From NCBI RefSeq assembly GCF_026013615.1, contig NZ_JAPDPI010000033.1, positions 1-56,334 on the forward strand: a stretch of DNA of 56,334 nucleotides, given 5' to 3'. The notes under the pieces are model-generated. The model was given only the letters and a program-made list of their open reading frames with translations. It was not told the DNA's origin and ran no database searches. This DNA is from Plebeiibacterium marinum (GTDB lineage Bacteria; Bacteroidota; Bacteroidia; Bacteroidales; Marinilabiliaceae). Both the position numbers and the translations under genes were made by a program. Positions 1 to 56,334 of this stretch are shown one piece after another (the stretch's first letter is position 1; each line of letters starts with the position of its first letter).

Positions 1-30
1 GCTTTTTCATGTCAGCGGCGGCTTTCTTTG

Positions 31-62
31 TTTACTTTCTTCAGCTGAAGGAAGAAAGTAAA
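31..62. repeat. 12-bp-stem hairpin (dispersed-repeat type)
   Basis: The arms tttactttcttc (31-42) and gaagaaagtaaa (51-62) are perfect complements around an 8-nt loop. GC-rich sequence on both sides (gcggcggct / agcccgtcgg) is partly complementary. Hairpins of this make-up are familiar as dispersed intergenic repeats in Bacteroidota genomes; that is from memory and not checked here. Confidence 0.6.
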
Positions 63-190
63 AGCCCGTCGGCTTGAGACAAAAGTAATGTAAGTTGGAA
101 GATTAATATTTTAGTCGGACACTAGTGATTAAAAATAGTAATGAACCATGTGCAACCTTCGTGCTGTGTTTAGGAAGTTCGTAAAATTGC

Positions 191-273
191 AACCACAAAG
201 ACCCCGAGAACACCAAGAATCAACAAGATGAAATAAACCTCTGTTTCTTAGTGTCCTTAGAATCTTTGTGGTT
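191..273. repeat. Imperfect inverted repeat, 29-bp arms
   Basis: Arm 191-219 (begins aaccacaaaga) and the reverse complement of 245-273 agree at 23 of 29 positions. All six differences are transitions, which suggests an old palindrome that has decayed. The arms are separated by 25 bp. No coding function is visible. Confidence 0.6.
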
Positions 274-331
274 AAGTGTTGTTTTAAACTATTCTTAATC
301 TTCTGGAATGGCAATAGTTTTGAGACTGTAC

Positions 332-363
332 TTTTAAAAGCAGCAGTATCTACCGCTGCCTTT
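332..363 (-). terminator. Terminator of the MG2/plug protein gene
   Basis: Read leftward, aaaggcagc (363-355) pairs with gctgctttt (344-336) around a 10-nt loop, with one G-U pair, and runs into further T-rich sequence. It overlaps the stop codon at 362-364. Confidence 0.55.
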
Positions 364-3300
364 ATGGTTTCGATAAGAAAATGATTTCATGCATATAGGG
401 TATATTCTTCATTATTGACTCATTGGAAGGTAATAACCAGCCATCCCTCCATAAATGCGGAAGGTATTGAGGCTCTTTTACAAGAATAAAACGGGTTTTC
501 ATTTTATCCAATGAAGTCGATTGAAACCTCTGTGTATCTTTGTTGTGATAGCCTGTTGTTAATAATTCTCTTTTGTAGCTATACGAAGTGTTGTCTAGTT
601 GAAACCCAACGTTTTGAGTGGCAGTGTTAAACTTCCATTCTCCATTGATATAGAGGTAAAATGCCTGATTTTCTTCTGTGCTGAGCGTAAAGTTGTTATT
701 AGTGGTTCCTCCCATAAGGTACATATCCGGCACAGCATATTTTAATGATTTATCACTTACTTTCCAGTTAAGGTAGGCAATACCATAGTTCTCCATGTCA
801 ATTAGTGCATATCCGGAAGAAAGTACCCATGTACAATTATCTTTTTGATCAAAGTAAACAGCGTACATATCTCGGTTTTGGTATTTACAGGTGCCCAGAT
901 ATGTAAAATCGTAATACTTTTTATATGATGATTTAAGGAAAGTTATTTCGGTGAAAAACGGATCTAAAATTGGTACTTTATAGGCCGAATTATTGTACGG
1001 GGTAAATGCTGCATTGTTGTCATAATTCTCAACCCTGAATATTCTGCCGGCAACAGGTTCAGGTGTAAAAGCAGTGCTGTGATCATTGCATGAAGGAAGC
1101 CTTAACTCCGTTTTTAAATCCAAAAGATGTTGCAATTCAGTTCCTTTAAATATCTGTTGACGGTATATGCAATTGGCATAATCATTATTTTTAGCTTTTG
1201 TTTTAATTATATTTCTTAGTGCAGTTTTAAAAACTTCCTCGCCTGAATATTGAGTATCGCTTTTAAGGCCGGATTGCAAAATGATTGGATTGTCCGGATT
1301 AGTTATCTCAGAACGAATGATACATAATGACTCGTTGATATTGTAATTTAAACATATAGTATCATTAGGCGCGATAATGGCATCGTCGATGTAACAAAAG
1401 CCGTTTGGATCAGTTAGCGTAGTCCAGTTCTTTGAAGGGACAGATACAAATGCATATCCTGCCGGCTGGTTAGATTTTAAAAGCACCTGAATTTTCTGTT
1501 TTGATTTATCCAGCCAGTTCTCATTGTTCTTGTTTGCTATGACTTGTTCATCCGGATAAACATCTTGTTGTGTAGTCGCTAATTGTGGTGTGCTGGTTTG
1601 TGCTTCTCCAAACACAATACGTGTGTTTCCTGCATTTCCATAATCCGAAAAGCCGACTGCTTCTACCCTAAACATTCCAGAAACGTCAGAATTATAAAAC
1701 TCTATTTGTGCCGTACCCGTTTCATCCGTGGTTACCAGTGGATTCCAGTATAGGGTAGAGCGCTTGTCTTGATTCACAATAGCTTTGTCATCGGAATAAT
1801 CGGGAGAATAGAATTCTTTTACTTTTGCGTATCCCGAGAGGTAAAATTTATTAATGCCTTTGGTATTTGATCGGGAATAAAGTCCTCCTCCTGTTTTGGT
1901 ATAAATGGATAGAATGGCTTCCGGGGATGAATAAAATAAGGGGTTTGTTTTGAAGTCATTTATTGGATCCTGCATCTGAACAGGTTGGTTTGATGACACA
2001 TTACTGCTTGTGATAGTCATGCTTTCATCTGAAGTAATATTTTCAAGACTCGTATTTTCAAGAGACTCGCTGTTTAGCTTGAGTTTACTGGTTCCTTGCT
2101 GTGGGTATATCAGGTCGATGGATTTTACTTCGTCTGCACCCAGCGAAATTAAATCATTTACCTCGTATAAGCGGAGCATATTTTTTAGTACTCCCTTATC
2201 GTCAGTTGCGCCAACCATTTTGCCATCAACATAAATGAAAAAACGGTGCTGCCTTCTGTCTCTGGATGAGAAACGTAAATACTCGTAGTCGAGGGAATCA
2301 CTTAGGATTTCAGTTATCTCAAGACCCGGAAGGGCGGTGGCAATAACACTGATTAAGCCACTATTCCAGTCCAGTTCTTCCGAAAGGTCTTCAAGTTGTT
2401 TTGTTCCTATTGATTTTGAAGGCGCTCCATAGGCACTGGTCATCACATCCTTTACATTTCGTATTTTAGTTCCCAGAATTTTTACTTCATCGATACTTAC
2501 ATTGGCTGTGTCAACAAAAAAATCCTTTGCTTTAGCGCGGACCAGCTCTTGGGCAAGTTGATTCTTTTTTAAATCATTTATTTCAATTACAGCAGAATGG
2601 TTTTGGTAATCAATTGTTTCGCTAAAAGAATGGTTGGATAACTGATTTTTGGCTTTCAAATCCATAGCGTTCGAGGCCAGGTTTGATTCAAGGCTTATGG
2701 AGTAATCAGTAAATTTCTTTTTGTGATCTTTTGTTGTGAGAATTGCTACCAGGGAGTCGGTGAATTCATTAAGGATAAAGGTAAATTCGCTGTTCTGGTC
2801 AGTTGTTGTGTAATACCTGTCGCCCCGGTCTTTTTCTTTAAAGCGCATAAATACCTGTACGCCGGGATCAGGCATTTTTTCTGAAGACAGTTTCATCACT
2901 TTACCTTTTAAGTAAATGCCGGGCTCTTCTAAAAATCGGGGTAACGATACAGAATCTTTTAGTACTTCTTCCCAGGCATATCTGCGCCAACCATTGGTAA
3001 GCATCACCAGGTCGGTTTGAATGGCGCTTTTGGCACTTTTCTTCATCACAAAGGATGCATCTCCTTTAAAATTTGGGAGTTCAGAACCAAAGATATTATA
3101 GCTGACAAAATCCATGGGCTGATAAAATTTATCCGGGATACGGCTCGCATCTGTTACAGCCAGTGAAAAGGTGCCGGGAACAGGTTGCCCTTGTTGATTG
3201 AGAGTGCTAATGTTTAGAGTCATCTTTTCACGACCTGCAGGATTCGGATTTACAGGTTGTATGTTGATGGTGGTAAAGTCGTAATGGTTAATAAATACCA

Positions 3301-4396
3301 ACCTTTCACATTGAGGTATCTTTTTATCGTCAAACACCGTAATCTGGGCGATGCCAGTGTTTAGTTTTGATTTATCAACGGGTATCAGTAATTGGTTATT
3401 CACCAGACTGTCAGCAACTGCTATCATGGGTTTTTGACCTTGCATAACCAATACAAATAGATTCGGGTTTGCAAGTTGGGCACTCCCCTGTACTCTTATT
3501 AAAATTTTATCGGAGCGAAATGAAGATTCTACAGCTAACTGATAACCATTCTCTTTTGTTTTGGGAAGGTTAAAAGTGTCGGTATTGTTTATAATGGCCT
3601 GGTATGTTTTTGATGGTTCAGGTATAAATGAAAATACGCCTTTCCCATCCCATATAGGCCTGATGAGAGCCACTGATTTCCCGGTGTTATCAATAATTTC
3701 ACCTTCGAATGTTGCGGGCGATCCGTTTTGGGTGATGCCCTCAAAGGCAATTTTGCACAAAATACCATTGATAATATTACCTCCTTCAGGAAAAAACTGA
3801 AGCGAAATATCATGAGAAGGCTTATTGTCTTTTATCGGATTTGCATTGTCTTTTGCATTTTGATCTGAAGATGCAGTTGCTTTGAGAACTTCTTCTGATG
3901 TTGGAGATTGTTCTTTATCGTTTATAATGGTAATTTCCTTTTTAAAGTAGAAATCAGATCCCATGTTCCTCATCCAATTGGTGTATGCCATGATCAGGTA
4001 ATTGCCTGTGGGTAGTGAATTTGGTAAGGAAATGTGCCCGGATCCACGTCCGTTTTCTACCTTAAAAAGCTTTTTCAGGGTAGAGCTGCCCGTTGGGCTG
4101 ATTAATTCTGCATATACTACCTGTTCAGTTTTGTTTAGCAGGTTTGTGGATACTTCGTTTAAAAAAATACTAAACCATAAATCCTCACCTGTAACATATA
4201 TGGGTTTGTCAACATGTAAATAGAGCTTCTCCTGGCGGTTTATTTTTTGGTAACGGATAATTTTTGAAAGAAAATCTTTATCCGGGATTGACCACGCTGC
4301 TGAAAAAGAAATGATTATTGTTGTAAGTAGTAATAGAATGGTCGTTTTTGTCAATAACTTTTTACGTAGTTTGATTTGTTTAAGCAAAGATCTCAT
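362..4396 (-). CDS. Large envelope protein with MG2-like and TonB-plug-like domains
   Basis: 1344 residues. An N-terminal basic stretch and hydrophobic segment (about 18-35, ending near FSAAWS) is a signal peptide or anchor. Residues about 50-165 look like an alpha-2-macroglobulin MG2 domain, with the typical YLHVDKPIYVTGEDLWF. The motif NGWRRYAWEE near residue 470 is common in this Bacteroidota family. Residues about 690-800 resemble a TonB-receptor plug (RFFIYVDGKMVGA...), but no beta-barrel follows. The C-terminal quarter is beta-rich and resembles regions of DUF5686-type outer-membrane-associated proteins. The function of the family is unknown to me; a periplasmic or cell-surface role is likely. 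It diverges from the GH2 gene at 4619 and lacks any carbohydrate-active domain, so it may be a neighbour of the utilisation locus and not part of it. Confidence 0.75.
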   Translation of the reverse strand: MRSLLKQIKLRKKLLTKTTILLLLTTIIISFSAAWSIPDKDFLSKIIRYQKINRQEKLYLHVDKPIYVTGEDLWFSIFLNEVSTNLLNKTEQVVYAELISPTGSSTLKKLFKVENGRGSGHISLPNSLPTGNYLIMAYTNWMRNMGSDFYFKKEITIINDKEQSPTSEEVLKATASSDQNAKDNANPIKDNKPSHDISLQFFPEGGNIINGILCKIAFEGITQNGSPATFEGEIIDNTGKSVALIRPIWDGKGVFSFIPEPSKTYQAIINNTDTFNLPKTKENGYQLAVESSFRSDKILIRVQGSAQLANPNLFVLVMQGQKPMIAVADSLVNNQLLIPVDKSKLNTGIAQITVFDDKKIPQCERLVFINHYDFTTINIQPVNPNPAGREKMTLNISTLNQQGQPVPGTFSLAVTDASRIPDKFYQPMDFVSYNIFGSELPNFKGDASFVMKKSAKSAIQTDLVMLTNGWRRYAWEEVLKDSVSLPRFLEEPGIYLKGKVMKLSSEKMPDPGVQVFMRFKEKDRGDRYYTTTDQNSEFTFILNEFTDSLVAILTTKDHKKKFTDYSISLESNLASNAMDLKAKNQLSNHSFSETIDYQNHSAVIEINDLKKNQLAQELVRAKAKDFFVDTANVSIDEVKILGTKIRNVKDVMTSAYGAPSKSIGTKQLEDLSEELDWNSGLISVIATALPGLEITEILSDSLDYEYLRFSSRDRRQHRFFIYVDGKMVGATDDKGVLKNMLRLYEVNDLISLGADEVKSIDLIYPQQGTSKLKLNSESLENTSLENITSDESMTITSSNVSSNQPVQMQDPINDFKTNPLFYSSPEAILSIYTKTGGGLYSRSNTKGINKFYLSGYAKVKEFYSPDYSDDKAIVNQDKRSTLYWNPLVTTDETGTAQIEFYNSDVSGMFRVEAVGFSDYGNAGNTRIVFGEAQTSTPQLATTQQDVYPDEQVIANKNNENWLDKSKQKIQVLLKSNQPAGYAFVSVPSKNWTTLTDPNGFCYIDDAIIAPNDTICLNYNINESLCIIRSEITNPDNPIILQSGLKSDTQYSGEEVFKTALRNIIKTKAKNNDYANCIYRQQIFKGTELQHLLDLKTELRLPSCNDHSTAFTPEPVAGRIFRVENYDNNAAFTPYNNSAYKVPILDPFFTEITFLKSSYKKYYDFTYLGTCKYQNRDMYAVYFDQKDNCTWVLSSGYALIDMENYGIAYLNWKVSDKSLKYAVPDMYLMGGTTNNNFTLSTEENQAFYLYINGEWKFNTATQNVGFQLDNTSYSYKRELLTTGYHNKDTQRFQSTSLDKMKTRFILVKEPQYLPHLWRDGWLLPSNESIMKNIPYMHEIIFLSKP

Positions 4397-4585
4397 GTGT
4401 TTATTATTTATAGATTTTTTTAATAAAGAAATAGATTTTTTTAATTCTTATAAAATATATTTTCGGCAAATAATAGTATTTTTTCGCATGCGGTTAGTGA
4501 GGTATTTGTGTTTTGTTACGTGGGTACAGTGAAATTTGTAATATTATTTTTAAAATATGTGAAATAAAGCAGGTTTATTAGTTAG

Positions 4586-4593
4586 TATTTTTG
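4586..4593 (+). promoter_or_regulatory. -7 promoter box (TATTTTTG) of the GH2-GH43 unit
   Basis: This is an exact match to the Bacteroidota -7 consensus TAnnTTTG. No good -33 TTTG lies at the usual distance. It implies transcription from about 4599, which rules out the in-frame GTG (4595) and ATG (4598) as starts and favours ATG 4619 or 4631. Confidence 0.45.
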
Positions 4594-4594
4594 A

Positions 4595-7792
<3,198 letters not shown>

Positions 7793-7836
7793 GCTTTCTT
7801 TTAAAGAGAAAAATTCAATATTTATTCAAACAGGAT

Positions 7837-9015
7837 ATGAAAATGAAGTGTGGCGTTTTAGTGGTTGTTCAGGTAATGTTATTTTTTACATCGTGTGGTT
7901 TTACCGGATCAAAAAAGATAGAAATAAATCAATATAATCAGTCTTTCAAACCAGGTGAAGTGTGGTTGGATAATGACAGCGTTCATATAAATGCCCACGG
8001 AGGGGGAATATTGTTCCATGATGGTGTATACTATTGGTTTGGTGAGCATAAAACAAGTGGGCAAGATGGTTTTGTTAGCCTGTTTGGAATCAGTTGTTAT
8101 TCTTCTAAAGATCTTTACAATTGGACAAACGAAGGAATTGCCCTCAGTAATGAAGAAGATCCTGAATCGGAAATAACCCGTGGATGTGTGATGGAGCGGC
8201 CTAAAGTTATTTTTAATAAGGCGACTAAACAATTTGTGATGTGGTTTCATCTGGAATTAAAAGGGCGGGGTTATGAGGCTGCACGAACAGCTGTTGCCGT
8301 TAGTGATAAAATTACGGGGCCTTATACTTTTGTCAAATCCTATCGCCCCAATGCGAATACATGGCCGGAAAATTTCGATGAAGAAAACAAAGTTGGGATT
8401 ACCCAATGGAATAAAGATTGGTGGACGGACGAATGGAGAAATGAAGTAGATAATGGACTGTTTGTTCGCAGAGATTTTAAAGGTGGCCAGATGTCAAGGG
8501 ATATGACTCTTTTTGTTGATGATGATGAGAAAGCCTACCTGGTATATTCTTCAGAAGAGAATTTAACCATACACATTGCAGAATTAAATAAGAATTATAC
8601 CGGTTTTACAGGAAAGTGGGTCAGGGCATTTCCCGGTGACCATAACGAAGCGCCTGCCATATTTAAATATGCCGGGAAATATTATATGATTACTTCAGGT
8701 TGCACAGGATGGGCACCAAATAAAGCCAGGATGTCAGTAGCCAATGCTGTTTTGGGTCCCTGGAAAATGATTGGCAATCCTTGTGTGGGAGCTGATGCCG
8801 ATATTACTTTCCATTCGCAAAGTACCTTTGTTTTGCCGGTTAACAATATGGATGGGACTTTTATATTTATGGGTGACCGATGGAAACCGGAAAACCAAAG
8901 AGACAGTCGTTATATTTGGCTTCCCATTGTTTTTAATAACGACAAACCTGAAATTCGATGGATGGATGAATGGGATCTTTCCTTCTTTTCTTTAGAGATT
9001 AATAATCTGAATTAA
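7837..9015 (+). CDS. GH43 enzyme, exo-beta-1,3-galactanase-like lipoprotein
   Basis: 392 residues with a lipoprotein signal (lipobox FFTSC, Cys20) and a single five-bladed propeller. Diagnostic stretches are HGGGILFHDGVYYWFGEHK, MERPKVIFN, SRDMTLFVDDD, NEAPAIF with the probable acid Glu271, and GDRWKPENQRDSRYIWLPI near the end. These match the GH43 branch that contains exo-beta-1,3-galactanases (subfamily 24/34 type). The usual N-terminal catalytic Asp of GH43 is replaced by the HGGG context, as known for exo-galactanases. Expected role: trimming the beta-1,3-galactan backbone of type II arabinogalactan. Subfamily and linkage are inferred. It is the second gene of the unit with the LacZ-like GH2. 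Confidence 0.82.
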   Translation: MKMKCGVLVVVQVMLFFTSCGFTGSKKIEINQYNQSFKPGEVWLDNDSVHINAHGGGILFHDGVYYWFGEHKTSGQDGFVSLFGISCYSSKDLYNWTNEGIALSNEEDPESEITRGCVMERPKVIFNKATKQFVMWFHLELKGRGYEAARTAVAVSDKITGPYTFVKSYRPNANTWPENFDEENKVGITQWNKDWWTDEWRNEVDNGLFVRRDFKGGQMSRDMTLFVDDDEKAYLVYSSEENLTIHIAELNKNYTGFTGKWVRAFPGDHNEAPAIFKYAGKYYMITSGCTGWAPNKARMSVANAVLGPWKMIGNPCVGADADITFHSQSTFVLPVNNMDGTFIFMGDRWKPENQRDSRYIWLPIVFNNDKPEIRWMDEWDLSFFSLEINNLN

Positions 9016-9117
9016 GAGTCGATATAGGTATTTACAACCGAAGTGTCACCCCTTGAATTTGCATAAACAATTACCAATTACCCAAGATCCTTAATGTAAT
9101 GCAAATTCAGGCTCTGT

Positions 9118-9147
9118 TACTATTATAATAGAACTGTTATAATAGTA
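9118..9147. repeat. AT-rich inverted repeat
   Basis: Arms tactattataa (9118-9128) and ttataatagta (9137-9147) are perfect complements around an 8-nt spacer. It could be an operator or part of the 3' end of the upstream unit. No protein can be named. Confidence 0.4.
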
Positions 9148-9171
9148 TCAGGCTTCTGGTCTGAGTTTTTT
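9148..9171 (+). terminator. Weak terminator after GH43
   Basis: The stem tcaggc/gtctga (one G-U pair) has a 5-nt loop and is followed by gtttttt. The stem is short, so the call is tentative. Confidence 0.35.
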
Positions 9172-9447
9172 ATAATGTATAATTGCAAAGGGGCGATGCC
9201 CTTGTGTGTTCGCAAAGAGGTTTTGTAAAATTTATTCATTCTCCTGTAAATTATTCTGTAAAAAACAGGCTGTAAATTACACTTATAATGTTGGTAAATA
9301 GGCGTAAGTGGCTTAAAATCAATAATGAGGAGTATGTTGTCTTGGTCGTGTCAATTTTGTGATAGTAATCTTTGATTTATTTACAATACAATTTTCCATT
9401 AATATCTTCCTTTATACTACTTAATTTAAAAACTAAATTTTTTGAAT

Positions 9448-12400
9448 ATGAAAAGAGATTTACAATTGAGGTGTTGGATCTTGATGATGGTTATGTCCTT
9501 TATAGGTACATCATCAATGTTTGGACAAACATTAAAGCATTCTTATACCTTTGAAGATGGAACTGCAAATGATGTAGTTGGAAATGTAGATGCTAGTTTA
9601 AATGGTGAGGCAGTAGTTGAAGAAGGAGCTTTGGTACTTACCGGAGGTTTTGCTTCGTTATATGCAACAGATATTAATATTGCTTCTTACGAAAGTGTTA
9701 CAATTGAGGCCTTGTTTTCACAGGAAGCAGGTTTGACAGGTAACAGGAGTCTTTTTAGTTTTGGAGAAACTCTTGATGTGGGTTGGGCCAAAGGAGTAAA
9801 TTATTTGTATTATCAACCAAGCAGGGGTACTACCGACAGTAGGTTTGCCATTGGTACCGGTAACACAGATGACCCTTGGAATACAGAAAGCTATGTTGCT
9901 ACTGGTATAGTAACCAATACAAATATGCACCACTTTGTTGGGGTTGTAACAGCAACCGAAATTAAAATGTACCTTGATGGAAGTTTGATTGGTTCTGAAA
10001 CATTATCAGGAACAAATGCAATTTCAGCTATAAGTACAGATACTTTATATTTAGGAGACCTGGTTTTTACAGGTGACCCAAACTGGAGAGGTTCAATCCA
10101 TGAATTTAATATTTACGATGGAGAAATGCCTCAGGCAACTGTTGAGCAACGTACAAGTGATTTTATCGGTGCTCAGATGACTGATGCTACATTAGCTGAA
10201 TTCACTGCTAACGTAGGAGAGTTAGTTTTAACTCCTGAATATATTGAAGCTGATGATCTATATGAGTTATATGTGCCTTTTGGTACAACTTCCGTGGATT
10301 TAAATATTGTTCCTAATATTGATGGTGTATCAATTACAATTGCAGATGCGCTTGGAAATGAATATCCTGATGGCGTTATTGCCTTCTCCGGGGATGGCGT
10401 TGATTTAGAGATTCAGGTAGTAGCCTTGGATGGTTCAACTCAGATTGATTATTATTTGTCTATTTTCTTAAATCCGGAAACAGAATCTGCTGATTTAGCT
10501 GAGATCCAGTTTAGTGCTGGTGCATTAACTACAGAGTTTGACCCTGAGGTATTGGAGTATACAGCAATTGTTCCTTATGGAACTACTAGTGTTGATGTAA
10601 CAGGTATTGCAGCATGGGAAGGTGCAGATGTAGCTGGAAATGGAGCGGTATCTTTTACTGATGGTACTGGTTCAATAACCTTAACAGTAACATCACAGGA
10701 TCAATCAAATACTAAAGAATACGTTATTTCATTATATGTTTCGGAAGTTACAACTGGACAAAATTATTATATCCAGCACGAATCTTCAGAACTTGTAATG
10801 GGAGAGAGTGGAGACGAAACTAATTATATCAGGATTTATAACGCTCTTAAAGATGAAACCACACAATTATTCCAGTTTGAAGAGAGTGGAGTAGAAGGTG
10901 AGTATTACCTGAAAAATGGAGAAAACAAATACGTAACACTTACAGCAGAGTCGGTTTCTACATGGGATATGGTGATGACAGAAACATTGACTACTACTTT
11001 AGATAGTTGCCGTTTCAGACTGATTGAATTCGAGCCTGGAAGATTCAGGATTTTAACAGTAGCAAGAGATGAGTTTGGTGGAAAATATGTGGGTACTAAC
11101 GGTACTACTGTAGAAGGAGGAATTTATTCAGATAAATACATCGACAACGAGTTGGCTGTTTGGAATATTAAAGTTCCTTCAGAAGTTGTTGCACCATACG
11201 ATAGTTATTTGGGAGAACTGGCATTAAGCGTAGGAACTCTTTATCCGGAGTTTGATCCGTTTGTAAATGAATACAGGGCTGTATTGCCTGTTGGAACAGA
11301 ATCAGTTGATATAACTGCTGTTGCTCGCGATATTACTTCAAATGTAAGTGGTGGAGATGAGGTTAGTGTTACTGCTGAAGGAGGTGCAATTACAATAACT
11401 GTTACAGCATCTGATCCTACTTATTCTTCAGAATATGTAATTAACTATCAGGTGGATACTGAGCTTACATTGAAACACTCTTATACTTTTGCAGATGGAA
11501 CAGCCAATGATATGGTTGGAACAGCACATGGTACAGTAGTAGGAGGTAGCATTTCAGAAGGTGTCTATACTGCTGATGAGTTAGGTGAGTATATTGAATT
11601 ACCTGCAGGAGAAATTGCTATTAATACTTATCCATCTATTACACTTGAACTTTATGTAACGGATGAGATAAATACTTTAAATGCAAATACCAATACAATG
11701 TTGACCTATTTTGGTGCTACCAATAGTGATAACAATTATGGTGTGAACTACCTGTTTACATCTATGAAATGTCGCGCTGCTGTTTCTGCGCTTAATTTAG
11801 GGTCTCCTTGGGGATCTGAGCAAGGGTATAGCACAGAAGCTAACTTGCAGGATGACGGATCACAACACCATGTGGTAAGTACCATAAATAATGATTCAAT
11901 TTGTTTATATGTGGACGGATACTTTATTGGTAGAACGTTGTTTTCTGCAGACAATAAAATATTCAACCTTTCAAATGAGCTGGCTTATATTATGAAGGGT
12001 GGTTATACTGGTGACAATACATTCTTAGGTTCTGTATTGGAGTATAATATTTACAGTGGTTTGATGGATGCCCAAACAATTGCGATTCGTGCAGGGGACT
12101 ATCCAATTGAAGATGCTGCTTCAGATGCTACATTATCTGATTTAGTTGTTGATGAATTGACAATTGAAGGGTTTGATCCGGCTACATTATCTTATACTGT
12201 GTTAGTTCCTCAAGGAACTACTGCTGTGCCATCAATATCCGGAATAGCAAAAATTGCTGGAGCTTCAGTTGTCGTTAACGAGGCTGGCGACTTGAGTGGT
12301 GCAACAACCATTGAAGTAACAGCTGAGGATACAGAAACAACAGTAATCTATACTATCAATTTTGACTTCTCTACAGATTTTGATGTTGTGGAAGAAAATG

Positions 12401-12618
12401 CAGCTAAAGTTTACCCAACAGTTTCTGAAGGTAACTTTTGGGTAAAAACATCAGGTGGTGTTTGCAAAGTATCAGTATACGATATGAGTGGAAGAGTTGT
12501 ACTTCAAACTATTGAAGAAAATGAGTTGCAAAGCATTGACATACCAAATGCAGGTTTGTATTTAGTAAAAGTAGAATGCGGAGGAACATCAAAAGTATTC
12601 AAGGTAATTAAAAAGTAG
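9448..12618 (+). CDS. Surface glycan-binding candidate: LamG / cadherin-like / trefoil-like protein, T9SS cargo
   Basis: 1056 residues from ATG 9448; the TTG two codons earlier is not needed. A signal peptide (to about residue 26) precedes a LamG/concanavalin-like domain (about 27-245), two cadherin-like beta-sandwich domains (about 247-345 and 350-435), a trefoil/ricin-like stretch (about 440-580, YYIQHESSELV...), a third cadherin-like domain (about 588-670), a second LamG (about 674-890), a fourth cadherin-like domain (about 893-975) and a C-terminal type IX (Por) sorting domain (about 985-1056, ending KVFKVIKK). The two LamG domains share TLKHSYTF and DGTAND and look like an internal duplication. 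No catalytic module is visible. Expected role: a surface-anchored glycan-binding or adhesion protein that captures substrate. It has its own long leader and a strong terminator. Confidence 0.8.
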   Translation: MKRDLQLRCWILMMVMSFIGTSSMFGQTLKHSYTFEDGTANDVVGNVDASLNGEAVVEEGALVLTGGFASLYATDINIASYESVTIEALFSQEAGLTGNRSLFSFGETLDVGWAKGVNYLYYQPSRGTTDSRFAIGTGNTDDPWNTESYVATGIVTNTNMHHFVGVVTATEIKMYLDGSLIGSETLSGTNAISAISTDTLYLGDLVFTGDPNWRGSIHEFNIYDGEMPQATVEQRTSDFIGAQMTDATLAEFTANVGELVLTPEYIEADDLYELYVPFGTTSVDLNIVPNIDGVSITIADALGNEYPDGVIAFSGDGVDLEIQVVALDGSTQIDYYLSIFLNPETESADLAEIQFSAGALTTEFDPEVLEYTAIVPYGTTSVDVTGIAAWEGADVAGNGAVSFTDGTGSITLTVTSQDQSNTKEYVISLYVSEVTTGQNYYIQHESSELVMGESGDETNYIRIYNALKDETTQLFQFEESGVEGEYYLKNGENKYVTLTAESVSTWDMVMTETLTTTLDSCRFRLIEFEPGRFRILTVARDEFGGKYVGTNGTTVEGGIYSDKYIDNELAVWNIKVPSEVVAPYDSYLGELALSVGTLYPEFDPFVNEYRAVLPVGTESVDITAVARDITSNVSGGDEVSVTAEGGAITITVTASDPTYSSEYVINYQVDTELTLKHSYTFADGTANDMVGTAHGTVVGGSISEGVYTADELGEYIELPAGEIAINTYPSITLELYVTDEINTLNANTNTMLTYFGATNSDNNYGVNYLFTSMKCRAAVSALNLGSPWGSEQGYSTEANLQDDGSQHHVVSTINNDSICLYVDGYFIGRTLFSADNKIFNLSNELAYIMKGGYTGDNTFLGSVLEYNIYSGLMDAQTIAIRAGDYPIEDAASDATLSDLVVDELTIEGFDPATLSYTVLVPQGTTAVPSISGIAKIAGASVVVNEAGDLSGATTIEVTAEDTETTVIYTINFDFSTDFDVVEENAAKVYPTVSEGNFWVKTSGGVCKVSVYDMSGRVVLQTIEENELQSIDIPNAGLYLVKVECGGTSKVFKVIKK

Positions 12619-12645
12619 TGATATTTAGTTAATAAGTAAAAGAGT

Positions 12646-12683
12646 AAAAGGCTGTCCTTATTTATAGGGGCAGCCTTTTTTTT
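12646..12683 (+). terminator. Rho-independent terminator of the LamG/T9SS gene
   Basis: aaaaggctgtcc and ggggcagcctttttttt form a stem with a short AT loop followed by eight Ts, about 30 bp after the stop codon. Confidence 0.85.
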
Positions 12684-12799
12684 ATTGTGGCAGATTGATG
12701 GGAGCGAGGCTGCAAAATGTTTTATTTATACCCTTGTTGATAGCTTTTAATTAACTGTAATACTGCATTTATCACTTGGCGTAACGTAGGCGGACAAAT

Positions 12800-12892
12800 C
12801 TCATATTTAACATACATACAACTCACACTAAACTCACTAAACAGTGAGTTTGGTGTGAGTTAATTATGAAGGGGATATGTCTTAAATATGAG
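12800..12892. repeat. 93-bp imperfect palindrome
   Basis: The inner arms 12820-12838 and 12843-12861 are 19 bp each with one mismatch (a G-T pair) and a 4-nt loop (aaac). Outer arms ctcatatttaacata (12800-12814) and tatgtcttaaatatgag (12876-12892) also pair, with a 2-nt bulge. There is no T-tract, so it is not a classical terminator. It may be a miniature transposable element or a cruciform-forming boundary element. Confidence 0.6.
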
Positions 12893-13081
12893 TTTCCTAT
12901 GAAGCTCTAAGGTATTACAATACACTATAATGAGTATGTATTTATTGCTTCTTTATACAAGGAGAGATGCTTTTAAAGATTTAGGGTGCATATAAGTACA
13001 ATTATAGAATATACATGATAAAAACCTCAATTTTATTGTTGAGACTTTTAAATTATTCGTTATATGAAATGAAACTGGGTT

Positions 13082-15949
13082 TTAGAATTTCTTATTTATG
13101 GTCTTAGGACCTATATAGGAATCTTTTAAGCCTCCTGTGTCAATAATGATTTTATGGATAATCATCCCTGGATCAACAGAGAATATTTTAAGGGTATGTA
13201 ATCCTGCTTTATCAATGTTAACAATAGTTTTATCAATGGCACTATTACGCAATACGTTGTTTGCCCACTCTTTTGAATATTCTTTTACATCATTGTGATG
13301 AATAACTTTTTCTTTATTATCTATCTGAACACCATATTTGGTACTATGGGATTTGTCTTTGGAAAATAAAGGTAGCATATAGGTGTATATGGTTACTTCA
13401 CCTGTCGACGTTGTGTGAAAATCATATTCTACAAAAGAATCATCTCCATTATCATATTTAGCATTTCCCAATTGTAAACAAGAACTGGTATACCCAAGTC
13501 CTTTAATAGCTTGAAACTTTATATTACCATTCTCTGTTTTTCTTTGGTATTCCGTTGGACATATACTAATTGTGCCATTGTATTCGGTGTATTGCTCTTT
13601 ATTAATTAGCTTGTCGTTTGAGGCCAGAACTTTAATTTTTTTACTGGTTTCTCCATCAGAAACATTGATCTCTCCTTCCGATGAACTTTTACCTTTTAGC
13701 AATTCCCAATTAATAGAAACGGTTATTCTATCCTCAGTTGATGTTTCACCTTCTTTCTTATTAATATTTATCCAATTATCATTGGAGGTAGCTTTCCACT
13801 TTAATGGGACAGAGCCTTTATTGTAAATGTCAAAATAATGGATATTATTTAAGCTATTATAAAATTCGGGCAAACAATGTTTACTTGTTTCATTCGATAC
13901 ACTACCCTCAACAAAAATCCCCATTTCAGATGTTTGAGGAATCTCAATATATTGAGTAGGAGGCAGTTGTTCTGTTGGAAGAAAACCCGGAGCAGTCATC
14001 ATGCCGTTCCACTTACCACCTAATAGGTTATTGTATTCTGCAGTTAAAGTAGCCAAACTATCGTGATAGAGCTTTACATCAGTTGCTAATACATTTGTTA
14101 GAGCCCTATTTTGTGTTGCATACCATCTGTTTTTTTGAGCAATTAGCATTTCATGATTGTAGAGAGATGCTGCTTTAACAGGATAATATATCAACTCAAA
14201 GAAAGATGGTTTCAAATTTTCAGGAAGTTGATTAAGGATTACTTTTGCTTTTTCTGAGATCGTATTGTAATCATTCAATCTTTTATCCGCTTCATTATAG
14301 TTAATGAAAGATAAGTCAGTATCCTTTACTTTTTCATGGGCAAACAGACTATTCCAACGCCAGTCCCAAGTCATGTATTCTGGTTTACGGGTAAATCCGT
14401 GATAGTAATATTTATCAAAAATTATTTCAATATCCTTTTGGTATTTCTCTCCAAAAATAGAAGTAAGGTAACTGGTTTGATACTGGTTAATATTTTCAAA
14501 ACTAAATTTTTCAAAATCCCATGCCATATCCAGGAAAAGTTGCATCCCCATTTCTCCTGGTTTTATATCACCAACATTTACCAACCAGTATTTATCGGCA
14601 CCTAAGGAATATGCCTTATGCATTTCAGCATACATTAAAGTAGGAGGTGTTGTATTTAACCACAGGTAATCATTGGGCCAGCCAAGGTACGAAATATGAT
14701 AGTATACCCCAGTTCCTCCTTTTCTTTTTTGTTCTTCACTATTACCTAGTTTTTTTATGTAACCATAATTGTCATCTGGCCATACTATGGTAATATCTTC
14801 CGGAACATCCAGTCCTTTTTCATATAGTCCCAACACTTCTTTGTAAGGAACAAATATCTGAGGGATTTCACTTAGTGGCTTGTCAATATGTTTTGATAGG
14901 AGGGTTCTTTGGTCCTTAATAGCTTCAGTCAACATATTGAGTTTATCATCATCGGAACCTCCTTTCATACCTTCATCGTGCATTCCACGCAAAGCAATGG
15001 TGTAAATATTATCGTTTTCAGCAGCTTGCTTTACACGGTTTTCAAGAGCGTTTACTATTTCATTCCTATTGGTCTTATAATTCCATTCGCCTTGTTCTTT
15101 TTTGCTCCATTCACTTGCATTATTGTATAGTAAAGGTTCACAATGGCTGGTAGTGATTAATATTCCATAATCATCAGCCATTTGCATGTTGCCAGGAACA
15201 GTAAAGAAAGCTTTGGTGCATTCATGCATTGCTGGAGCAACCATATTTGCTTTTAGGCGCAATAGTAATTCAAAAACCCTTTCATAAGTATTAGGGCCTA
15301 TGTCACCTAGTTTAGGATCTATATTTTTTGCGGCCCATGGGTGTAAGCCCCAGTCTTCATCGTTAAGAAATATACCCCTGTATTTTACGGAAGGTTTTTT
15401 AGAGACATATCTTTCATTTTTAAAATAGAGTTCCCTGCTTTCTTTTATTGGTACATCAGCCCACCAATACCAAGGTGAAACTCCTATTGCTTCGGAAAGT
15501 GAAAAAATTCCATAAGCTGTTCCTCGTTTGTCGCTACCTGCAATAACAAGGGCTTTTTCAATCCCTTTTGCAGGTTTATCTACAACTTGAATTATAAAGC
15601 GTTCCCATTGACCCTCTATTTCGTTAACATCAAGTTTGTTCTTGTTAATTAGTTTATCAATTATTTGATTTTTACCAACAGTACCAACTATTATAACATT
15701 ATTTTTTAAATGTTTAAGTGATGAAACCAGAGGTGGTTTCTTACCGGTAATAGATTCGATATCTGCAGACAGAAGTGTTGCTGATTTATCCACAACTGAA
15801 TAATCATCGATATCAACATATATGGATGCTACTGCGTTGGAATGAGCAATTGTAAATGCTTTTTCAGCTTTTGCAGTTTGGCTAGTTACTTGAACTTGAG
15901 CCAATAAAAATTGGGGGATTAATAGAATCCCAAGAAATATATATTTCAT
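13082..15949 (-). CDS. GH115 alpha-glucuronidase family enzyme
   Basis: 955 residues with a cleavable signal peptide (about 1-17, LLAQ), so probably periplasmic. The family signature is clear: SDKRGTAYGIFSLSE, VSPWYWWADVP, YRGIFLNDEDWGLHPW (Glu198 region), NMVAPAMHE, and RGMHDEGMKGG with Glu326, one of the strongly conserved acidic positions. The C-terminal quarter is the beta-sandwich usual in GH115. Known members remove alpha-1,2-linked (4-O-methyl)glucuronic acid from xylan. In this locus the substrate could instead be a glucuronate on arabinogalactan or another side chain, which is inference. It follows susD in the same direction after a hairpin-containing 105-bp gap and is probably the last gene of the susCD unit. 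Confidence 0.9.
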   Translation of the reverse strand: MKYIFLGILLIPQFLLAQVQVTSQTAKAEKAFTIAHSNAVASIYVDIDDYSVVDKSATLLSADIESITGKKPPLVSSLKHLKNNVIIVGTVGKNQIIDKLINKNKLDVNEIEGQWERFIIQVVDKPAKGIEKALVIAGSDKRGTAYGIFSLSEAIGVSPWYWWADVPIKESRELYFKNERYVSKKPSVKYRGIFLNDEDWGLHPWAAKNIDPKLGDIGPNTYERVFELLLRLKANMVAPAMHECTKAFFTVPGNMQMADDYGILITTSHCEPLLYNNASEWSKKEQGEWNYKTNRNEIVNALENRVKQAAENDNIYTIALRGMHDEGMKGGSDDDKLNMLTEAIKDQRTLLSKHIDKPLSEIPQIFVPYKEVLGLYEKGLDVPEDITIVWPDDNYGYIKKLGNSEEQKRKGGTGVYYHISYLGWPNDYLWLNTTPPTLMYAEMHKAYSLGADKYWLVNVGDIKPGEMGMQLFLDMAWDFEKFSFENINQYQTSYLTSIFGEKYQKDIEIIFDKYYYHGFTRKPEYMTWDWRWNSLFAHEKVKDTDLSFINYNEADKRLNDYNTISEKAKVILNQLPENLKPSFFELIYYPVKAASLYNHEMLIAQKNRWYATQNRALTNVLATDVKLYHDSLATLTAEYNNLLGGKWNGMMTAPGFLPTEQLPPTQYIEIPQTSEMGIFVEGSVSNETSKHCLPEFYNSLNNIHYFDIYNKGSVPLKWKATSNDNWININKKEGETSTEDRITVSINWELLKGKSSSEGEINVSDGETSKKIKVLASNDKLINKEQYTEYNGTISICPTEYQRKTENGNIKFQAIKGLGYTSSCLQLGNAKYDNGDDSFVEYDFHTTSTGEVTIYTYMLPLFSKDKSHSTKYGVQIDNKEKVIHHNDVKEYSKEWANNVLRNSAIDKTIVNIDKAGLHTLKIFSVDPGMIIHKIIIDTGGLKDSYIGPKTINKKF

Positions 15950-15994
15950 AATGAAATTGAGTTAAAACCAATATTTCGTAATGATAATTACAAT

Positions 15995-16019
15995 ATACCC
16001 AAGGCATTACCTTGGGTAT
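15995..16019 (-). promoter_or_regulatory. Intra-operon hairpin between susD and GH115
   Basis: ataccc aagg and ccttgggtat form a perfect 10-bp stem around catta, with no T-tract. In PULs, hairpins after susCD are thought to stabilise or attenuate the transcript so that susCD is expressed above downstream genes. That role is inference here. Confidence 0.5.
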
Positions 16020-16054
16020 CATTCATTTAGTATATGGGCAAGAAAGGACGAATC

Positions 16055-17731
16055 TTAATTATATCCAGGATTCTGTTCCAATACAGCTCCTATGTTTGCT
16101 TCTATTTCACTTGCTGGGATTGGCCACAGGTTATATGTTTCTGTCATTCCATCAGTCATATCTCTATAGAAAGGATTACACTTTTGAATTCTATCATATA
16201 ATTTACCTAAACGCATTAAGGTCAATCTCCTCTTTTCTTCAACACCAAGCTCTCTCATACGCTCATCTAAAATATATTCAATATTTACATTTTCAGGAGA
16301 TACAGGATTTGCATTGGCTCTAGAGCGTACTTCGTTAATATTAGCAGCAGCTTCTGTAGTTTGTGATAGACCAAGGTATGCTTCTGCTCTTAAAAGATAA
16401 GTCTCGGCCAATCTGAACATATATTGGTCGGTATAAGTAGAACCAGCAACCCCTTTCAATGAATAAGTTTCAGTGTTTGAATATACATTTTCAGGGTGAT
16501 TGTAAGGAGTGGTGCATTTCGATTGATAAGCATAAAATTGTCTGGAAGGAACTTTATCTGCTAAGGCAGGATCTTCAGTAGATACAATTTTTCCATAATG
16601 AGATGAACTTGATTTAGTACTTATAAACTCTCTGACAAAGTTATGATTGGCATTTCTCATATCATTATCAAAATCACTCTCCCAAATAGTATTAGAAAAA
16701 TATTCTGTAGAGATTGCCCATCCAATTCCTCTACCTCCAGAGTAATCACCAACTGGCCAGGAAAAAGGTTTATCATCACCAATTTTTAAATCTCTAACAA
16801 AAGGTCCGTGATGACGTTCTAGCATGAATCCTCTTCTGGATGTAGATAATAAATTGCCTCCTGATACATCTGTTTCAAATTGGATTATCCATATTCCTTC
16901 AGTATTTCCCGATTTACGATTTTGATTATTTACTCGGAATAAGTCCCAATAAACATCTTTATCGGTTTCAGAAGTTCTTGATCCAAACCTATCTTTCATT
17001 AATGCAGTATTAGGATTGTCAATTACCAAAGTTGCAGCATCTACTGCGTCTTGATATTTTCCGACAGAGATATACACTTCTGAAAGTAAATGGTATGCTG
17101 CTAAATTATGTATCTCACCATCATTGACATTGGTTATGGAAGGAAGGTTATTTGCCGCTTCTGTTAAATCTTTAATTACTTGATTTAATACATCTGCTTT
17201 ACTAGCTCTTACAAAATCATCTTTAGGTGTTTTAATTTCGTTTAAAATTAATGGTACACCTCCATATAGGTATGCTAATGTTCTGTATGCTAATCCTCTA
17301 AAGAATAAAGCTTTGGCTTTATATGCTGCTTTATTCGCTTCATCTAATTCAGTATCAGTTATTCTATCTATTACTGTATTAGATTCAGCTACAATTTTAT
17401 ATAGTAATCCCCAATGATCTTTAGCAATTCTACCAGTTGGATCATAAGCTGTTCGCATTGGAGAATGGCGGTTTGCACTTTGCTGTGGTTCGCCATCAAA
17501 TACTATATCTGTTCCATATAAATAATCGAATGGATGATTTTCATCGCGGTCAAAAAATTCTCGACGAGTCAATCCATATAAATTGTTAATTGAAGCATCA
17601 AAGTCATCATTAGTAACAAAAGAGTTTTCCGCACTAAAAAAGTCTTGAGGCTTTTCTTCCAAAAAGTCATCTTCGCAAGAGTTTAAACAGACTATGGAGA
17701 ATAATATAATTAAATATTTAATTTTTTTCAT
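16055..17731 (-). CDS. SusD-family outer-membrane glycan-binding lipoprotein
   Basis: 558 residues. The lipoprotein signal ends at Cys19 (VCLNSC), followed by EDDFLEE, an acidic stretch of the kind that directs lipoproteins to the cell surface in Bacteroidota. Typical SusD/RagB features follow: EKPQDFF at the N-terminus, TPR-like helices (FFRGLAYRTLAYLYGGVPLI) and the C-terminal LLRAEAYLGLSQ with EVRSRAN and DERMRELGVEEKRR. It caps the SusC transporter and binds oligosaccharides at the surface. It lies 13 bp after susC and is surely co-transcribed with it. Confidence 0.97.
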   Translation of the reverse strand: MKKIKYLIILFSIVCLNSCEDDFLEEKPQDFFSAENSFVTNDDFDASINNLYGLTRREFFDRDENHPFDYLYGTDIVFDGEPQQSANRHSPMRTAYDPTGRIAKDHWGLLYKIVAESNTVIDRITDTELDEANKAAYKAKALFFRGLAYRTLAYLYGGVPLILNEIKTPKDDFVRASKADVLNQVIKDLTEAANNLPSITNVNDGEIHNLAAYHLLSEVYISVGKYQDAVDAATLVIDNPNTALMKDRFGSRTSETDKDVYWDLFRVNNQNRKSGNTEGIWIIQFETDVSGGNLLSTSRRGFMLERHHGPFVRDLKIGDDKPFSWPVGDYSGGRGIGWAISTEYFSNTIWESDFDNDMRNANHNFVREFISTKSSSSHYGKIVSTEDPALADKVPSRQFYAYQSKCTTPYNHPENVYSNTETYSLKGVAGSTYTDQYMFRLAETYLLRAEAYLGLSQTTEAAANINEVRSRANANPVSPENVNIEYILDERMRELGVEEKRRLTLMRLGKLYDRIQKCNPFYRDMTDGMTETYNLWPIPASEIEANIGAVLEQNPGYN

Positions 17732-17744
17732 GATGCTACTTTGT

Positions 17745-20700
17745 TTAGAATGTTAAATTGAATCCCAATGAATATCCCTTCATAACAGGTCTTCCTCCTG
17801 TATCTAATCCAGATCCAGTTTCTGGATCCCAACCTTTCCATGAGGTCCATGTGGCTAAGTTCTTTCCATTAACATATATGCTTAAGTCTTTGACATTTAT
17901 TTTATTTAATAGCTTACTAGGCACATAGTACGATAATATAACATCTTGTAATCTTACAAAACTGCGATCGTAATATACCCTTGGAGTTATTGTTGGTGTA
18001 GAAACGGATTGTGGATATTCGCCATTAGGATTACCAGGAGACCAATAGTCAATATCGCTTATGTAATTCCAAATTAATGTATTGGTACCTCTGGAAATTG
18101 CATGTGAATTATTACCCATATATCCATCTTTTCCACCTTGGATTGTATTTAAGAATATGCTTAATGAAAATCTTTTATATTCAAGTTTGTTCATTAAACT
18201 TGCTCGGTATGCTGGTTCTGAGCGACCAAGAATAACTTTGTCATCGGTAGTAATCTCATAGTCACCACCATCCTGATCAACAATTCTATATGTTCCAGCA
18301 TAATAACCTGCAGGTATTTCATCATCAAGTTGATAAATACCATCTACTTCATAATTATAGATAGTACCCAATGATTCGCCAATAAATAGATTACTTGCTA
18401 TTAAATCATCTTCTTTGCCATCTCCATCATTGTCAGCACCAGTGAGCTTAATAATTTTATTTTTGTTTGTAGAAAATGATAAAGTTGTACTCCATTTGAA
18501 ATCTTGTTTGTTAATGTTTCGAGAAGTCAGCATTAGTTCAAATCCGGTATTTTTAAGCTCCCCAATATTTGTACTTATATTATTAAAACCAGACATACTA
18601 GGTAATGCAACATTAAATAAAAGATCATTTGTTTTATTGTTGTAATATTCAATATTACCACTAATGTTACTGTTAACTAGTGAGAAGTCTATACCAAGAT
18701 TAATTCCAGCGGTTTTTTCCCACCTTAAGTCAGAGTTTCCTAAAGATGAAACTTCCTGGCCAATTAAAGTAGTACCACCATCCCCAAAAACATACGAATC
18801 AAAAGTTGACATTCTGGATAACGAATTATATCTACTTGTTTGATTTCCGCTAATTCCATAGCCTCCTCGCAGTTTCAAATATTCAATCCATTGAGGAGTA
18901 TTGATATCTTCAGTGATAACCCATCCTAAAGCAACAGATGGAAAGATGGCGTATTTTTCGTTTTCTGCAAAACCAGAAAATCCATCTCTTCTTACAGTAG
19001 CGGTTAACAAGTATTTATTTTGGAACTTGTAGTTGATTCGAGCCATCTGATAGTTAAGAGCTTCGTCCCAAGCGTCAGAGTATGTATATTGGTTTGTGCC
19101 GAGTTCCAGGCTATTATAGCCTAAATTTAATCTGCTAAATTCATTTGCCATAGCACTTGTGTAGGAGTATTTTCTATCTACAGCTCCATATAACAATGTT
19201 GCAGTTATACTGTTATTGTTAAAATTTCGGTTGTATGTTAAAATATTATCAAACGTGTAATCATAATACTCATTGAAATTCTTGTAAGCTTCTCCTGCCA
19301 TACTAGCACCGTATTCACTTGCATTATACTGCTTGTCTATTCTATAGTTATTACCATAATTAAACCGATATGATAATCCTTTGATAAAAGGGATGTCAAT
19401 TTCGCTATATATGTTTGCAAAAAAGTAATTATGACGTTCGTAATCATCTACTTCACTGCCCATGAAAGGGTTAGTGTCTTGTGTGTTAAATGGATATGGT
19501 ATTATGTCTCCGTTTTCATCATAAGGAACAAGAAGGGGTGATTGGGTCATTAAACGCCAAAGGTTGGGTTCAGCACCATCTTTATTAACGAAAGAACCAA
19601 AACTTTGAACACCTAATTTTAACCATGAAGTAGCCTGAGATTCCAAGTTTATTCTAATACTTTTTCGTTTGAAATCATCATTGATTACATAACCACTTTG
19701 ATCCGTTAAGCCTCCGGAAATCAAATAACTAACTTTATTGCCGCCACCTGCAATACTTAACTGATATTCTTTAATAAAACCGGGATTTGTTCCTTTATCC
19801 CACCAATCATAATCATTTTCTAAAAGTTGACCACTTTCTTCATCAATAAAGACTGATTGAAAATCATCAACAACATCATATTCCGGATCTAATGAGCCAT
19901 CTTCGAGGTAGGCTTTATCCCAATATAAATCTCTAACATGATCGATATATTCTTCTCTGTTCATTGGCCTTAAATCCACAGTTGGAGTTTGAGTTGTATA
20001 TGAGCTTGATAACGTAATCTTAGGTCCTTCACCAATCTTGCCTTTCTTGGTCGTAATTAATATAACACCGTTGGCCGCTTGAGCTCCATAAACAGCAGTT
20101 GAGCTTGCATCTTTTAATACATCAATTGATTCAATGTCATCAGGATTGATTGAAGATAAAGAACTGTTATATGGGACTCCATCTAAAATAATTAGAACAT
20201 TAGAATTACCAGATATTGTACTGGCACCTCTAATTGATATGCTTGGAGTTGATCCCGAACTTGTAACTTGTCCTATATTTAAACCAGGTACTGAGCCCTG
20301 TAAAGATTGTCCTAAATTTGTGTTAGGCGATTTTCTAAAGTCTTGCATGTTTGCACTTACAACAGCACCAGTAAGGTCTGACTTTTTCATAGAACCATAG
20401 CCAATAGCAACAACTTCTTGCAGGTTTATTAGAGAAGATTGCATCTTAATGTTGATATTAGTATTTTCAATTACAACTTCTTGCGATTCCATGCCAATAA
20501 ATGAGAATACCAGAGTGCTGCCTTTTTCAGCATTTAAAATGAAATTGCCATCAATATCAGTAATAGTCCCTGTACTTGTCCCTTTTATAATAACAGAAAC
20601 TCCAGGCATAGATTCACCTTTTTCATCGCTAACTTTTCCTGTAACTGATAGATTTTGTTGCTGAACTTGTGATGTTGGAGAAGTTTTTACTTTTTCTGAA

Positions 20701-21065
20701 TCAACAATGATAATACTATTATCTAGTAATTTAAAATCAACATCTTTATCTGACAAAAGTGTTTTAAGCAAAGTTGCAACCATTTCATCTTCAACTTTTA
20801 TACTAACAATTGCTTGATCATTAATTGTTTTTTTATTGTAGAAGAGGTTGTATTCCGTTTGAGATTCTATTTCATCAAAAACATCAGATAATGTAACATT
20901 AGATAAATCAATGGTTACTCTTTTTACTTGAGAAAGCGATGATTCTGCGTGGATCATAAATGTCGCCAATAATAATAATAGAGCGGAAATTTTCATAACC
21001 CTAATAGGTTTTTTATACCATGGAACTACACTATGGTTCCGTGGTAAACATTCATTTTTTTTCAT
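17745..21065 (-). CDS. SusC-family TonB-dependent transporter with N-terminal STN signalling domain
   Basis: 1106 residues. A long n-region and a hydrophobic segment (about 24-42) form the signal. An STN (secretin/TonB short N-terminal) domain at about 47-117 (VTIDLSNVTLSDVFDEI) is followed by a carboxypeptidase-like domain at about 140-215 (GKVSDEKGESMPGVSV), the plug at about 225-340 (SIRGASTISG, VLKDASSTAVYGAQAANGVI) and the beta-barrel to the C-terminus. It imports oligosaccharides with SusD. The STN domain shows that it can also signal through the adjacent FecR anti-sigma to the ECF sigma factor encoded divergently at 22399. Its 96-bp leader region carries the antisense RNA candidate described separately. 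Confidence 0.97.
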   Translation of the reverse strand: MKKNECLPRNHSVVPWYKKPIRVMKISALLLLLATFMIHAESSLSQVKRVTIDLSNVTLSDVFDEIESQTEYNLFYNKKTINDQAIVSIKVEDEMVATLLKTLLSDKDVDFKLLDNSIIIVDSEKVKTSPTSQVQQQNLSVTGKVSDEKGESMPGVSVIIKGTSTGTITDIDGNFILNAEKGSTLVFSFIGMESQEVVIENTNINIKMQSSLINLQEVVAIGYGSMKKSDLTGAVVSANMQDFRKSPNTNLGQSLQGSVPGLNIGQVTSSGSTPSISIRGASTISGNSNVLIILDGVPYNSSLSSINPDDIESIDVLKDASSTAVYGAQAANGVILITTKKGKIGEGPKITLSSSYTTQTPTVDLRPMNREEYIDHVRDLYWDKAYLEDGSLDPEYDVVDDFQSVFIDEESGQLLENDYDWWDKGTNPGFIKEYQLSIAGGGNKVSYLISGGLTDQSGYVINDDFKRKSIRINLESQATSWLKLGVQSFGSFVNKDGAEPNLWRLMTQSPLLVPYDENGDIIPYPFNTQDTNPFMGSEVDDYERHNYFFANIYSEIDIPFIKGLSYRFNYGNNYRIDKQYNASEYGASMAGEAYKNFNEYYDYTFDNILTYNRNFNNNSITATLLYGAVDRKYSYTSAMANEFSRLNLGYNSLELGTNQYTYSDAWDEALNYQMARINYKFQNKYLLTATVRRDGFSGFAENEKYAIFPSVALGWVITEDINTPQWIEYLKLRGGYGISGNQTSRYNSLSRMSTFDSYVFGDGGTTLIGQEVSSLGNSDLRWEKTAGINLGIDFSLVNSNISGNIEYYNNKTNDLLFNVALPSMSGFNNISTNIGELKNTGFELMLTSRNINKQDFKWSTTLSFSTNKNKIIKLTGADNDGDGKEDDLIASNLFIGESLGTIYNYEVDGIYQLDDEIPAGYYAGTYRIVDQDGGDYEITTDDKVILGRSEPAYRASLMNKLEYKRFSLSIFLNTIQGGKDGYMGNNSHAISRGTNTLIWNYISDIDYWSPGNPNGEYPQSVSTPTITPRVYYDRSFVRLQDVILSYYVPSKLLNKINVKDLSIYVNGKNLATWTSWKGWDPETGSGLDTGGRPVMKGYSLGFNLTF

Positions 21066-21072
21066 AAATTTG
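21065..21072 (+). promoter_or_regulatory. -7 box (TAAATTTG) facing away from susC
   Basis: A perfect TAnnTTTG match on the plus strand that overlaps the susC start codon. There is no convincing -33 TTTG. It would start a plus-strand RNA near 21078, antisense to the susC leader. Confidence 0.4.
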
Positions 21073-21077
21073 TAATG

Positions 21078-21163
21078 TTTACTGTGATTAAATATGTCTG
21101 TCGTCGGAAAACAGACTGTTTACTAAGTATTTTAGGGGTCAGTGGTAGCTGACTCCTTTTTTT
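21078..21163 (+). ncRNA. Candidate antisense small RNA opposite the susC leader
   Basis: Plus strand, about 86 nt, between susC and fecR, which are both minus strand. It starts 5-6 nt after a perfect -7 box. It contains hairpin 1 (gtctgt 21096-21101 / acagac 21111-21116) and a 3' hairpin (aggggtcag 21134-21142 / ctgactcct 21149-21157) followed by a T run to 21163. The single non-Watson-Crick position in the terminal stem is G-U in plus-strand RNA but would be A-C in minus-strand RNA, and the minus strand has no T tail. The terminator therefore works only in the antisense direction. Bacteroides PULs are known to carry cis-encoded antisense sRNAs at this position that repress susC homologues. 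Transcription here is unproven. Confidence 0.5.
21134..21163 (+). terminator. Plus-strand intrinsic terminator between fecR and susC
   Basis: A 9-bp stem including one G-U pair, a 6-nt loop and seven Ts (21157-21163). It lies where no plus-strand protein gene exists upstream, which is what suggests an antisense transcript. Confidence 0.65.
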
Positions 21164-22136
21164 ATTTCTGTATTAATACGATTTGTTTATCATCTATTGT
21201 ATATTCTATATTCGTTGATAATTGTAATATTTCAAGTGTTTTAAAGATCGAATTTTCTGTATCAAAGGTTCCTCTGTACCTATAATTTTTAATAGAATCA
21301 GAAGCAAACTTTATCTTGATGTCATAAACCTTTTCAAGTTGTCGTGCAATGTTGAGTAATGATTCGTCTTTAAATCTAATTTTGCCAAGATGCCAGGAGG
21401 TGTAAAGCTTTGTGTCAACTTCAAGTACTTCCATTTTTTCTTTAGAGACAATGGTTTGCATGCCAGGGTTTAGTATTTTTTCTTCAGAACCCCGCACCGT
21501 TTTAATGCGGCCTTCTTCAAGTGTCACAATGATTTTGTCGTTATTATCATGCGATTTAACATTAAAGCTAGTTCCTAATGCAGTTACTTTAACATCATTT
21601 GCTGCAACAATAAAGGGATGTTGTTTGTCTTTCTTGACATCAAAAAAACCTTCCCCTTGAAGTTTTACTGTTCGGGTGTTTTGTCCGTATTTTGAGGAAT
21701 AGGTTAAGGAGCTACCGGAGTTTAACCATACCATTGTACCATCAGGAAGTGAAATTTGAGAGGACTGCTTTACTGGAGCATTTACAGTATAAATATGTTC
21801 TTTCTCAAATAATCCGACTGATCCGGAATACCAAGCGCCAACACTTATTGTTATGAATATAATAGCTGCAGCAGCATATTTTAAATAGCGAGTAATAAAA
21901 CTATTCGTCTTATTCTTGTTCTCTTTTATGTTTATACTATGGTGAATACGGTCAAGCACAAGATTACTTTCTTTTGAGTTATTTTCTGCTTGAACTATTG
22001 TAGTTTCTTTCCATAATTTTTCAAGGGCGTATTGAAGTTCTGCAGATATCTTTTCATTTGTTAATGCATCTTCAATTTGCTTTTTTTCTGAAGCACTACA
22101 ATTACCTTCTATATATTTCTTTAATAGTAATTTCAT
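21162..22136 (-). CDS. FecR-family anti-sigma factor
   Basis: 324 residues. The N-terminal cytoplasmic helical part (1-80) contains the sigma-binding region, with one transmembrane segment at about 86-105 (YAAAAIIFITISVGAWY). The periplasmic FecR domain is at about 115-215 (LPDGTMVWLNSGSSLTYSSKY and GEGFFDVKKDKQHPFIV), and the C-terminal DUF4974-like part (about 250-324, IRFKDESLLNIARQLEKVY) contacts the STN domain of the transporter in this family. It holds the ECF sigma factor inactive until SusC signals substrate. It lies upstream of susC in the same direction (96-bp gap) and diverges from the sigma gene. Confidence 0.95.
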   Translation of the reverse strand: MKLLLKKYIEGNCSASEKKQIEDALTNEKISAELQYALEKLWKETTIVQAENNSKESNLVLDRIHHSINIKENKNKTNSFITRYLKYAAAAIIFITISVGAWYSGSVGLFEKEHIYTVNAPVKQSSQISLPDGTMVWLNSGSSLTYSSKYGQNTRTVKLQGEGFFDVKKDKQHPFIVAANDVKVTALGTSFNVKSHDNNDKIIVTLEEGRIKTVRGSEEKILNPGMQTIVSKEKMEVLEVDTKLYTSWHLGKIRFKDESLLNIARQLEKVYDIKIKFASDSIKNYRYRGTFDTENSIFKTLEILQLSTNIEYTIDDKQIVLIQK

Positions 22137-22398
22137 AACTTTTTGTAATAGATATAAGGTAAACGCACAAGGGTTGGCTTACCCCGGAATTTTTTTTGAA
22201 AAAAGTGGATTTTTTTGAGGATAAAAGAAAGTGTGCCTTGTAAAGTGCGCTATATTAGGAGTATATCGGTGTGGTGTTGTGATTGAGGAAATTATTTCTG
22301 GTGGATATTGTTTAAAAATGTTAATATTGCATTACAACTTTATCGATTCAACAAAAGGTTTTATCATTTTAATTGGTTTGTTCTGAACGAAAATTTCG

Positions 22399-22959
22399 AT
22401 GAAATTATTCACTGATGAAATATTAATAAAAGGACTTAAACGTGGTGAGAAAATATATATAGATCGTATATATCATTCTTATTCGAACAGGATCTTTGGT
22501 TTTGCACTGTCGTTATTAAAAGACAGAGAGGAATCTTATGATGTTGTACATGATGTGTTCTTAAGTTTATGGGAAAAAAGGCATACATTAAAAGATGATA
22601 CAAAACTGGAAGCTATTTTGTTTACTATGACAAGAAACAAAGTATTGTCATTTTTTAGAAAGAAGGATTCTGAGAGAAAGTATATTAATGAATTATTGAC
22701 TAAAGATGATAATCGCAAAAATGATTCAACAGAGCAAGATGTATCTTTTATTTTTTTAACAGAAAAAATAGAATATTTCCTATCGAAAATGCCTCAAAAA
22801 AGAAGAGATGTGTTTATGCTTTCACGAAATAAAGGAATGTCAAATAAAGAGATTGCACAAAAATTGAGTATTTCAGAGAAAACAGTTGAAGATCATATAA
22901 CAAGGGCACTTGCATTCTTCAGGAAAAACATTAATTCAATAAAAAATATTTTGTTGTAA
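22399..22959 (+). CDS. ECF RNA polymerase sigma factor
   Basis: 186 residues. Region 2 spans about 20-90 (HSYSNRIFGFALSLLKDREESYDVVHDVFLSLWE) and region 4 about 125-178 (LSKMPQKRRDVFMLSRNKGMSNKEIAQKLSISEKTVEDHI), with the helix-turn-helix. This is the Bacteroidota FecI-like type that pairs with FecR and an STN-bearing SusC. It probably drives susC and some or all of the locus. It is encoded divergently from fecR across a 262-bp gap instead of in line with it, so sigma and anti-sigma are on separate transcripts. No other transcription regulator is present in the window. Confidence 0.95.
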   Translation: MKLFTDEILIKGLKRGEKIYIDRIYHSYSNRIFGFALSLLKDREESYDVVHDVFLSLWEKRHTLKDDTKLEAILFTMTRNKVLSFFRKKDSERKYINELLTKDDNRKNDSTEQDVSFIFLTEKIEYFLSKMPQKRRDVFMLSRNKGMSNKEIAQKLSISEKTVEDHITRALAFFRKNINSIKNILL

Positions 22960-23079
22960 AATATTTAGAGGATTGTCGTTATGGGATTCATCACTGATGT
23001 TTGATTTTTTAAGAATTATCCAGTGTGAAACAAAAAGAAGGATACTGATCAGGATCAAAATTGAGGATACAATCATAGC

Positions 23080-23132
23080 AAAGGGAGCTTATTGGGCTCC
23101 CTTTAACCCGATTTTATAATACATAAATCGGG
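23080..23132. terminator. Two tandem hairpins between convergent sigma and GH43 genes
   Basis: Hairpin 1: aaagggagc (23080-23088) / gctcccttt (23096-23104). Hairpin 2: cccgattt (23107-23114) / aaatcggg (23125-23132). Both stems are perfect. They probably form a bidirectional terminator. T tails are short (ttt), so efficiency is uncertain. Confidence 0.6.
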
Positions 23133-23161
23133 CTTGATATATGGTTCTTATTAATATGTTC

Positions 23162-24217
23162 TTACTTTACAGCATCAACACCCTCAGTAGTCATGATTAC
23201 TTTTTTCATTGTTCCATCCGGGTTGTAATACAGGTAATCGATACATACCGATCTCCTGAAGCTTGCTCCATCTGTGGGTAAGCTGCCGTTGTGATATATA
23301 AAGTAGTCCTTGTTCTTGAATTCGATTACAGCCTGATGGTTGGTGTTGCTGTTTCCAGCCAACTCATTTAAAATACCTTTAAATTCCCAGGGACCATCAA
23401 TGCTTTTGCTCATGGCATAGGCTGTTTTTTCAGGGAATTCATAGGCATAGCTCAGGTAATACCAGTCGCCTTTTTTGTGGACCCAGGGAGCCTCCGTATA
23501 GTTAGGCAATTTAATGTCCATAATGGGACCATCAAGTTCAATCATGTTGTCTTTAAGTTTGGCGTAATGACAGCTGGTATTTCCCCAGAAAATATAGGAT
23601 TGACCGTCATCATCAGTAAAAATAGCCGGATCAATATCATCCCAGGTCATATCGTGCATTTTGCCACCGCCCACATCAATCTGGAAAGGGGCTTTAGTCA
23701 TGTCGTTTGTGATTAATGCTTTCCCCAAAGCATCTTTCCAAGGGCCTAGAGGGTGGTCAGCAACCGCAACGCCAATAGACTTTCCTCCTATGGTTGCATG
23801 TGACACAGTTACATACCAGTAAAACTTGCCATTTTTTTCTATAACGTGGGCTGCCCAGGCATCTCCTTTGGCCCAATTAAAGGCACTAACCGGTAATGTT
23901 GCTTTTTCTGTCCAGGTTACCATATCTGTAGAAGAGTAAATGAGCCACTCATTCATAAGATAGTAATGTTGACGGGCAGGGCATTCATCGTGTCCGGCAT
24001 ATAAATATACGGTGTCGTTATAAACCAATGCAGCCGGATCCGCAGTGTATTTGTCCCTGATGGTTGGATTTCCTACTTTTAAGGGGAGTGTGGATTCGGG
24101 GGCTTTTTCCTGAACTGTATTGTTGCTTTGGTTATTGCATGCCATCACAGTTAATAACATAAAGGCAGAAAATAGAGTAAATATTCCTTGCCTCTTAAAT
24201 GTGTCAATGCTGTTCAT
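23162..24217 (-). CDS. GH43 arabinofuranosidase/xylosidase-like lipoprotein
   Basis: 351 residues from ATG 24217; the upstream in-frame TTG at 24262 only adds a non-signal extension. The signal ends in the lipobox VMAC. The three canonical GH43 acidic residues are present: base Asp60 (YTADPAALV), pKa modulator Asp196 (WDDIDPAIF) and acid Glu242 (YTEAPWVHK). The C-terminal HNGSLPTDGASFRRS and the layout resemble arabinofuranosidase/xylosidase subfamilies. Expected role: removal of alpha-L-arabinofuranose side chains. It is the last gene of the leftward block, downstream of the MORN gene but separated from it by a strong terminator, so it needs its own promoter. Confidence 0.88.
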   Translation of the reverse strand: MNSIDTFKRQGIFTLFSAFMLLTVMACNNQSNNTVQEKAPESTLPLKVGNPTIRDKYTADPAALVYNDTVYLYAGHDECPARQHYYLMNEWLIYSSTDMVTWTEKATLPVSAFNWAKGDAWAAHVIEKNGKFYWYVTVSHATIGGKSIGVAVADHPLGPWKDALGKALITNDMTKAPFQIDVGGGKMHDMTWDDIDPAIFTDDDGQSYIFWGNTSCHYAKLKDNMIELDGPIMDIKLPNYTEAPWVHKKGDWYYLSYAYEFPEKTAYAMSKSIDGPWEFKGILNELAGNSNTNHQAVIEFKNKDYFIYHNGSLPTDGASFRRSVCIDYLYYNPDGTMKKVIMTTEGVDAVK

Positions 24218-24322
24218 TTTAGTTTTGTTTAAATAATTAGTATGCTTATTAAGAAGTTGCAATATCTAAATTGTGATGGTATATCAGGAGGATTATTATT
24301 GATATAAGGTTAAAAATTGGGT

Positions 24323-24365
24323 AAAAAAAAGCCATTAAATGAATCTGACTGATCCATTTAATGGC
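24323..24365 (-). terminator. Rho-independent terminator of the MORN-repeat gene
   Basis: Read leftward, gccattaaatg (24365-24355) pairs perfectly with catttaatggc (24341-24331) and is followed by eight Ts (24330-24323). It isolates the MORN gene from the GH43 gene. Confidence 0.85.
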
Positions 24366-24396
24366 CTATGCTGTTGGTAATACCGTAGTGTTGGTT

Positions 24397-25191
24397 CTAT
24401 ATACCCCTTACGCTGATACTTACCTTTTTTTGAAGTATCAGGGATAAACCATCATAATTTTTTGCTACGGCAATTACATTAATCGTTTTATCTAAAACAT
24501 GACCTTTAGGTACCCCAAACCTTAATTCTCCTTTTTTACCAGAAATAGGTTTGGCAGGAGTAAGGTTTTTATGGTAGTATTTGCCCTCAATCAGGTCGCC
24601 CATATAATATTCTACCGATTTAATTCTTTTAAGGTTTTCGCCTGCTAATGACAGTTTTAAAACATATCGGTTGGCCGTGGCAATTTCATTTACCTTAGTA
24701 ACATTAAGGGTTGGTTGTTCCCTTTCTTTGCCCAGATTGGTATATTCTTTTAAGCCAACAGCAGGGAGACCGCTCTTATAGCTGTATTCAGCAGCCAGAT
24801 TCCCGTCACGATCATATCTTTTACATAGTCCATCCAGTTTGCCGTTTACATAGCTTTGTTCTTTCCAAACCTTACCTGTAGAATGGTAGGTTAAACGTAA
24901 ACCATGCTTCTTGTTGTCTACATAGTTTATTTTTTCGTAGACTTTACCGTTTTTAGAGTATCTGGTACTTAAACCATGGCGGATGGTACTACCGTCTTCT
25001 TTAACCTTTACACTTACTTTCCATTCAACAGGGCCATTGGGGTCATTATTAAAATGCTTGGTTTTAATTATGGTTCCATCTGCATTTTTAGTTTCTCCGG
25101 ATTGTGATTTACTATTATCGCCTCCAAAGAACTGGCAACTTGTGGTTGCAATTACAATAGATAGTAGTAGTAAACTTGCTAAATTCTTCAT
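24397..25191 (-). CDS. MORN-repeat (YwqK-like) lipoprotein of unknown function
   Basis: 264 residues, lipoprotein signal with Cys19 (ATTSC). Residues about 70-145 are three to four MORN_2-type repeats with the xxHGxxxxYxxNGKxxxxxxYxxGKxxG pattern (NKKHGLRLTYHSTGKVWKEQ; NGKLDGLCKRYDRDGN). The C-terminal 100 residues are beta-rich and unrecognised. Relatives are often labelled YwqK-family antitoxins, but there is no toxin gene nearby and the protein is an exported lipoprotein, so that name should not be taken literally. It has its own terminator, and its tie to glycan breakdown is unclear. Confidence 0.75.
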   Translation of the reverse strand: MKNLASLLLLSIVIATTSCQFFGGDNSKSQSGETKNADGTIIKTKHFNNDPNGPVEWKVSVKVKEDGSTIRHGLSTRYSKNGKVYEKINYVDNKKHGLRLTYHSTGKVWKEQSYVNGKLDGLCKRYDRDGNLAAEYSYKSGLPAVGLKEYTNLGKEREQPTLNVTKVNEIATANRYVLKLSLAGENLKRIKSVEYYMGDLIEGKYYHKNLTPAKPISGKKGELRFGVPKGHVLDKTINVIAVAKNYDGLSLILQKKVSISVRGI

Positions 25192-25378
25192 GGTATTCTT
25201 GTTTAAATTCTTATTTCCTGTTATAAAGGTTCAGGCAGACAAAAATGGTTATAAAAAATTGAATTTAGTGCAATGAATTTGTCAAACTCTAACACTTTTT
25301 CGAATCTAATTGCCGTATTGTTCTATAAAACATTAGTTTATACAGCTTATAGCCTTTTTAGATTGTCTGCCTTGTTTT

Positions 25379-28210
25379 TTAATTTTTCCTAAAATCAAAT
25401 AATAATTTCATCCTGATGCCTTCATCACCCGATTTGATCCTGATATGTCCCGGTTGACTGTGAGGACCTTGTTGTGAAGTGGGTTTAAATGACTGTATGG
25501 CCGGAATGTCATATAAAAATGAGATGTCACCTTCCGGGAATGCGGGCATGGTGCGTCTTCCATTCATACGTCCTTTAGGCTCTTCAGGAGTAAACATTCT
25601 TAAAAATACACCATCTGTTTCGGCATACACTGTAAATGGGGCATTCTCTGATTGTACTGTTGCCCAATATAAGTTGGCATGGTAGCCTTTAAATTCGGGA
25701 TAAACCAAACCAAATTCGCTTTCGCCGGTAATGGTGTTGTTATAATCCTTTTGCCACAAACTATAGTTTGTTCCCTTAATACGGTTTTTCCAAACTCTGT
25801 AAGGTCCGCGACCAAACCATTCCATTCCTTTTACCTGTTCTTCAGGATATGAAAAGGTTAAGCCAAAATTATGAACTTCAGGATCAGTAAAGGCATCATC
25901 AAATCCTTTGCCACCCCTGCTTCGGTTAAGCATTACGGCATCCATTTTTAAAATGCCGTCTTTGTTCATAGTCCATACAATAGAATCAATAGCTCCAAGG
26001 TATTTGGTTACTAAACATGCATTTTCGTCAATTTGTGTAGTGTAATAACTTTGGAACTTCACTTTCATTCCAACAGGGACAGGTCCGTTGTTGAAAGGCA
26101 GACTTCCTTTTTCGTTTTTAACAGATGTGATTTGTCCTGATGACTGGCTGAATGATACTTCGACACCATTGGCAGCCAAAACAACCAATGAATCGGTTTC
26201 AGTTACAGAAGGCTTTTCCTGGGAGGCAGAAAGGGTTAGTTGCTCCTTTAGATAAGCTCCGTTGTATTTTATTGGCCAACTCCAGTTGCAAATAGAACGT
26301 CCTGATGGGTCAAATGCTTCAATTTCCAATACATCTGCATTAAAAAAGTTTTCCGGAATATTCATAGTGATTTTTGAGGTTTCTCCTGGAGCAATGTCCG
26401 GAAGCCCAATTGTACCGTTACCAACTTCCTTTTTAAGTTTACCTTTTAGCGGACTGTCTATTTTGTACAGTTTATAGTTCATTTTACAATCCTTCAGGTT
26501 GGTGTAAATGTACGTATTCGAAATATTGAATGTACCATCAAATGAAGGTGTGATATAAAGCTGTTTAAACTGGATGGGAGCCCATACTTCACGAACCGTA
26601 AATACACTACCTTCTTTTTCGCGGTATGGTCCTACAATTCCGTCAGGCGATCTGAAATCATCCGAATCAAGAATGCCCCCTTTGTCAGATCTTTTTACGG
26701 CATTATCGCAATAGGCCCACATAAAAGCCCCTGCAAAAAGAGGGTGAGAAGTCCAGTTAACCCAGAAATCTTCAAGTCCTGCACCATGTCCCTGGTCGTA
26801 CATGCCATGCATAAACTCAGTAGGCATAAATACCTTATATCCGTTTGTGAAGCGGGCCACGCCGGTTAAGTATGTAGGGTAGTGGTGTGTATCAAGATCG
26901 TTAAAATCTGCCCATGGATGGATCACATGTCTTTTTTGTGGATCATAATCAGCAAAATGCTTATCAAGGTTATAATTCCATCCGCCTTCGTTTCCGTTAC
27001 TCCATAAAACAATACAGGGATGGTTTACATCACGGGTAACCATTTCTTTTTGTAATTTGGGTCCCACTTCTGAATCGTAGCAGTTTTGCCATCCGGCTAA
27101 TTCATCAACAACAAACAGCCCAAGCGAGTCACAAACATCCAGGAAATGTTGATCTGGCGGATAGTGGAAACGCACCGCATTAATATTCATGTCTTTCATA
27201 ATCTGAACATCCATGATGCTGATTTTCTTGTTGGTAGTCCGGCCTCCTTCGGGATGGAACGAATGGCGGTTGATACCTTTCATCACTATTTTGGTGCCAT
27301 TCATATAAATCCCGTCTTTTGCCCTGAATTCAATAGTTCTAAAGCCAACCCGTGAAGTCCATTCATGGATAGTCTTGTTGTTGCTATCCAATAATTTTAA
27401 ATCCAACACATATAACTGAGGGTTTTCAGGATTCCAGGCAATGATGTTATCCCATGTAGTCTTTATCTGTTGGTTTAAATCATTGTTGTTTATGGTAAAG
27501 TTTTTTGTTTTAAAAGATGCGTTTCCTGTTAAAGGGGTGATTGTAGCTGTAATTTTTCCATTGTTCAAGGCATTTGAAAGCTTGATATCGGCAGTAAGGC
27601 TTCCATCTCCTTTGGCATTGACAGTTACCTGGTTAAATGCCGTTTGTGGTTTTGCCTCAAGATACACCGGACGATAAATTCCACCAAAAGTCCACCAGTC
27701 AGCTTTTCTTTCTGCGTTATTGATGCTGTTGTTGGCCGAATGTTTATGAACTATCACTTTTAGTTCATTCTTTTTGCCTGCGATAATCTTGTTTGTAATA
27801 TCATACGAGAAACGATAAAAACCTCCCTGGTGGGTATCTCCTGCTTTTTGGTCGTTTATAAATACCTCGGTATCAATCATTGATCCCTCAAAAATGATGG
27901 AAACTTGTTTCTCATTCCAATCCTTGGGTATTTTAAAACTATATTTATATGTACCTACTTCTTTAGAGGGCTCTTCGCCCTTTTTATAGAAACGCCCATA
28001 AGTATATTCTCCAAATCCCTGGAGTTCCCAGTTGCTGGGCACTTCAATTTTGCTCCATTTTTTACTGTTCTGCCCATCAGAACAATAAAAGTCCCATGTT
28101 ACGGTGTTGTTTAAACCTGTTCCGGATAAGTATTGGCGTTGTGTTTTTTGGCCTGATAATCCAATTGGAATTAACAGTAAAATGCAAATGATAAAATTGA
28201 TATGTCGCAT
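25379..28210 (-). CDS. GH2 beta-glycosidase (periplasmic)
   Basis: 943 residues with a cleavable signal peptide (about 1-20, IGLSGQ). The sugar-binding domain (about 75-190, KIEVPSNWELQGFGEYTY), Ig-like domain and TIM barrel follow (VRFHYPPDQHFLDVCDSLGL). The acid/base is Glu408 in WSNGNEGGWN and the nucleophile is Glu465 in MPTEFMHG. The C-terminal third carries a further beta-sandwich (WFGRGPYRVWKNR). It diverges from the LacZ-like GH2 at 4619 and probably has another specificity: beta-galactosidase, beta-glucuronidase and arabinopyranosidase activities all occur in GH2. It is downstream of GH28, GH106 and CE12 in the same direction, with a 111-bp gap. Confidence 0.88.
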   Translation of the reverse strand: MRHINFIICILLLIPIGLSGQKTQRQYLSGTGLNNTVTWDFYCSDGQNSKKWSKIEVPSNWELQGFGEYTYGRFYKKGEEPSKEVGTYKYSFKIPKDWNEKQVSIIFEGSMIDTEVFINDQKAGDTHQGGFYRFSYDITNKIIAGKKNELKVIVHKHSANNSINNAERKADWWTFGGIYRPVYLEAKPQTAFNQVTVNAKGDGSLTADIKLSNALNNGKITATITPLTGNASFKTKNFTINNNDLNQQIKTTWDNIIAWNPENPQLYVLDLKLLDSNNKTIHEWTSRVGFRTIEFRAKDGIYMNGTKIVMKGINRHSFHPEGGRTTNKKISIMDVQIMKDMNINAVRFHYPPDQHFLDVCDSLGLFVVDELAGWQNCYDSEVGPKLQKEMVTRDVNHPCIVLWSNGNEGGWNYNLDKHFADYDPQKRHVIHPWADFNDLDTHHYPTYLTGVARFTNGYKVFMPTEFMHGMYDQGHGAGLEDFWVNWTSHPLFAGAFMWAYCDNAVKRSDKGGILDSDDFRSPDGIVGPYREKEGSVFTVREVWAPIQFKQLYITPSFDGTFNISNTYIYTNLKDCKMNYKLYKIDSPLKGKLKKEVGNGTIGLPDIAPGETSKITMNIPENFFNADVLEIEAFDPSGRSICNWSWPIKYNGAYLKEQLTLSASQEKPSVTETDSLVVLAANGVEVSFSQSSGQITSVKNEKGSLPFNNGPVPVGMKVKFQSYYTTQIDENACLVTKYLGAIDSIVWTMNKDGILKMDAVMLNRSRGGKGFDDAFTDPEVHNFGLTFSYPEEQVKGMEWFGRGPYRVWKNRIKGTNYSLWQKDYNNTITGESEFGLVYPEFKGYHANLYWATVQSENAPFTVYAETDGVFLRMFTPEEPKGRMNGRRTMPAFPEGDISFLYDIPAIQSFKPTSQQGPHSQPGHIRIKSGDEGIRMKLLFDFRKN

Positions 28211-28321
28211 AATTATTTAGTTTTCAAAAAGAATAATAAAGTCTGCCTGTATCGAATAATCATCTGGATTCAAGGATACAAAGAGGCTTATTTATTATAA
28301 TTTTATAGCATGAAATAGTTT

Positions 28322-29743
28322 TTAGAACTTAATCTTTTTAGTTTTTTCAAGTTTTAATTCATCCTTGCCATTTACTGTAAAGTTATTGCATTTCCAGTTC
28401 TCAGCATATTTAATATAACCCGCTTTTTCTCCTTCAAATGAAACATTTGTAAATGTAAAATTATCAATCGTGCTCTCTTTAGTACCTCCAATAATAATGG
28501 CCGTTTGGGCATTTTTGACATTAATATCTGTGAATGTCATATTTTGGAATTTAGGAGTGCCAATTTTAGGATCAACAGGTTCAAGCATTTTTAACCAGTG
28601 ATCCGGTAGCTCATCTCTGTTGTAACCTTCAGGAAGCAAAGAATTACTATAGGCCGGATTCCAGTTTAAGTCTACTGTTAGCGGATATTTTACATTTTCC
28701 ATGGTGATGTTTGATAAATAGATATCTTCAATAATCCCACCTCGTTGTATGGTACTCTTAAACCTTAATCCATAAGTAGTTCCTTTTGCTTTTAGGTTAT
28801 AGGCAACAATGTGTCGTATTCCTCCCGAAGTTTCGCTGCCACAGGTAAATAATCCGGCTCCTAATCCGGCAACACAATCCCTGATAACAACATATTCACA
28901 TGGGCGGTCCACCCTTAACCCATCACTGTCTCTTCCTGCTTTCAGGCAAAAATTATCATCGTTACAATGAATACTGCAGTTTTGAACCAGGATAAAAGAG
29001 GATGAGTCAATATCAATGCCATCGGTACTGGGGCCATGGCCTTCAATATTGTTGCTCATAATAACGCCATCAACAGTAACATGTTTGGAGTAAAGGATAT
29101 GGAGACTCCAGAATCCGGGTTGGTACAATACTACCCCGTTAACGGTAATATCCTCACAATAGGATATGAGTATTCCTCTTGGGCGGTCACAGTCATAGTC
29201 AACTATCCATCGAAGTTTTTTCGCCTCATAATCTTTGCGCATTGACCAGTATTTGTCCCAAAACACTTTCCCCTTGCCATGAATTACGCCGTCACCGGTA
29301 ATAGCTGCATTTTTTTTGCCAATGATGTTAACTAAGGCAGCAGGCCATTTCATTTCAATTCCGGCCACGCGGGTATCAATGTATTTGTAATCTTCAATGT
29401 TTTGACTGCCTATAAGCATCGTTCCCTTTGGTATCTGGAAATTTACGTTGTTTCCAATAAATAGTGAACCTGTTAAATAAATTCCAGGTTGAAAGGTTAC
29501 TGTTCCTCCTCCTGCTTTTTCCGCTTCATCAATGGCTTTTTGTATTGCCTTTGTGTCCATTTTTATGGCATCACCAACTGCTCCAAAATCTTTAACATTA
29601 AATACTTTCTCCGCTTTAGGAAAAGTTTGCGCACCCACTTTCTTCATCCATTCAAATTCCGGTATCGCATTGTCGCCCTGAGCATTTGCCGATGAGCTTA
29701 CGAAAGCAAATATTGTTAATACAGTAAGAAAAATTTTAATCAT
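28322..29743 (-). CDS. GH28 polygalacturonase/rhamnogalacturonan hydrolase-like enzyme
   Basis: 473 residues with a signal peptide (about 1-21, SSANAQ), forming a right-handed beta-helix. It opens with the pectate-fold motif VFNVKDFGAVGDAI. Active-site motifs are STDGIDIDSS (Asp241), HCNDDNFCLKAGRD (Asp262-Asp263), then GLGAGLFTCGSETSGG and GLRFKST. The GHG histidine motif of canonical polygalacturonases is replaced by GAG. This suggests a substrate other than plain homogalacturonan, such as RG-I or a terminal galacturonide. Its start lies 11 bp after the stop of GH106, so the two are in one operon. Confidence 0.88.
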   Translation of the reverse strand: MIKIFLTVLTIFAFVSSSANAQGDNAIPEFEWMKKVGAQTFPKAEKVFNVKDFGAVGDAIKMDTKAIQKAIDEAEKAGGGTVTFQPGIYLTGSLFIGNNVNFQIPKGTMLIGSQNIEDYKYIDTRVAGIEMKWPAALVNIIGKKNAAITGDGVIHGKGKVFWDKYWSMRKDYEAKKLRWIVDYDCDRPRGILISYCEDITVNGVVLYQPGFWSLHILYSKHVTVDGVIMSNNIEGHGPSTDGIDIDSSSFILVQNCSIHCNDDNFCLKAGRDSDGLRVDRPCEYVVIRDCVAGLGAGLFTCGSETSGGIRHIVAYNLKAKGTTYGLRFKSTIQRGGIIEDIYLSNITMENVKYPLTVDLNWNPAYSNSLLPEGYNRDELPDHWLKMLEPVDPKIGTPKFQNMTFTDINVKNAQTAIIIGGTKESTIDNFTFTNVSFEGEKAGYIKYAENWKCNNFTVNGKDELKLEKTKKIKF

Positions 29744-29754
29744 ACTAGTTGTTG

Positions 29755-32541
29755 TTAATTATTTAAGTTTAAGGGGATAAGTTTTACCTGGCTGTTCAAT
29801 CCGGCCGGCATGGTCTCCCAATGGGCATATCCTGTTTTTTTATAGTTCAGGTCCACAAAGTTTATCTCTTTAAATATTCTCCATTCAACACCTTTTTTGT
29901 CGAGACTGGAAATATGGTTGGCTGGTAAACCTGTGACTTCAATATCTATAGAATTTAAACCGTTTTTTAGATAATCACCAATAAATAGCCTGTAAGGGAC
30001 AGACCAAAGTGTTTGTACATATTGGCCATTAATAATTACCCTGGCTGTTTCTCGTACATCACCTAAATCCAATAACCATTCGTTAGCATTTTGTTTGTTT
30101 ACTGAAAATGAGGTAGAGTACACTGCAGTACCCATGTTTTCTTTGGCAACTTCATTCTCTAACTGTGTCCAGGGTATTAGTTGTGGTAATAAAAAGGTAT
30201 CAGCAATTGCCGGGATACTTTCTTTAAAAGTCAGTTTCCAGTTGTTTTTCAGGATAAATGGGTTTCCTGATTCCTGGATATACGGCCATGGATCAATAGA
30301 AATTTTCTTGTTATTGTATGTCTTCATGATAACCGACTCGCCCGATTTAAGCTGAATTCGGACTTTTGTTTTACCATCTGTGTTTTTTATTGAAGCATTT
30401 CCGATTTTCCCGTTCAGAGGATTGAAAAACAATACGGATTCTACTGTTTCTGTAAGGTTGATCCACATGTCAGTGTCTTCACCTTTTAAGGCAGAAATAA
30501 AGTAATGGAAGCCTTCTTCGTTTTGGCGTCTGATAAAATTAAGCTTAGCTACCGTTTTTATTTCCTCGGCTATAACTCCGGTTTTATGTAATACGTTATT
30601 TTCAACAGTACCTGTGATGATTTGCCCCTTTCCCAAAGTAGAGGATGTATTGTTTTCAAAGTTAACCTTTGGTAGTTTGCTGAGGCTTGCACTAAAGTCT
30701 TTTCTTCTTTCAGAAAGTTTTGCAAAACCTGGGACGTCTGATGGATAATTATCGAGGAATACGATTTTAGCCCCTTTATTAGCTAAATCTAACAGTTTGT
30801 TGAGCACATCAGCTGGCATTTTATCAACAGAAGGAATGATAATGGCTTTGTAACTGCTTCCTCCCGATGTAACAAGCAGGTTGTTCTTTACTTCGGTTGT
30901 CCTGATAAAGGAATCTGAAATGTAATCCATGTCATATCCTTCTTCACTGATTCTATGAACCACATCAATAAATTCAGGAGCCCTGTCTTCCATTTTGTGA
31001 ATATCAAACATCAAAAGCCTTCCTTCTTGTTCGTGCCATAAGTCATAAACAGGGAGGTAAACCAAAAAGTCATTGTCGGGCTTGCCCATTTGAAGGAACG
31101 ATTGCACTCTTGAAATATAATCGCAGAAAGGTTTTGCATCGCGCCACAATGAGTTTGTCGGGCTCATATCTATTGATGCATAGAATTTCCATCCCGGCCA
31201 GGCTGCTTCCTGGGGACTATAAGTTGTACCATGAAAGTTCATGTGATTTACCCCGGAAACAAACATTAAGTCCAGATCCGGTTTGCATTGAGAGAATGAC
31301 GTGCGGAAATGTTCTGTTAACCAGGTGAATGTTTCAGATGAGGTATACTTTTTTCCTGAAATATGTGCTGCCGAGGATGCGTATTTCAGCATGGACAGGT
31401 CAGAATCGTTATGTCGGGTCATGGAATCTTTCCTTAGCCCTTTAATGTTAAAATCCGACAGTCCAAACCCCTCGCATTCCGGAATGTCAACGGCTGCATA
31501 TATGTCAATCAGGTTCCCTGGCGATCCATGTGCCTGGTTACGTGTTTTGCTGTTTAATCCATGAGCCCATTCTGTCCAGGGAATGGTAAAGTTATTAAGC
31601 AATAGGTTTGATAACAATTCCCGGTAATCAGAAATAATTCTTGCTATGGTATCGTTCCTTTCCTGGCTTAAGAACAATGGCAGGTAATCTTGTATTTTGT
31701 AACCGTATTTATCTTCAAAACTTTGCAATAAACCCGGAGTCCAATCTGCCTTGTACACTTCATAACTGTCGTTAAAAAAGTTATGGGGTACAGGGGCGTT
31801 GTGATCGTGAAATGCATTGGTAAATTTGCTGAGGTACTTTGTTACCGAAGGTTTTGAAAAGTGATTCAGAACCAGGCCTTTTCCTCCCGGAGCGGCACGT
31901 TTAACTTTTTGAAAAGTATTTCCCTCGAACAGGGCAATTAATCTCCAGTTCCCTTGGGGAGCATTCCAGTTTAGTGTTTGTTCCTTTACCCGGGCTGTCA
32001 GGTCAATAGTCTGACCATCATTTGAGCAGGCTATCAAACAAGCCAGTTTCGAAGTTTCTTGTTGTTTCTTTTCATCTGGTACAATGTTTAAATTTACCTG
32101 TTCGTTAGCGGATACTTTATATTCTTTAACAAGCAGGCGAGAGGCTGCATCAGAGATATCGACATCAGGCCCTCCAAATGGCCACCCGGTACCGGTATTT
32201 AAATCTATATTAATCCCCAATCGTTCTCCTTCTTTTACCGTGTGGCGATATAGTTCCATCCATCTTTCAGAGAGGAAATCCACCTCATTGGAATCGTTTC
32301 CCTGGATTCCATATATTGGGGTTATTTCCAGCGAACCAATCCCTGCGTCGGCATAAGCCTCCATGTTTTTTGTCAGGTTCGACTCGTCTACTGCGCTTCC
32401 CATCCACCACCAGCGGGCACCCGGTTTAGCCTCTGTAGTTTGTTCAGGCCAATTTACGTTCGGCTGGCAGCTATAAAGTGCCAGGACGATCACCAGTAAA
32501 ATGTTTCTCAAATGATTACGGGATAACAACATATTCAGCAA
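29755..32541 (-). CDS. GH106 alpha-L-rhamnosidase (lipoprotein)
   Basis: 928 residues with a lipoprotein signal ending LALYSC. The GH106 N-terminal signature is present: KPGARWWWMGSAVDESNLTK, AGIGSLEITPIYGIQG, and NTGTGWPFGGPDVD. The central SYEVYKADWT and the C-terminal galactose-binding-like fold (WLLDLGDVRETARVIINGQ) agree. It would hydrolyse terminal alpha-L-rhamnose released from the RG-I backbone or capping side chains. The start (32541, or Met4 at 32532) overlaps the 3' end of the CE12 gene by 17-26 bp, showing translational coupling. GH28 follows at 11 bp. Confidence 0.9.
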   Translation of the reverse strand: MLNMLLSRNHLRNILLVIVLALYSCQPNVNWPEQTTEAKPGARWWWMGSAVDESNLTKNMEAYADAGIGSLEITPIYGIQGNDSNEVDFLSERWMELYRHTVKEGERLGINIDLNTGTGWPFGGPDVDISDAASRLLVKEYKVSANEQVNLNIVPDEKKQQETSKLACLIACSNDGQTIDLTARVKEQTLNWNAPQGNWRLIALFEGNTFQKVKRAAPGGKGLVLNHFSKPSVTKYLSKFTNAFHDHNAPVPHNFFNDSYEVYKADWTPGLLQSFEDKYGYKIQDYLPLFLSQERNDTIARIISDYRELLSNLLLNNFTIPWTEWAHGLNSKTRNQAHGSPGNLIDIYAAVDIPECEGFGLSDFNIKGLRKDSMTRHNDSDLSMLKYASSAAHISGKKYTSSETFTWLTEHFRTSFSQCKPDLDLMFVSGVNHMNFHGTTYSPQEAAWPGWKFYASIDMSPTNSLWRDAKPFCDYISRVQSFLQMGKPDNDFLVYLPVYDLWHEQEGRLLMFDIHKMEDRAPEFIDVVHRISEEGYDMDYISDSFIRTTEVKNNLLVTSGGSSYKAIIIPSVDKMPADVLNKLLDLANKGAKIVFLDNYPSDVPGFAKLSERRKDFSASLSKLPKVNFENNTSSTLGKGQIITGTVENNVLHKTGVIAEEIKTVAKLNFIRRQNEEGFHYFISALKGEDTDMWINLTETVESVLFFNPLNGKIGNASIKNTDGKTKVRIQLKSGESVIMKTYNNKKISIDPWPYIQESGNPFILKNNWKLTFKESIPAIADTFLLPQLIPWTQLENEVAKENMGTAVYSTSFSVNKQNANEWLLDLGDVRETARVIINGQYVQTLWSVPYRLFIGDYLKNGLNSIDIEVTGLPANHISSLDKKGVEWRIFKEINFVDLNYKKTGYAHWETMPAGLNSQVKLIPLNLNN

Positions 32542-33268
32542 TATCTTTTAGATTTTGTTTTTTAATTTCTTTAGCAACGATTTTAGCGATGGCATGTGCG
32601 CCAGGTGCTTGTAGATGAGTGTCATCCTGAGATCCGTCAGGTCTGATGGAATCAACCCCGGCCGGAATCCACATATATAATTCCTTTGATGGTTCATCAC
32701 CCATCATGATAACCAAATCTCTTGATTTTAACCATGTGTCAATCAAAGGGATGTTTAATGAGTCTGCAAGTTGTCGGGTTATAGCAGGATAACCTTTTAA
32801 GCGATCGTCAATTAAAGCATTGTCTTTAAAAGTACGCATAACAATAGAAGTAGCCAGGATTGGGCGAGCTTGCTTCGCTTTAGCTTCTTTAATCATTTTT
32901 AAAAGGTTGCTCTTGTAATCAGGGTAGGAGGCATGCCTTTCGGGTTTTGTCGAAGCATCATTATGCCCGAATTGTATGATGACATAATCATTTGGTTTTA
33001 TTGAGTCAAGAACCTCTTGCCATCTGCCTTCTGCAAGGTAGCTTTTGGTGCTTCTCCCGGCTTTGGCTTTATTGATAATGTTAACGTTTTTATCAAAGTA
33101 TTCAGGAAGCATCTGAGCCCATCCCCTCATTACTGTTTTGGATGGATTATAGCTTTGAGCAGTTGAATCACCACATATAAAGATATTAACCTTTTGGGAT
33201 TTTTGTTGTATGCAACTAATTGCTAGTATTACTGCTATGGCTGAGGTTATTATGATTCTTAGTTTCAT
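32516..33268 (-). CDS. CE12 rhamnogalacturonan acetylesterase (lipoprotein)
   Basis: 250 residues from ATG 33268; the longer upstream frame (33322) lacks a signal sequence. The lipobox is ILAISC. SGNH-hydrolase blocks: FICGDSTAQSY with the catalytic Ser, KAGRSTKSYLAEGRW (block II Gly), IIQFGHNDAS (block III Asn) and DDTHLQAPGAHA with the catalytic Asp and His. It removes O-acetyl groups from RG-I galacturonate and makes the backbone accessible. It is the first gene of the CE12-GH106-GH28 group, 151 bp after the three-module enzyme. Confidence 0.92.
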   Translation of the reverse strand: MKLRIIITSAIAVILAISCIQQKSQKVNIFICGDSTAQSYNPSKTVMRGWAQMLPEYFDKNVNIINKAKAGRSTKSYLAEGRWQEVLDSIKPNDYVIIQFGHNDASTKPERHASYPDYKSNLLKMIKEAKAKQARPILATSIVMRTFKDNALIDDRLKGYPAITRQLADSLNIPLIDTWLKSRDLVIMMGDEPSKELYMWIPAGVDSIRPDGSQDDTHLQAPGAHAIAKIVAKEIKKQNLKDIAEYVVIP

Positions 33269-33419
33269 GTGTTTATTTTTTTTCTTCAATTTGCAATATG
33301 GAACTCGCCGGAAAAATATCACTCTCCTGCGTAAGGAGTCTTTCTCATGACATGTCTCATATTCATATTAGTGCTATTTTCAAAATTTAGATTCTTGTTC
33401 AGTATAGAGGCTGTTTTAA

Positions 33420-36400
33420 TTATGGGTTTACAAGTTTTATATCAACCGGTAAATTTCGGTTGCATGTCAGCTTACCATCCTTGTAATGCAGTTCACTGAC
33501 TAAAATTGATGTTCTTCTGGTTTCATAATTATCTTCTTTTACGCCTTCTTGTCGTCCGGGATGGGTAAAGTAAAATATGTAAGCCCTGCCGTTGTTCACT
33601 ACAACATCTGCATGACCTCCTTTTACCTTATCATCAGTTCCAGTACCAGGCCTTTGAAGAATTGGCTGCTGTTGGCGATGCCAGTTATCCAGGTTTTTGG
33701 ATTGGTATACTGTTAAGCCATCCCAGCTGTCAATAATCATAAAGTACCTGTCTTTCCAGAAAAATATCTTTGGCCCTTCGCCACGTTTATCAGTAACAGC
33801 CTTGCCTTTGTCTTCCCATTTATATAAATCTTCGCTTTCGGCATAATACATGGATTTGTTGGCACGTTCGTTATTGTAATACATCCTCCATTTTCCTTCT
33901 GGTGTTTTAACAAGGCCTGCATCTATTACCTTATCAGATACCAGGTTTATTTTTGATTCATATTCCCAGTCGATTAAGTTTTTACTGGTAAGGTGAACGA
34001 TATGCCGTGGGTGACTCCAGTCACTGAAAATGCCTGGCACAATGGTTAAGAACATGTGATATGTTCCATTGTCTTCAACAACATCGGGCGCCCAGTATGT
34101 AACGTCTTTTTCTCCGTAATTTATGTTGGCATTGCTTCTGTATTTCCAGGTAAGGCCTCCATCTGTTGATTCAGCAATGCCGATTGGTGTTCCATGAACC
34201 CACTCAACACCTTTTGAATCTTCCATGTTGGCTCTTCTGTTGGTATAAAACATGAACCATTTTTGTTCTTGTTCGTTCCAGATAACAACCGGATCAGCTG
34301 CGCCATCGAAAACGGGATCCCTGTATAGGGGATATGGGGCGGTTGCTGTAGGGTTTTCAATAATCTTTTCAAGCATGTAATTTTTCAGGTCGCAATTTTC
34401 AAGGGTGTAAACTGCTTTGGCTATTGTATTTCCGTTTAAAATGGCTCCTATATATGAAGTGTGTACGTTATCCTTGTAATAGGGCTTGGTGTCTTCTTCT
34501 CCGATTTTTTCATATGCAGTAGCACAAAGATCATTACAGTCAATGTAACAAACCCCTTCGGCATCAGCCACTTCTTTTGTCCATTTAGCATATGTTTCAG
34601 TCACCCGGGCCATTTTTCCATCTTCCCAATTGTTTCGTGGAGTATGTGATAAAGCTATTACTTTTACTCCCTGAGCCTTGGCTTGTTTAATATAGTGGCG
34701 CATATAATGACCGAAAGTATATACAGTTTCAGGTCCTCCTGTTGCTTCCATGATATAAGTCTGGGATTCATTTCCAGCACCTTTTATAGAAGCTCGCGCC
34801 CTACCTGTGTTAAAGGGTCCTCCATCGTTGTGTCCGAACTGTATAAATAAATAGTCGCCTTCTTTTAGTCCATCCAACACATTTTGCCATAATCCTTCTG
34901 TTAAAAAAGTACGACTGCTTCTTCCGCCCAAAGCGTGATTTTCTATAGTTATTTTTGTTGTATCAAAGTATTGTTCAAAAAAGCTGGCCCATCCCCACTG
35001 ACCGCCATCTCCTCTGTCACGACCGTTTTTAACAGTTGAATCACCAATTACAAAAACAACAGGATTGTCCCCTTTGCGGGTGCTTCCCCCTTTTAAATAC
35101 GGAGGATGTCTTGGATCTCCTACACCAAAGATGGGTTCAGTATACGGTTGTGTCTGGCTATAAAACTGAACAGCACTGTCGTTCATTTTGGGGAACCAGT
35201 TTTTACATAGTTCAATCATTTCTGCACCGGCCAGTAGCATTGGTCCATAACCATGTGCTGCAAATTTGCTTACCGGACGGTGGTAATAATAAGCAGGGTC
35301 GAAACCCATACCTGTTCCAACACATGTGCCTTCCACCTGGCCTTTATCATTGATTTTTTCAGATAATGCATTCCATCCCAATACCGCAGAAGGGCCGTAT
35401 ACGCGACCGTTTAACCATCCTTTGTTAATGCCGTGAACCATGGCATACACATAAATTGCACTAGCTGATGTTTCAAGGAAACTGTCGTTTCTATCTATAA
35501 GTTGATGCCATAAACCTTGTCCTGATTGCATTTGAACCAGTGATTGAATATGAGTTTGAAATAGATCTAAAATCTGCTTTCTTTCCGGATGTTTTGCAGG
35601 CAGTACATCCAAAGCTTCGCAAAGTGTTAGCAATGCCCAACCGTTGGCTCTGGCCCAAAAATAGGATGGTTGGGGATTAAGTCCTTCAGCCCATGCATGA
35701 CGGAATAGTCCCTTTTCCTCAACAAACATTTTCTCTTTAAAAAGCAGGATTTGTTTTACTGCTTCGTCGGTGTATTTTGAATCTCTGGTTAGCTTACCCA
35801 TTTGTAGCAAAGCAGGTATGCCCATAAACATATCATCGAGCCAAACAGAGTGGTAAAGTGGTCGGTTTCTTGCTAAAGTGCCATCATTTAGCCTGAATTC
35901 ATGATACATAATATAATCAATGTATCGGTCAATTAATCCTTGCAGGTTGTCAGTTGACTTGTCGAACAGGGTGGTTTTTATCATGGCAGCACACATCGCC
36001 CCTGCATCATCAAGGGCTTTAGGCTGAAGGACGCTGGTCATTGCCGGGTCGATAATTCCTGTTTCGGTTAGTATTTTTTCAAAATATGGAGCCACATCGG
36101 CTAATAGAGTAAAACGTGCGCGATTGTAATCAAGGTAAGCATAGTTGTCTGTAACTTCAGCCATCCTTAACATACCGGCGTAGGTAACTCCCCACTCATA
36201 AGAGGTTAACCTGAAATCCCCTTTTTTCAGTTCACAATCTCTGTTAATAGCCTGGTAGTCTGATATTGTGTTTTGATTTTTCCTGTCTACAATCTCTGTA
36301 GGGGTAGCAGCAGAAAGGTATTTTAAAATGCGCTCCATTTGTCCTTCAATTTTTTGGACAGATGGAACTTGATAATCAAATGTATATTCAGGTTGGAGCA

Positions 36401-36572
36401 AATGAAGAGGCGTGTTGCTATCGTTAATTATTAGTTCTTTTTCAGCTGTGTTTTTTTTATTTTTCTTCTCTTTTTTTTGCAAATTATCCATTGCCCCAAG
36501 CGTAAAGCATGAGTGGAGGATTATTAGAGCAAACAATGAATACTTAATTGTATTTGAAGTGGGATTTTTCAT
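33420..36572 (-). CDS. Three-module enzyme: GH105 - CE12 - GH43-like propeller
   Basis: About 1050 residues from ATG 36572. Met codons at 36605 and 36602 lie almost on the expected transcription start, so the third is preferred. After the signal sequence, residues about 60-460 are an alpha/alpha-barrel GH105 (unsaturated rhamnogalacturonyl hydrolase) with HSVWLDDMFMGIPAL (Asp246-Asp247). Residues about 500-735 are a complete CE12 SGNH esterase: VIGDSTVKNG (Ser512), HALGGRSSRTF, IQFGHNDGG, KDNVHTS (His704). Residues about 750-1050 are a five-bladed propeller of GH43/GH117-like type (FDGAADPVVIW, VTYWAPDVVED, VIDAGLVKTPEGKWRMYY, KGGHADVVV). One polypeptide thus joins deacetylation, removal of the unsaturated GalA and probably an exo-glycosidase. 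No frameshift is seen, so it is a true fusion. Confidence 0.85.
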   Translation of the reverse strand: MKNPTSNTIKYSLFALIILHSCFTLGAMDNLQKKEKKNKKNTAEKELIINDSNTPLHLLQPEYTFDYQVPSVQKIEGQMERILKYLSAATPTEIVDRKNQNTISDYQAINRDCELKKGDFRLTSYEWGVTYAGMLRMAEVTDNYAYLDYNRARFTLLADVAPYFEKILTETGIIDPAMTSVLQPKALDDAGAMCAAMIKTTLFDKSTDNLQGLIDRYIDYIMYHEFRLNDGTLARNRPLYHSVWLDDMFMGIPALLQMGKLTRDSKYTDEAVKQILLFKEKMFVEEKGLFRHAWAEGLNPQPSYFWARANGWALLTLCEALDVLPAKHPERKQILDLFQTHIQSLVQMQSGQGLWHQLIDRNDSFLETSASAIYVYAMVHGINKGWLNGRVYGPSAVLGWNALSEKINDKGQVEGTCVGTGMGFDPAYYYHRPVSKFAAHGYGPMLLAGAEMIELCKNWFPKMNDSAVQFYSQTQPYTEPIFGVGDPRHPPYLKGGSTRKGDNPVVFVIGDSTVKNGRDRGDGGQWGWASFFEQYFDTTKITIENHALGGRSSRTFLTEGLWQNVLDGLKEGDYLFIQFGHNDGGPFNTGRARASIKGAGNESQTYIMEATGGPETVYTFGHYMRHYIKQAKAQGVKVIALSHTPRNNWEDGKMARVTETYAKWTKEVADAEGVCYIDCNDLCATAYEKIGEEDTKPYYKDNVHTSYIGAILNGNTIAKAVYTLENCDLKNYMLEKIIENPTATAPYPLYRDPVFDGAADPVVIWNEQEQKWFMFYTNRRANMEDSKGVEWVHGTPIGIAESTDGGLTWKYRSNANINYGEKDVTYWAPDVVEDNGTYHMFLTIVPGIFSDWSHPRHIVHLTSKNLIDWEYESKINLVSDKVIDAGLVKTPEGKWRMYYNNERANKSMYYAESEDLYKWEDKGKAVTDKRGEGPKIFFWKDRYFMIIDSWDGLTVYQSKNLDNWHRQQQPILQRPGTGTDDKVKGGHADVVVNNGRAYIFYFTHPGRQEGVKEDNYETRRTSILVSELHYKDGKLTCNRNLPVDIKLVNP

Positions 36573-36617
36573 TGTAATAATATTGTCTTTTATAGTTCTC
36601 ATCATTTTTAACTAATA

Positions 36618-36625
36618 CAAAAATA
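36618..36625 (-). promoter_or_regulatory. -7 box (TATTTTTG) of the three-module enzyme
   Basis: CAAAAATA on the plus strand is an exact TAnnTTTG on the minus strand. It predicts transcription from about 36612 and so favours the start at 36572 over 36605. No clear -33 box is seen. Confidence 0.4.
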
Positions 36626-36795
36626 ATGATGTGAGAGACTATCAGAATGGACTTCCATCCATAAACCTGTTATTTAATACAGGATGGATAAAACCTTGCA
36701 ATATTAAGGGTTTTTGGCATGGAATTGTGTATCAGCTATAGTCAATTGTTATCAAATATCGACATGGGTTATGGTTTTTGAATTATCCTTTTTTA

Positions 36796-38202
36796 TCAAT
36801 TTTTCACCGGCCAAAATGGTGATTCGGTTCTGCATTCGGATAAATATTCTTTGATTGTGTTTGTGATTTCAGGATGTTTATCGGCAATGTTATTTTGTTC
36901 GCCAATGTCATTTGACAGATCGTATAATTCCATTTTACCTCCTATAACAACTGCTTTCCATTTTCCATATCTTACGGCCTGTTTGTATCCTCTTTCAAAG
37001 AATTCCCAATATAAAAAGCGTGGCGAATTTGGCATAGGGTTGTCTATAATTGAAGGGTAGATGCTGATTCCATCTGTTTTCATTAAATCGGTTTTAAAAT
37101 TGGAAATTTCAGCAAAAGTGGGCATGATGTCGGCAAAGTACCAGGGAAGTTCAGATTTGCTGCCAGCTTTTATCATTTTTGGAGACCAGACAATCATTGG
37201 TGTCCTTATTCCTCCTTCGTACATGTCTCTTTTGTAGCCTCTTAATTGGCCGTTTGAGTCAAAAAAGTCAACAACTTCAGTTAATTTGTCGGAGTAATTT
37301 GATCTGGGGCCATTGTCGCTGCAAAAGAAAACAATCGTGTTGTCACTTAGTCCTTCCCGGATTAGAGTTTGTTTTAGTCTTTCTATGTTTTTATCGAGGT
37401 GATATATCATAGAGGCGTAGGTTTTCATATTGTCAGGCCATTCTTTATTGTTGTAAATGGCGTTGTCTGGTGCGTCCAGGGGGGCGTGTGGGTTTGAATA
37501 GCACAGCATTAACATAAATGGCTGATCGCAATCTTTATTTTGGGTTATGAATTCAATGGCTTCATCTGTGCACATATCAGTGTGGTAATACCCTTTTTTT
37601 CCTTCGGCGTTTTGGGGTATATCAATCATGTTATTGTTTTTCAGCCTTTTGTGCGGCCAATAAGTGCTTTGGTATGTTTGCGGCTTATTGGTCAGCCAGC
37701 CATAAAATTCATCAAATCCTCTGTGGTTTGGTGTTGCCGTTGAATCGTATCCTCCAAGGTGCCATTTTCCTACCAGGCAGGTTTTGTAACCGGCATCTTG
37801 CATTAAGTTACCCACTGTATAGTCAGAGTCAGACAAATTAGCCCTATAAACCACTTTGTCTCCTTTTTTTCCTGGAATTCCGCCAACAATAGTAGAATTT
37901 CCCCTGACTGTTGTATGTCCCGTGTGTTGTCCTGTCATTAATACGCTTCGTGAAGGACCACAAACAGGGGCTCCGGCATAAGCATTTGTGTACACTTTCC
38001 CTTCCTTGGCCAGTTGGTCAATGTGTGGGGTCTTAATCTGTTCCTGACCTGCATATCCCACATCGTTATATCCTAAATCATCAGCAAGAACAAATATTAT
38101 ATTGGGTTTTTGAATATCGGATTTTGATTTAAGGTTGTTTTGGTTACAGCCGATAAGGATTGTAGTAAGTAGGGCCGCAGAAAATATGATTTTTATATAC
38201 AT
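36796..38202 (-). CDS. S1-family sulfatase (lipoprotein)
   Basis: 468 residues with lipobox ILIGC. The N-terminal metal-binding motif NIIFVLADDLGYNDVGY is followed by APVCGPSRSVLMTG. Cys81 is in the CxPSR motif that is oxidised to formylglycine by an anaerobic sulfatase-maturating enzyme or FGE, neither of which is in this window. Further conserved pieces are GKWHLGG and FFCSDNGPR. It removes sulfate from a sugar, probably galactose- or rhamnose-type; the subfamily cannot be fixed by eye. Land-plant pectin is not sulfated, so this gene hints at a marine substrate. It stands upstream of the three-module enzyme (190-bp gap) and diverges from GH105 at 38515. Confidence 0.93.
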   Translation of the reverse strand: MYIKIIFSAALLTTILIGCNQNNLKSKSDIQKPNIIFVLADDLGYNDVGYAGQEQIKTPHIDQLAKEGKVYTNAYAGAPVCGPSRSVLMTGQHTGHTTVRGNSTIVGGIPGKKGDKVVYRANLSDSDYTVGNLMQDAGYKTCLVGKWHLGGYDSTATPNHRGFDEFYGWLTNKPQTYQSTYWPHKRLKNNNMIDIPQNAEGKKGYYHTDMCTDEAIEFITQNKDCDQPFMLMLCYSNPHAPLDAPDNAIYNNKEWPDNMKTYASMIYHLDKNIERLKQTLIREGLSDNTIVFFCSDNGPRSNYSDKLTEVVDFFDSNGQLRGYKRDMYEGGIRTPMIVWSPKMIKAGSKSELPWYFADIMPTFAEISNFKTDLMKTDGISIYPSIIDNPMPNSPRFLYWEFFERGYKQAVRYGKWKAVVIGGKMELYDLSNDIGEQNNIADKHPEITNTIKEYLSECRTESPFWPVKN

Positions 38203-38226
38203 AGGGTGCTGTTTTATATTTTAGAT

Positions 38227-38234
38227 CAAAGATA
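38227..38234 (-). promoter_or_regulatory. -7 box (TATCTTTG) of the sulfatase gene
   Basis: An exact TAnnTTTG match on the minus strand, 25 bp before the sulfatase ATG. No clear -33 element is seen. Confidence 0.45.
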
Positions 38235-38350
38235 CTCATAATGTCCGGCTGTGATCATGGATAAATTGGTTGAAGTATGTGTTATTGTTCGCATTGTTTG
38301 TCCGTATCATTAAATATATCAAAATGGGAAGTGTTAGCTGGTTAAGTGTT

Positions 38351-38385
38351 AATAAGTGGAAATAAATGACAATAAATGTAAATAA
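38351..38385. repeat. Four AATAA direct repeats at exact 10-bp spacing
   Basis: AATAA occurs at 38351, 38361, 38371 and 38381. The second and third units are nearly identical (aataaatgac, aataaatgta). Spacing of one helical turn suggests either cooperative regulator binding or intrinsic bending. Confidence 0.5.
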
Positions 38386-38459
38386 TATTTTTGTAAATTA
38401 CATGTATTATTTTTAATGTTTTCTGTATGATTTTCTATGTGCCTTTTATTATTGTATGA

Positions 38460-38467
38460 TAGCTTTG
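38460..38467 (+). promoter_or_regulatory. -7 box (TAGCTTTG) of the GH105-CE12-DUF4450-GH28 operon
   Basis: An exact TAnnTTTG match. It predicts transcription from about 38473, upstream of ATG 38515. No clear -33 element. Confidence 0.5.
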
Positions 38468-38514
38468 TGATAATTTAAAAGATAAGGAAACAAGTAATTA
38501 GATTGTTAAGAAAA

Positions 38515-39645
38515 ATGAGACAAGTACGATTTATTGTTTTAGTAACAGCGTTGAGTTGTTTTTGGGGTTTGGCACAAAGTCAGAAAGATATTGATAGGGA
38601 GGATGCCCTTAAATCTATTGTTAAGGTGAATAGTTACTTTATGGAAAAGTATAGCGACTATACCGCAACATCAAATGTTGGAAGGGTTCGCCCCAGCAAT
38701 ATTTGGACAAGGGGTGTTTATTATGAAGGATTAATGGCACTGTATTCTATTTTGCCTAAAGAGGAGTATTATCGTTATGCCTACGATTGGGCTGCTTTTC
38801 ATAAATGGGGATACAGAGATGGTACCGTAACCCGTAATGCAGATGATTACTGTGCGGGTCAAACCTATATTGATTTATATAGGTTAAATCAGGAGCCTGT
38901 TTGCATCAGAAAAGTGCGGGCTAATTTGGATATGTTGGTTAATACCCCGCAGAATGACGATTGGTGGTGGATAGATGCTATTCAGATGGGAATGCCTGTT
39001 TTTGCAAAACTTGGAGCTACATTGAATGAACCAAAATATTGGGATAAAATGTGGGATATGTATGAGTACTGTCGTAACCAAATGGCAGGTAAGGGATTGT
39101 ATAATGCAGAAGATGATTTGTGGTGGCGCGATGGTGACTTCATTCCTCCTTACAAAGAGCCCAACGGTGAAGACTGTTATTGGTCCAGAGGAAATGGATG
39201 GGTATATGCAGCCTTGGTCAGGGTTTTGAGTGAGATTCCGGCAGATGAAAAACATTATAAAGATTATGTGGAAGATTTTATGGCCATGACTAAGGCGTTG
39301 GTTAAATGTCAGCGAAATGATGGTTATTGGAATGTGAGTTTACATGATCCAAAAAATTACGGTGGAAAAGAAGTAACAGGAACCTCTTTGTTTGTTTACG
39401 GAATGGCCTGGGGTATAAATAATGGACTTTTACCAAAAGATGAGTACCTGCCAATTATAACAAAGGCATGGAATTCCATAACTAAAGATTGTATTCATGA
39501 AAATGGCTTCCTGGGTTATGTTCAGGGAACTGGTAAAGAACCAAAGGATGGTCAGCCGGTTAAATATGATTCAATGCCGGATTTTGAAGATTACGGTATT
39601 GGGTGTTTTTTATTGGCAGGAGTTGAAGTTTATAAGATAAAATAA
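38515..39645 (+). CDS. GH105 unsaturated rhamnogalacturonyl hydrolase
   Basis: 376 residues from ATG 38515; the in-frame TTG at 38503 is unlikely. The signal peptide (about 1-23, GLAQSQ) indicates a periplasmic enzyme. The GH105/GH88 alpha/alpha-barrel is shown by GVYYEGLMAL, WWWIDAIQMGMPVFAKLG with catalytic Asp154, YWSRGNGWVYAALVRVL and GTSLFVYGMAWGINNGL. It hydrates and cleaves the unsaturated galacturonyl residue from lyase products, which fits the PL11 in the same block. It heads a tight four-gene operon; CE12 begins 6 bp later. Confidence 0.93.
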   Translation: MRQVRFIVLVTALSCFWGLAQSQKDIDREDALKSIVKVNSYFMEKYSDYTATSNVGRVRPSNIWTRGVYYEGLMALYSILPKEEYYRYAYDWAAFHKWGYRDGTVTRNADDYCAGQTYIDLYRLNQEPVCIRKVRANLDMLVNTPQNDDWWWIDAIQMGMPVFAKLGATLNEPKYWDKMWDMYEYCRNQMAGKGLYNAEDDLWWRDGDFIPPYKEPNGEDCYWSRGNGWVYAALVRVLSEIPADEKHYKDYVEDFMAMTKALVKCQRNDGYWNVSLHDPKNYGGKEVTGTSLFVYGMAWGINNGLLPKDEYLPIITKAWNSITKDCIHENGFLGYVQGTGKEPKDGQPVKYDSMPDFEDYGIGCFLLAGVEVYKIK

Positions 39646-39651
39646 TTTAGA

Positions 39652-40845
39652 ATGTATAAAGCAACAATCAGTATATTATTAACCATATGTAGTGTTTTTC
39701 TTTTTTCATGTAAAGAAGAAAATAACCCTTATAAAATAAACAATCCATTAAGTATTGCCGATAATGGTTTTATCTTCTTTAAAAATGTTCCGGATGGCAA
39801 CTACAGGGTACATGTTCGTGTGGGTTCCGATCAAAAGGAAGGGCATACGGTTATCAGAGGAGAATCACGCCGGATGTTTTTTGATGGTATTGTAACCGCT
39901 AAAGGAGAATTTAAGGATGTATATTTTAACATCAATAAAAGAGATACCATTATCAGTGAAGGAAGAGTTGTTAGAATAAAAAAGAGGGAACAAAACAAAC
40001 TGAACTGGGATAGTCATCTTTCGTTTGAGTTTAACGGGGAAGCACCTCAGGTTGATTTTATTGAGATTACTCCTGTAGATGATGTTGTTACTGTGTTTTT
40101 ATGCGCTAACTCAACTGTAGTGGATCAGGATTATGAACCCTGGATTGGTTGGGGACAGATTGCACCTTTGTTTTTTAACGATAAAGTCAGTATTGCAAAC
40201 TATGCCGAGTCCGGGGAAACGGTTAGTGGTTTTATTGCCCGTCGCAGACTGGAAAAATTGCTGACACAGATGAAAGCCGGCGACTATATCTTTATGGAAT
40301 TTGGGCATAATGACCAAAAGGAAAAAGGCGAAGGTAAAGGGCCCTACCAAAACTTTACTGAAGGATTGAAGCATTTCTTAATAAAAGCCAGGGAAAAAGG
40401 GGCAAATCCTGTTTTTATAACCCCAACACAACGTCGTAGTTTTAATAAAGAAGGGGAAATAGTGGATACCCATGGCGACTACCCTGATGCTATGCGTAAA
40501 CTTGCCAAAGAGGAAGGAATTCCTTTAATAGACCTGCATAGCTACACACGTACCTTGTACGAAGCAATGGGAGTTGAAAAATCGATTAATGCCTTTGTTC
40601 ATTATCCTGCCAATACGTTCCCAAATCAAACTAAGGAACTAAAAGATAACACTCATTTTAATCCTTATGGAGGGTATCAGATTGCACAAAGTGTTATTTA
40701 TGGCATTAAGCAAGTTCAGTTGCCACTAGCTAAATTTTTAAGGGAAGATATTAAGGATTTTAATCCTGCTCAGCCAGATGATTTCGAAAGTTTTAAATGG
40801 TACCCAACACCTTTTACAGAAATTGAAAAGCCAGATGGAAATTAA
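39652..40845 (+). CDS. CE12-like SGNH esterase with N-terminal beta-domain (lipoprotein)
   Basis: 397 residues with lipobox FLFSC followed by KEEN, which resembles the K-(D/E)2 surface-export signal of Bacteroidota lipoproteins. Residues about 28-145 are a beta-rich module (YRVHVRVGSDQKEGHTVI) of a type often found ahead of CE12. Residues about 148-380 are the SGNH fold: LCANSTVVDQD (Ser154), NYAESGETVSGF, MEFGHNDQK, DNTHFNPYGG. The usual GDS is ANS, so the residue before the nucleophile is Asn, while Asn of block III and the Asp-His pair are intact. It is probably active as a rhamnogalacturonan acetylesterase. It overlaps the next gene by 11 bp. Confidence 0.88.
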   Translation: MYKATISILLTICSVFLFSCKEENNPYKINNPLSIADNGFIFFKNVPDGNYRVHVRVGSDQKEGHTVIRGESRRMFFDGIVTAKGEFKDVYFNINKRDTIISEGRVVRIKKREQNKLNWDSHLSFEFNGEAPQVDFIEITPVDDVVTVFLCANSTVVDQDYEPWIGWGQIAPLFFNDKVSIANYAESGETVSGFIARRRLEKLLTQMKAGDYIFMEFGHNDQKEKGEGKGPYQNFTEGLKHFLIKAREKGANPVFITPTQRRSFNKEGEIVDTHGDYPDAMRKLAKEEGIPLIDLHSYTRTLYEAMGVEKSINAFVHYPANTFPNQTKELKDNTHFNPYGGYQIAQSVIYGIKQVQLPLAKFLREDIKDFNPAQPDDFESFKWYPTPFTEIEKPDGN

Positions 40846-41593
40846 AAAATATAGGATAAGTTTAACTGCCTGTTTGCTTATAATTTGCTTGGTAATGGTT
40901 CAATCTGTATTTGCTCAAAATACAGATTGGTCATTATTAACTCCGGAGCTTAGCGGAACTTTAAAAATAGGTATCGTTAAAGGAAAGGAAAGTAAATGGT
41001 TTTCCGAATTTAAAAAGATAAAGAAGAAAGCTTCAGAAAAAGAAACCAGTTATTCTTTAAAGGATGAGTTAATTGAAAATGGAGAAATAAAATATATCAT
41101 CCGTCCTTTAAAAGATAGCAAGGGAGCAGTAATGAAACTTAGTTTTGAGAACCTGCCTGAAGACGCCGGATTGATTTGGGCCTATGGTGGAGCTTCAAAT
41201 GAAAGGGTAGGAGAAGATTGGACTCCGGAAATTATACCTTCCGATTGCGATAAAAACGTGTTCAGCATAGAAGGTGAGTCTTTTACTTTGTACTATGGAA
41301 CAAGTCGCAAGTTGAGAATTGTGGAGGGCGAAACTCCTTTGGGTGGAAATTTAAAGCTTGGAGATGCCAATAAGCAGGGATCACCCCTCCAGTTGTTCGA
41401 ATCAGGAAAAAATACCAATGCACAGTTGCTTACAGCATCAGTAGAGATAAAAGATAATACTCCATTGTATTTCTGTTTTTATTTTCTGAATCCCCTTGCT
41501 GATTATAATTATTATATGCTGCCAGAGCTATTTGAATCGGGAGTTTACCGTGTTAATCAAGAAACTGAGTGGATGAAATCCACTCCGGATTAA
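40835..41593 (+). CDS. Small DUF4450-like secreted protein
   Basis: 252 residues from ATG 40835, which overlaps the stop of the CE12-like gene. The signal peptide (about 1-28) ends QSVFAQ. The body is beta-rich: IIRPLKDSKGAVMKLSFENL, IWAYGGASNERVG, NVFSIEGESFTLYYGTSRKL, KQGSPLQLFESGK. These stretches remind me of the N-terminal/central part of DUF4450 proteins, which are usually far longer and occur in pectin-degradation loci. That assignment is from memory. If right, this is a stand-alone version of one domain. No catalytic residues can be named; it could be a binding or accessory protein. GH28 follows after 10 bp. Confidence 0.65.
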   Translation: MEIKKYRISLTACLLIICLVMVQSVFAQNTDWSLLTPELSGTLKIGIVKGKESKWFSEFKKIKKKASEKETSYSLKDELIENGEIKYIIRPLKDSKGAVMKLSFENLPEDAGLIWAYGGASNERVGEDWTPEIIPSDCDKNVFSIEGESFTLYYGTSRKLRIVEGETPLGGNLKLGDANKQGSPLQLFESGKNTNAQLLTASVEIKDNTPLYFCFYFLNPLADYNYYMLPELFESGVYRVNQETEWMKSTPD

Positions 41594-41603
41594 ATCTTAT
41601 AAT

Positions 41604-43049
41604 ATGCGATATTTGTTTTTATATATTTTCTTATCCCTTTTTTCGTTATCGGCCTGGGCCGATATTTTCAATGTTAAGGATTACGGAGCTAAAGGAGATG
41701 GGATAATCATTGATTCTCCTGCCATTAACCAGGCTATTGAACTTGCTGCAAAACAAGGTGGAGGTACTATATATTTCCCTGCAGGGAATTATGCTTGTTA
41801 TTCAATCAGGCTAAAAAGTAATATAACCCTGTATCTGGAATCAGGAGCAGTAATCAAGGCTGCTTTCCCTGGCGAGAATGAGGGGTATGATAGCGCAGAG
41901 CCTAATCCGGATAATCCATATCAGGATTTTGGTCACAGTCATTGGAAAAATTCTTTAATGTGGGGGATTGGTGAACATGATATAACCATTTGTGGAAATG
42001 GTTTGATATATGGCGAAGGGCTGTCGAGAGAAGAGAGTCGCTTGTCGGGTGTTGGAAATAAAGCTATATCATTAAAAGAATGCTACAATGTTACGGTAAA
42101 GGATGTGTCAATGCTTAATTGTGGCCATTTTGCCATATTGGCAACGGGAGTGGATAACCTTCATGTACTCAATGTAAAAGTGGATACCAACAGGGATGGT
42201 TTTGATATTGATTGCTGTAAAAATGTTCGTATTACTGATTGTACGGTAAATTGTCCATGGGATGATGCTATCGTGCTGAAGGCAAGTTACGGTCTGGGTT
42301 ATTTTAAAGATACCGAGAATGTTACCATACGGGGTTGCCTGGTGTCGGGATACGATAAAGGTTCTGTATTAACAGGGAAATGGGAAACCTACGAAGCTGT
42401 TGCCCCTGACCATGGTTCAAATACCGGACGTATAAAATTAGGAACAGAATCGAGTGGAGGATTTAAAAACATAGTTATAGCCGATTGTATTTTTGAGCGT
42501 AGCCGTGGTTTAGCGTTAGAAGCTGTAGATGGTGGATGGCTTGAAGATGTTGTGGTTTCTAATATTACAATGCGGGATGTGGGCAACTCACCTATTTTTA
42601 TCAGGTTGGGAGGCCGTCAACGCAGTCCTAAAGGAACTCCGGTAGGAAAACTCCGAAGGTTGCAGATTAGCAATGTAAATGTGTATAATGCCGATTCCCG
42701 TTTTTCAAATATCATTAGCGGAATCCCGGGGCATAATATTGAAGAGGTGTTTATTTCAAATGTAAATATCCATTTCAAAGGGGGCTTCACGCAGAACGAT
42801 GTGCCGGAAACAATTCCCGAAAGCATTAAGAATTATCCGGAACCCTGGATGTTTGGAATCATACCGGCATCGGGATTTTTTGTCCGGCATGCCAAAGATG
42901 TGTTTTTTGAAAACGTGAGGTTTTATTTTGGAGAAAAGGATGAGCGTCCTTTGTTTGTTTTGGATGATGCTGAGAATGTTTCTTTTGATAAGATCCGGGT
43001 TGAAGGAAAATTGATAGAGGATCCACTTGATTCGCCTGGTAAAGAATAG
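41604..43049 (+). CDS. GH28 family enzyme, divergent active site
   Basis: 481 residues with signal peptide (about 1-19, LSAWAD), then the beta-helix start IFNVKDYGAKGDG. Motifs: NRDGFDID (Asp198) and CPWDDAIVLKASYG (Asp220-Asp221), then GRIKLGTESSGGFKNI and GLALEAVDGGW. Neither the GHG histidine motif nor the RIK motif of endo-polygalacturonases stands at its normal place, so plain homogalacturonan is an unlikely substrate; RG-I or a decorated galacturonide is more probable. It is the last gene of the GH105-CE12-DUF4450-GH28 operon. It is not a close copy of the GH28 at 28322. Confidence 0.88.
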   Translation: MRYLFLYIFLSLFSLSAWADIFNVKDYGAKGDGIIIDSPAINQAIELAAKQGGGTIYFPAGNYACYSIRLKSNITLYLESGAVIKAAFPGENEGYDSAEPNPDNPYQDFGHSHWKNSLMWGIGEHDITICGNGLIYGEGLSREESRLSGVGNKAISLKECYNVTVKDVSMLNCGHFAILATGVDNLHVLNVKVDTNRDGFDIDCCKNVRITDCTVNCPWDDAIVLKASYGLGYFKDTENVTIRGCLVSGYDKGSVLTGKWETYEAVAPDHGSNTGRIKLGTESSGGFKNIVIADCIFERSRGLALEAVDGGWLEDVVVSNITMRDVGNSPIFIRLGGRQRSPKGTPVGKLRRLQISNVNVYNADSRFSNIISGIPGHNIEEVFISNVNIHFKGGFTQNDVPETIPESIKNYPEPWMFGIIPASGFFVRHAKDVFFENVRFYFGEKDERPLFVLDDAENVSFDKIRVEGKLIEDPLDSPGKE

Positions 43050-43125
43050 TTTTTATAGTATAATGATTGAGAAGAGTTGTTTTTATATAGTTCATATTGT
43101 TTTCTTTGCAAAAAAATAGCATGAT

Positions 43126-44331
43126 ATGAACTATATTAAAAGCAATATTCAAACCAGATTCCTGCCTGTATTAACTGTGATGTTGGCTGCATTGGTCACC
43201 TTGTCGCCTTTTGCCATCGATTCTTACCTTGCGGCCATGCCTTTAATGGCCAATTTTTTCGGAGTACATTTAAGTGTAGTAGAGCTAACGGTAACAGTTT
43301 ATTTTTTAGGCTTTTCGTTGGGTAATTTTATTGGTGGACCCTTGTCTGATTCATTTGGCCGCAAGCCGATTGCATTAACCGGGATTGTATTATATGGATT
43401 AGCAGCTTTTCTGATTCCGCAATGCAGAGGGATTGAACAGATTATTGCTTTAAGGTTATTGCAGGCATTTGGTGGCGGATTTGCAACAGTTACGGCAAAT
43501 GTTTTTATAAGAGACTGGTTTACCGGTAAGCAAGTGGCAAAGCTGGTTACGGTGGTAAGTATGATGATGATGCTTGCTCCCTTGTTTGCTCCGGTTATTG
43601 GTGCCTTCCTGATCAAATGGAATGGATGGAGCGGAGTTTTCTATTTTATGGGGTGTTTTGCCACAGTGCTTTTGGTGGCATTTTATTTCCTGATCCCGGA
43701 ATCAAGGGATGTTCAGTTATTAACAAAAACAATAAGTGGACATCAGCTTTTTGCCAAGTATGTACAGTTTTTTTCAGATAAGCAATCTGTTCTAACATTG
43801 TTTTCTGTAAGCTTTTCCATGTCCGGGATGTATATTTTTCTTACGGGAGCCTCATTTATTTATATCGATTATTTTAAAATAGACACGGATCTTTTCCCGT
43901 TGCTATTTGGTGCCAATGTGTTATTGAATATTATACTGTCTTTTTGCAATACTATTTTGATTAAGTACTATAAGCCGCGGTTTTTATTAAGGACAGGTTT
44001 ATTGGTGCAACTTATTGCCGGGATAGTCTTGTTTGTTGCTGTTTTGTATGGCACTCCATCGTTTTGGGTTGTGTTTATTGGCATCGTTGTGTTTATGGGA
44101 AGTTTGGGGATGGTTTTTGGTAACGGAACAGCCGTAATTTTAAACTATAACCCGGAACTGGCAGGTTCGGCAAATGCCACCATTGGTATCATGCGGTTTT
44201 TGCTAAGTTTTGTAATAGGGAGCATAATCACTTTCTTCAGGGCTGAAGATTTGGTTCCATTGGCAACCGCAATGTTTTTATGCACCTTGATTGGTAATGT
44301 GTTGTTTACTATACATATGAAAACCCGTTGA
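43126..44331 (+). CDS. MFS transporter, Bcr/CflA type
   Basis: 401 residues, about 12 hydrophobic segments, inner membrane. The MFS motif-A region reads GGPLSDSFGRKPIAL, and the first helix has the Bcr/CflA-type PFAIDSYLAAMP. Family members export drugs or small solutes by proton antiport, while sugar importers in these loci usually belong to other MFS or SSS families. Here it could export a toxic by-product or take up a monosaccharide or uronate; the sequence does not decide. It is 76 bp after GH28 and 97 bp before PL11 in the same direction. No regulator accompanies it. Confidence 0.9.
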   Translation: MNYIKSNIQTRFLPVLTVMLAALVTLSPFAIDSYLAAMPLMANFFGVHLSVVELTVTVYFLGFSLGNFIGGPLSDSFGRKPIALTGIVLYGLAAFLIPQCRGIEQIIALRLLQAFGGGFATVTANVFIRDWFTGKQVAKLVTVVSMMMMLAPLFAPVIGAFLIKWNGWSGVFYFMGCFATVLLVAFYFLIPESRDVQLLTKTISGHQLFAKYVQFFSDKQSVLTLFSVSFSMSGMYIFLTGASFIYIDYFKIDTDLFPLLFGANVLLNIILSFCNTILIKYYKPRFLLRTGLLVQLIAGIVLFVAVLYGTPSFWVVFIGIVVFMGSLGMVFGNGTAVILNYNPELAGSANATIGIMRFLLSFVIGSIITFFRAEDLVPLATAMFLCTLIGNVLFTIHMKTR

Positions 44332-44344
44332 AGCCTTTGTGAGG

Positions 44345-44376
44345 TTGCAAGTTACGTAACCGGGGTAATAGCTTTA
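44345..44376 (+). promoter_or_regulatory. Possible promoter of PL11
   Basis: TTG (44345-44347), a 21-bp spacer and TAGCTTTA (44369-44376, 7 of 8 to TAnnTTTG) lie in the MFS-PL11 gap at the spacing expected for a Bacteroidota housekeeping promoter. Confidence 0.35.
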
Positions 44377-44428
44377 ACGTGTTTTTACTATAATTCAGTT
44401 TTTTAATTGAAAGAAAATTTAAAAGCAT

Positions 44429-46654
44429 ATGAAAAAATATCTAATGTTAAAGCTATGCCTGATTATAAGCACTATCGTAGGTGTATATGCTCAGGAATCT
44501 ATCGGTCCGGATTATTCCTCTTCTATCCAGACAGAAAATCTGGGAAGAGGGATGGTGGCTATTCATCAGGGGGGTGGTGTAGTGGCCATTAGTTGGCGAT
44601 ATTTGCCAAAGGATAAAATTAGTACAGGCTATGATGTGTACCGCAAATCGGGTAAAAGAAAAGAAATAAAACTGAACAAGAAGCCTTTGTTTGAAGCTAC
44701 CTATGTGCTGGATGAAAATGTGGATGTGTCAAAAGAAAATGTCTATATTTTAAAAGCTTATGGTTCAGATGAGGTTCTTGCTTCTTATACCTTAACTTCT
44801 CAAAAGGCCGAAAAACCTTATATTTCTATTCCAATCAAGCCTTTTCCTGGCGATACTTTATGGGGTTATAGTCCCAATGATGCTACTATTGGAGATCTTG
44901 ACGGAGATGGCGAAATGGAAATAGTCATAAAAAGGGAAAACAGTGGCAAAGACAATTCGCATAATGGTGTTTGTAAGGGAGGAACGCTTATAGAAGCCTA
45001 TACTCTTGATGGATTATTTCTGTGGAGGGTTGATTTAGGTGTTAATATAAGGCAAGGGGCACATTATACTCAAATGCTTGTTTATGATTTTGATGGAGAT
45101 GGAAAATCTGAGTTAGCTGTAAAAACAGGTGAGGGTACTCAGTTTGGAGACGGTGAAGTGATTGGAGATGTTAATGGGGATGGTATAACAGATTACGTGG
45201 ATAGAGACTCTGGTTCCAGAACTTATGGTAAGATTGTTAAAGGTCCTGAATTTTTATCGGTTATTGAAGGTGCCACAGGTAAAGAATTGGCCAGAACAAA
45301 TTTTATCCCCAGAGGCAGCGCTTTTGAGTTTGGAGATAATACCGGAAACCGGGTTGACCGCTTTTTAGGGGGCGTAGGCTACTTCGATGGACAAAAACCT
45401 AGTATATTGATTTGCAGGGGATATTATGCAAAAGCGGTATTGGAAGCCTGGGATTATAGGGGTGGAAAGCTTGCGAAAAGATGGAAATTCAGTACCACAG
45501 ATAATGGCGGAAAGTATAAGAGTTTTGAGGGACAAGGTAACCATAGTCTGGCTATAGGCGATGTAGACGGTGATGGGAAAGACGAGATTACATATGGAGC
45601 CTGTATGATCGACCATGATGGTTCAGGGGGCTATAATACACAGCTTGGGCATGGAGATGCTATGCACCTTACTGATATTGATGTTGAGCGTCCGGGACTT
45701 GAAGTGTGGGATTGCCATGAACATGTGCCTTCGCGAGCCGGATCAGAGCTCAGGGATGCCCGTACAGGGGCTTTGTTGTGGGGTATACCATCGGTTGAAG
45801 ATGTGGGAAGGGCCATGGCCGCAGATATTGATCCAAGGTTCAAGGGGATGGAAGTCTGGACAACCCATTCTGGAGGGGTGTATACCGCAAAAGGAGAGTT
45901 GATCAGTCAAAAAACACCTTCCATAAATATGGGCCTTTGGTGGGACGGGGATCTAAATCGTGAGCTGTTGGATGGTTCAGGCGTAAGAAGAAGGGAACGA
46001 GTTGTTATTACCAAATGGAATGGTGATGGAGTTGACAGGTTATCACTACCTGGAGAAGAAGCTTTGGCTGCCAATAACTGGACCAAAGGTAATCCTTGTT
46101 TACAGGCTGATATTATTGGAGACTGGCGTGAAGAAGTATTGGTGCGAACAAAAGATAATAAGGAAATAAGGTTATATATTACACCATATGAAACACCTTA
46201 CCGGTTTCATACTCTGTTGAGCGACCCTATGTACAGGTTATCAGTTGCTATACAGAATGTGGGCTATAACCAGCCTACCCAATTGGGCTATTATTTAGGT
46301 TCCGATTTGGGAAAATTCTGGAATAATGAGTACCGTTTAAAAAGAGGAGCTCATTCTAAATCAGGAATGTCGGCAGATGGTCATATTAATGATATGAATA
46401 CCCGGTATCAGAGGGCACAACGTATTGTGATGGATACCATTAATTGCAGAACTGCGGAATATACTCTTGATGCCGGATTAAATTACGATAATTACCAATG
46501 GATAGTGAATGGCAAAAGAGTTGAAGCCAGTCGTAAACTTAAATTAATAGCTTCTGATTTTTCCGGGGATGAAGCAGTGAAGGTAGAATTGGAAGTCTTT
46601 TATAAGGGATGGGTATTTAAGGAAAAAATATTTATCAGATTTAAGAAAGATTAG
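44429..46654 (+). CDS. PL11 rhamnogalacturonan lyase
   Basis: 741 residues with signal peptide (about 1-21, GVYAQ). PL11 beta-propeller signatures are strong: TENLGRGMVAIHQGGGVVAISWRYL split over residues 30-55, YDVYRKSG, the calcium-binding DGDGE and DFDGDGKSEL loops, DVNGDGITDY, FEGQGNHSLAIGDVDGDGKD, GLEVWDCHEH and DWREEVLVR. It cleaves the Rha-GalA backbone of RG-I by beta-elimination, producing the unsaturated ends that the GH105 modules remove. The last 75 residues (about 665-741) form an extra beta-rich tail beyond the usual PL11 end, ending in a Lys/Arg-rich stretch. It is followed by a GH2 gene 91 bp later. Confidence 0.95.
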   Translation: MKKYLMLKLCLIISTIVGVYAQESIGPDYSSSIQTENLGRGMVAIHQGGGVVAISWRYLPKDKISTGYDVYRKSGKRKEIKLNKKPLFEATYVLDENVDVSKENVYILKAYGSDEVLASYTLTSQKAEKPYISIPIKPFPGDTLWGYSPNDATIGDLDGDGEMEIVIKRENSGKDNSHNGVCKGGTLIEAYTLDGLFLWRVDLGVNIRQGAHYTQMLVYDFDGDGKSELAVKTGEGTQFGDGEVIGDVNGDGITDYVDRDSGSRTYGKIVKGPEFLSVIEGATGKELARTNFIPRGSAFEFGDNTGNRVDRFLGGVGYFDGQKPSILICRGYYAKAVLEAWDYRGGKLAKRWKFSTTDNGGKYKSFEGQGNHSLAIGDVDGDGKDEITYGACMIDHDGSGGYNTQLGHGDAMHLTDIDVERPGLEVWDCHEHVPSRAGSELRDARTGALLWGIPSVEDVGRAMAADIDPRFKGMEVWTTHSGGVYTAKGELISQKTPSINMGLWWDGDLNRELLDGSGVRRRERVVITKWNGDGVDRLSLPGEEALAANNWTKGNPCLQADIIGDWREEVLVRTKDNKEIRLYITPYETPYRFHTLLSDPMYRLSVAIQNVGYNQPTQLGYYLGSDLGKFWNNEYRLKRGAHSKSGMSADGHINDMNTRYQRAQRIVMDTINCRTAEYTLDAGLNYDNYQWIVNGKRVEASRKLKLIASDFSGDEAVKVELEVFYKGWVFKEKIFIRFKKD

Positions 46655-46674
46655 TGGATATAAAAAAGGTATTA

Positions 46675-46682
46675 TACTTTTG
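46675..46682 (+). promoter_or_regulatory. -7 box (TACTTTTG) before the third GH2
   Basis: An exact TAnnTTTG match. It covers the alternative TTG start at 46680 and so favours ATG 46746. No clear -33 element. Confidence 0.4.
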
Positions 46683-46745
46683 ATAACTCGATGTAGGAGT
46701 TTGATCCCCAAGTGTAGTATTAATTATTTAAGACATCATATAACC

Positions 46746-49172
46746 ATGAGATTAAAAATATTATTATTGATAGTGATTGTTTCAGGTACTTTTGTTTTAG
46801 CACAAAATCAATCACGTAATGTTATCACATTGTCCGATAACTGGAAGTTTACTAAAGGTGATGTTCAGGGAGCGGAAAAAGCAGATTTTGTTACCAAAGG
46901 TTGGCAAACCGTTAGTGTGCCCCATGATTGGGCAATATACGGACCGTTTGATAAGGAAGTGGATAAACAGACAGTAAGGATTGTTCAGAACCAGGAGAAA
47001 GAGGCCACAGAAAAAACAGGGCGTACAGGTTCGTTGCCACACATTGGAGTAGGGTGGTATAGAACAACATTTGATTTACCTGAATTAGAAAAGGGGAAGA
47101 AAGTCCTTTTGCAATTTGATGGAGCAATGAGCAATGCCCGGGTTTTTGTTAATGGTAATGAAGTGGGGTGTCGTCCATATGGGTACAGCTATTTTTATTT
47201 TGATATTTCACAACATCTTGTACCTGGTAAAAATACCTTGGCGGTGCGTTTGGAGAATCCGGGAAAAGCTTCTCGCTGGTATCCGGGAGCAGGAATTTAC
47301 AGAAAAGTTCAGCTGATTGTAAAAGATGAAGTTTGTTTTCAGCATTGGGGAACTTTTGTAACAACGCCATATGTTGATGGAGGGGTGGCTAAAGTAAACA
47401 TCAAATCAAAGGTGAATGGCAAGGATTTAAGCATAAAAACTATTATTAAAGATGCTGCCGGAAAAATTATAGCAGAGAAGGTTTCAAGTGAAAGGTATGG
47501 TGATGAGGTTGAGCAAAATATTGCTGTTAAAAACCCTGAGTTATGGAGTCCTGATACTCCGGTTCTATATTCGGTAGAAATGCAATTATATCAAAATAAT
47601 GAACTTAAGGATGTTCAGGTTATCCCATTCGGGATAAGAACTATTTCCTACGGACCGGATAAAGGTTTTGAACTGAACGGGAAAACCACCAAGTTTAAAG
47701 GGGTGTGCCTGCATCATGATTTAGGTCCCCTTGGGGCTGCAGTGAATATTGCTGCATTAAAGCGCCAGCTTACTATTTTAAAGGATATGGGGTGTAATGC
47801 CATCCGTTCCGCCCATAATATGCCATCGCACGAACAATTGGAATTGTGTGATGAAATGGGCTTCTTGTTTTTGGCCGAGAGCTTTGATGAATGGGCAAAG
47901 CCTAAGGTGAAAAATGGATATAATCTGTATTTTAATGAGTGGGCAGAGAAAGATGTGATCAACCTGGTAAGAGCCACACGCAATCACCCCTGCATAGTTA
48001 TGTGGAGCTCTGGAAATGAAGTGCCCGACCAGCATGGGAGTATAGGTGTAAAGAGGGCGAAGTGGCTTCAGGATATTTTTCATCGGGAAGATCCGACAAG
48101 GCCGGTAACAGTAGGGATGGATCAGGTAAATGCCGTAATGAAAAGTGGTTTTGGTGCCATCATGGATATTCCGGGATTAAACTACAGGGTTCATTTATAT
48201 GAAGAAGCTTATGAACGTTTCCCACAAGGCTTTTTGCTGGGATCAGAGACTGCATCCACTGTAAGTTCACGTGGAGTATATAAGTTTCCTGTTGAAATAG
48301 CTAAAGGAAAGCAATATGCTGATGGTCAGTGTTCGTCTTATGACTTTGAGTATTGCAGCTGGAGTAACCTGCCTGATGATGATTTTGTTTTGCAGGATGA
48401 TAAGGATTGGGTAATTGGAGAGTTTGTATGGACCGGTTTTGATTATCTGGGAGAACCTACTCCGTACGATACCTACTGGCCTTCGCGAAGTTCGTATTTT
48501 GGTATCTGTGATTTGGCAGGACTGCCAAAGGACCGCTATTATCTTTACCGTAGCCGTTGGAATACAAAAGAAGAAACACTTCATATTTTGCCCCATTGGA
48601 ATTGGGAAGGGAGAGAAGGCGAAACTACACCGGTTTTTGTTTATACCAGTTACAGCAAAGCTGAACTTTTTATAAATGGAAAAAGCCAGGGCATACAAAG
48701 TAAGAGCGATGAATCAAAACAACACAGGTATCGCTTGATGTGGATGGATGTTAAGTATGAACCCGGAACAGTAAAAGTAGTAGCATATGATAAGGATGGC
48801 AATCCTGCTGCGGAAAAAGAGATTAAAACAGCAGGGAAACCTCATCATCTGGAACTGGTGGCAGACAGGGAGATGATAAAAGCTGATGGGAATGATTTAA
48901 GCTTTGTAACGGTTTCGGTTGTGGATGAGGATGGTAATATTTGTCCAACGGCTTCTCATCAATTAAGTTTTAAAGTATCCGGCAAAGGTACGTATAGAGC
49001 TGCCTGTAACGGGGATGCAACTTCATTGGAAATGTTTCATATGCCCACCATGAAAGCTTTTAGTGGTAAACTGGTGGTATTGGTACAATCTCAAAAAGAA
49101 GCGGGAGATATAAAATTAAAGGTGAGTGCAAAGGGTTTGCAATCGGAAGAAATTGTGATAAAATCATTGTAG
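46746..49172 (+). CDS. GH2 beta-galactosidase with DUF4982 and Ig-like C-terminus
   Basis: 808 residues from ATG 46746. Signal peptide about 1-19 (FVLAQ). The N-terminal jelly-roll (ISLSDNW-type start, VSVPHDWAIYGPFD, GAGIYRKVQLIV), Ig-like domain and TIM barrel (RSAHNMPSHEQLELCDEMGF) are followed by a DUF4982 region (HILPHWNWEGREG, AELFINGKSQG) and an Ig-like tail. The acid/base is Glu425 in WSSGNEVPDQ and the nucleophile Glu501 in GSETAST. Beta-galactosidases of this layout act on galacto-oligosaccharides; other beta-glycosides are possible. It shares little beyond the fold with the two other GH2 enzymes of the window. Confidence 0.9.
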   Translation: MRLKILLLIVIVSGTFVLAQNQSRNVITLSDNWKFTKGDVQGAEKADFVTKGWQTVSVPHDWAIYGPFDKEVDKQTVRIVQNQEKEATEKTGRTGSLPHIGVGWYRTTFDLPELEKGKKVLLQFDGAMSNARVFVNGNEVGCRPYGYSYFYFDISQHLVPGKNTLAVRLENPGKASRWYPGAGIYRKVQLIVKDEVCFQHWGTFVTTPYVDGGVAKVNIKSKVNGKDLSIKTIIKDAAGKIIAEKVSSERYGDEVEQNIAVKNPELWSPDTPVLYSVEMQLYQNNELKDVQVIPFGIRTISYGPDKGFELNGKTTKFKGVCLHHDLGPLGAAVNIAALKRQLTILKDMGCNAIRSAHNMPSHEQLELCDEMGFLFLAESFDEWAKPKVKNGYNLYFNEWAEKDVINLVRATRNHPCIVMWSSGNEVPDQHGSIGVKRAKWLQDIFHREDPTRPVTVGMDQVNAVMKSGFGAIMDIPGLNYRVHLYEEAYERFPQGFLLGSETASTVSSRGVYKFPVEIAKGKQYADGQCSSYDFEYCSWSNLPDDDFVLQDDKDWVIGEFVWTGFDYLGEPTPYDTYWPSRSSYFGICDLAGLPKDRYYLYRSRWNTKEETLHILPHWNWEGREGETTPVFVYTSYSKAELFINGKSQGIQSKSDESKQHRYRLMWMDVKYEPGTVKVVAYDKDGNPAAEKEIKTAGKPHHLELVADREMIKADGNDLSFVTVSVVDEDGNICPTASHQLSFKVSGKGTYRAACNGDATSLEMFHMPTMKAFSGKLVVLVQSQKEAGDIKLKVSAKGLQSEEIVIKSL

Positions 49173-49354
49173 CATTCTTAGTGATAAGAGCGCTTGTACA
49201 GAAGGATGCGACACGTATATTTTTACATTTTGCCATCTGTCAGGACTAGCCTGGTCATGGAGTTTTAATGCAATAATGTGCTGGTTTTTCCAAAGTAGCA
49301 CGATATGTCCGGTTCTTTGACGGATTTTTAATAGTAAAAAAGACTATTATTCTA

Positions 49355-49362
49355 TATTTTTG
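49355..49362 (+). promoter_or_regulatory. -7 box (TATTTTTG) of the GH27 gene
   Basis: An exact TAnnTTTG match in the 241-bp gap, about 50 bp before ATG 49414. No clear -33 at the usual spacing. Confidence 0.4.
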
Positions 49363-49413
49363 ATGTTTTAATGATTTATAGTTGTTAATCAGAAACTCAA
49401 TTTAGGTATTACG

Positions 49414-51732
49414 ATGAAAAATTTGTGTCTTACATTTACTGCAGGCCTGGTGCTTTTGTTAGGAGCATGCAATTTGAATAATAAACCTGCATCCTCCGGG
49501 GAAGAGGTGACCGGATTTAAAAAATGGGCAGCCACTCCGCCTATGGGATGGAATAGCTGGGATTGTTTTGGTCCGTCGGTTGTGGAAGCAGAGGTAAAAG
49601 CCAATGCCGATTATATGGCAAAACATTTAAAAGAATCAGGTTGGGAATATATTGTTGTTGATATCAGGTGGTATGCCGATAACCAAACTACAGGTCATTA
49701 TAATCCTTACGATGAAACAGATTTTGTGATTGATGAGAATGGCAGGTATATGCCATCGCCTAAAAGGTTTCCTTCGTCTGCAAATGGTGCCGGTTTTAAG
49801 CCCCTGGCAGATTATATACATAACCTCGGTTTAAAGTTTGGTATCCATATTATGCGAGGGGTACCCAAAGAGGCTGTATTCAATAAAATGCCAATAAAGG
49901 GTACTAATATTACAGCTGACCAGATATATTCAACTGAATCGGAGTGTACCTGGTTAAAGGATAATTATACTGTGGTAAGAAGCAAGGAAGGGGCTCAGGA
50001 GTATTATAATTCTATTTTGGATTTATATGCATCCTGGGGTGTTGATTATATTAAAGTGGATGATTTATCGCGCCCATACCATACCGATGAAATAGAAATG
50101 CTGCGTAAGGCAATCGATCAGACCGGACGTCCTATTGTATTGAGCATGTCGCCGGGGGCTACTCCTATTGATCAGCATGAGCATGCTACTAATCATGCCA
50201 ATATGTGGAGGACAATTGATGATTTTTGGGATAATTGGGCGCAGTTAAATTATTCGTTTGGTATGTGTGCCAAGTGGGCTCCATATATTACAACGGGAGC
50301 CTGGCCTGATGCTGATATGCTTCCTTTGGGCAAGTTTATCAGGGGCGAAAGGGCTACTGATCGTTATACTAATTTTACTAAAGATGAACAATATACCTTA
50401 ATGACATTGTGGTCGATGTTTAAGTCGCCTTTGATGTTTGGGGGTAACCTTCCTGATAATGATGAATTTACTAATTCGATTATTACCAATAAGGAAGTGT
50501 TGTATGTAAATAAGTATTCAAGGAATAATAAAGAATTATACGCTAAAGATGACATTACGGTATGGACTGCAGATGATCCGGCAAACGGAGATGTTTTTGT
50601 AGCCCTGTTTAACAATGAGGGCGACGGTTTTATAAAAACAAAAGACCTTTTATACAGGAGTGGAACCGTATCGCAATTAACAGATGGATTTGGAGAGCAT
50701 ATTGATGTAGAGTTGCCGGAAGGGAGTACAGAGCTTTACTTAATTGTAAATGATAGTGGAGATGGTATTGCATGGGATCATGCTAACTGGATTAATCCGG
50801 AGATTGAATTATCAACAGGGAAGAAGATTAAACTTACAGACTTGAAATGGCAGTATGCAACTGCAGGATGGGGTGAAGTGAGTGTTAATAAAAGTGTTTC
50901 GGGTAAAGAATTGAATGTGAAAGGTACTGTGTACAAAAATGGAATTGGTACCCATTCGCAGTCTATTATTATGTATCAGATTCCGGATAATAGTGTTCGT
51001 TTTACAACATTTGCAGGGCTGGATAAAGCTGCTACCGATGTGAAAGGCGGAACTACCGTTGAGTTTATGCTGGCCACCCAGGATCCAACCCCAAGAACGG
51101 TGGACTTGAGTAAAGCCATTGCCAATACAGGAAGAATCAGCAGGACTACCACTGTGAAATCCAAAGAGGTTAAGGCCGATATTTCGGGTGCTCAAAAGTT
51201 GTATTTGGTAGTAACGGATGCAGGAGATAATTCGGGTCATGACCATGCCAATTGGATTAATCCCACTATTTATAAAGAAAATGGGGAGGCACTTTCTTTA
51301 ACAGATATAGATTGGGTTAGTGCATCTTGTGGATGGTCAACGGTTCAGAAAAACAAGTCTGTTGCAGGAAATAAATTAACCGTAGCAGGTAAAGTTTACA
51401 AAACCGGAATAGGAACGCACTCAAACTCTGTTATAGAATTTGATGTTCCTGAAGGTTATACCCAATTTAAGGCATTGTGTTCGTACGATGATGAAGTACT
51501 TGATGCCCCTGATGGCGTAACAATGGAGTTTCTGGTTTACACAGAAAACCCGGTTTTGGATAATACCATCAGTATTCCTGTTGATTTAGAGGGATTAGGT
51601 TTTAAAGGTGAATGTACTATTCGTGATTTATGGAAAAATGAGGATGTTGGTACGTATTCCAATACAGAATTTGCTCCGTCAATTCCAACACATGGGGTTG
51701 GTTTTTATAGGGTTTCCGGAGAAAAGAAATAG
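49414..51732 (+). CDS. GH27 alpha-galactosidase-family lipoprotein with two inserted NPCBM modules
   Basis: 772 residues with lipobox LLGAC. The GH27 TIM barrel (about 37-385) begins PPMGWNSWDCFG. The nucleophile is Asp216 in YIKVDD and the acid/base Asp270 in MWRTIDDFWDNW. The C-terminal beta-domain starts at about 388 (DVFVALFNNEG) but is interrupted by two tandem NPCBM (CBM51-like) modules at about 435-555 and 588-715. They share DHANWINP, the KSVxGxxL pattern and GIGTHS. The beta-domain then resumes at about 720 (DLEGLGF, IRDLWKNEDVG, IPTHGVGFYRV). It would release alpha-linked galactose or beta-L-arabinopyranose, both known in GH27. A strong terminator follows. Confidence 0.88.
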   Translation: MKNLCLTFTAGLVLLLGACNLNNKPASSGEEVTGFKKWAATPPMGWNSWDCFGPSVVEAEVKANADYMAKHLKESGWEYIVVDIRWYADNQTTGHYNPYDETDFVIDENGRYMPSPKRFPSSANGAGFKPLADYIHNLGLKFGIHIMRGVPKEAVFNKMPIKGTNITADQIYSTESECTWLKDNYTVVRSKEGAQEYYNSILDLYASWGVDYIKVDDLSRPYHTDEIEMLRKAIDQTGRPIVLSMSPGATPIDQHEHATNHANMWRTIDDFWDNWAQLNYSFGMCAKWAPYITTGAWPDADMLPLGKFIRGERATDRYTNFTKDEQYTLMTLWSMFKSPLMFGGNLPDNDEFTNSIITNKEVLYVNKYSRNNKELYAKDDITVWTADDPANGDVFVALFNNEGDGFIKTKDLLYRSGTVSQLTDGFGEHIDVELPEGSTELYLIVNDSGDGIAWDHANWINPEIELSTGKKIKLTDLKWQYATAGWGEVSVNKSVSGKELNVKGTVYKNGIGTHSQSIIMYQIPDNSVRFTTFAGLDKAATDVKGGTTVEFMLATQDPTPRTVDLSKAIANTGRISRTTTVKSKEVKADISGAQKLYLVVTDAGDNSGHDHANWINPTIYKENGEALSLTDIDWVSASCGWSTVQKNKSVAGNKLTVAGKVYKTGIGTHSNSVIEFDVPEGYTQFKALCSYDDEVLDAPDGVTMEFLVYTENPVLDNTISIPVDLEGLGFKGECTIRDLWKNEDVGTYSNTEFAPSIPTHGVGFYRVSGEKK

Positions 51733-51802
51733 CTTTTAAACAGACTTATAGAGCTAGTGAAAAACATAAGGCAGCATCTGTAATAGATCTGCAAATTGAC
51801 TA

Positions 51803-51840
51803 AAAAGAGGGTGTCTTAGAAAAATGACACCCTCTTTTTT
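51803..51840 (+). terminator. Rho-independent terminator after GH27
   Basis: aaaagagggtgtc and gacaccctctttttt form a perfect stem of at least 10 bp with six Ts. It separates the GH35-GH43 pair as its own transcription unit. Confidence 0.88.
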
Positions 51841-51970
51841 CATTATATAGGTAGCTTTTGTTTGTTTTAAAATAAGATAGTCCATTAATATCAAAAAACC
51901 ATCCATTTTTTATATCTCAGGAAAGGCAGATATTTGTATACAGTCAAAGGGAAATCGCTAATTTTTATTT

Positions 51971-54364
51971 ATGAAAAATCTGATATTAATTATACTTAGT
52001 GTTTGGGGAGCAATTTCTGCTTACTCTCAAAATGTTTATAACATAAATATTGATAAACCTGAAAAGGAGATATTACGAGGGCATCTTGATTTAGGGGGCA
52101 CAAATCCTGCAGGGGAAGAGATTACAGTAAACAGTTATTATATAGAAAAGGATGGCAAACCATTTTTTCCGGTTATTGGTGAATTCCACTTTTCCAGGTG
52201 TCCTGAAGAATATTGGGAAGAGGAGATCCTGAAAATGAAAGCAGGCGGTATTAACGTTATTGCCACCTATGTTTTCTGGAATTTGCACGAACGGAATGAA
52301 GGTAAGTTTGACTGGAGCGGAGACCTGAACTTAAGAAAGTTTGTGGAGTTGATAGAAAAGCATAAATTATTTACCATTGTCCGGATGGGGCCTTTTTGTC
52401 ATGGCGAAATGCGCAATGGGGGTATGCCGGATTGGTTGTATGGCCGTACTTTTGAAGTGAGAAGCAACGATCCTGAATATCTGGAGTATGTAGATGCCTT
52501 ATATGGTCAGATTGCTTCGCAGATAAAAGGACTTCTTTATAAAGATGGGGGGCCAGTTATAGGTGTGCAATTGGAAAATGAATACCAACACTCAGCAGCA
52601 CCATGGGAGTTTACCTTTCCTGGAAGTAAAAAGGAGCTGACCGTAGCAGATTTGGATGCGGCCCTGGCACATGAACAAATTGCCGATACTGAAGGTGTAA
52701 ACCCCAGGTATGAATATGGAAAAAAGCATATGAACAACCTGAAACAAATAGCATTAAAACATGGGGTTGATGTGCCTGTTTATACTGCTACAGGATGGGG
52801 TAATGCAACAATTGTAGAAAAGGGAAGTATCCCGGTTACTGCAGGGTATGCCTATCCTTTTTGGGCAAAACCACAAGCATCCGGTTTTTATCTTTTTAAA
52901 GATATTCATAAGTACCCCGATTATAGCCCGGTTAGTTACGATACCGATCTGTATCCTTCTATTCCCTGTGAAATAGGACCGGGTATCCAGCCAAAGTTCT
53001 CACGCCGTCCTATTGTGGCGTACGAAAGCGTAAACCCTTTGATGGTTCGCATTATAGGAAGTGGCTCAAACGGGATTGGGTACTACATGTATCATGGAGG
53101 AACAACCCCTCAATATGATGGAAAATTTTACAACGAACAGGCCAATGGGATTCCGCGGATGAATTATGATTTTCAGGCTCCTTTAGGACAGTATGGCCAG
53201 GCGCGTTACCACTATAAACACTTGCGTATGCTGCACTTGTTTTTGGATGCCTGCAGTGACCAGTTGGCACCGATGAAAACAGTGTTGCCGGAGACTAATG
53301 CATCTATAAAACCTGAAGATAACGAAACATTGCGATACGCAGTTCGTTCCTATGGTGAGTCGGGTTTTTTGTTTATGGTCAATTTTCAGGATCATATTGA
53401 AGTGAAGGATATTGAAGATGTCAGCGTGAAAATTGAAACATCGGGCGAAACCATCTCATTCCCGCTAAAAGGAACGTTTGACTTGCCGAAAGCAGCCAGT
53501 GCCATTTTCCCGTTTAACCTGAAGCTTGCTCATACCTTTATCAGGTCAGCTACCGTTCAGCCATTAACGGTATTGCATCAGAGTGAAGGAAATTGTTATG
53601 TATTCTCGTCTGTTGATGGCATAAAGCCGGAGCTGAATTTTTTGCAGGAGACTAAAATTTCAAAACTAAGGAATGCTTCAGTGGTATCGGTGAATGGTTT
53701 AAAATCAGTCCAGGCACAGGGAAATGCACCCTTTTCGTTTGAGATAAATGGTGATAAAATTATGGTGTTGTCGCAATCGTTGGCTCTTAATGCCTTGAAG
53801 GTGGGTGAATCACTGGTGATATCTGAAGCCCTTGTTCTGGAAGATCAGGGTAAGTTACAGTTTATAAGTCAGCGAACAGCAAATAAAATCCATCTTTACC
53901 CGGCAAAGGAGATTGCTTGCGATAAGGTTAATATAAGAAAAGAAAAACCGGTTTTTAAAGGATTTGCAACTTATGCAGTTGAATTTGATGAGGTAAAGCC
54001 TGAGGTTAAATTTGAGAAAGTATCTTCGCGTAAATACACCTTGGAGCTTAATTCGGATATTGCTAAACTAAATGATGTATTCGTTAATATCGACTATGTT
54101 GGCGATAGGGGATTGGCTTTTATTGATGGCGAATTGATCACAGACCATTTGTACCAGGAGCGTAAATGGGAGATTAGCCTTAAAAACTATGCCCCGCAGT
54201 TGAAAAATGATAAAATGGTGCTTGTTTTTGAACCCATGTACCCCGACTACAGCTATTTGGAAGATTTGACTCAGGTTCCGGAATTTGAAAATGGTAAATA
54301 CCTAAAGGTTAATGGTGTTGAGGTTGTTCCGGAATACAAAACTGAGCTTGTAATTAAGAAATAG
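51971..54364 (+). CDS. GH35 beta-galactosidase
   Basis: 797 residues with signal peptide (about 1-20, SAYSQ). The GH35 barrel is clear: GEFHFSRCPEEYWEEEI, TYVFWNLHERNEGKFDWSG, IVRMGPFCHGEMRNGGMPDW. The acid/base is Glu204 in GVQLENEYQ and the nucleophile Glu334 in IPCEIGPGIQ. The C-terminal 300 residues are beta-sandwich domains. It removes terminal beta-galactose, in RG-I loci usually from beta-1,3/1,6- or 1,4-galactan. No perfect promoter is visible, but tagctttt (51852-51859) is close to the -7 consensus. A GH43 gene follows 21 bp later. Confidence 0.93.
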   Translation: MKNLILIILSVWGAISAYSQNVYNINIDKPEKEILRGHLDLGGTNPAGEEITVNSYYIEKDGKPFFPVIGEFHFSRCPEEYWEEEILKMKAGGINVIATYVFWNLHERNEGKFDWSGDLNLRKFVELIEKHKLFTIVRMGPFCHGEMRNGGMPDWLYGRTFEVRSNDPEYLEYVDALYGQIASQIKGLLYKDGGPVIGVQLENEYQHSAAPWEFTFPGSKKELTVADLDAALAHEQIADTEGVNPRYEYGKKHMNNLKQIALKHGVDVPVYTATGWGNATIVEKGSIPVTAGYAYPFWAKPQASGFYLFKDIHKYPDYSPVSYDTDLYPSIPCEIGPGIQPKFSRRPIVAYESVNPLMVRIIGSGSNGIGYYMYHGGTTPQYDGKFYNEQANGIPRMNYDFQAPLGQYGQARYHYKHLRMLHLFLDACSDQLAPMKTVLPETNASIKPEDNETLRYAVRSYGESGFLFMVNFQDHIEVKDIEDVSVKIETSGETISFPLKGTFDLPKAASAIFPFNLKLAHTFIRSATVQPLTVLHQSEGNCYVFSSVDGIKPELNFLQETKISKLRNASVVSVNGLKSVQAQGNAPFSFEINGDKIMVLSQSLALNALKVGESLVISEALVLEDQGKLQFISQRTANKIHLYPAKEIACDKVNIRKEKPVFKGFATYAVEFDEVKPEVKFEKVSSRKYTLELNSDIAKLNDVFVNIDYVGDRGLAFIDGELITDHLYQERKWEISLKNYAPQLKNDKMVLVFEPMYPDYSYLEDLTQVPEFENGKYLKVNGVEVVPEYKTELVIKK

Positions 54365-54385
54365 AAACGTAAAAAAGAGATTGGG

Positions 54386-55984
54386 ATGGGCAGTGCAAAA
54401 TATATGGTTGCGAAATTAGCTTTGATTGTGTTATCCGGGTTATTCCAGACAGGAATAGCGCAGCTGCAAAATATTAAGAACGACAGGTTTTGGGATACTG
54501 CCAACGGTGAACCTATTTATAGTCAGGGAGGCGGAATCTTTCTGTTTAAGGATCCCAAAACCGGACAGGAAAAATATTATTGGTATGGAGCCTATTATAG
54601 AGAGGCTGAATTATATCGAAAGGACCCATCATGCACACAACCCAGGGATAATTTCATTGCTGTAACCTGTTATTCTTCTACAGATATGGTTAACTGGAAA
54701 TTCGAGGATTATGTATTGGATAGAAATGAAGTGGATCAACACTACGACAGTACCCGTTGGATGGGACGATTGGGAGTTGCTTTTGTTCAGGAAATAGAAC
54801 AGTACGCCATGTTTATCCAACATGATGCCGGTGTTCTGATAGCCTTGTCGGATTCCCCCAAAGGACCATTCAAGTGGCATCAGCGTTTGGATATGACAGC
54901 TACCATAGGTACCCCTAATACGGGCGACCAAACTCTTTTTACAGATCCGGATACCGAAAAATCCTACCTGGTCTACTCTTATGGAAGAGGACGTCATAAG
55001 ATCTATGTTTCGGAAATTGGAGTGAAAGAAGGCATGGTGGATTTGCTGGATTGTACTCAGGTTTTCCGGGGTAAAGGAAGGGAAGGTAACTGTATGTTCA
55101 AGTACAAAGGTAAATATTATATCTTTGCTTCAAACCTATATGGATGGGACTCATCGTATGCTTATTATTTGGTAGCTGATAATGTCAGGGGACCTTACTT
55201 GCCTACTAATGAAATGTTAGTTACTCCTGGGTGTATGGATGATTATGCGCATATAACGCAAACGGGATTTTTTGTAAATGTAAAAGGGAGCAGGCAGGAA
55301 ACCGTAGTTTATTGTGGCGACCGATGGGCAAATTTTGCCGGAAACGGTTTGGGGTATAATCAATGGTTTCCCATGTCATTTGATGGGGAGACTCCTTATT
55401 TCAATTCGCTTCACTCATGGAACTTTGATGCGACTACCGGAGAATGGAGTGTTGCAGATGATAACAACTATGTAAAAAACGGAAGCTTTGAGGCAGACCG
55501 TCGTTATATTCCTTCCCCAAAAAAACCGATACAAGAACAGCTCAGGGGATGGAATACCCTAATTTACCAGGGCAATGTGATCGTAGTGGGCGAAAAGGAA
55601 TCGCCGGTTTTAAATTACTTCAATACTCAGGCGGATAGGAAATATGTAGTTGGAGAAAAGAGTTTGAATATAGAGGATAAGGTTAGATTTAAGAGAAAAG
55701 TATACCAGACAATAGAGTCCTCGCCCTATGTAGCGTTAAAGGATGGAGATTACACTTTAACAGCAAAGGTTAAGTGTAATGGTATATTCAATAAACTTGA
55801 AATGTATGCCGAAAGTGGGGCAAAAATAAAATCAATCTCTATTGGCACCAATAATAGTTTGTGGGTTACTGTAATTCTTGATGATGTAAAGGTGAAAGAC
55901 AATAAGGTTGAAATTGGTTTTGTAGCCGAGGGAGAGGCTGGTGCCAGTTGTCAGGTTGATGATGTGACTTTTGTAAAGAAATAG
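54386..55984 (+). CDS. GH43 galactanase-like enzyme with C-terminal carbohydrate-binding-like domain
   Basis: 532 residues with signal peptide (about 1-25, TGIAQ; Met7 is an alternative start). Residues about 40-355 are a propeller homologous to the GH43 at 7837: SQGGGIFLFKDP, YYWYGAYY, GDQTLFTDPDTEKSYLVYS, REGNCMFKYKGKYY (Glu233) and CGDRWANFAGNG. The canonical N-terminal GH43 Asp is again absent. Residues about 368-532 (NNYVKNGSFEADRR... QVDDVTFVKK) form a beta-sandwich of CBM4/9/22-like type. Expected role: exo-action on beta-1,3-galactan or related side chains, targeted by the binding domain. It is co-transcribed with GH35. Confidence 0.82.
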   Translation: MGSAKYMVAKLALIVLSGLFQTGIAQLQNIKNDRFWDTANGEPIYSQGGGIFLFKDPKTGQEKYYWYGAYYREAELYRKDPSCTQPRDNFIAVTCYSSTDMVNWKFEDYVLDRNEVDQHYDSTRWMGRLGVAFVQEIEQYAMFIQHDAGVLIALSDSPKGPFKWHQRLDMTATIGTPNTGDQTLFTDPDTEKSYLVYSYGRGRHKIYVSEIGVKEGMVDLLDCTQVFRGKGREGNCMFKYKGKYYIFASNLYGWDSSYAYYLVADNVRGPYLPTNEMLVTPGCMDDYAHITQTGFFVNVKGSRQETVVYCGDRWANFAGNGLGYNQWFPMSFDGETPYFNSLHSWNFDATTGEWSVADDNNYVKNGSFEADRRYIPSPKKPIQEQLRGWNTLIYQGNVIVVGEKESPVLNYFNTQADRKYVVGEKSLNIEDKVRFKRKVYQTIESSPYVALKDGDYTLTAKVKCNGIFNKLEMYAESGAKIKSISIGTNNSLWVTVILDDVKVKDNKVEIGFVAEGEAGASCQVDDVTFVKK

Positions 55985-56334
55985 GGAAATATCCTCAAGT
56001 GTTCAAAAAGAAATTTTTGTTATGATGGTAGCAGAACAGACTGGAATTAAATCGTGCTGGAAGCACAGTTCAACCTAGCCCCAGGTATCACCTGGGGTGT
56101 ATTGGATATGTCAATCAGCGTCCTGTAAGGACAGGTTAATAATTAATATCCATAAATTCTCTGTATTATACTCAATGTTATCTTCTTTTAGGAAAATTAA
56201 ATACTTATATTTAAAAGACAGGCTTTTGTAATGTCTTTCTTCAAAAATGAATGAGCTGTCCCTACAGGACGTTGATTACCTCCTTACATAACCCCATGCG
56301 TTGCATGGGGCTAGGATAAGCTGTGCTTTCAGCA
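55985..56334. other. Non-coding right flank
   Basis: No gene. After about 70 bp of plain sequence the rest is the paired REP-like element (56054-56334), which is cut by the window end. No terminator with a T-tract is seen directly after GH43. Confidence 0.6.
56054..56334. repeat. Inverted pair of REP-like triple-hairpin elements
   Basis: Left unit: hairpins A (gtgct-gga-agcac, 56054-56066), B (ccccaggt-atc-acctgggg, 56079-56097) and C (gtcct-gta-aggac, 56120-56132). The right unit has the same three in inverted order: C' (56258-56270), B' (ccccatgc-gtt-gcatgggg, 56292-56310) and A' (56323-56334, cut one base short). The flanks cctagcccc and tcaatcagcgtcctg also match. The two units enclose about 125 bp of AT-rich sequence. 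The design resembles REP/BIME elements mobilised by RAYT transposases; no transposase is present here. Confidence 0.75.

Follow-up and report, generated by a model that had tools for sequence, protein, structure and literature searches.

The 96-bp gap between fecR and susC in the window, the 56,334-nt stretch of Plebeiibacterium marinum DNA analysed here, probably encodes a cis-antisense small RNA of approximately 87 nt, which would most likely pair with the leader of susC and lower SusC and SusD. The promoter box, the terminator and the direction of this RNA are supported by the sequence and by its conservation in relatives. By analogy with antisense RNAs already described, we infer that the RNA would be expressed, would pair in the cell and would repress susC. 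Taken as a whole, the antisense interpretation is supported, with conservation in its favor.

The gap lies between the end of fecR (21162) and the ATG of susC (21065), and the Pfam domains bear out the ECF sigma and FecR genes that the initial annotation had recognized beside susC (Table 1). The transporter had been described as an STN transporter; it is a TonB-dependent SusC, but its STN match falls under the Pfam cut-off (25.8 versus 28.4 bits). The locus had also been linked to pectic glycans. Nothing found indicates pectin, and the neighboring enzymes that were scanned belong to GH115, GH43, and GH2. The sigma gene of the window is divergent from fecR. Gene order was compared in 12 relatives: in 11 of them a sigma-sized ORF, identified by its size only, lies upstream of fecR and is co-directional with it, and the remaining one is cut by the contig end.

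Table 1. Genes and predicted RNA signals at the fecR-susC locus, in positions of the window.
Feature	Positions	Strand	Remarks
susD homologue	16055..17731	-	SusD domains (Pfam)
susC homologue	17745..21065	-	presumed target; Plug, carboxypeptidase-regulatory-like and TonB-dependent barrel domains (Pfam)
-7 box TAAATTTG (TAnnTTTG), predicted antisense promoter	21065..21072	+	first T stands opposite the A of the susC ATG
predicted antisense RNA (~87 nt) with complementarity to the susC leader	21077..21163	+	start predicted from the box
hairpin 1, GTCTGT/ACAGAC stem	21096..21116	+	sequence, fold
intrinsic terminator (stem-loop 21134-21157, T7 21157-21163)	21134..21163	+	sequence, fold, comparative counts
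fecR anti-sigma factor	21162..22136	-	FecR and FecR_C (Pfam)
ECF sigma factor	22399..22959	+	divergent from fecR; Sigma-70 ECF protein (Pfam)

The -7 box, the first hairpin, and the intrinsic terminator with its T7 tail are all found on the plus strand, where they had been proposed. According to the available excerpts of PMC7366714, promoters of the primary sigma factor in Bacteroidota have TAnnTTTG as their -7 consensus, and Flavobacterium johnsoniae yielded no -33 motif; for Flavobacterium psychrophilum, excerpts of PMC9723704 place the -7 box at -12 to -5. With the box at this distance, the RNA would therefore start at 21077 and be 87 nt long, one nucleotide more than the approximately 86 nt of the initial annotation. 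The RNA had been taken as antisense to the whole susC leader. The predicted complementarity does cover the leader from the fecR stop onwards, but its 5' end would fall about 12 nt upstream of the AUG. No -33 (TTTG) element could be recognized in the window, nor in a 60-sequence profile drawn from the 65 terminator-bearing gaps of two groups, in which only the last T, the G, the two nn positions, and the +1 are informative because the pattern used to select the box fixed TA and the first two T. The two nn positions of the box are variable, as in a -7 box.

One pair of the terminator stem is a G-U on the plus strand and an A-C on the minus strand, which also has no T tail, as had been noted from the sequence; the direction at the window is given by the T tail together with this asymmetry. 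The 87-nt plus-strand RNA folds with -26.7 kcal/mol (z -3.88), and the complementary strand, with -18.1 kcal/mol (z -4.06), also folds better than its shuffles. Given that both strands fold well, the folding z-scores alone give no direction. Three terminator-like sites were found on both strands of 1.2 kb, versus a mean of 0.5 in shuffles; hairpin 1, when read on the minus strand, accounts for one of these sites. A search of Rfam gave no match in the window at the gathering score, and at a lax threshold (E up to 5), ten loci gave just sub-threshold hits to unrelated families.

Conservation of the terminator stem and of the -7 box in close homologues, on which the proposal had been staked, can be followed in a single ortholog, L002, the only one among the 60 relatives searched with the window sequence. 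This locus, from a genome of the same genus (G003), is 81% identical to the window over 494 bases and retains the -7 box with the region that follows it, as well as the terminator and its T7. Among the 16 stem pairs, 11 are unchanged, 2 have changes on both sides, 2 have a change on one side, and 1 is unpaired. In hairpin 1, two pairs are compensatory and one is broken; the two one-sided changes are in the terminator stem. The test of pair conservation against shuffles gave 129/500 and has no statistical power because only two sequences are compared.

For a wider comparison, fecR-susC gaps were gathered downstream of FecR_C hits, blind to RNA signals. This gave 155 loci, of which 149 had a usable downstream ORF (L068, L082, L128, L142, L146, and L157 were dropped). 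They come from the genus of the window (69, of which 17 in its own genome), Maribellus maritimus (25), Dyadobacter endophyticus (15), Sphingobacterium alkalisoli (15), Chitinophaga costaii (13), Bacteroides pyogenes (9), and Bacteroidetes GWF2_33_16 (3). FecR_C hits in open frames longer than 800 aa, which are STN domains of SusC, were not counted as fecR, and the set excludes four genus matches that were weak and one from B. pyogenes that lies at a contig edge. Genomes G061 and G063-G065 contribute their best-scoring matches only; for Maribellus maritimus (G061), these are the best 25 of 73 FecR_C matches, a count that includes the STN domains of SusC.

Terminators of -6 kcal/mol or lower were found in 115/149 gaps on the antisense strand and in 20/149 on the sense strand, versus 109/447 and 21/447 in shuffles. 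At the stricter cut-off of -9 kcal/mol, the antisense strand has a terminator in 103 gaps, the sense strand in 9, and both strands in 5 of the 149. By group, strict antisense terminators occur in 41/69 gaps of the genus, 24/25 of Maribellus maritimus (best 25 of 73 matches), 12/15 of Dyadobacter, 12/15 of Sphingobacterium, 11/13 of Chitinophaga, 3/9 of B. pyogenes, and 0/3 of GWF2_33_16. Maribellus, Chitinophaga, Dyadobacter, and Sphingobacterium belong to four different classes of Bacteroidota.

The promoter box goes together with the terminator. TAnnTTTG is present between -30 and +80 of the ATG in 73 of the 103 gaps with a terminator versus 4 of the 46 without (p 3e-13), and the CAAANNTATG form of the box in 67/103 versus 3/46. 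At the starts of 229 control ORFs, all taken, like the control terminators, from one genome of the same genus (G003), CAAANNTATG was not found, and the looser TAnnTTTG box occurs between -30 and +80 in 21/229. In the 67 loci that have both box and terminator, the predicted +1 is a G in 37, versus 43/335 at adjacent positions, and the median predicted length of the RNA is 85 nt, two of the 67 estimates (L120, L121) being negative due to mis-chosen hairpins. Three loci of Sphingobacterium alkalisoli (L185, L188, and L192) have the box in a shifted register, with the ATG inside it (CAAATGTA) and the antisense TAnnTTTG kept. The SusC proteins of terminator-bearing loci frequently have approximately 20 extra N-terminal residues (MKKN/MKKK ...) ahead of a second Met and of the signal-peptide core. 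This extension, which corresponds to 20997-21065 on the minus strand of the window, is absent at several terminator-less loci, as judged by eye and uncounted.

The direction of the RNA was also evaluated with inverted repeats defined by Watson-Crick pairs only, in which a G-U on the antisense strand is an A-C on the sense strand. This strand-neutral test covers 141 of the 149 gaps, the other 8 being too short. Flanked mismatches amount to 103 G-U and 12 A-C, namely 92:7 in gaps with a terminator and 11:5 in those without, and five shuffles of the terminator gaps gave 83:71. An earlier count of 136:12, for which the terminators had been chosen by antisense folding, was circular; it was therefore set aside and replaced by the strand-neutral one. 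The strand-neutral hairpins retain the G-U pairs of the antisense RNA and not those of the sense RNA, and the tests support the antisense strand.

A second set was drawn from ten genomes that belong to other genera of the same family and comprises 86 gaps (3 of 89 were lost: L264, L267, and L308). Eight of these ten genomes were picked via similarity hits to the window sequence, and 20 of the 86 gaps are among those hits, so that counts are also given after their exclusion. Terminators of -9 kcal/mol or lower occur in 62/86 gaps on the antisense strand versus 6/86 on the sense strand (12/258 and 2/258 in shuffles), and in 43/66 and 6/66 after exclusion. The CAAANNTATG box is found in 54/62 gaps with a terminator versus 6/24 without (35/43 versus 5/23 after exclusion), the predicted +1 is a G in 35/54 (18/35), and the ratio of G-U to A-C is 51:10 (34:6). 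The median predicted length, over 54 loci, is 80 nt. The comparison across relatives that had been suggested for this gap finds the antisense layout in the majority of the fecR-susC gaps compared, which come from 25 genomes.

The 5.6-Mb genome of the organism itself contains 21 sites matching TTTCATANNTTTG and 25 matching the reversed pattern. Ten of the 21 sites belong to fecR-susC gaps. Each of these ten has, within 330 nt, an antisense terminator of -9 or lower, versus none of the 11 other sites. Of the 17 fecR-susC gaps of this genome, 13 are candidates and 4 have no antisense terminator at the strict cut-off. The duplex of the window RNA with its cognate leader has a predicted energy of -158.5 kcal/mol, versus -45.1 for the strongest of the 16 non-cognate leaders, to any of which the longest exact match is 12 nt in an A-rich tract.

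In the proposed mechanism, an RNA of approximately 87 nt would be made from a promoter of the primary-sigma type (TAnnTTTG), with a -7 box that reaches into the start codon of susC, and its transcription would stop at the intrinsic terminator that sits at the fecR 3' end. The RNA would be complementary to the 5' leader of susC, from the fecR stop as far as a point about 12 nt short of the AUG. Its most likely action, by analogy with DonS, would be a pairing with the leader that hinders the entry of the ribosome or destabilizes the message. The synthesis of SusC and SusD would be lowered while the ECF sigma/FecR switch is off, and sigma-driven sense transcription would then outweigh the antisense RNA.

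The main rival to leader pairing is transcriptional interference, and repression is predicted by both. The antisense polymerase at the susC start would here block the sense polymerase or collide with it, leaving the RNA as a by-product, and the promoter box does overlap the start codon, in an orientation that opposes the sense polymerase. In the hairpins, the G-U excess suggests a role for the structure of the antisense RNA itself; the terminator alone could explain part of this bias. Interference is considered unlikely. The terminator might also merely halt antisense read-through from susC into fecR, with no dedicated short RNA being made. Its location at the fecR stop codon, facing antisense transcripts, is consistent with such a role, but a promoter box lies shortly upstream and co-occurs with the terminator, and G is over-represented at the predicted +1, which makes simple insulation quite improbable.

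Very unlikely as well is a trans-acting sRNA that represses several susC mRNAs in the manner of FopS. FopS RNAs bind susC start regions, as stated in the available part of PMC11697453, and the sequence around the start is common to paralogues; the window RNA, however, would have its 5' end about 12 nt short of the AUG, and its longest non-cognate match is the A-rich one of 12 nt. The least probable reading assigns the signals to the sense strand, with the start-codon motif as a translation signal and the hairpins giving structure to the susC leader or ending the fecR message. The sense strand does fold well (z -4.06), and it was the context of the start codon that the similarity search first found. 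Against this, the T tails and the G-U/A-C asymmetry favor the antisense strand, the motif is at 0/229 control starts, the box is present in only 4/46 terminator-less fecR-susC gaps, and its register is shifted over the ATG in the three Sphingobacterium loci.

The statement that cis-antisense RNAs opposite susC are known from Bacteroides PULs agrees with the excerpts available (PMC7366714, PMC10994844). These describe DonS and, in B. thetaiotaomicron, ten, later 32, PUL-associated antisense RNAs; the length given is 78-128 nt (PMC7366714). For DonS, repression is reported and the mechanism is given as unknown in the available text of PMC11697453. Some pairs of antisense RNA and PUL correlate positively according to excerpts of PMC10994844, and repression is therefore not given for each pair. 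The window RNA, on its predicted features, is a new DonS-like PUL antisense RNA, of a kind already known from Bacteroides. It would share with that group its place on the strand opposite a susC homologue, at the susC 5' side, its length (approximately 87 nt), its presumed repression of susC, and its own promoter and terminator, predicted from the sequence, with a -7 box and no -33 element. It differs in that its host is outside the Bacteroides loci described and in that it is predicted from DNA alone. The predicted layout is also present in genomes of Chitinophaga, Dyadobacter, and Sphingobacterium. The FopS RNAs of B. thetaiotaomicron are likewise small RNAs with canonical primary-sigma promoters that act on susC translation starts, and 4 of the 14 count as antisense RNAs. 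They are described, however, as trans-acting RNAs of ~65-70 nt with a shared 5' seed, R1' (all from excerpts of PMC11697453), whereas the window RNA would have full complementarity in cis and little shared sequence. Among the matches listed from the open-licence literature, no title or abstract opening mentions an overlap of an antisense promoter with the start codon, or antisense RNAs of this type from the FecR-SusC loci in Chitinophaga, Dyadobacter, Sphingobacterium, or Prolixibacteraceae.

A minority of the relatives have twin loops: a locus-specific loop sequence on hairpin 1 recurs on the terminator hairpin although the two stems are unrelated, as in GTTGGCGC, GTTAGCGC, GTACCACC, GTTGGAGC, and GTTCCAGC. 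Such loci, in relatives and in the own genome, are L244, L245, L260, L271, L275, L293, L316, L039, and L069. The window RNA is without twin loops, its loops being CGTCGGAAA and TGGTAG. Shared loop runs of at least 6 bases occur in 8/73 two-hairpin RNAs of the first set, versus 1.7 by within-group permutation (p 0.0002), and in 12/47 of the second set versus 4.5 expected (0/5000 permutations). Given that the idea came from the first set and three further loci, only the second set without the window-similar gaps is a fresh test, and there 6/34 were found versus 2.1 (p 0.0006). In 12 twin-loop loci, 23 of the 26 exact loop hits are in the two hairpins and 3 elsewhere; a partner within up to ~7 kb was not found by exact loop matches at these loci. 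No complementarity between the two loops of one RNA is apparent (mean 3.14 versus 3.13). The sequence GTTGNNGC is commoner in antisense terminators (16/103 in the first set, 17/62 in the second) than in terminators of the single control genome (5/428). Counted with its reverse complement, it is found in 16/41 terminators of the genus, 3/11 of Chitinophaga, 2/24 of Maribellus, 1/12 of Dyadobacter, 0/12 of Sphingobacterium, and 0/3 of Bacteroides, the enrichment not being in all groups.

Regulation of the ferric-citrate type places an ECF sigma factor (FecI) and FecR beside a TonB-dependent receptor. The window resembles this system in having genes for an ECF sigma factor and FecR adjacent to such a receptor, and differs from it by the predicted additional layer of an antisense RNA and by the sigma gene being divergent from fecR. 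It is conceivable, although doubtful, that antisense RNAs with a promoter within the start codon are standard in the FecR-SusC cassette across Bacteroidota, and that the twin loops of a subset serve as a locus-specific address tag for an RNA or protein partner. The twin-loop subset would offer a handle on how paralogous antisense RNAs might remain distinct. A TAnnTTTG over the start codon together with an antisense terminator near the end of fecR gives a rule by which such RNAs may be annotated from DNA alone. PUL antisense RNAs have so far been studied in Bacteroides, and the present counts suggest that, in several environmental Bacteroidota, most SusC genes under FecR control have the same device. 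The recurrence of this layout before many such genes indicates that it may be a common off-switch for sugar uptake.
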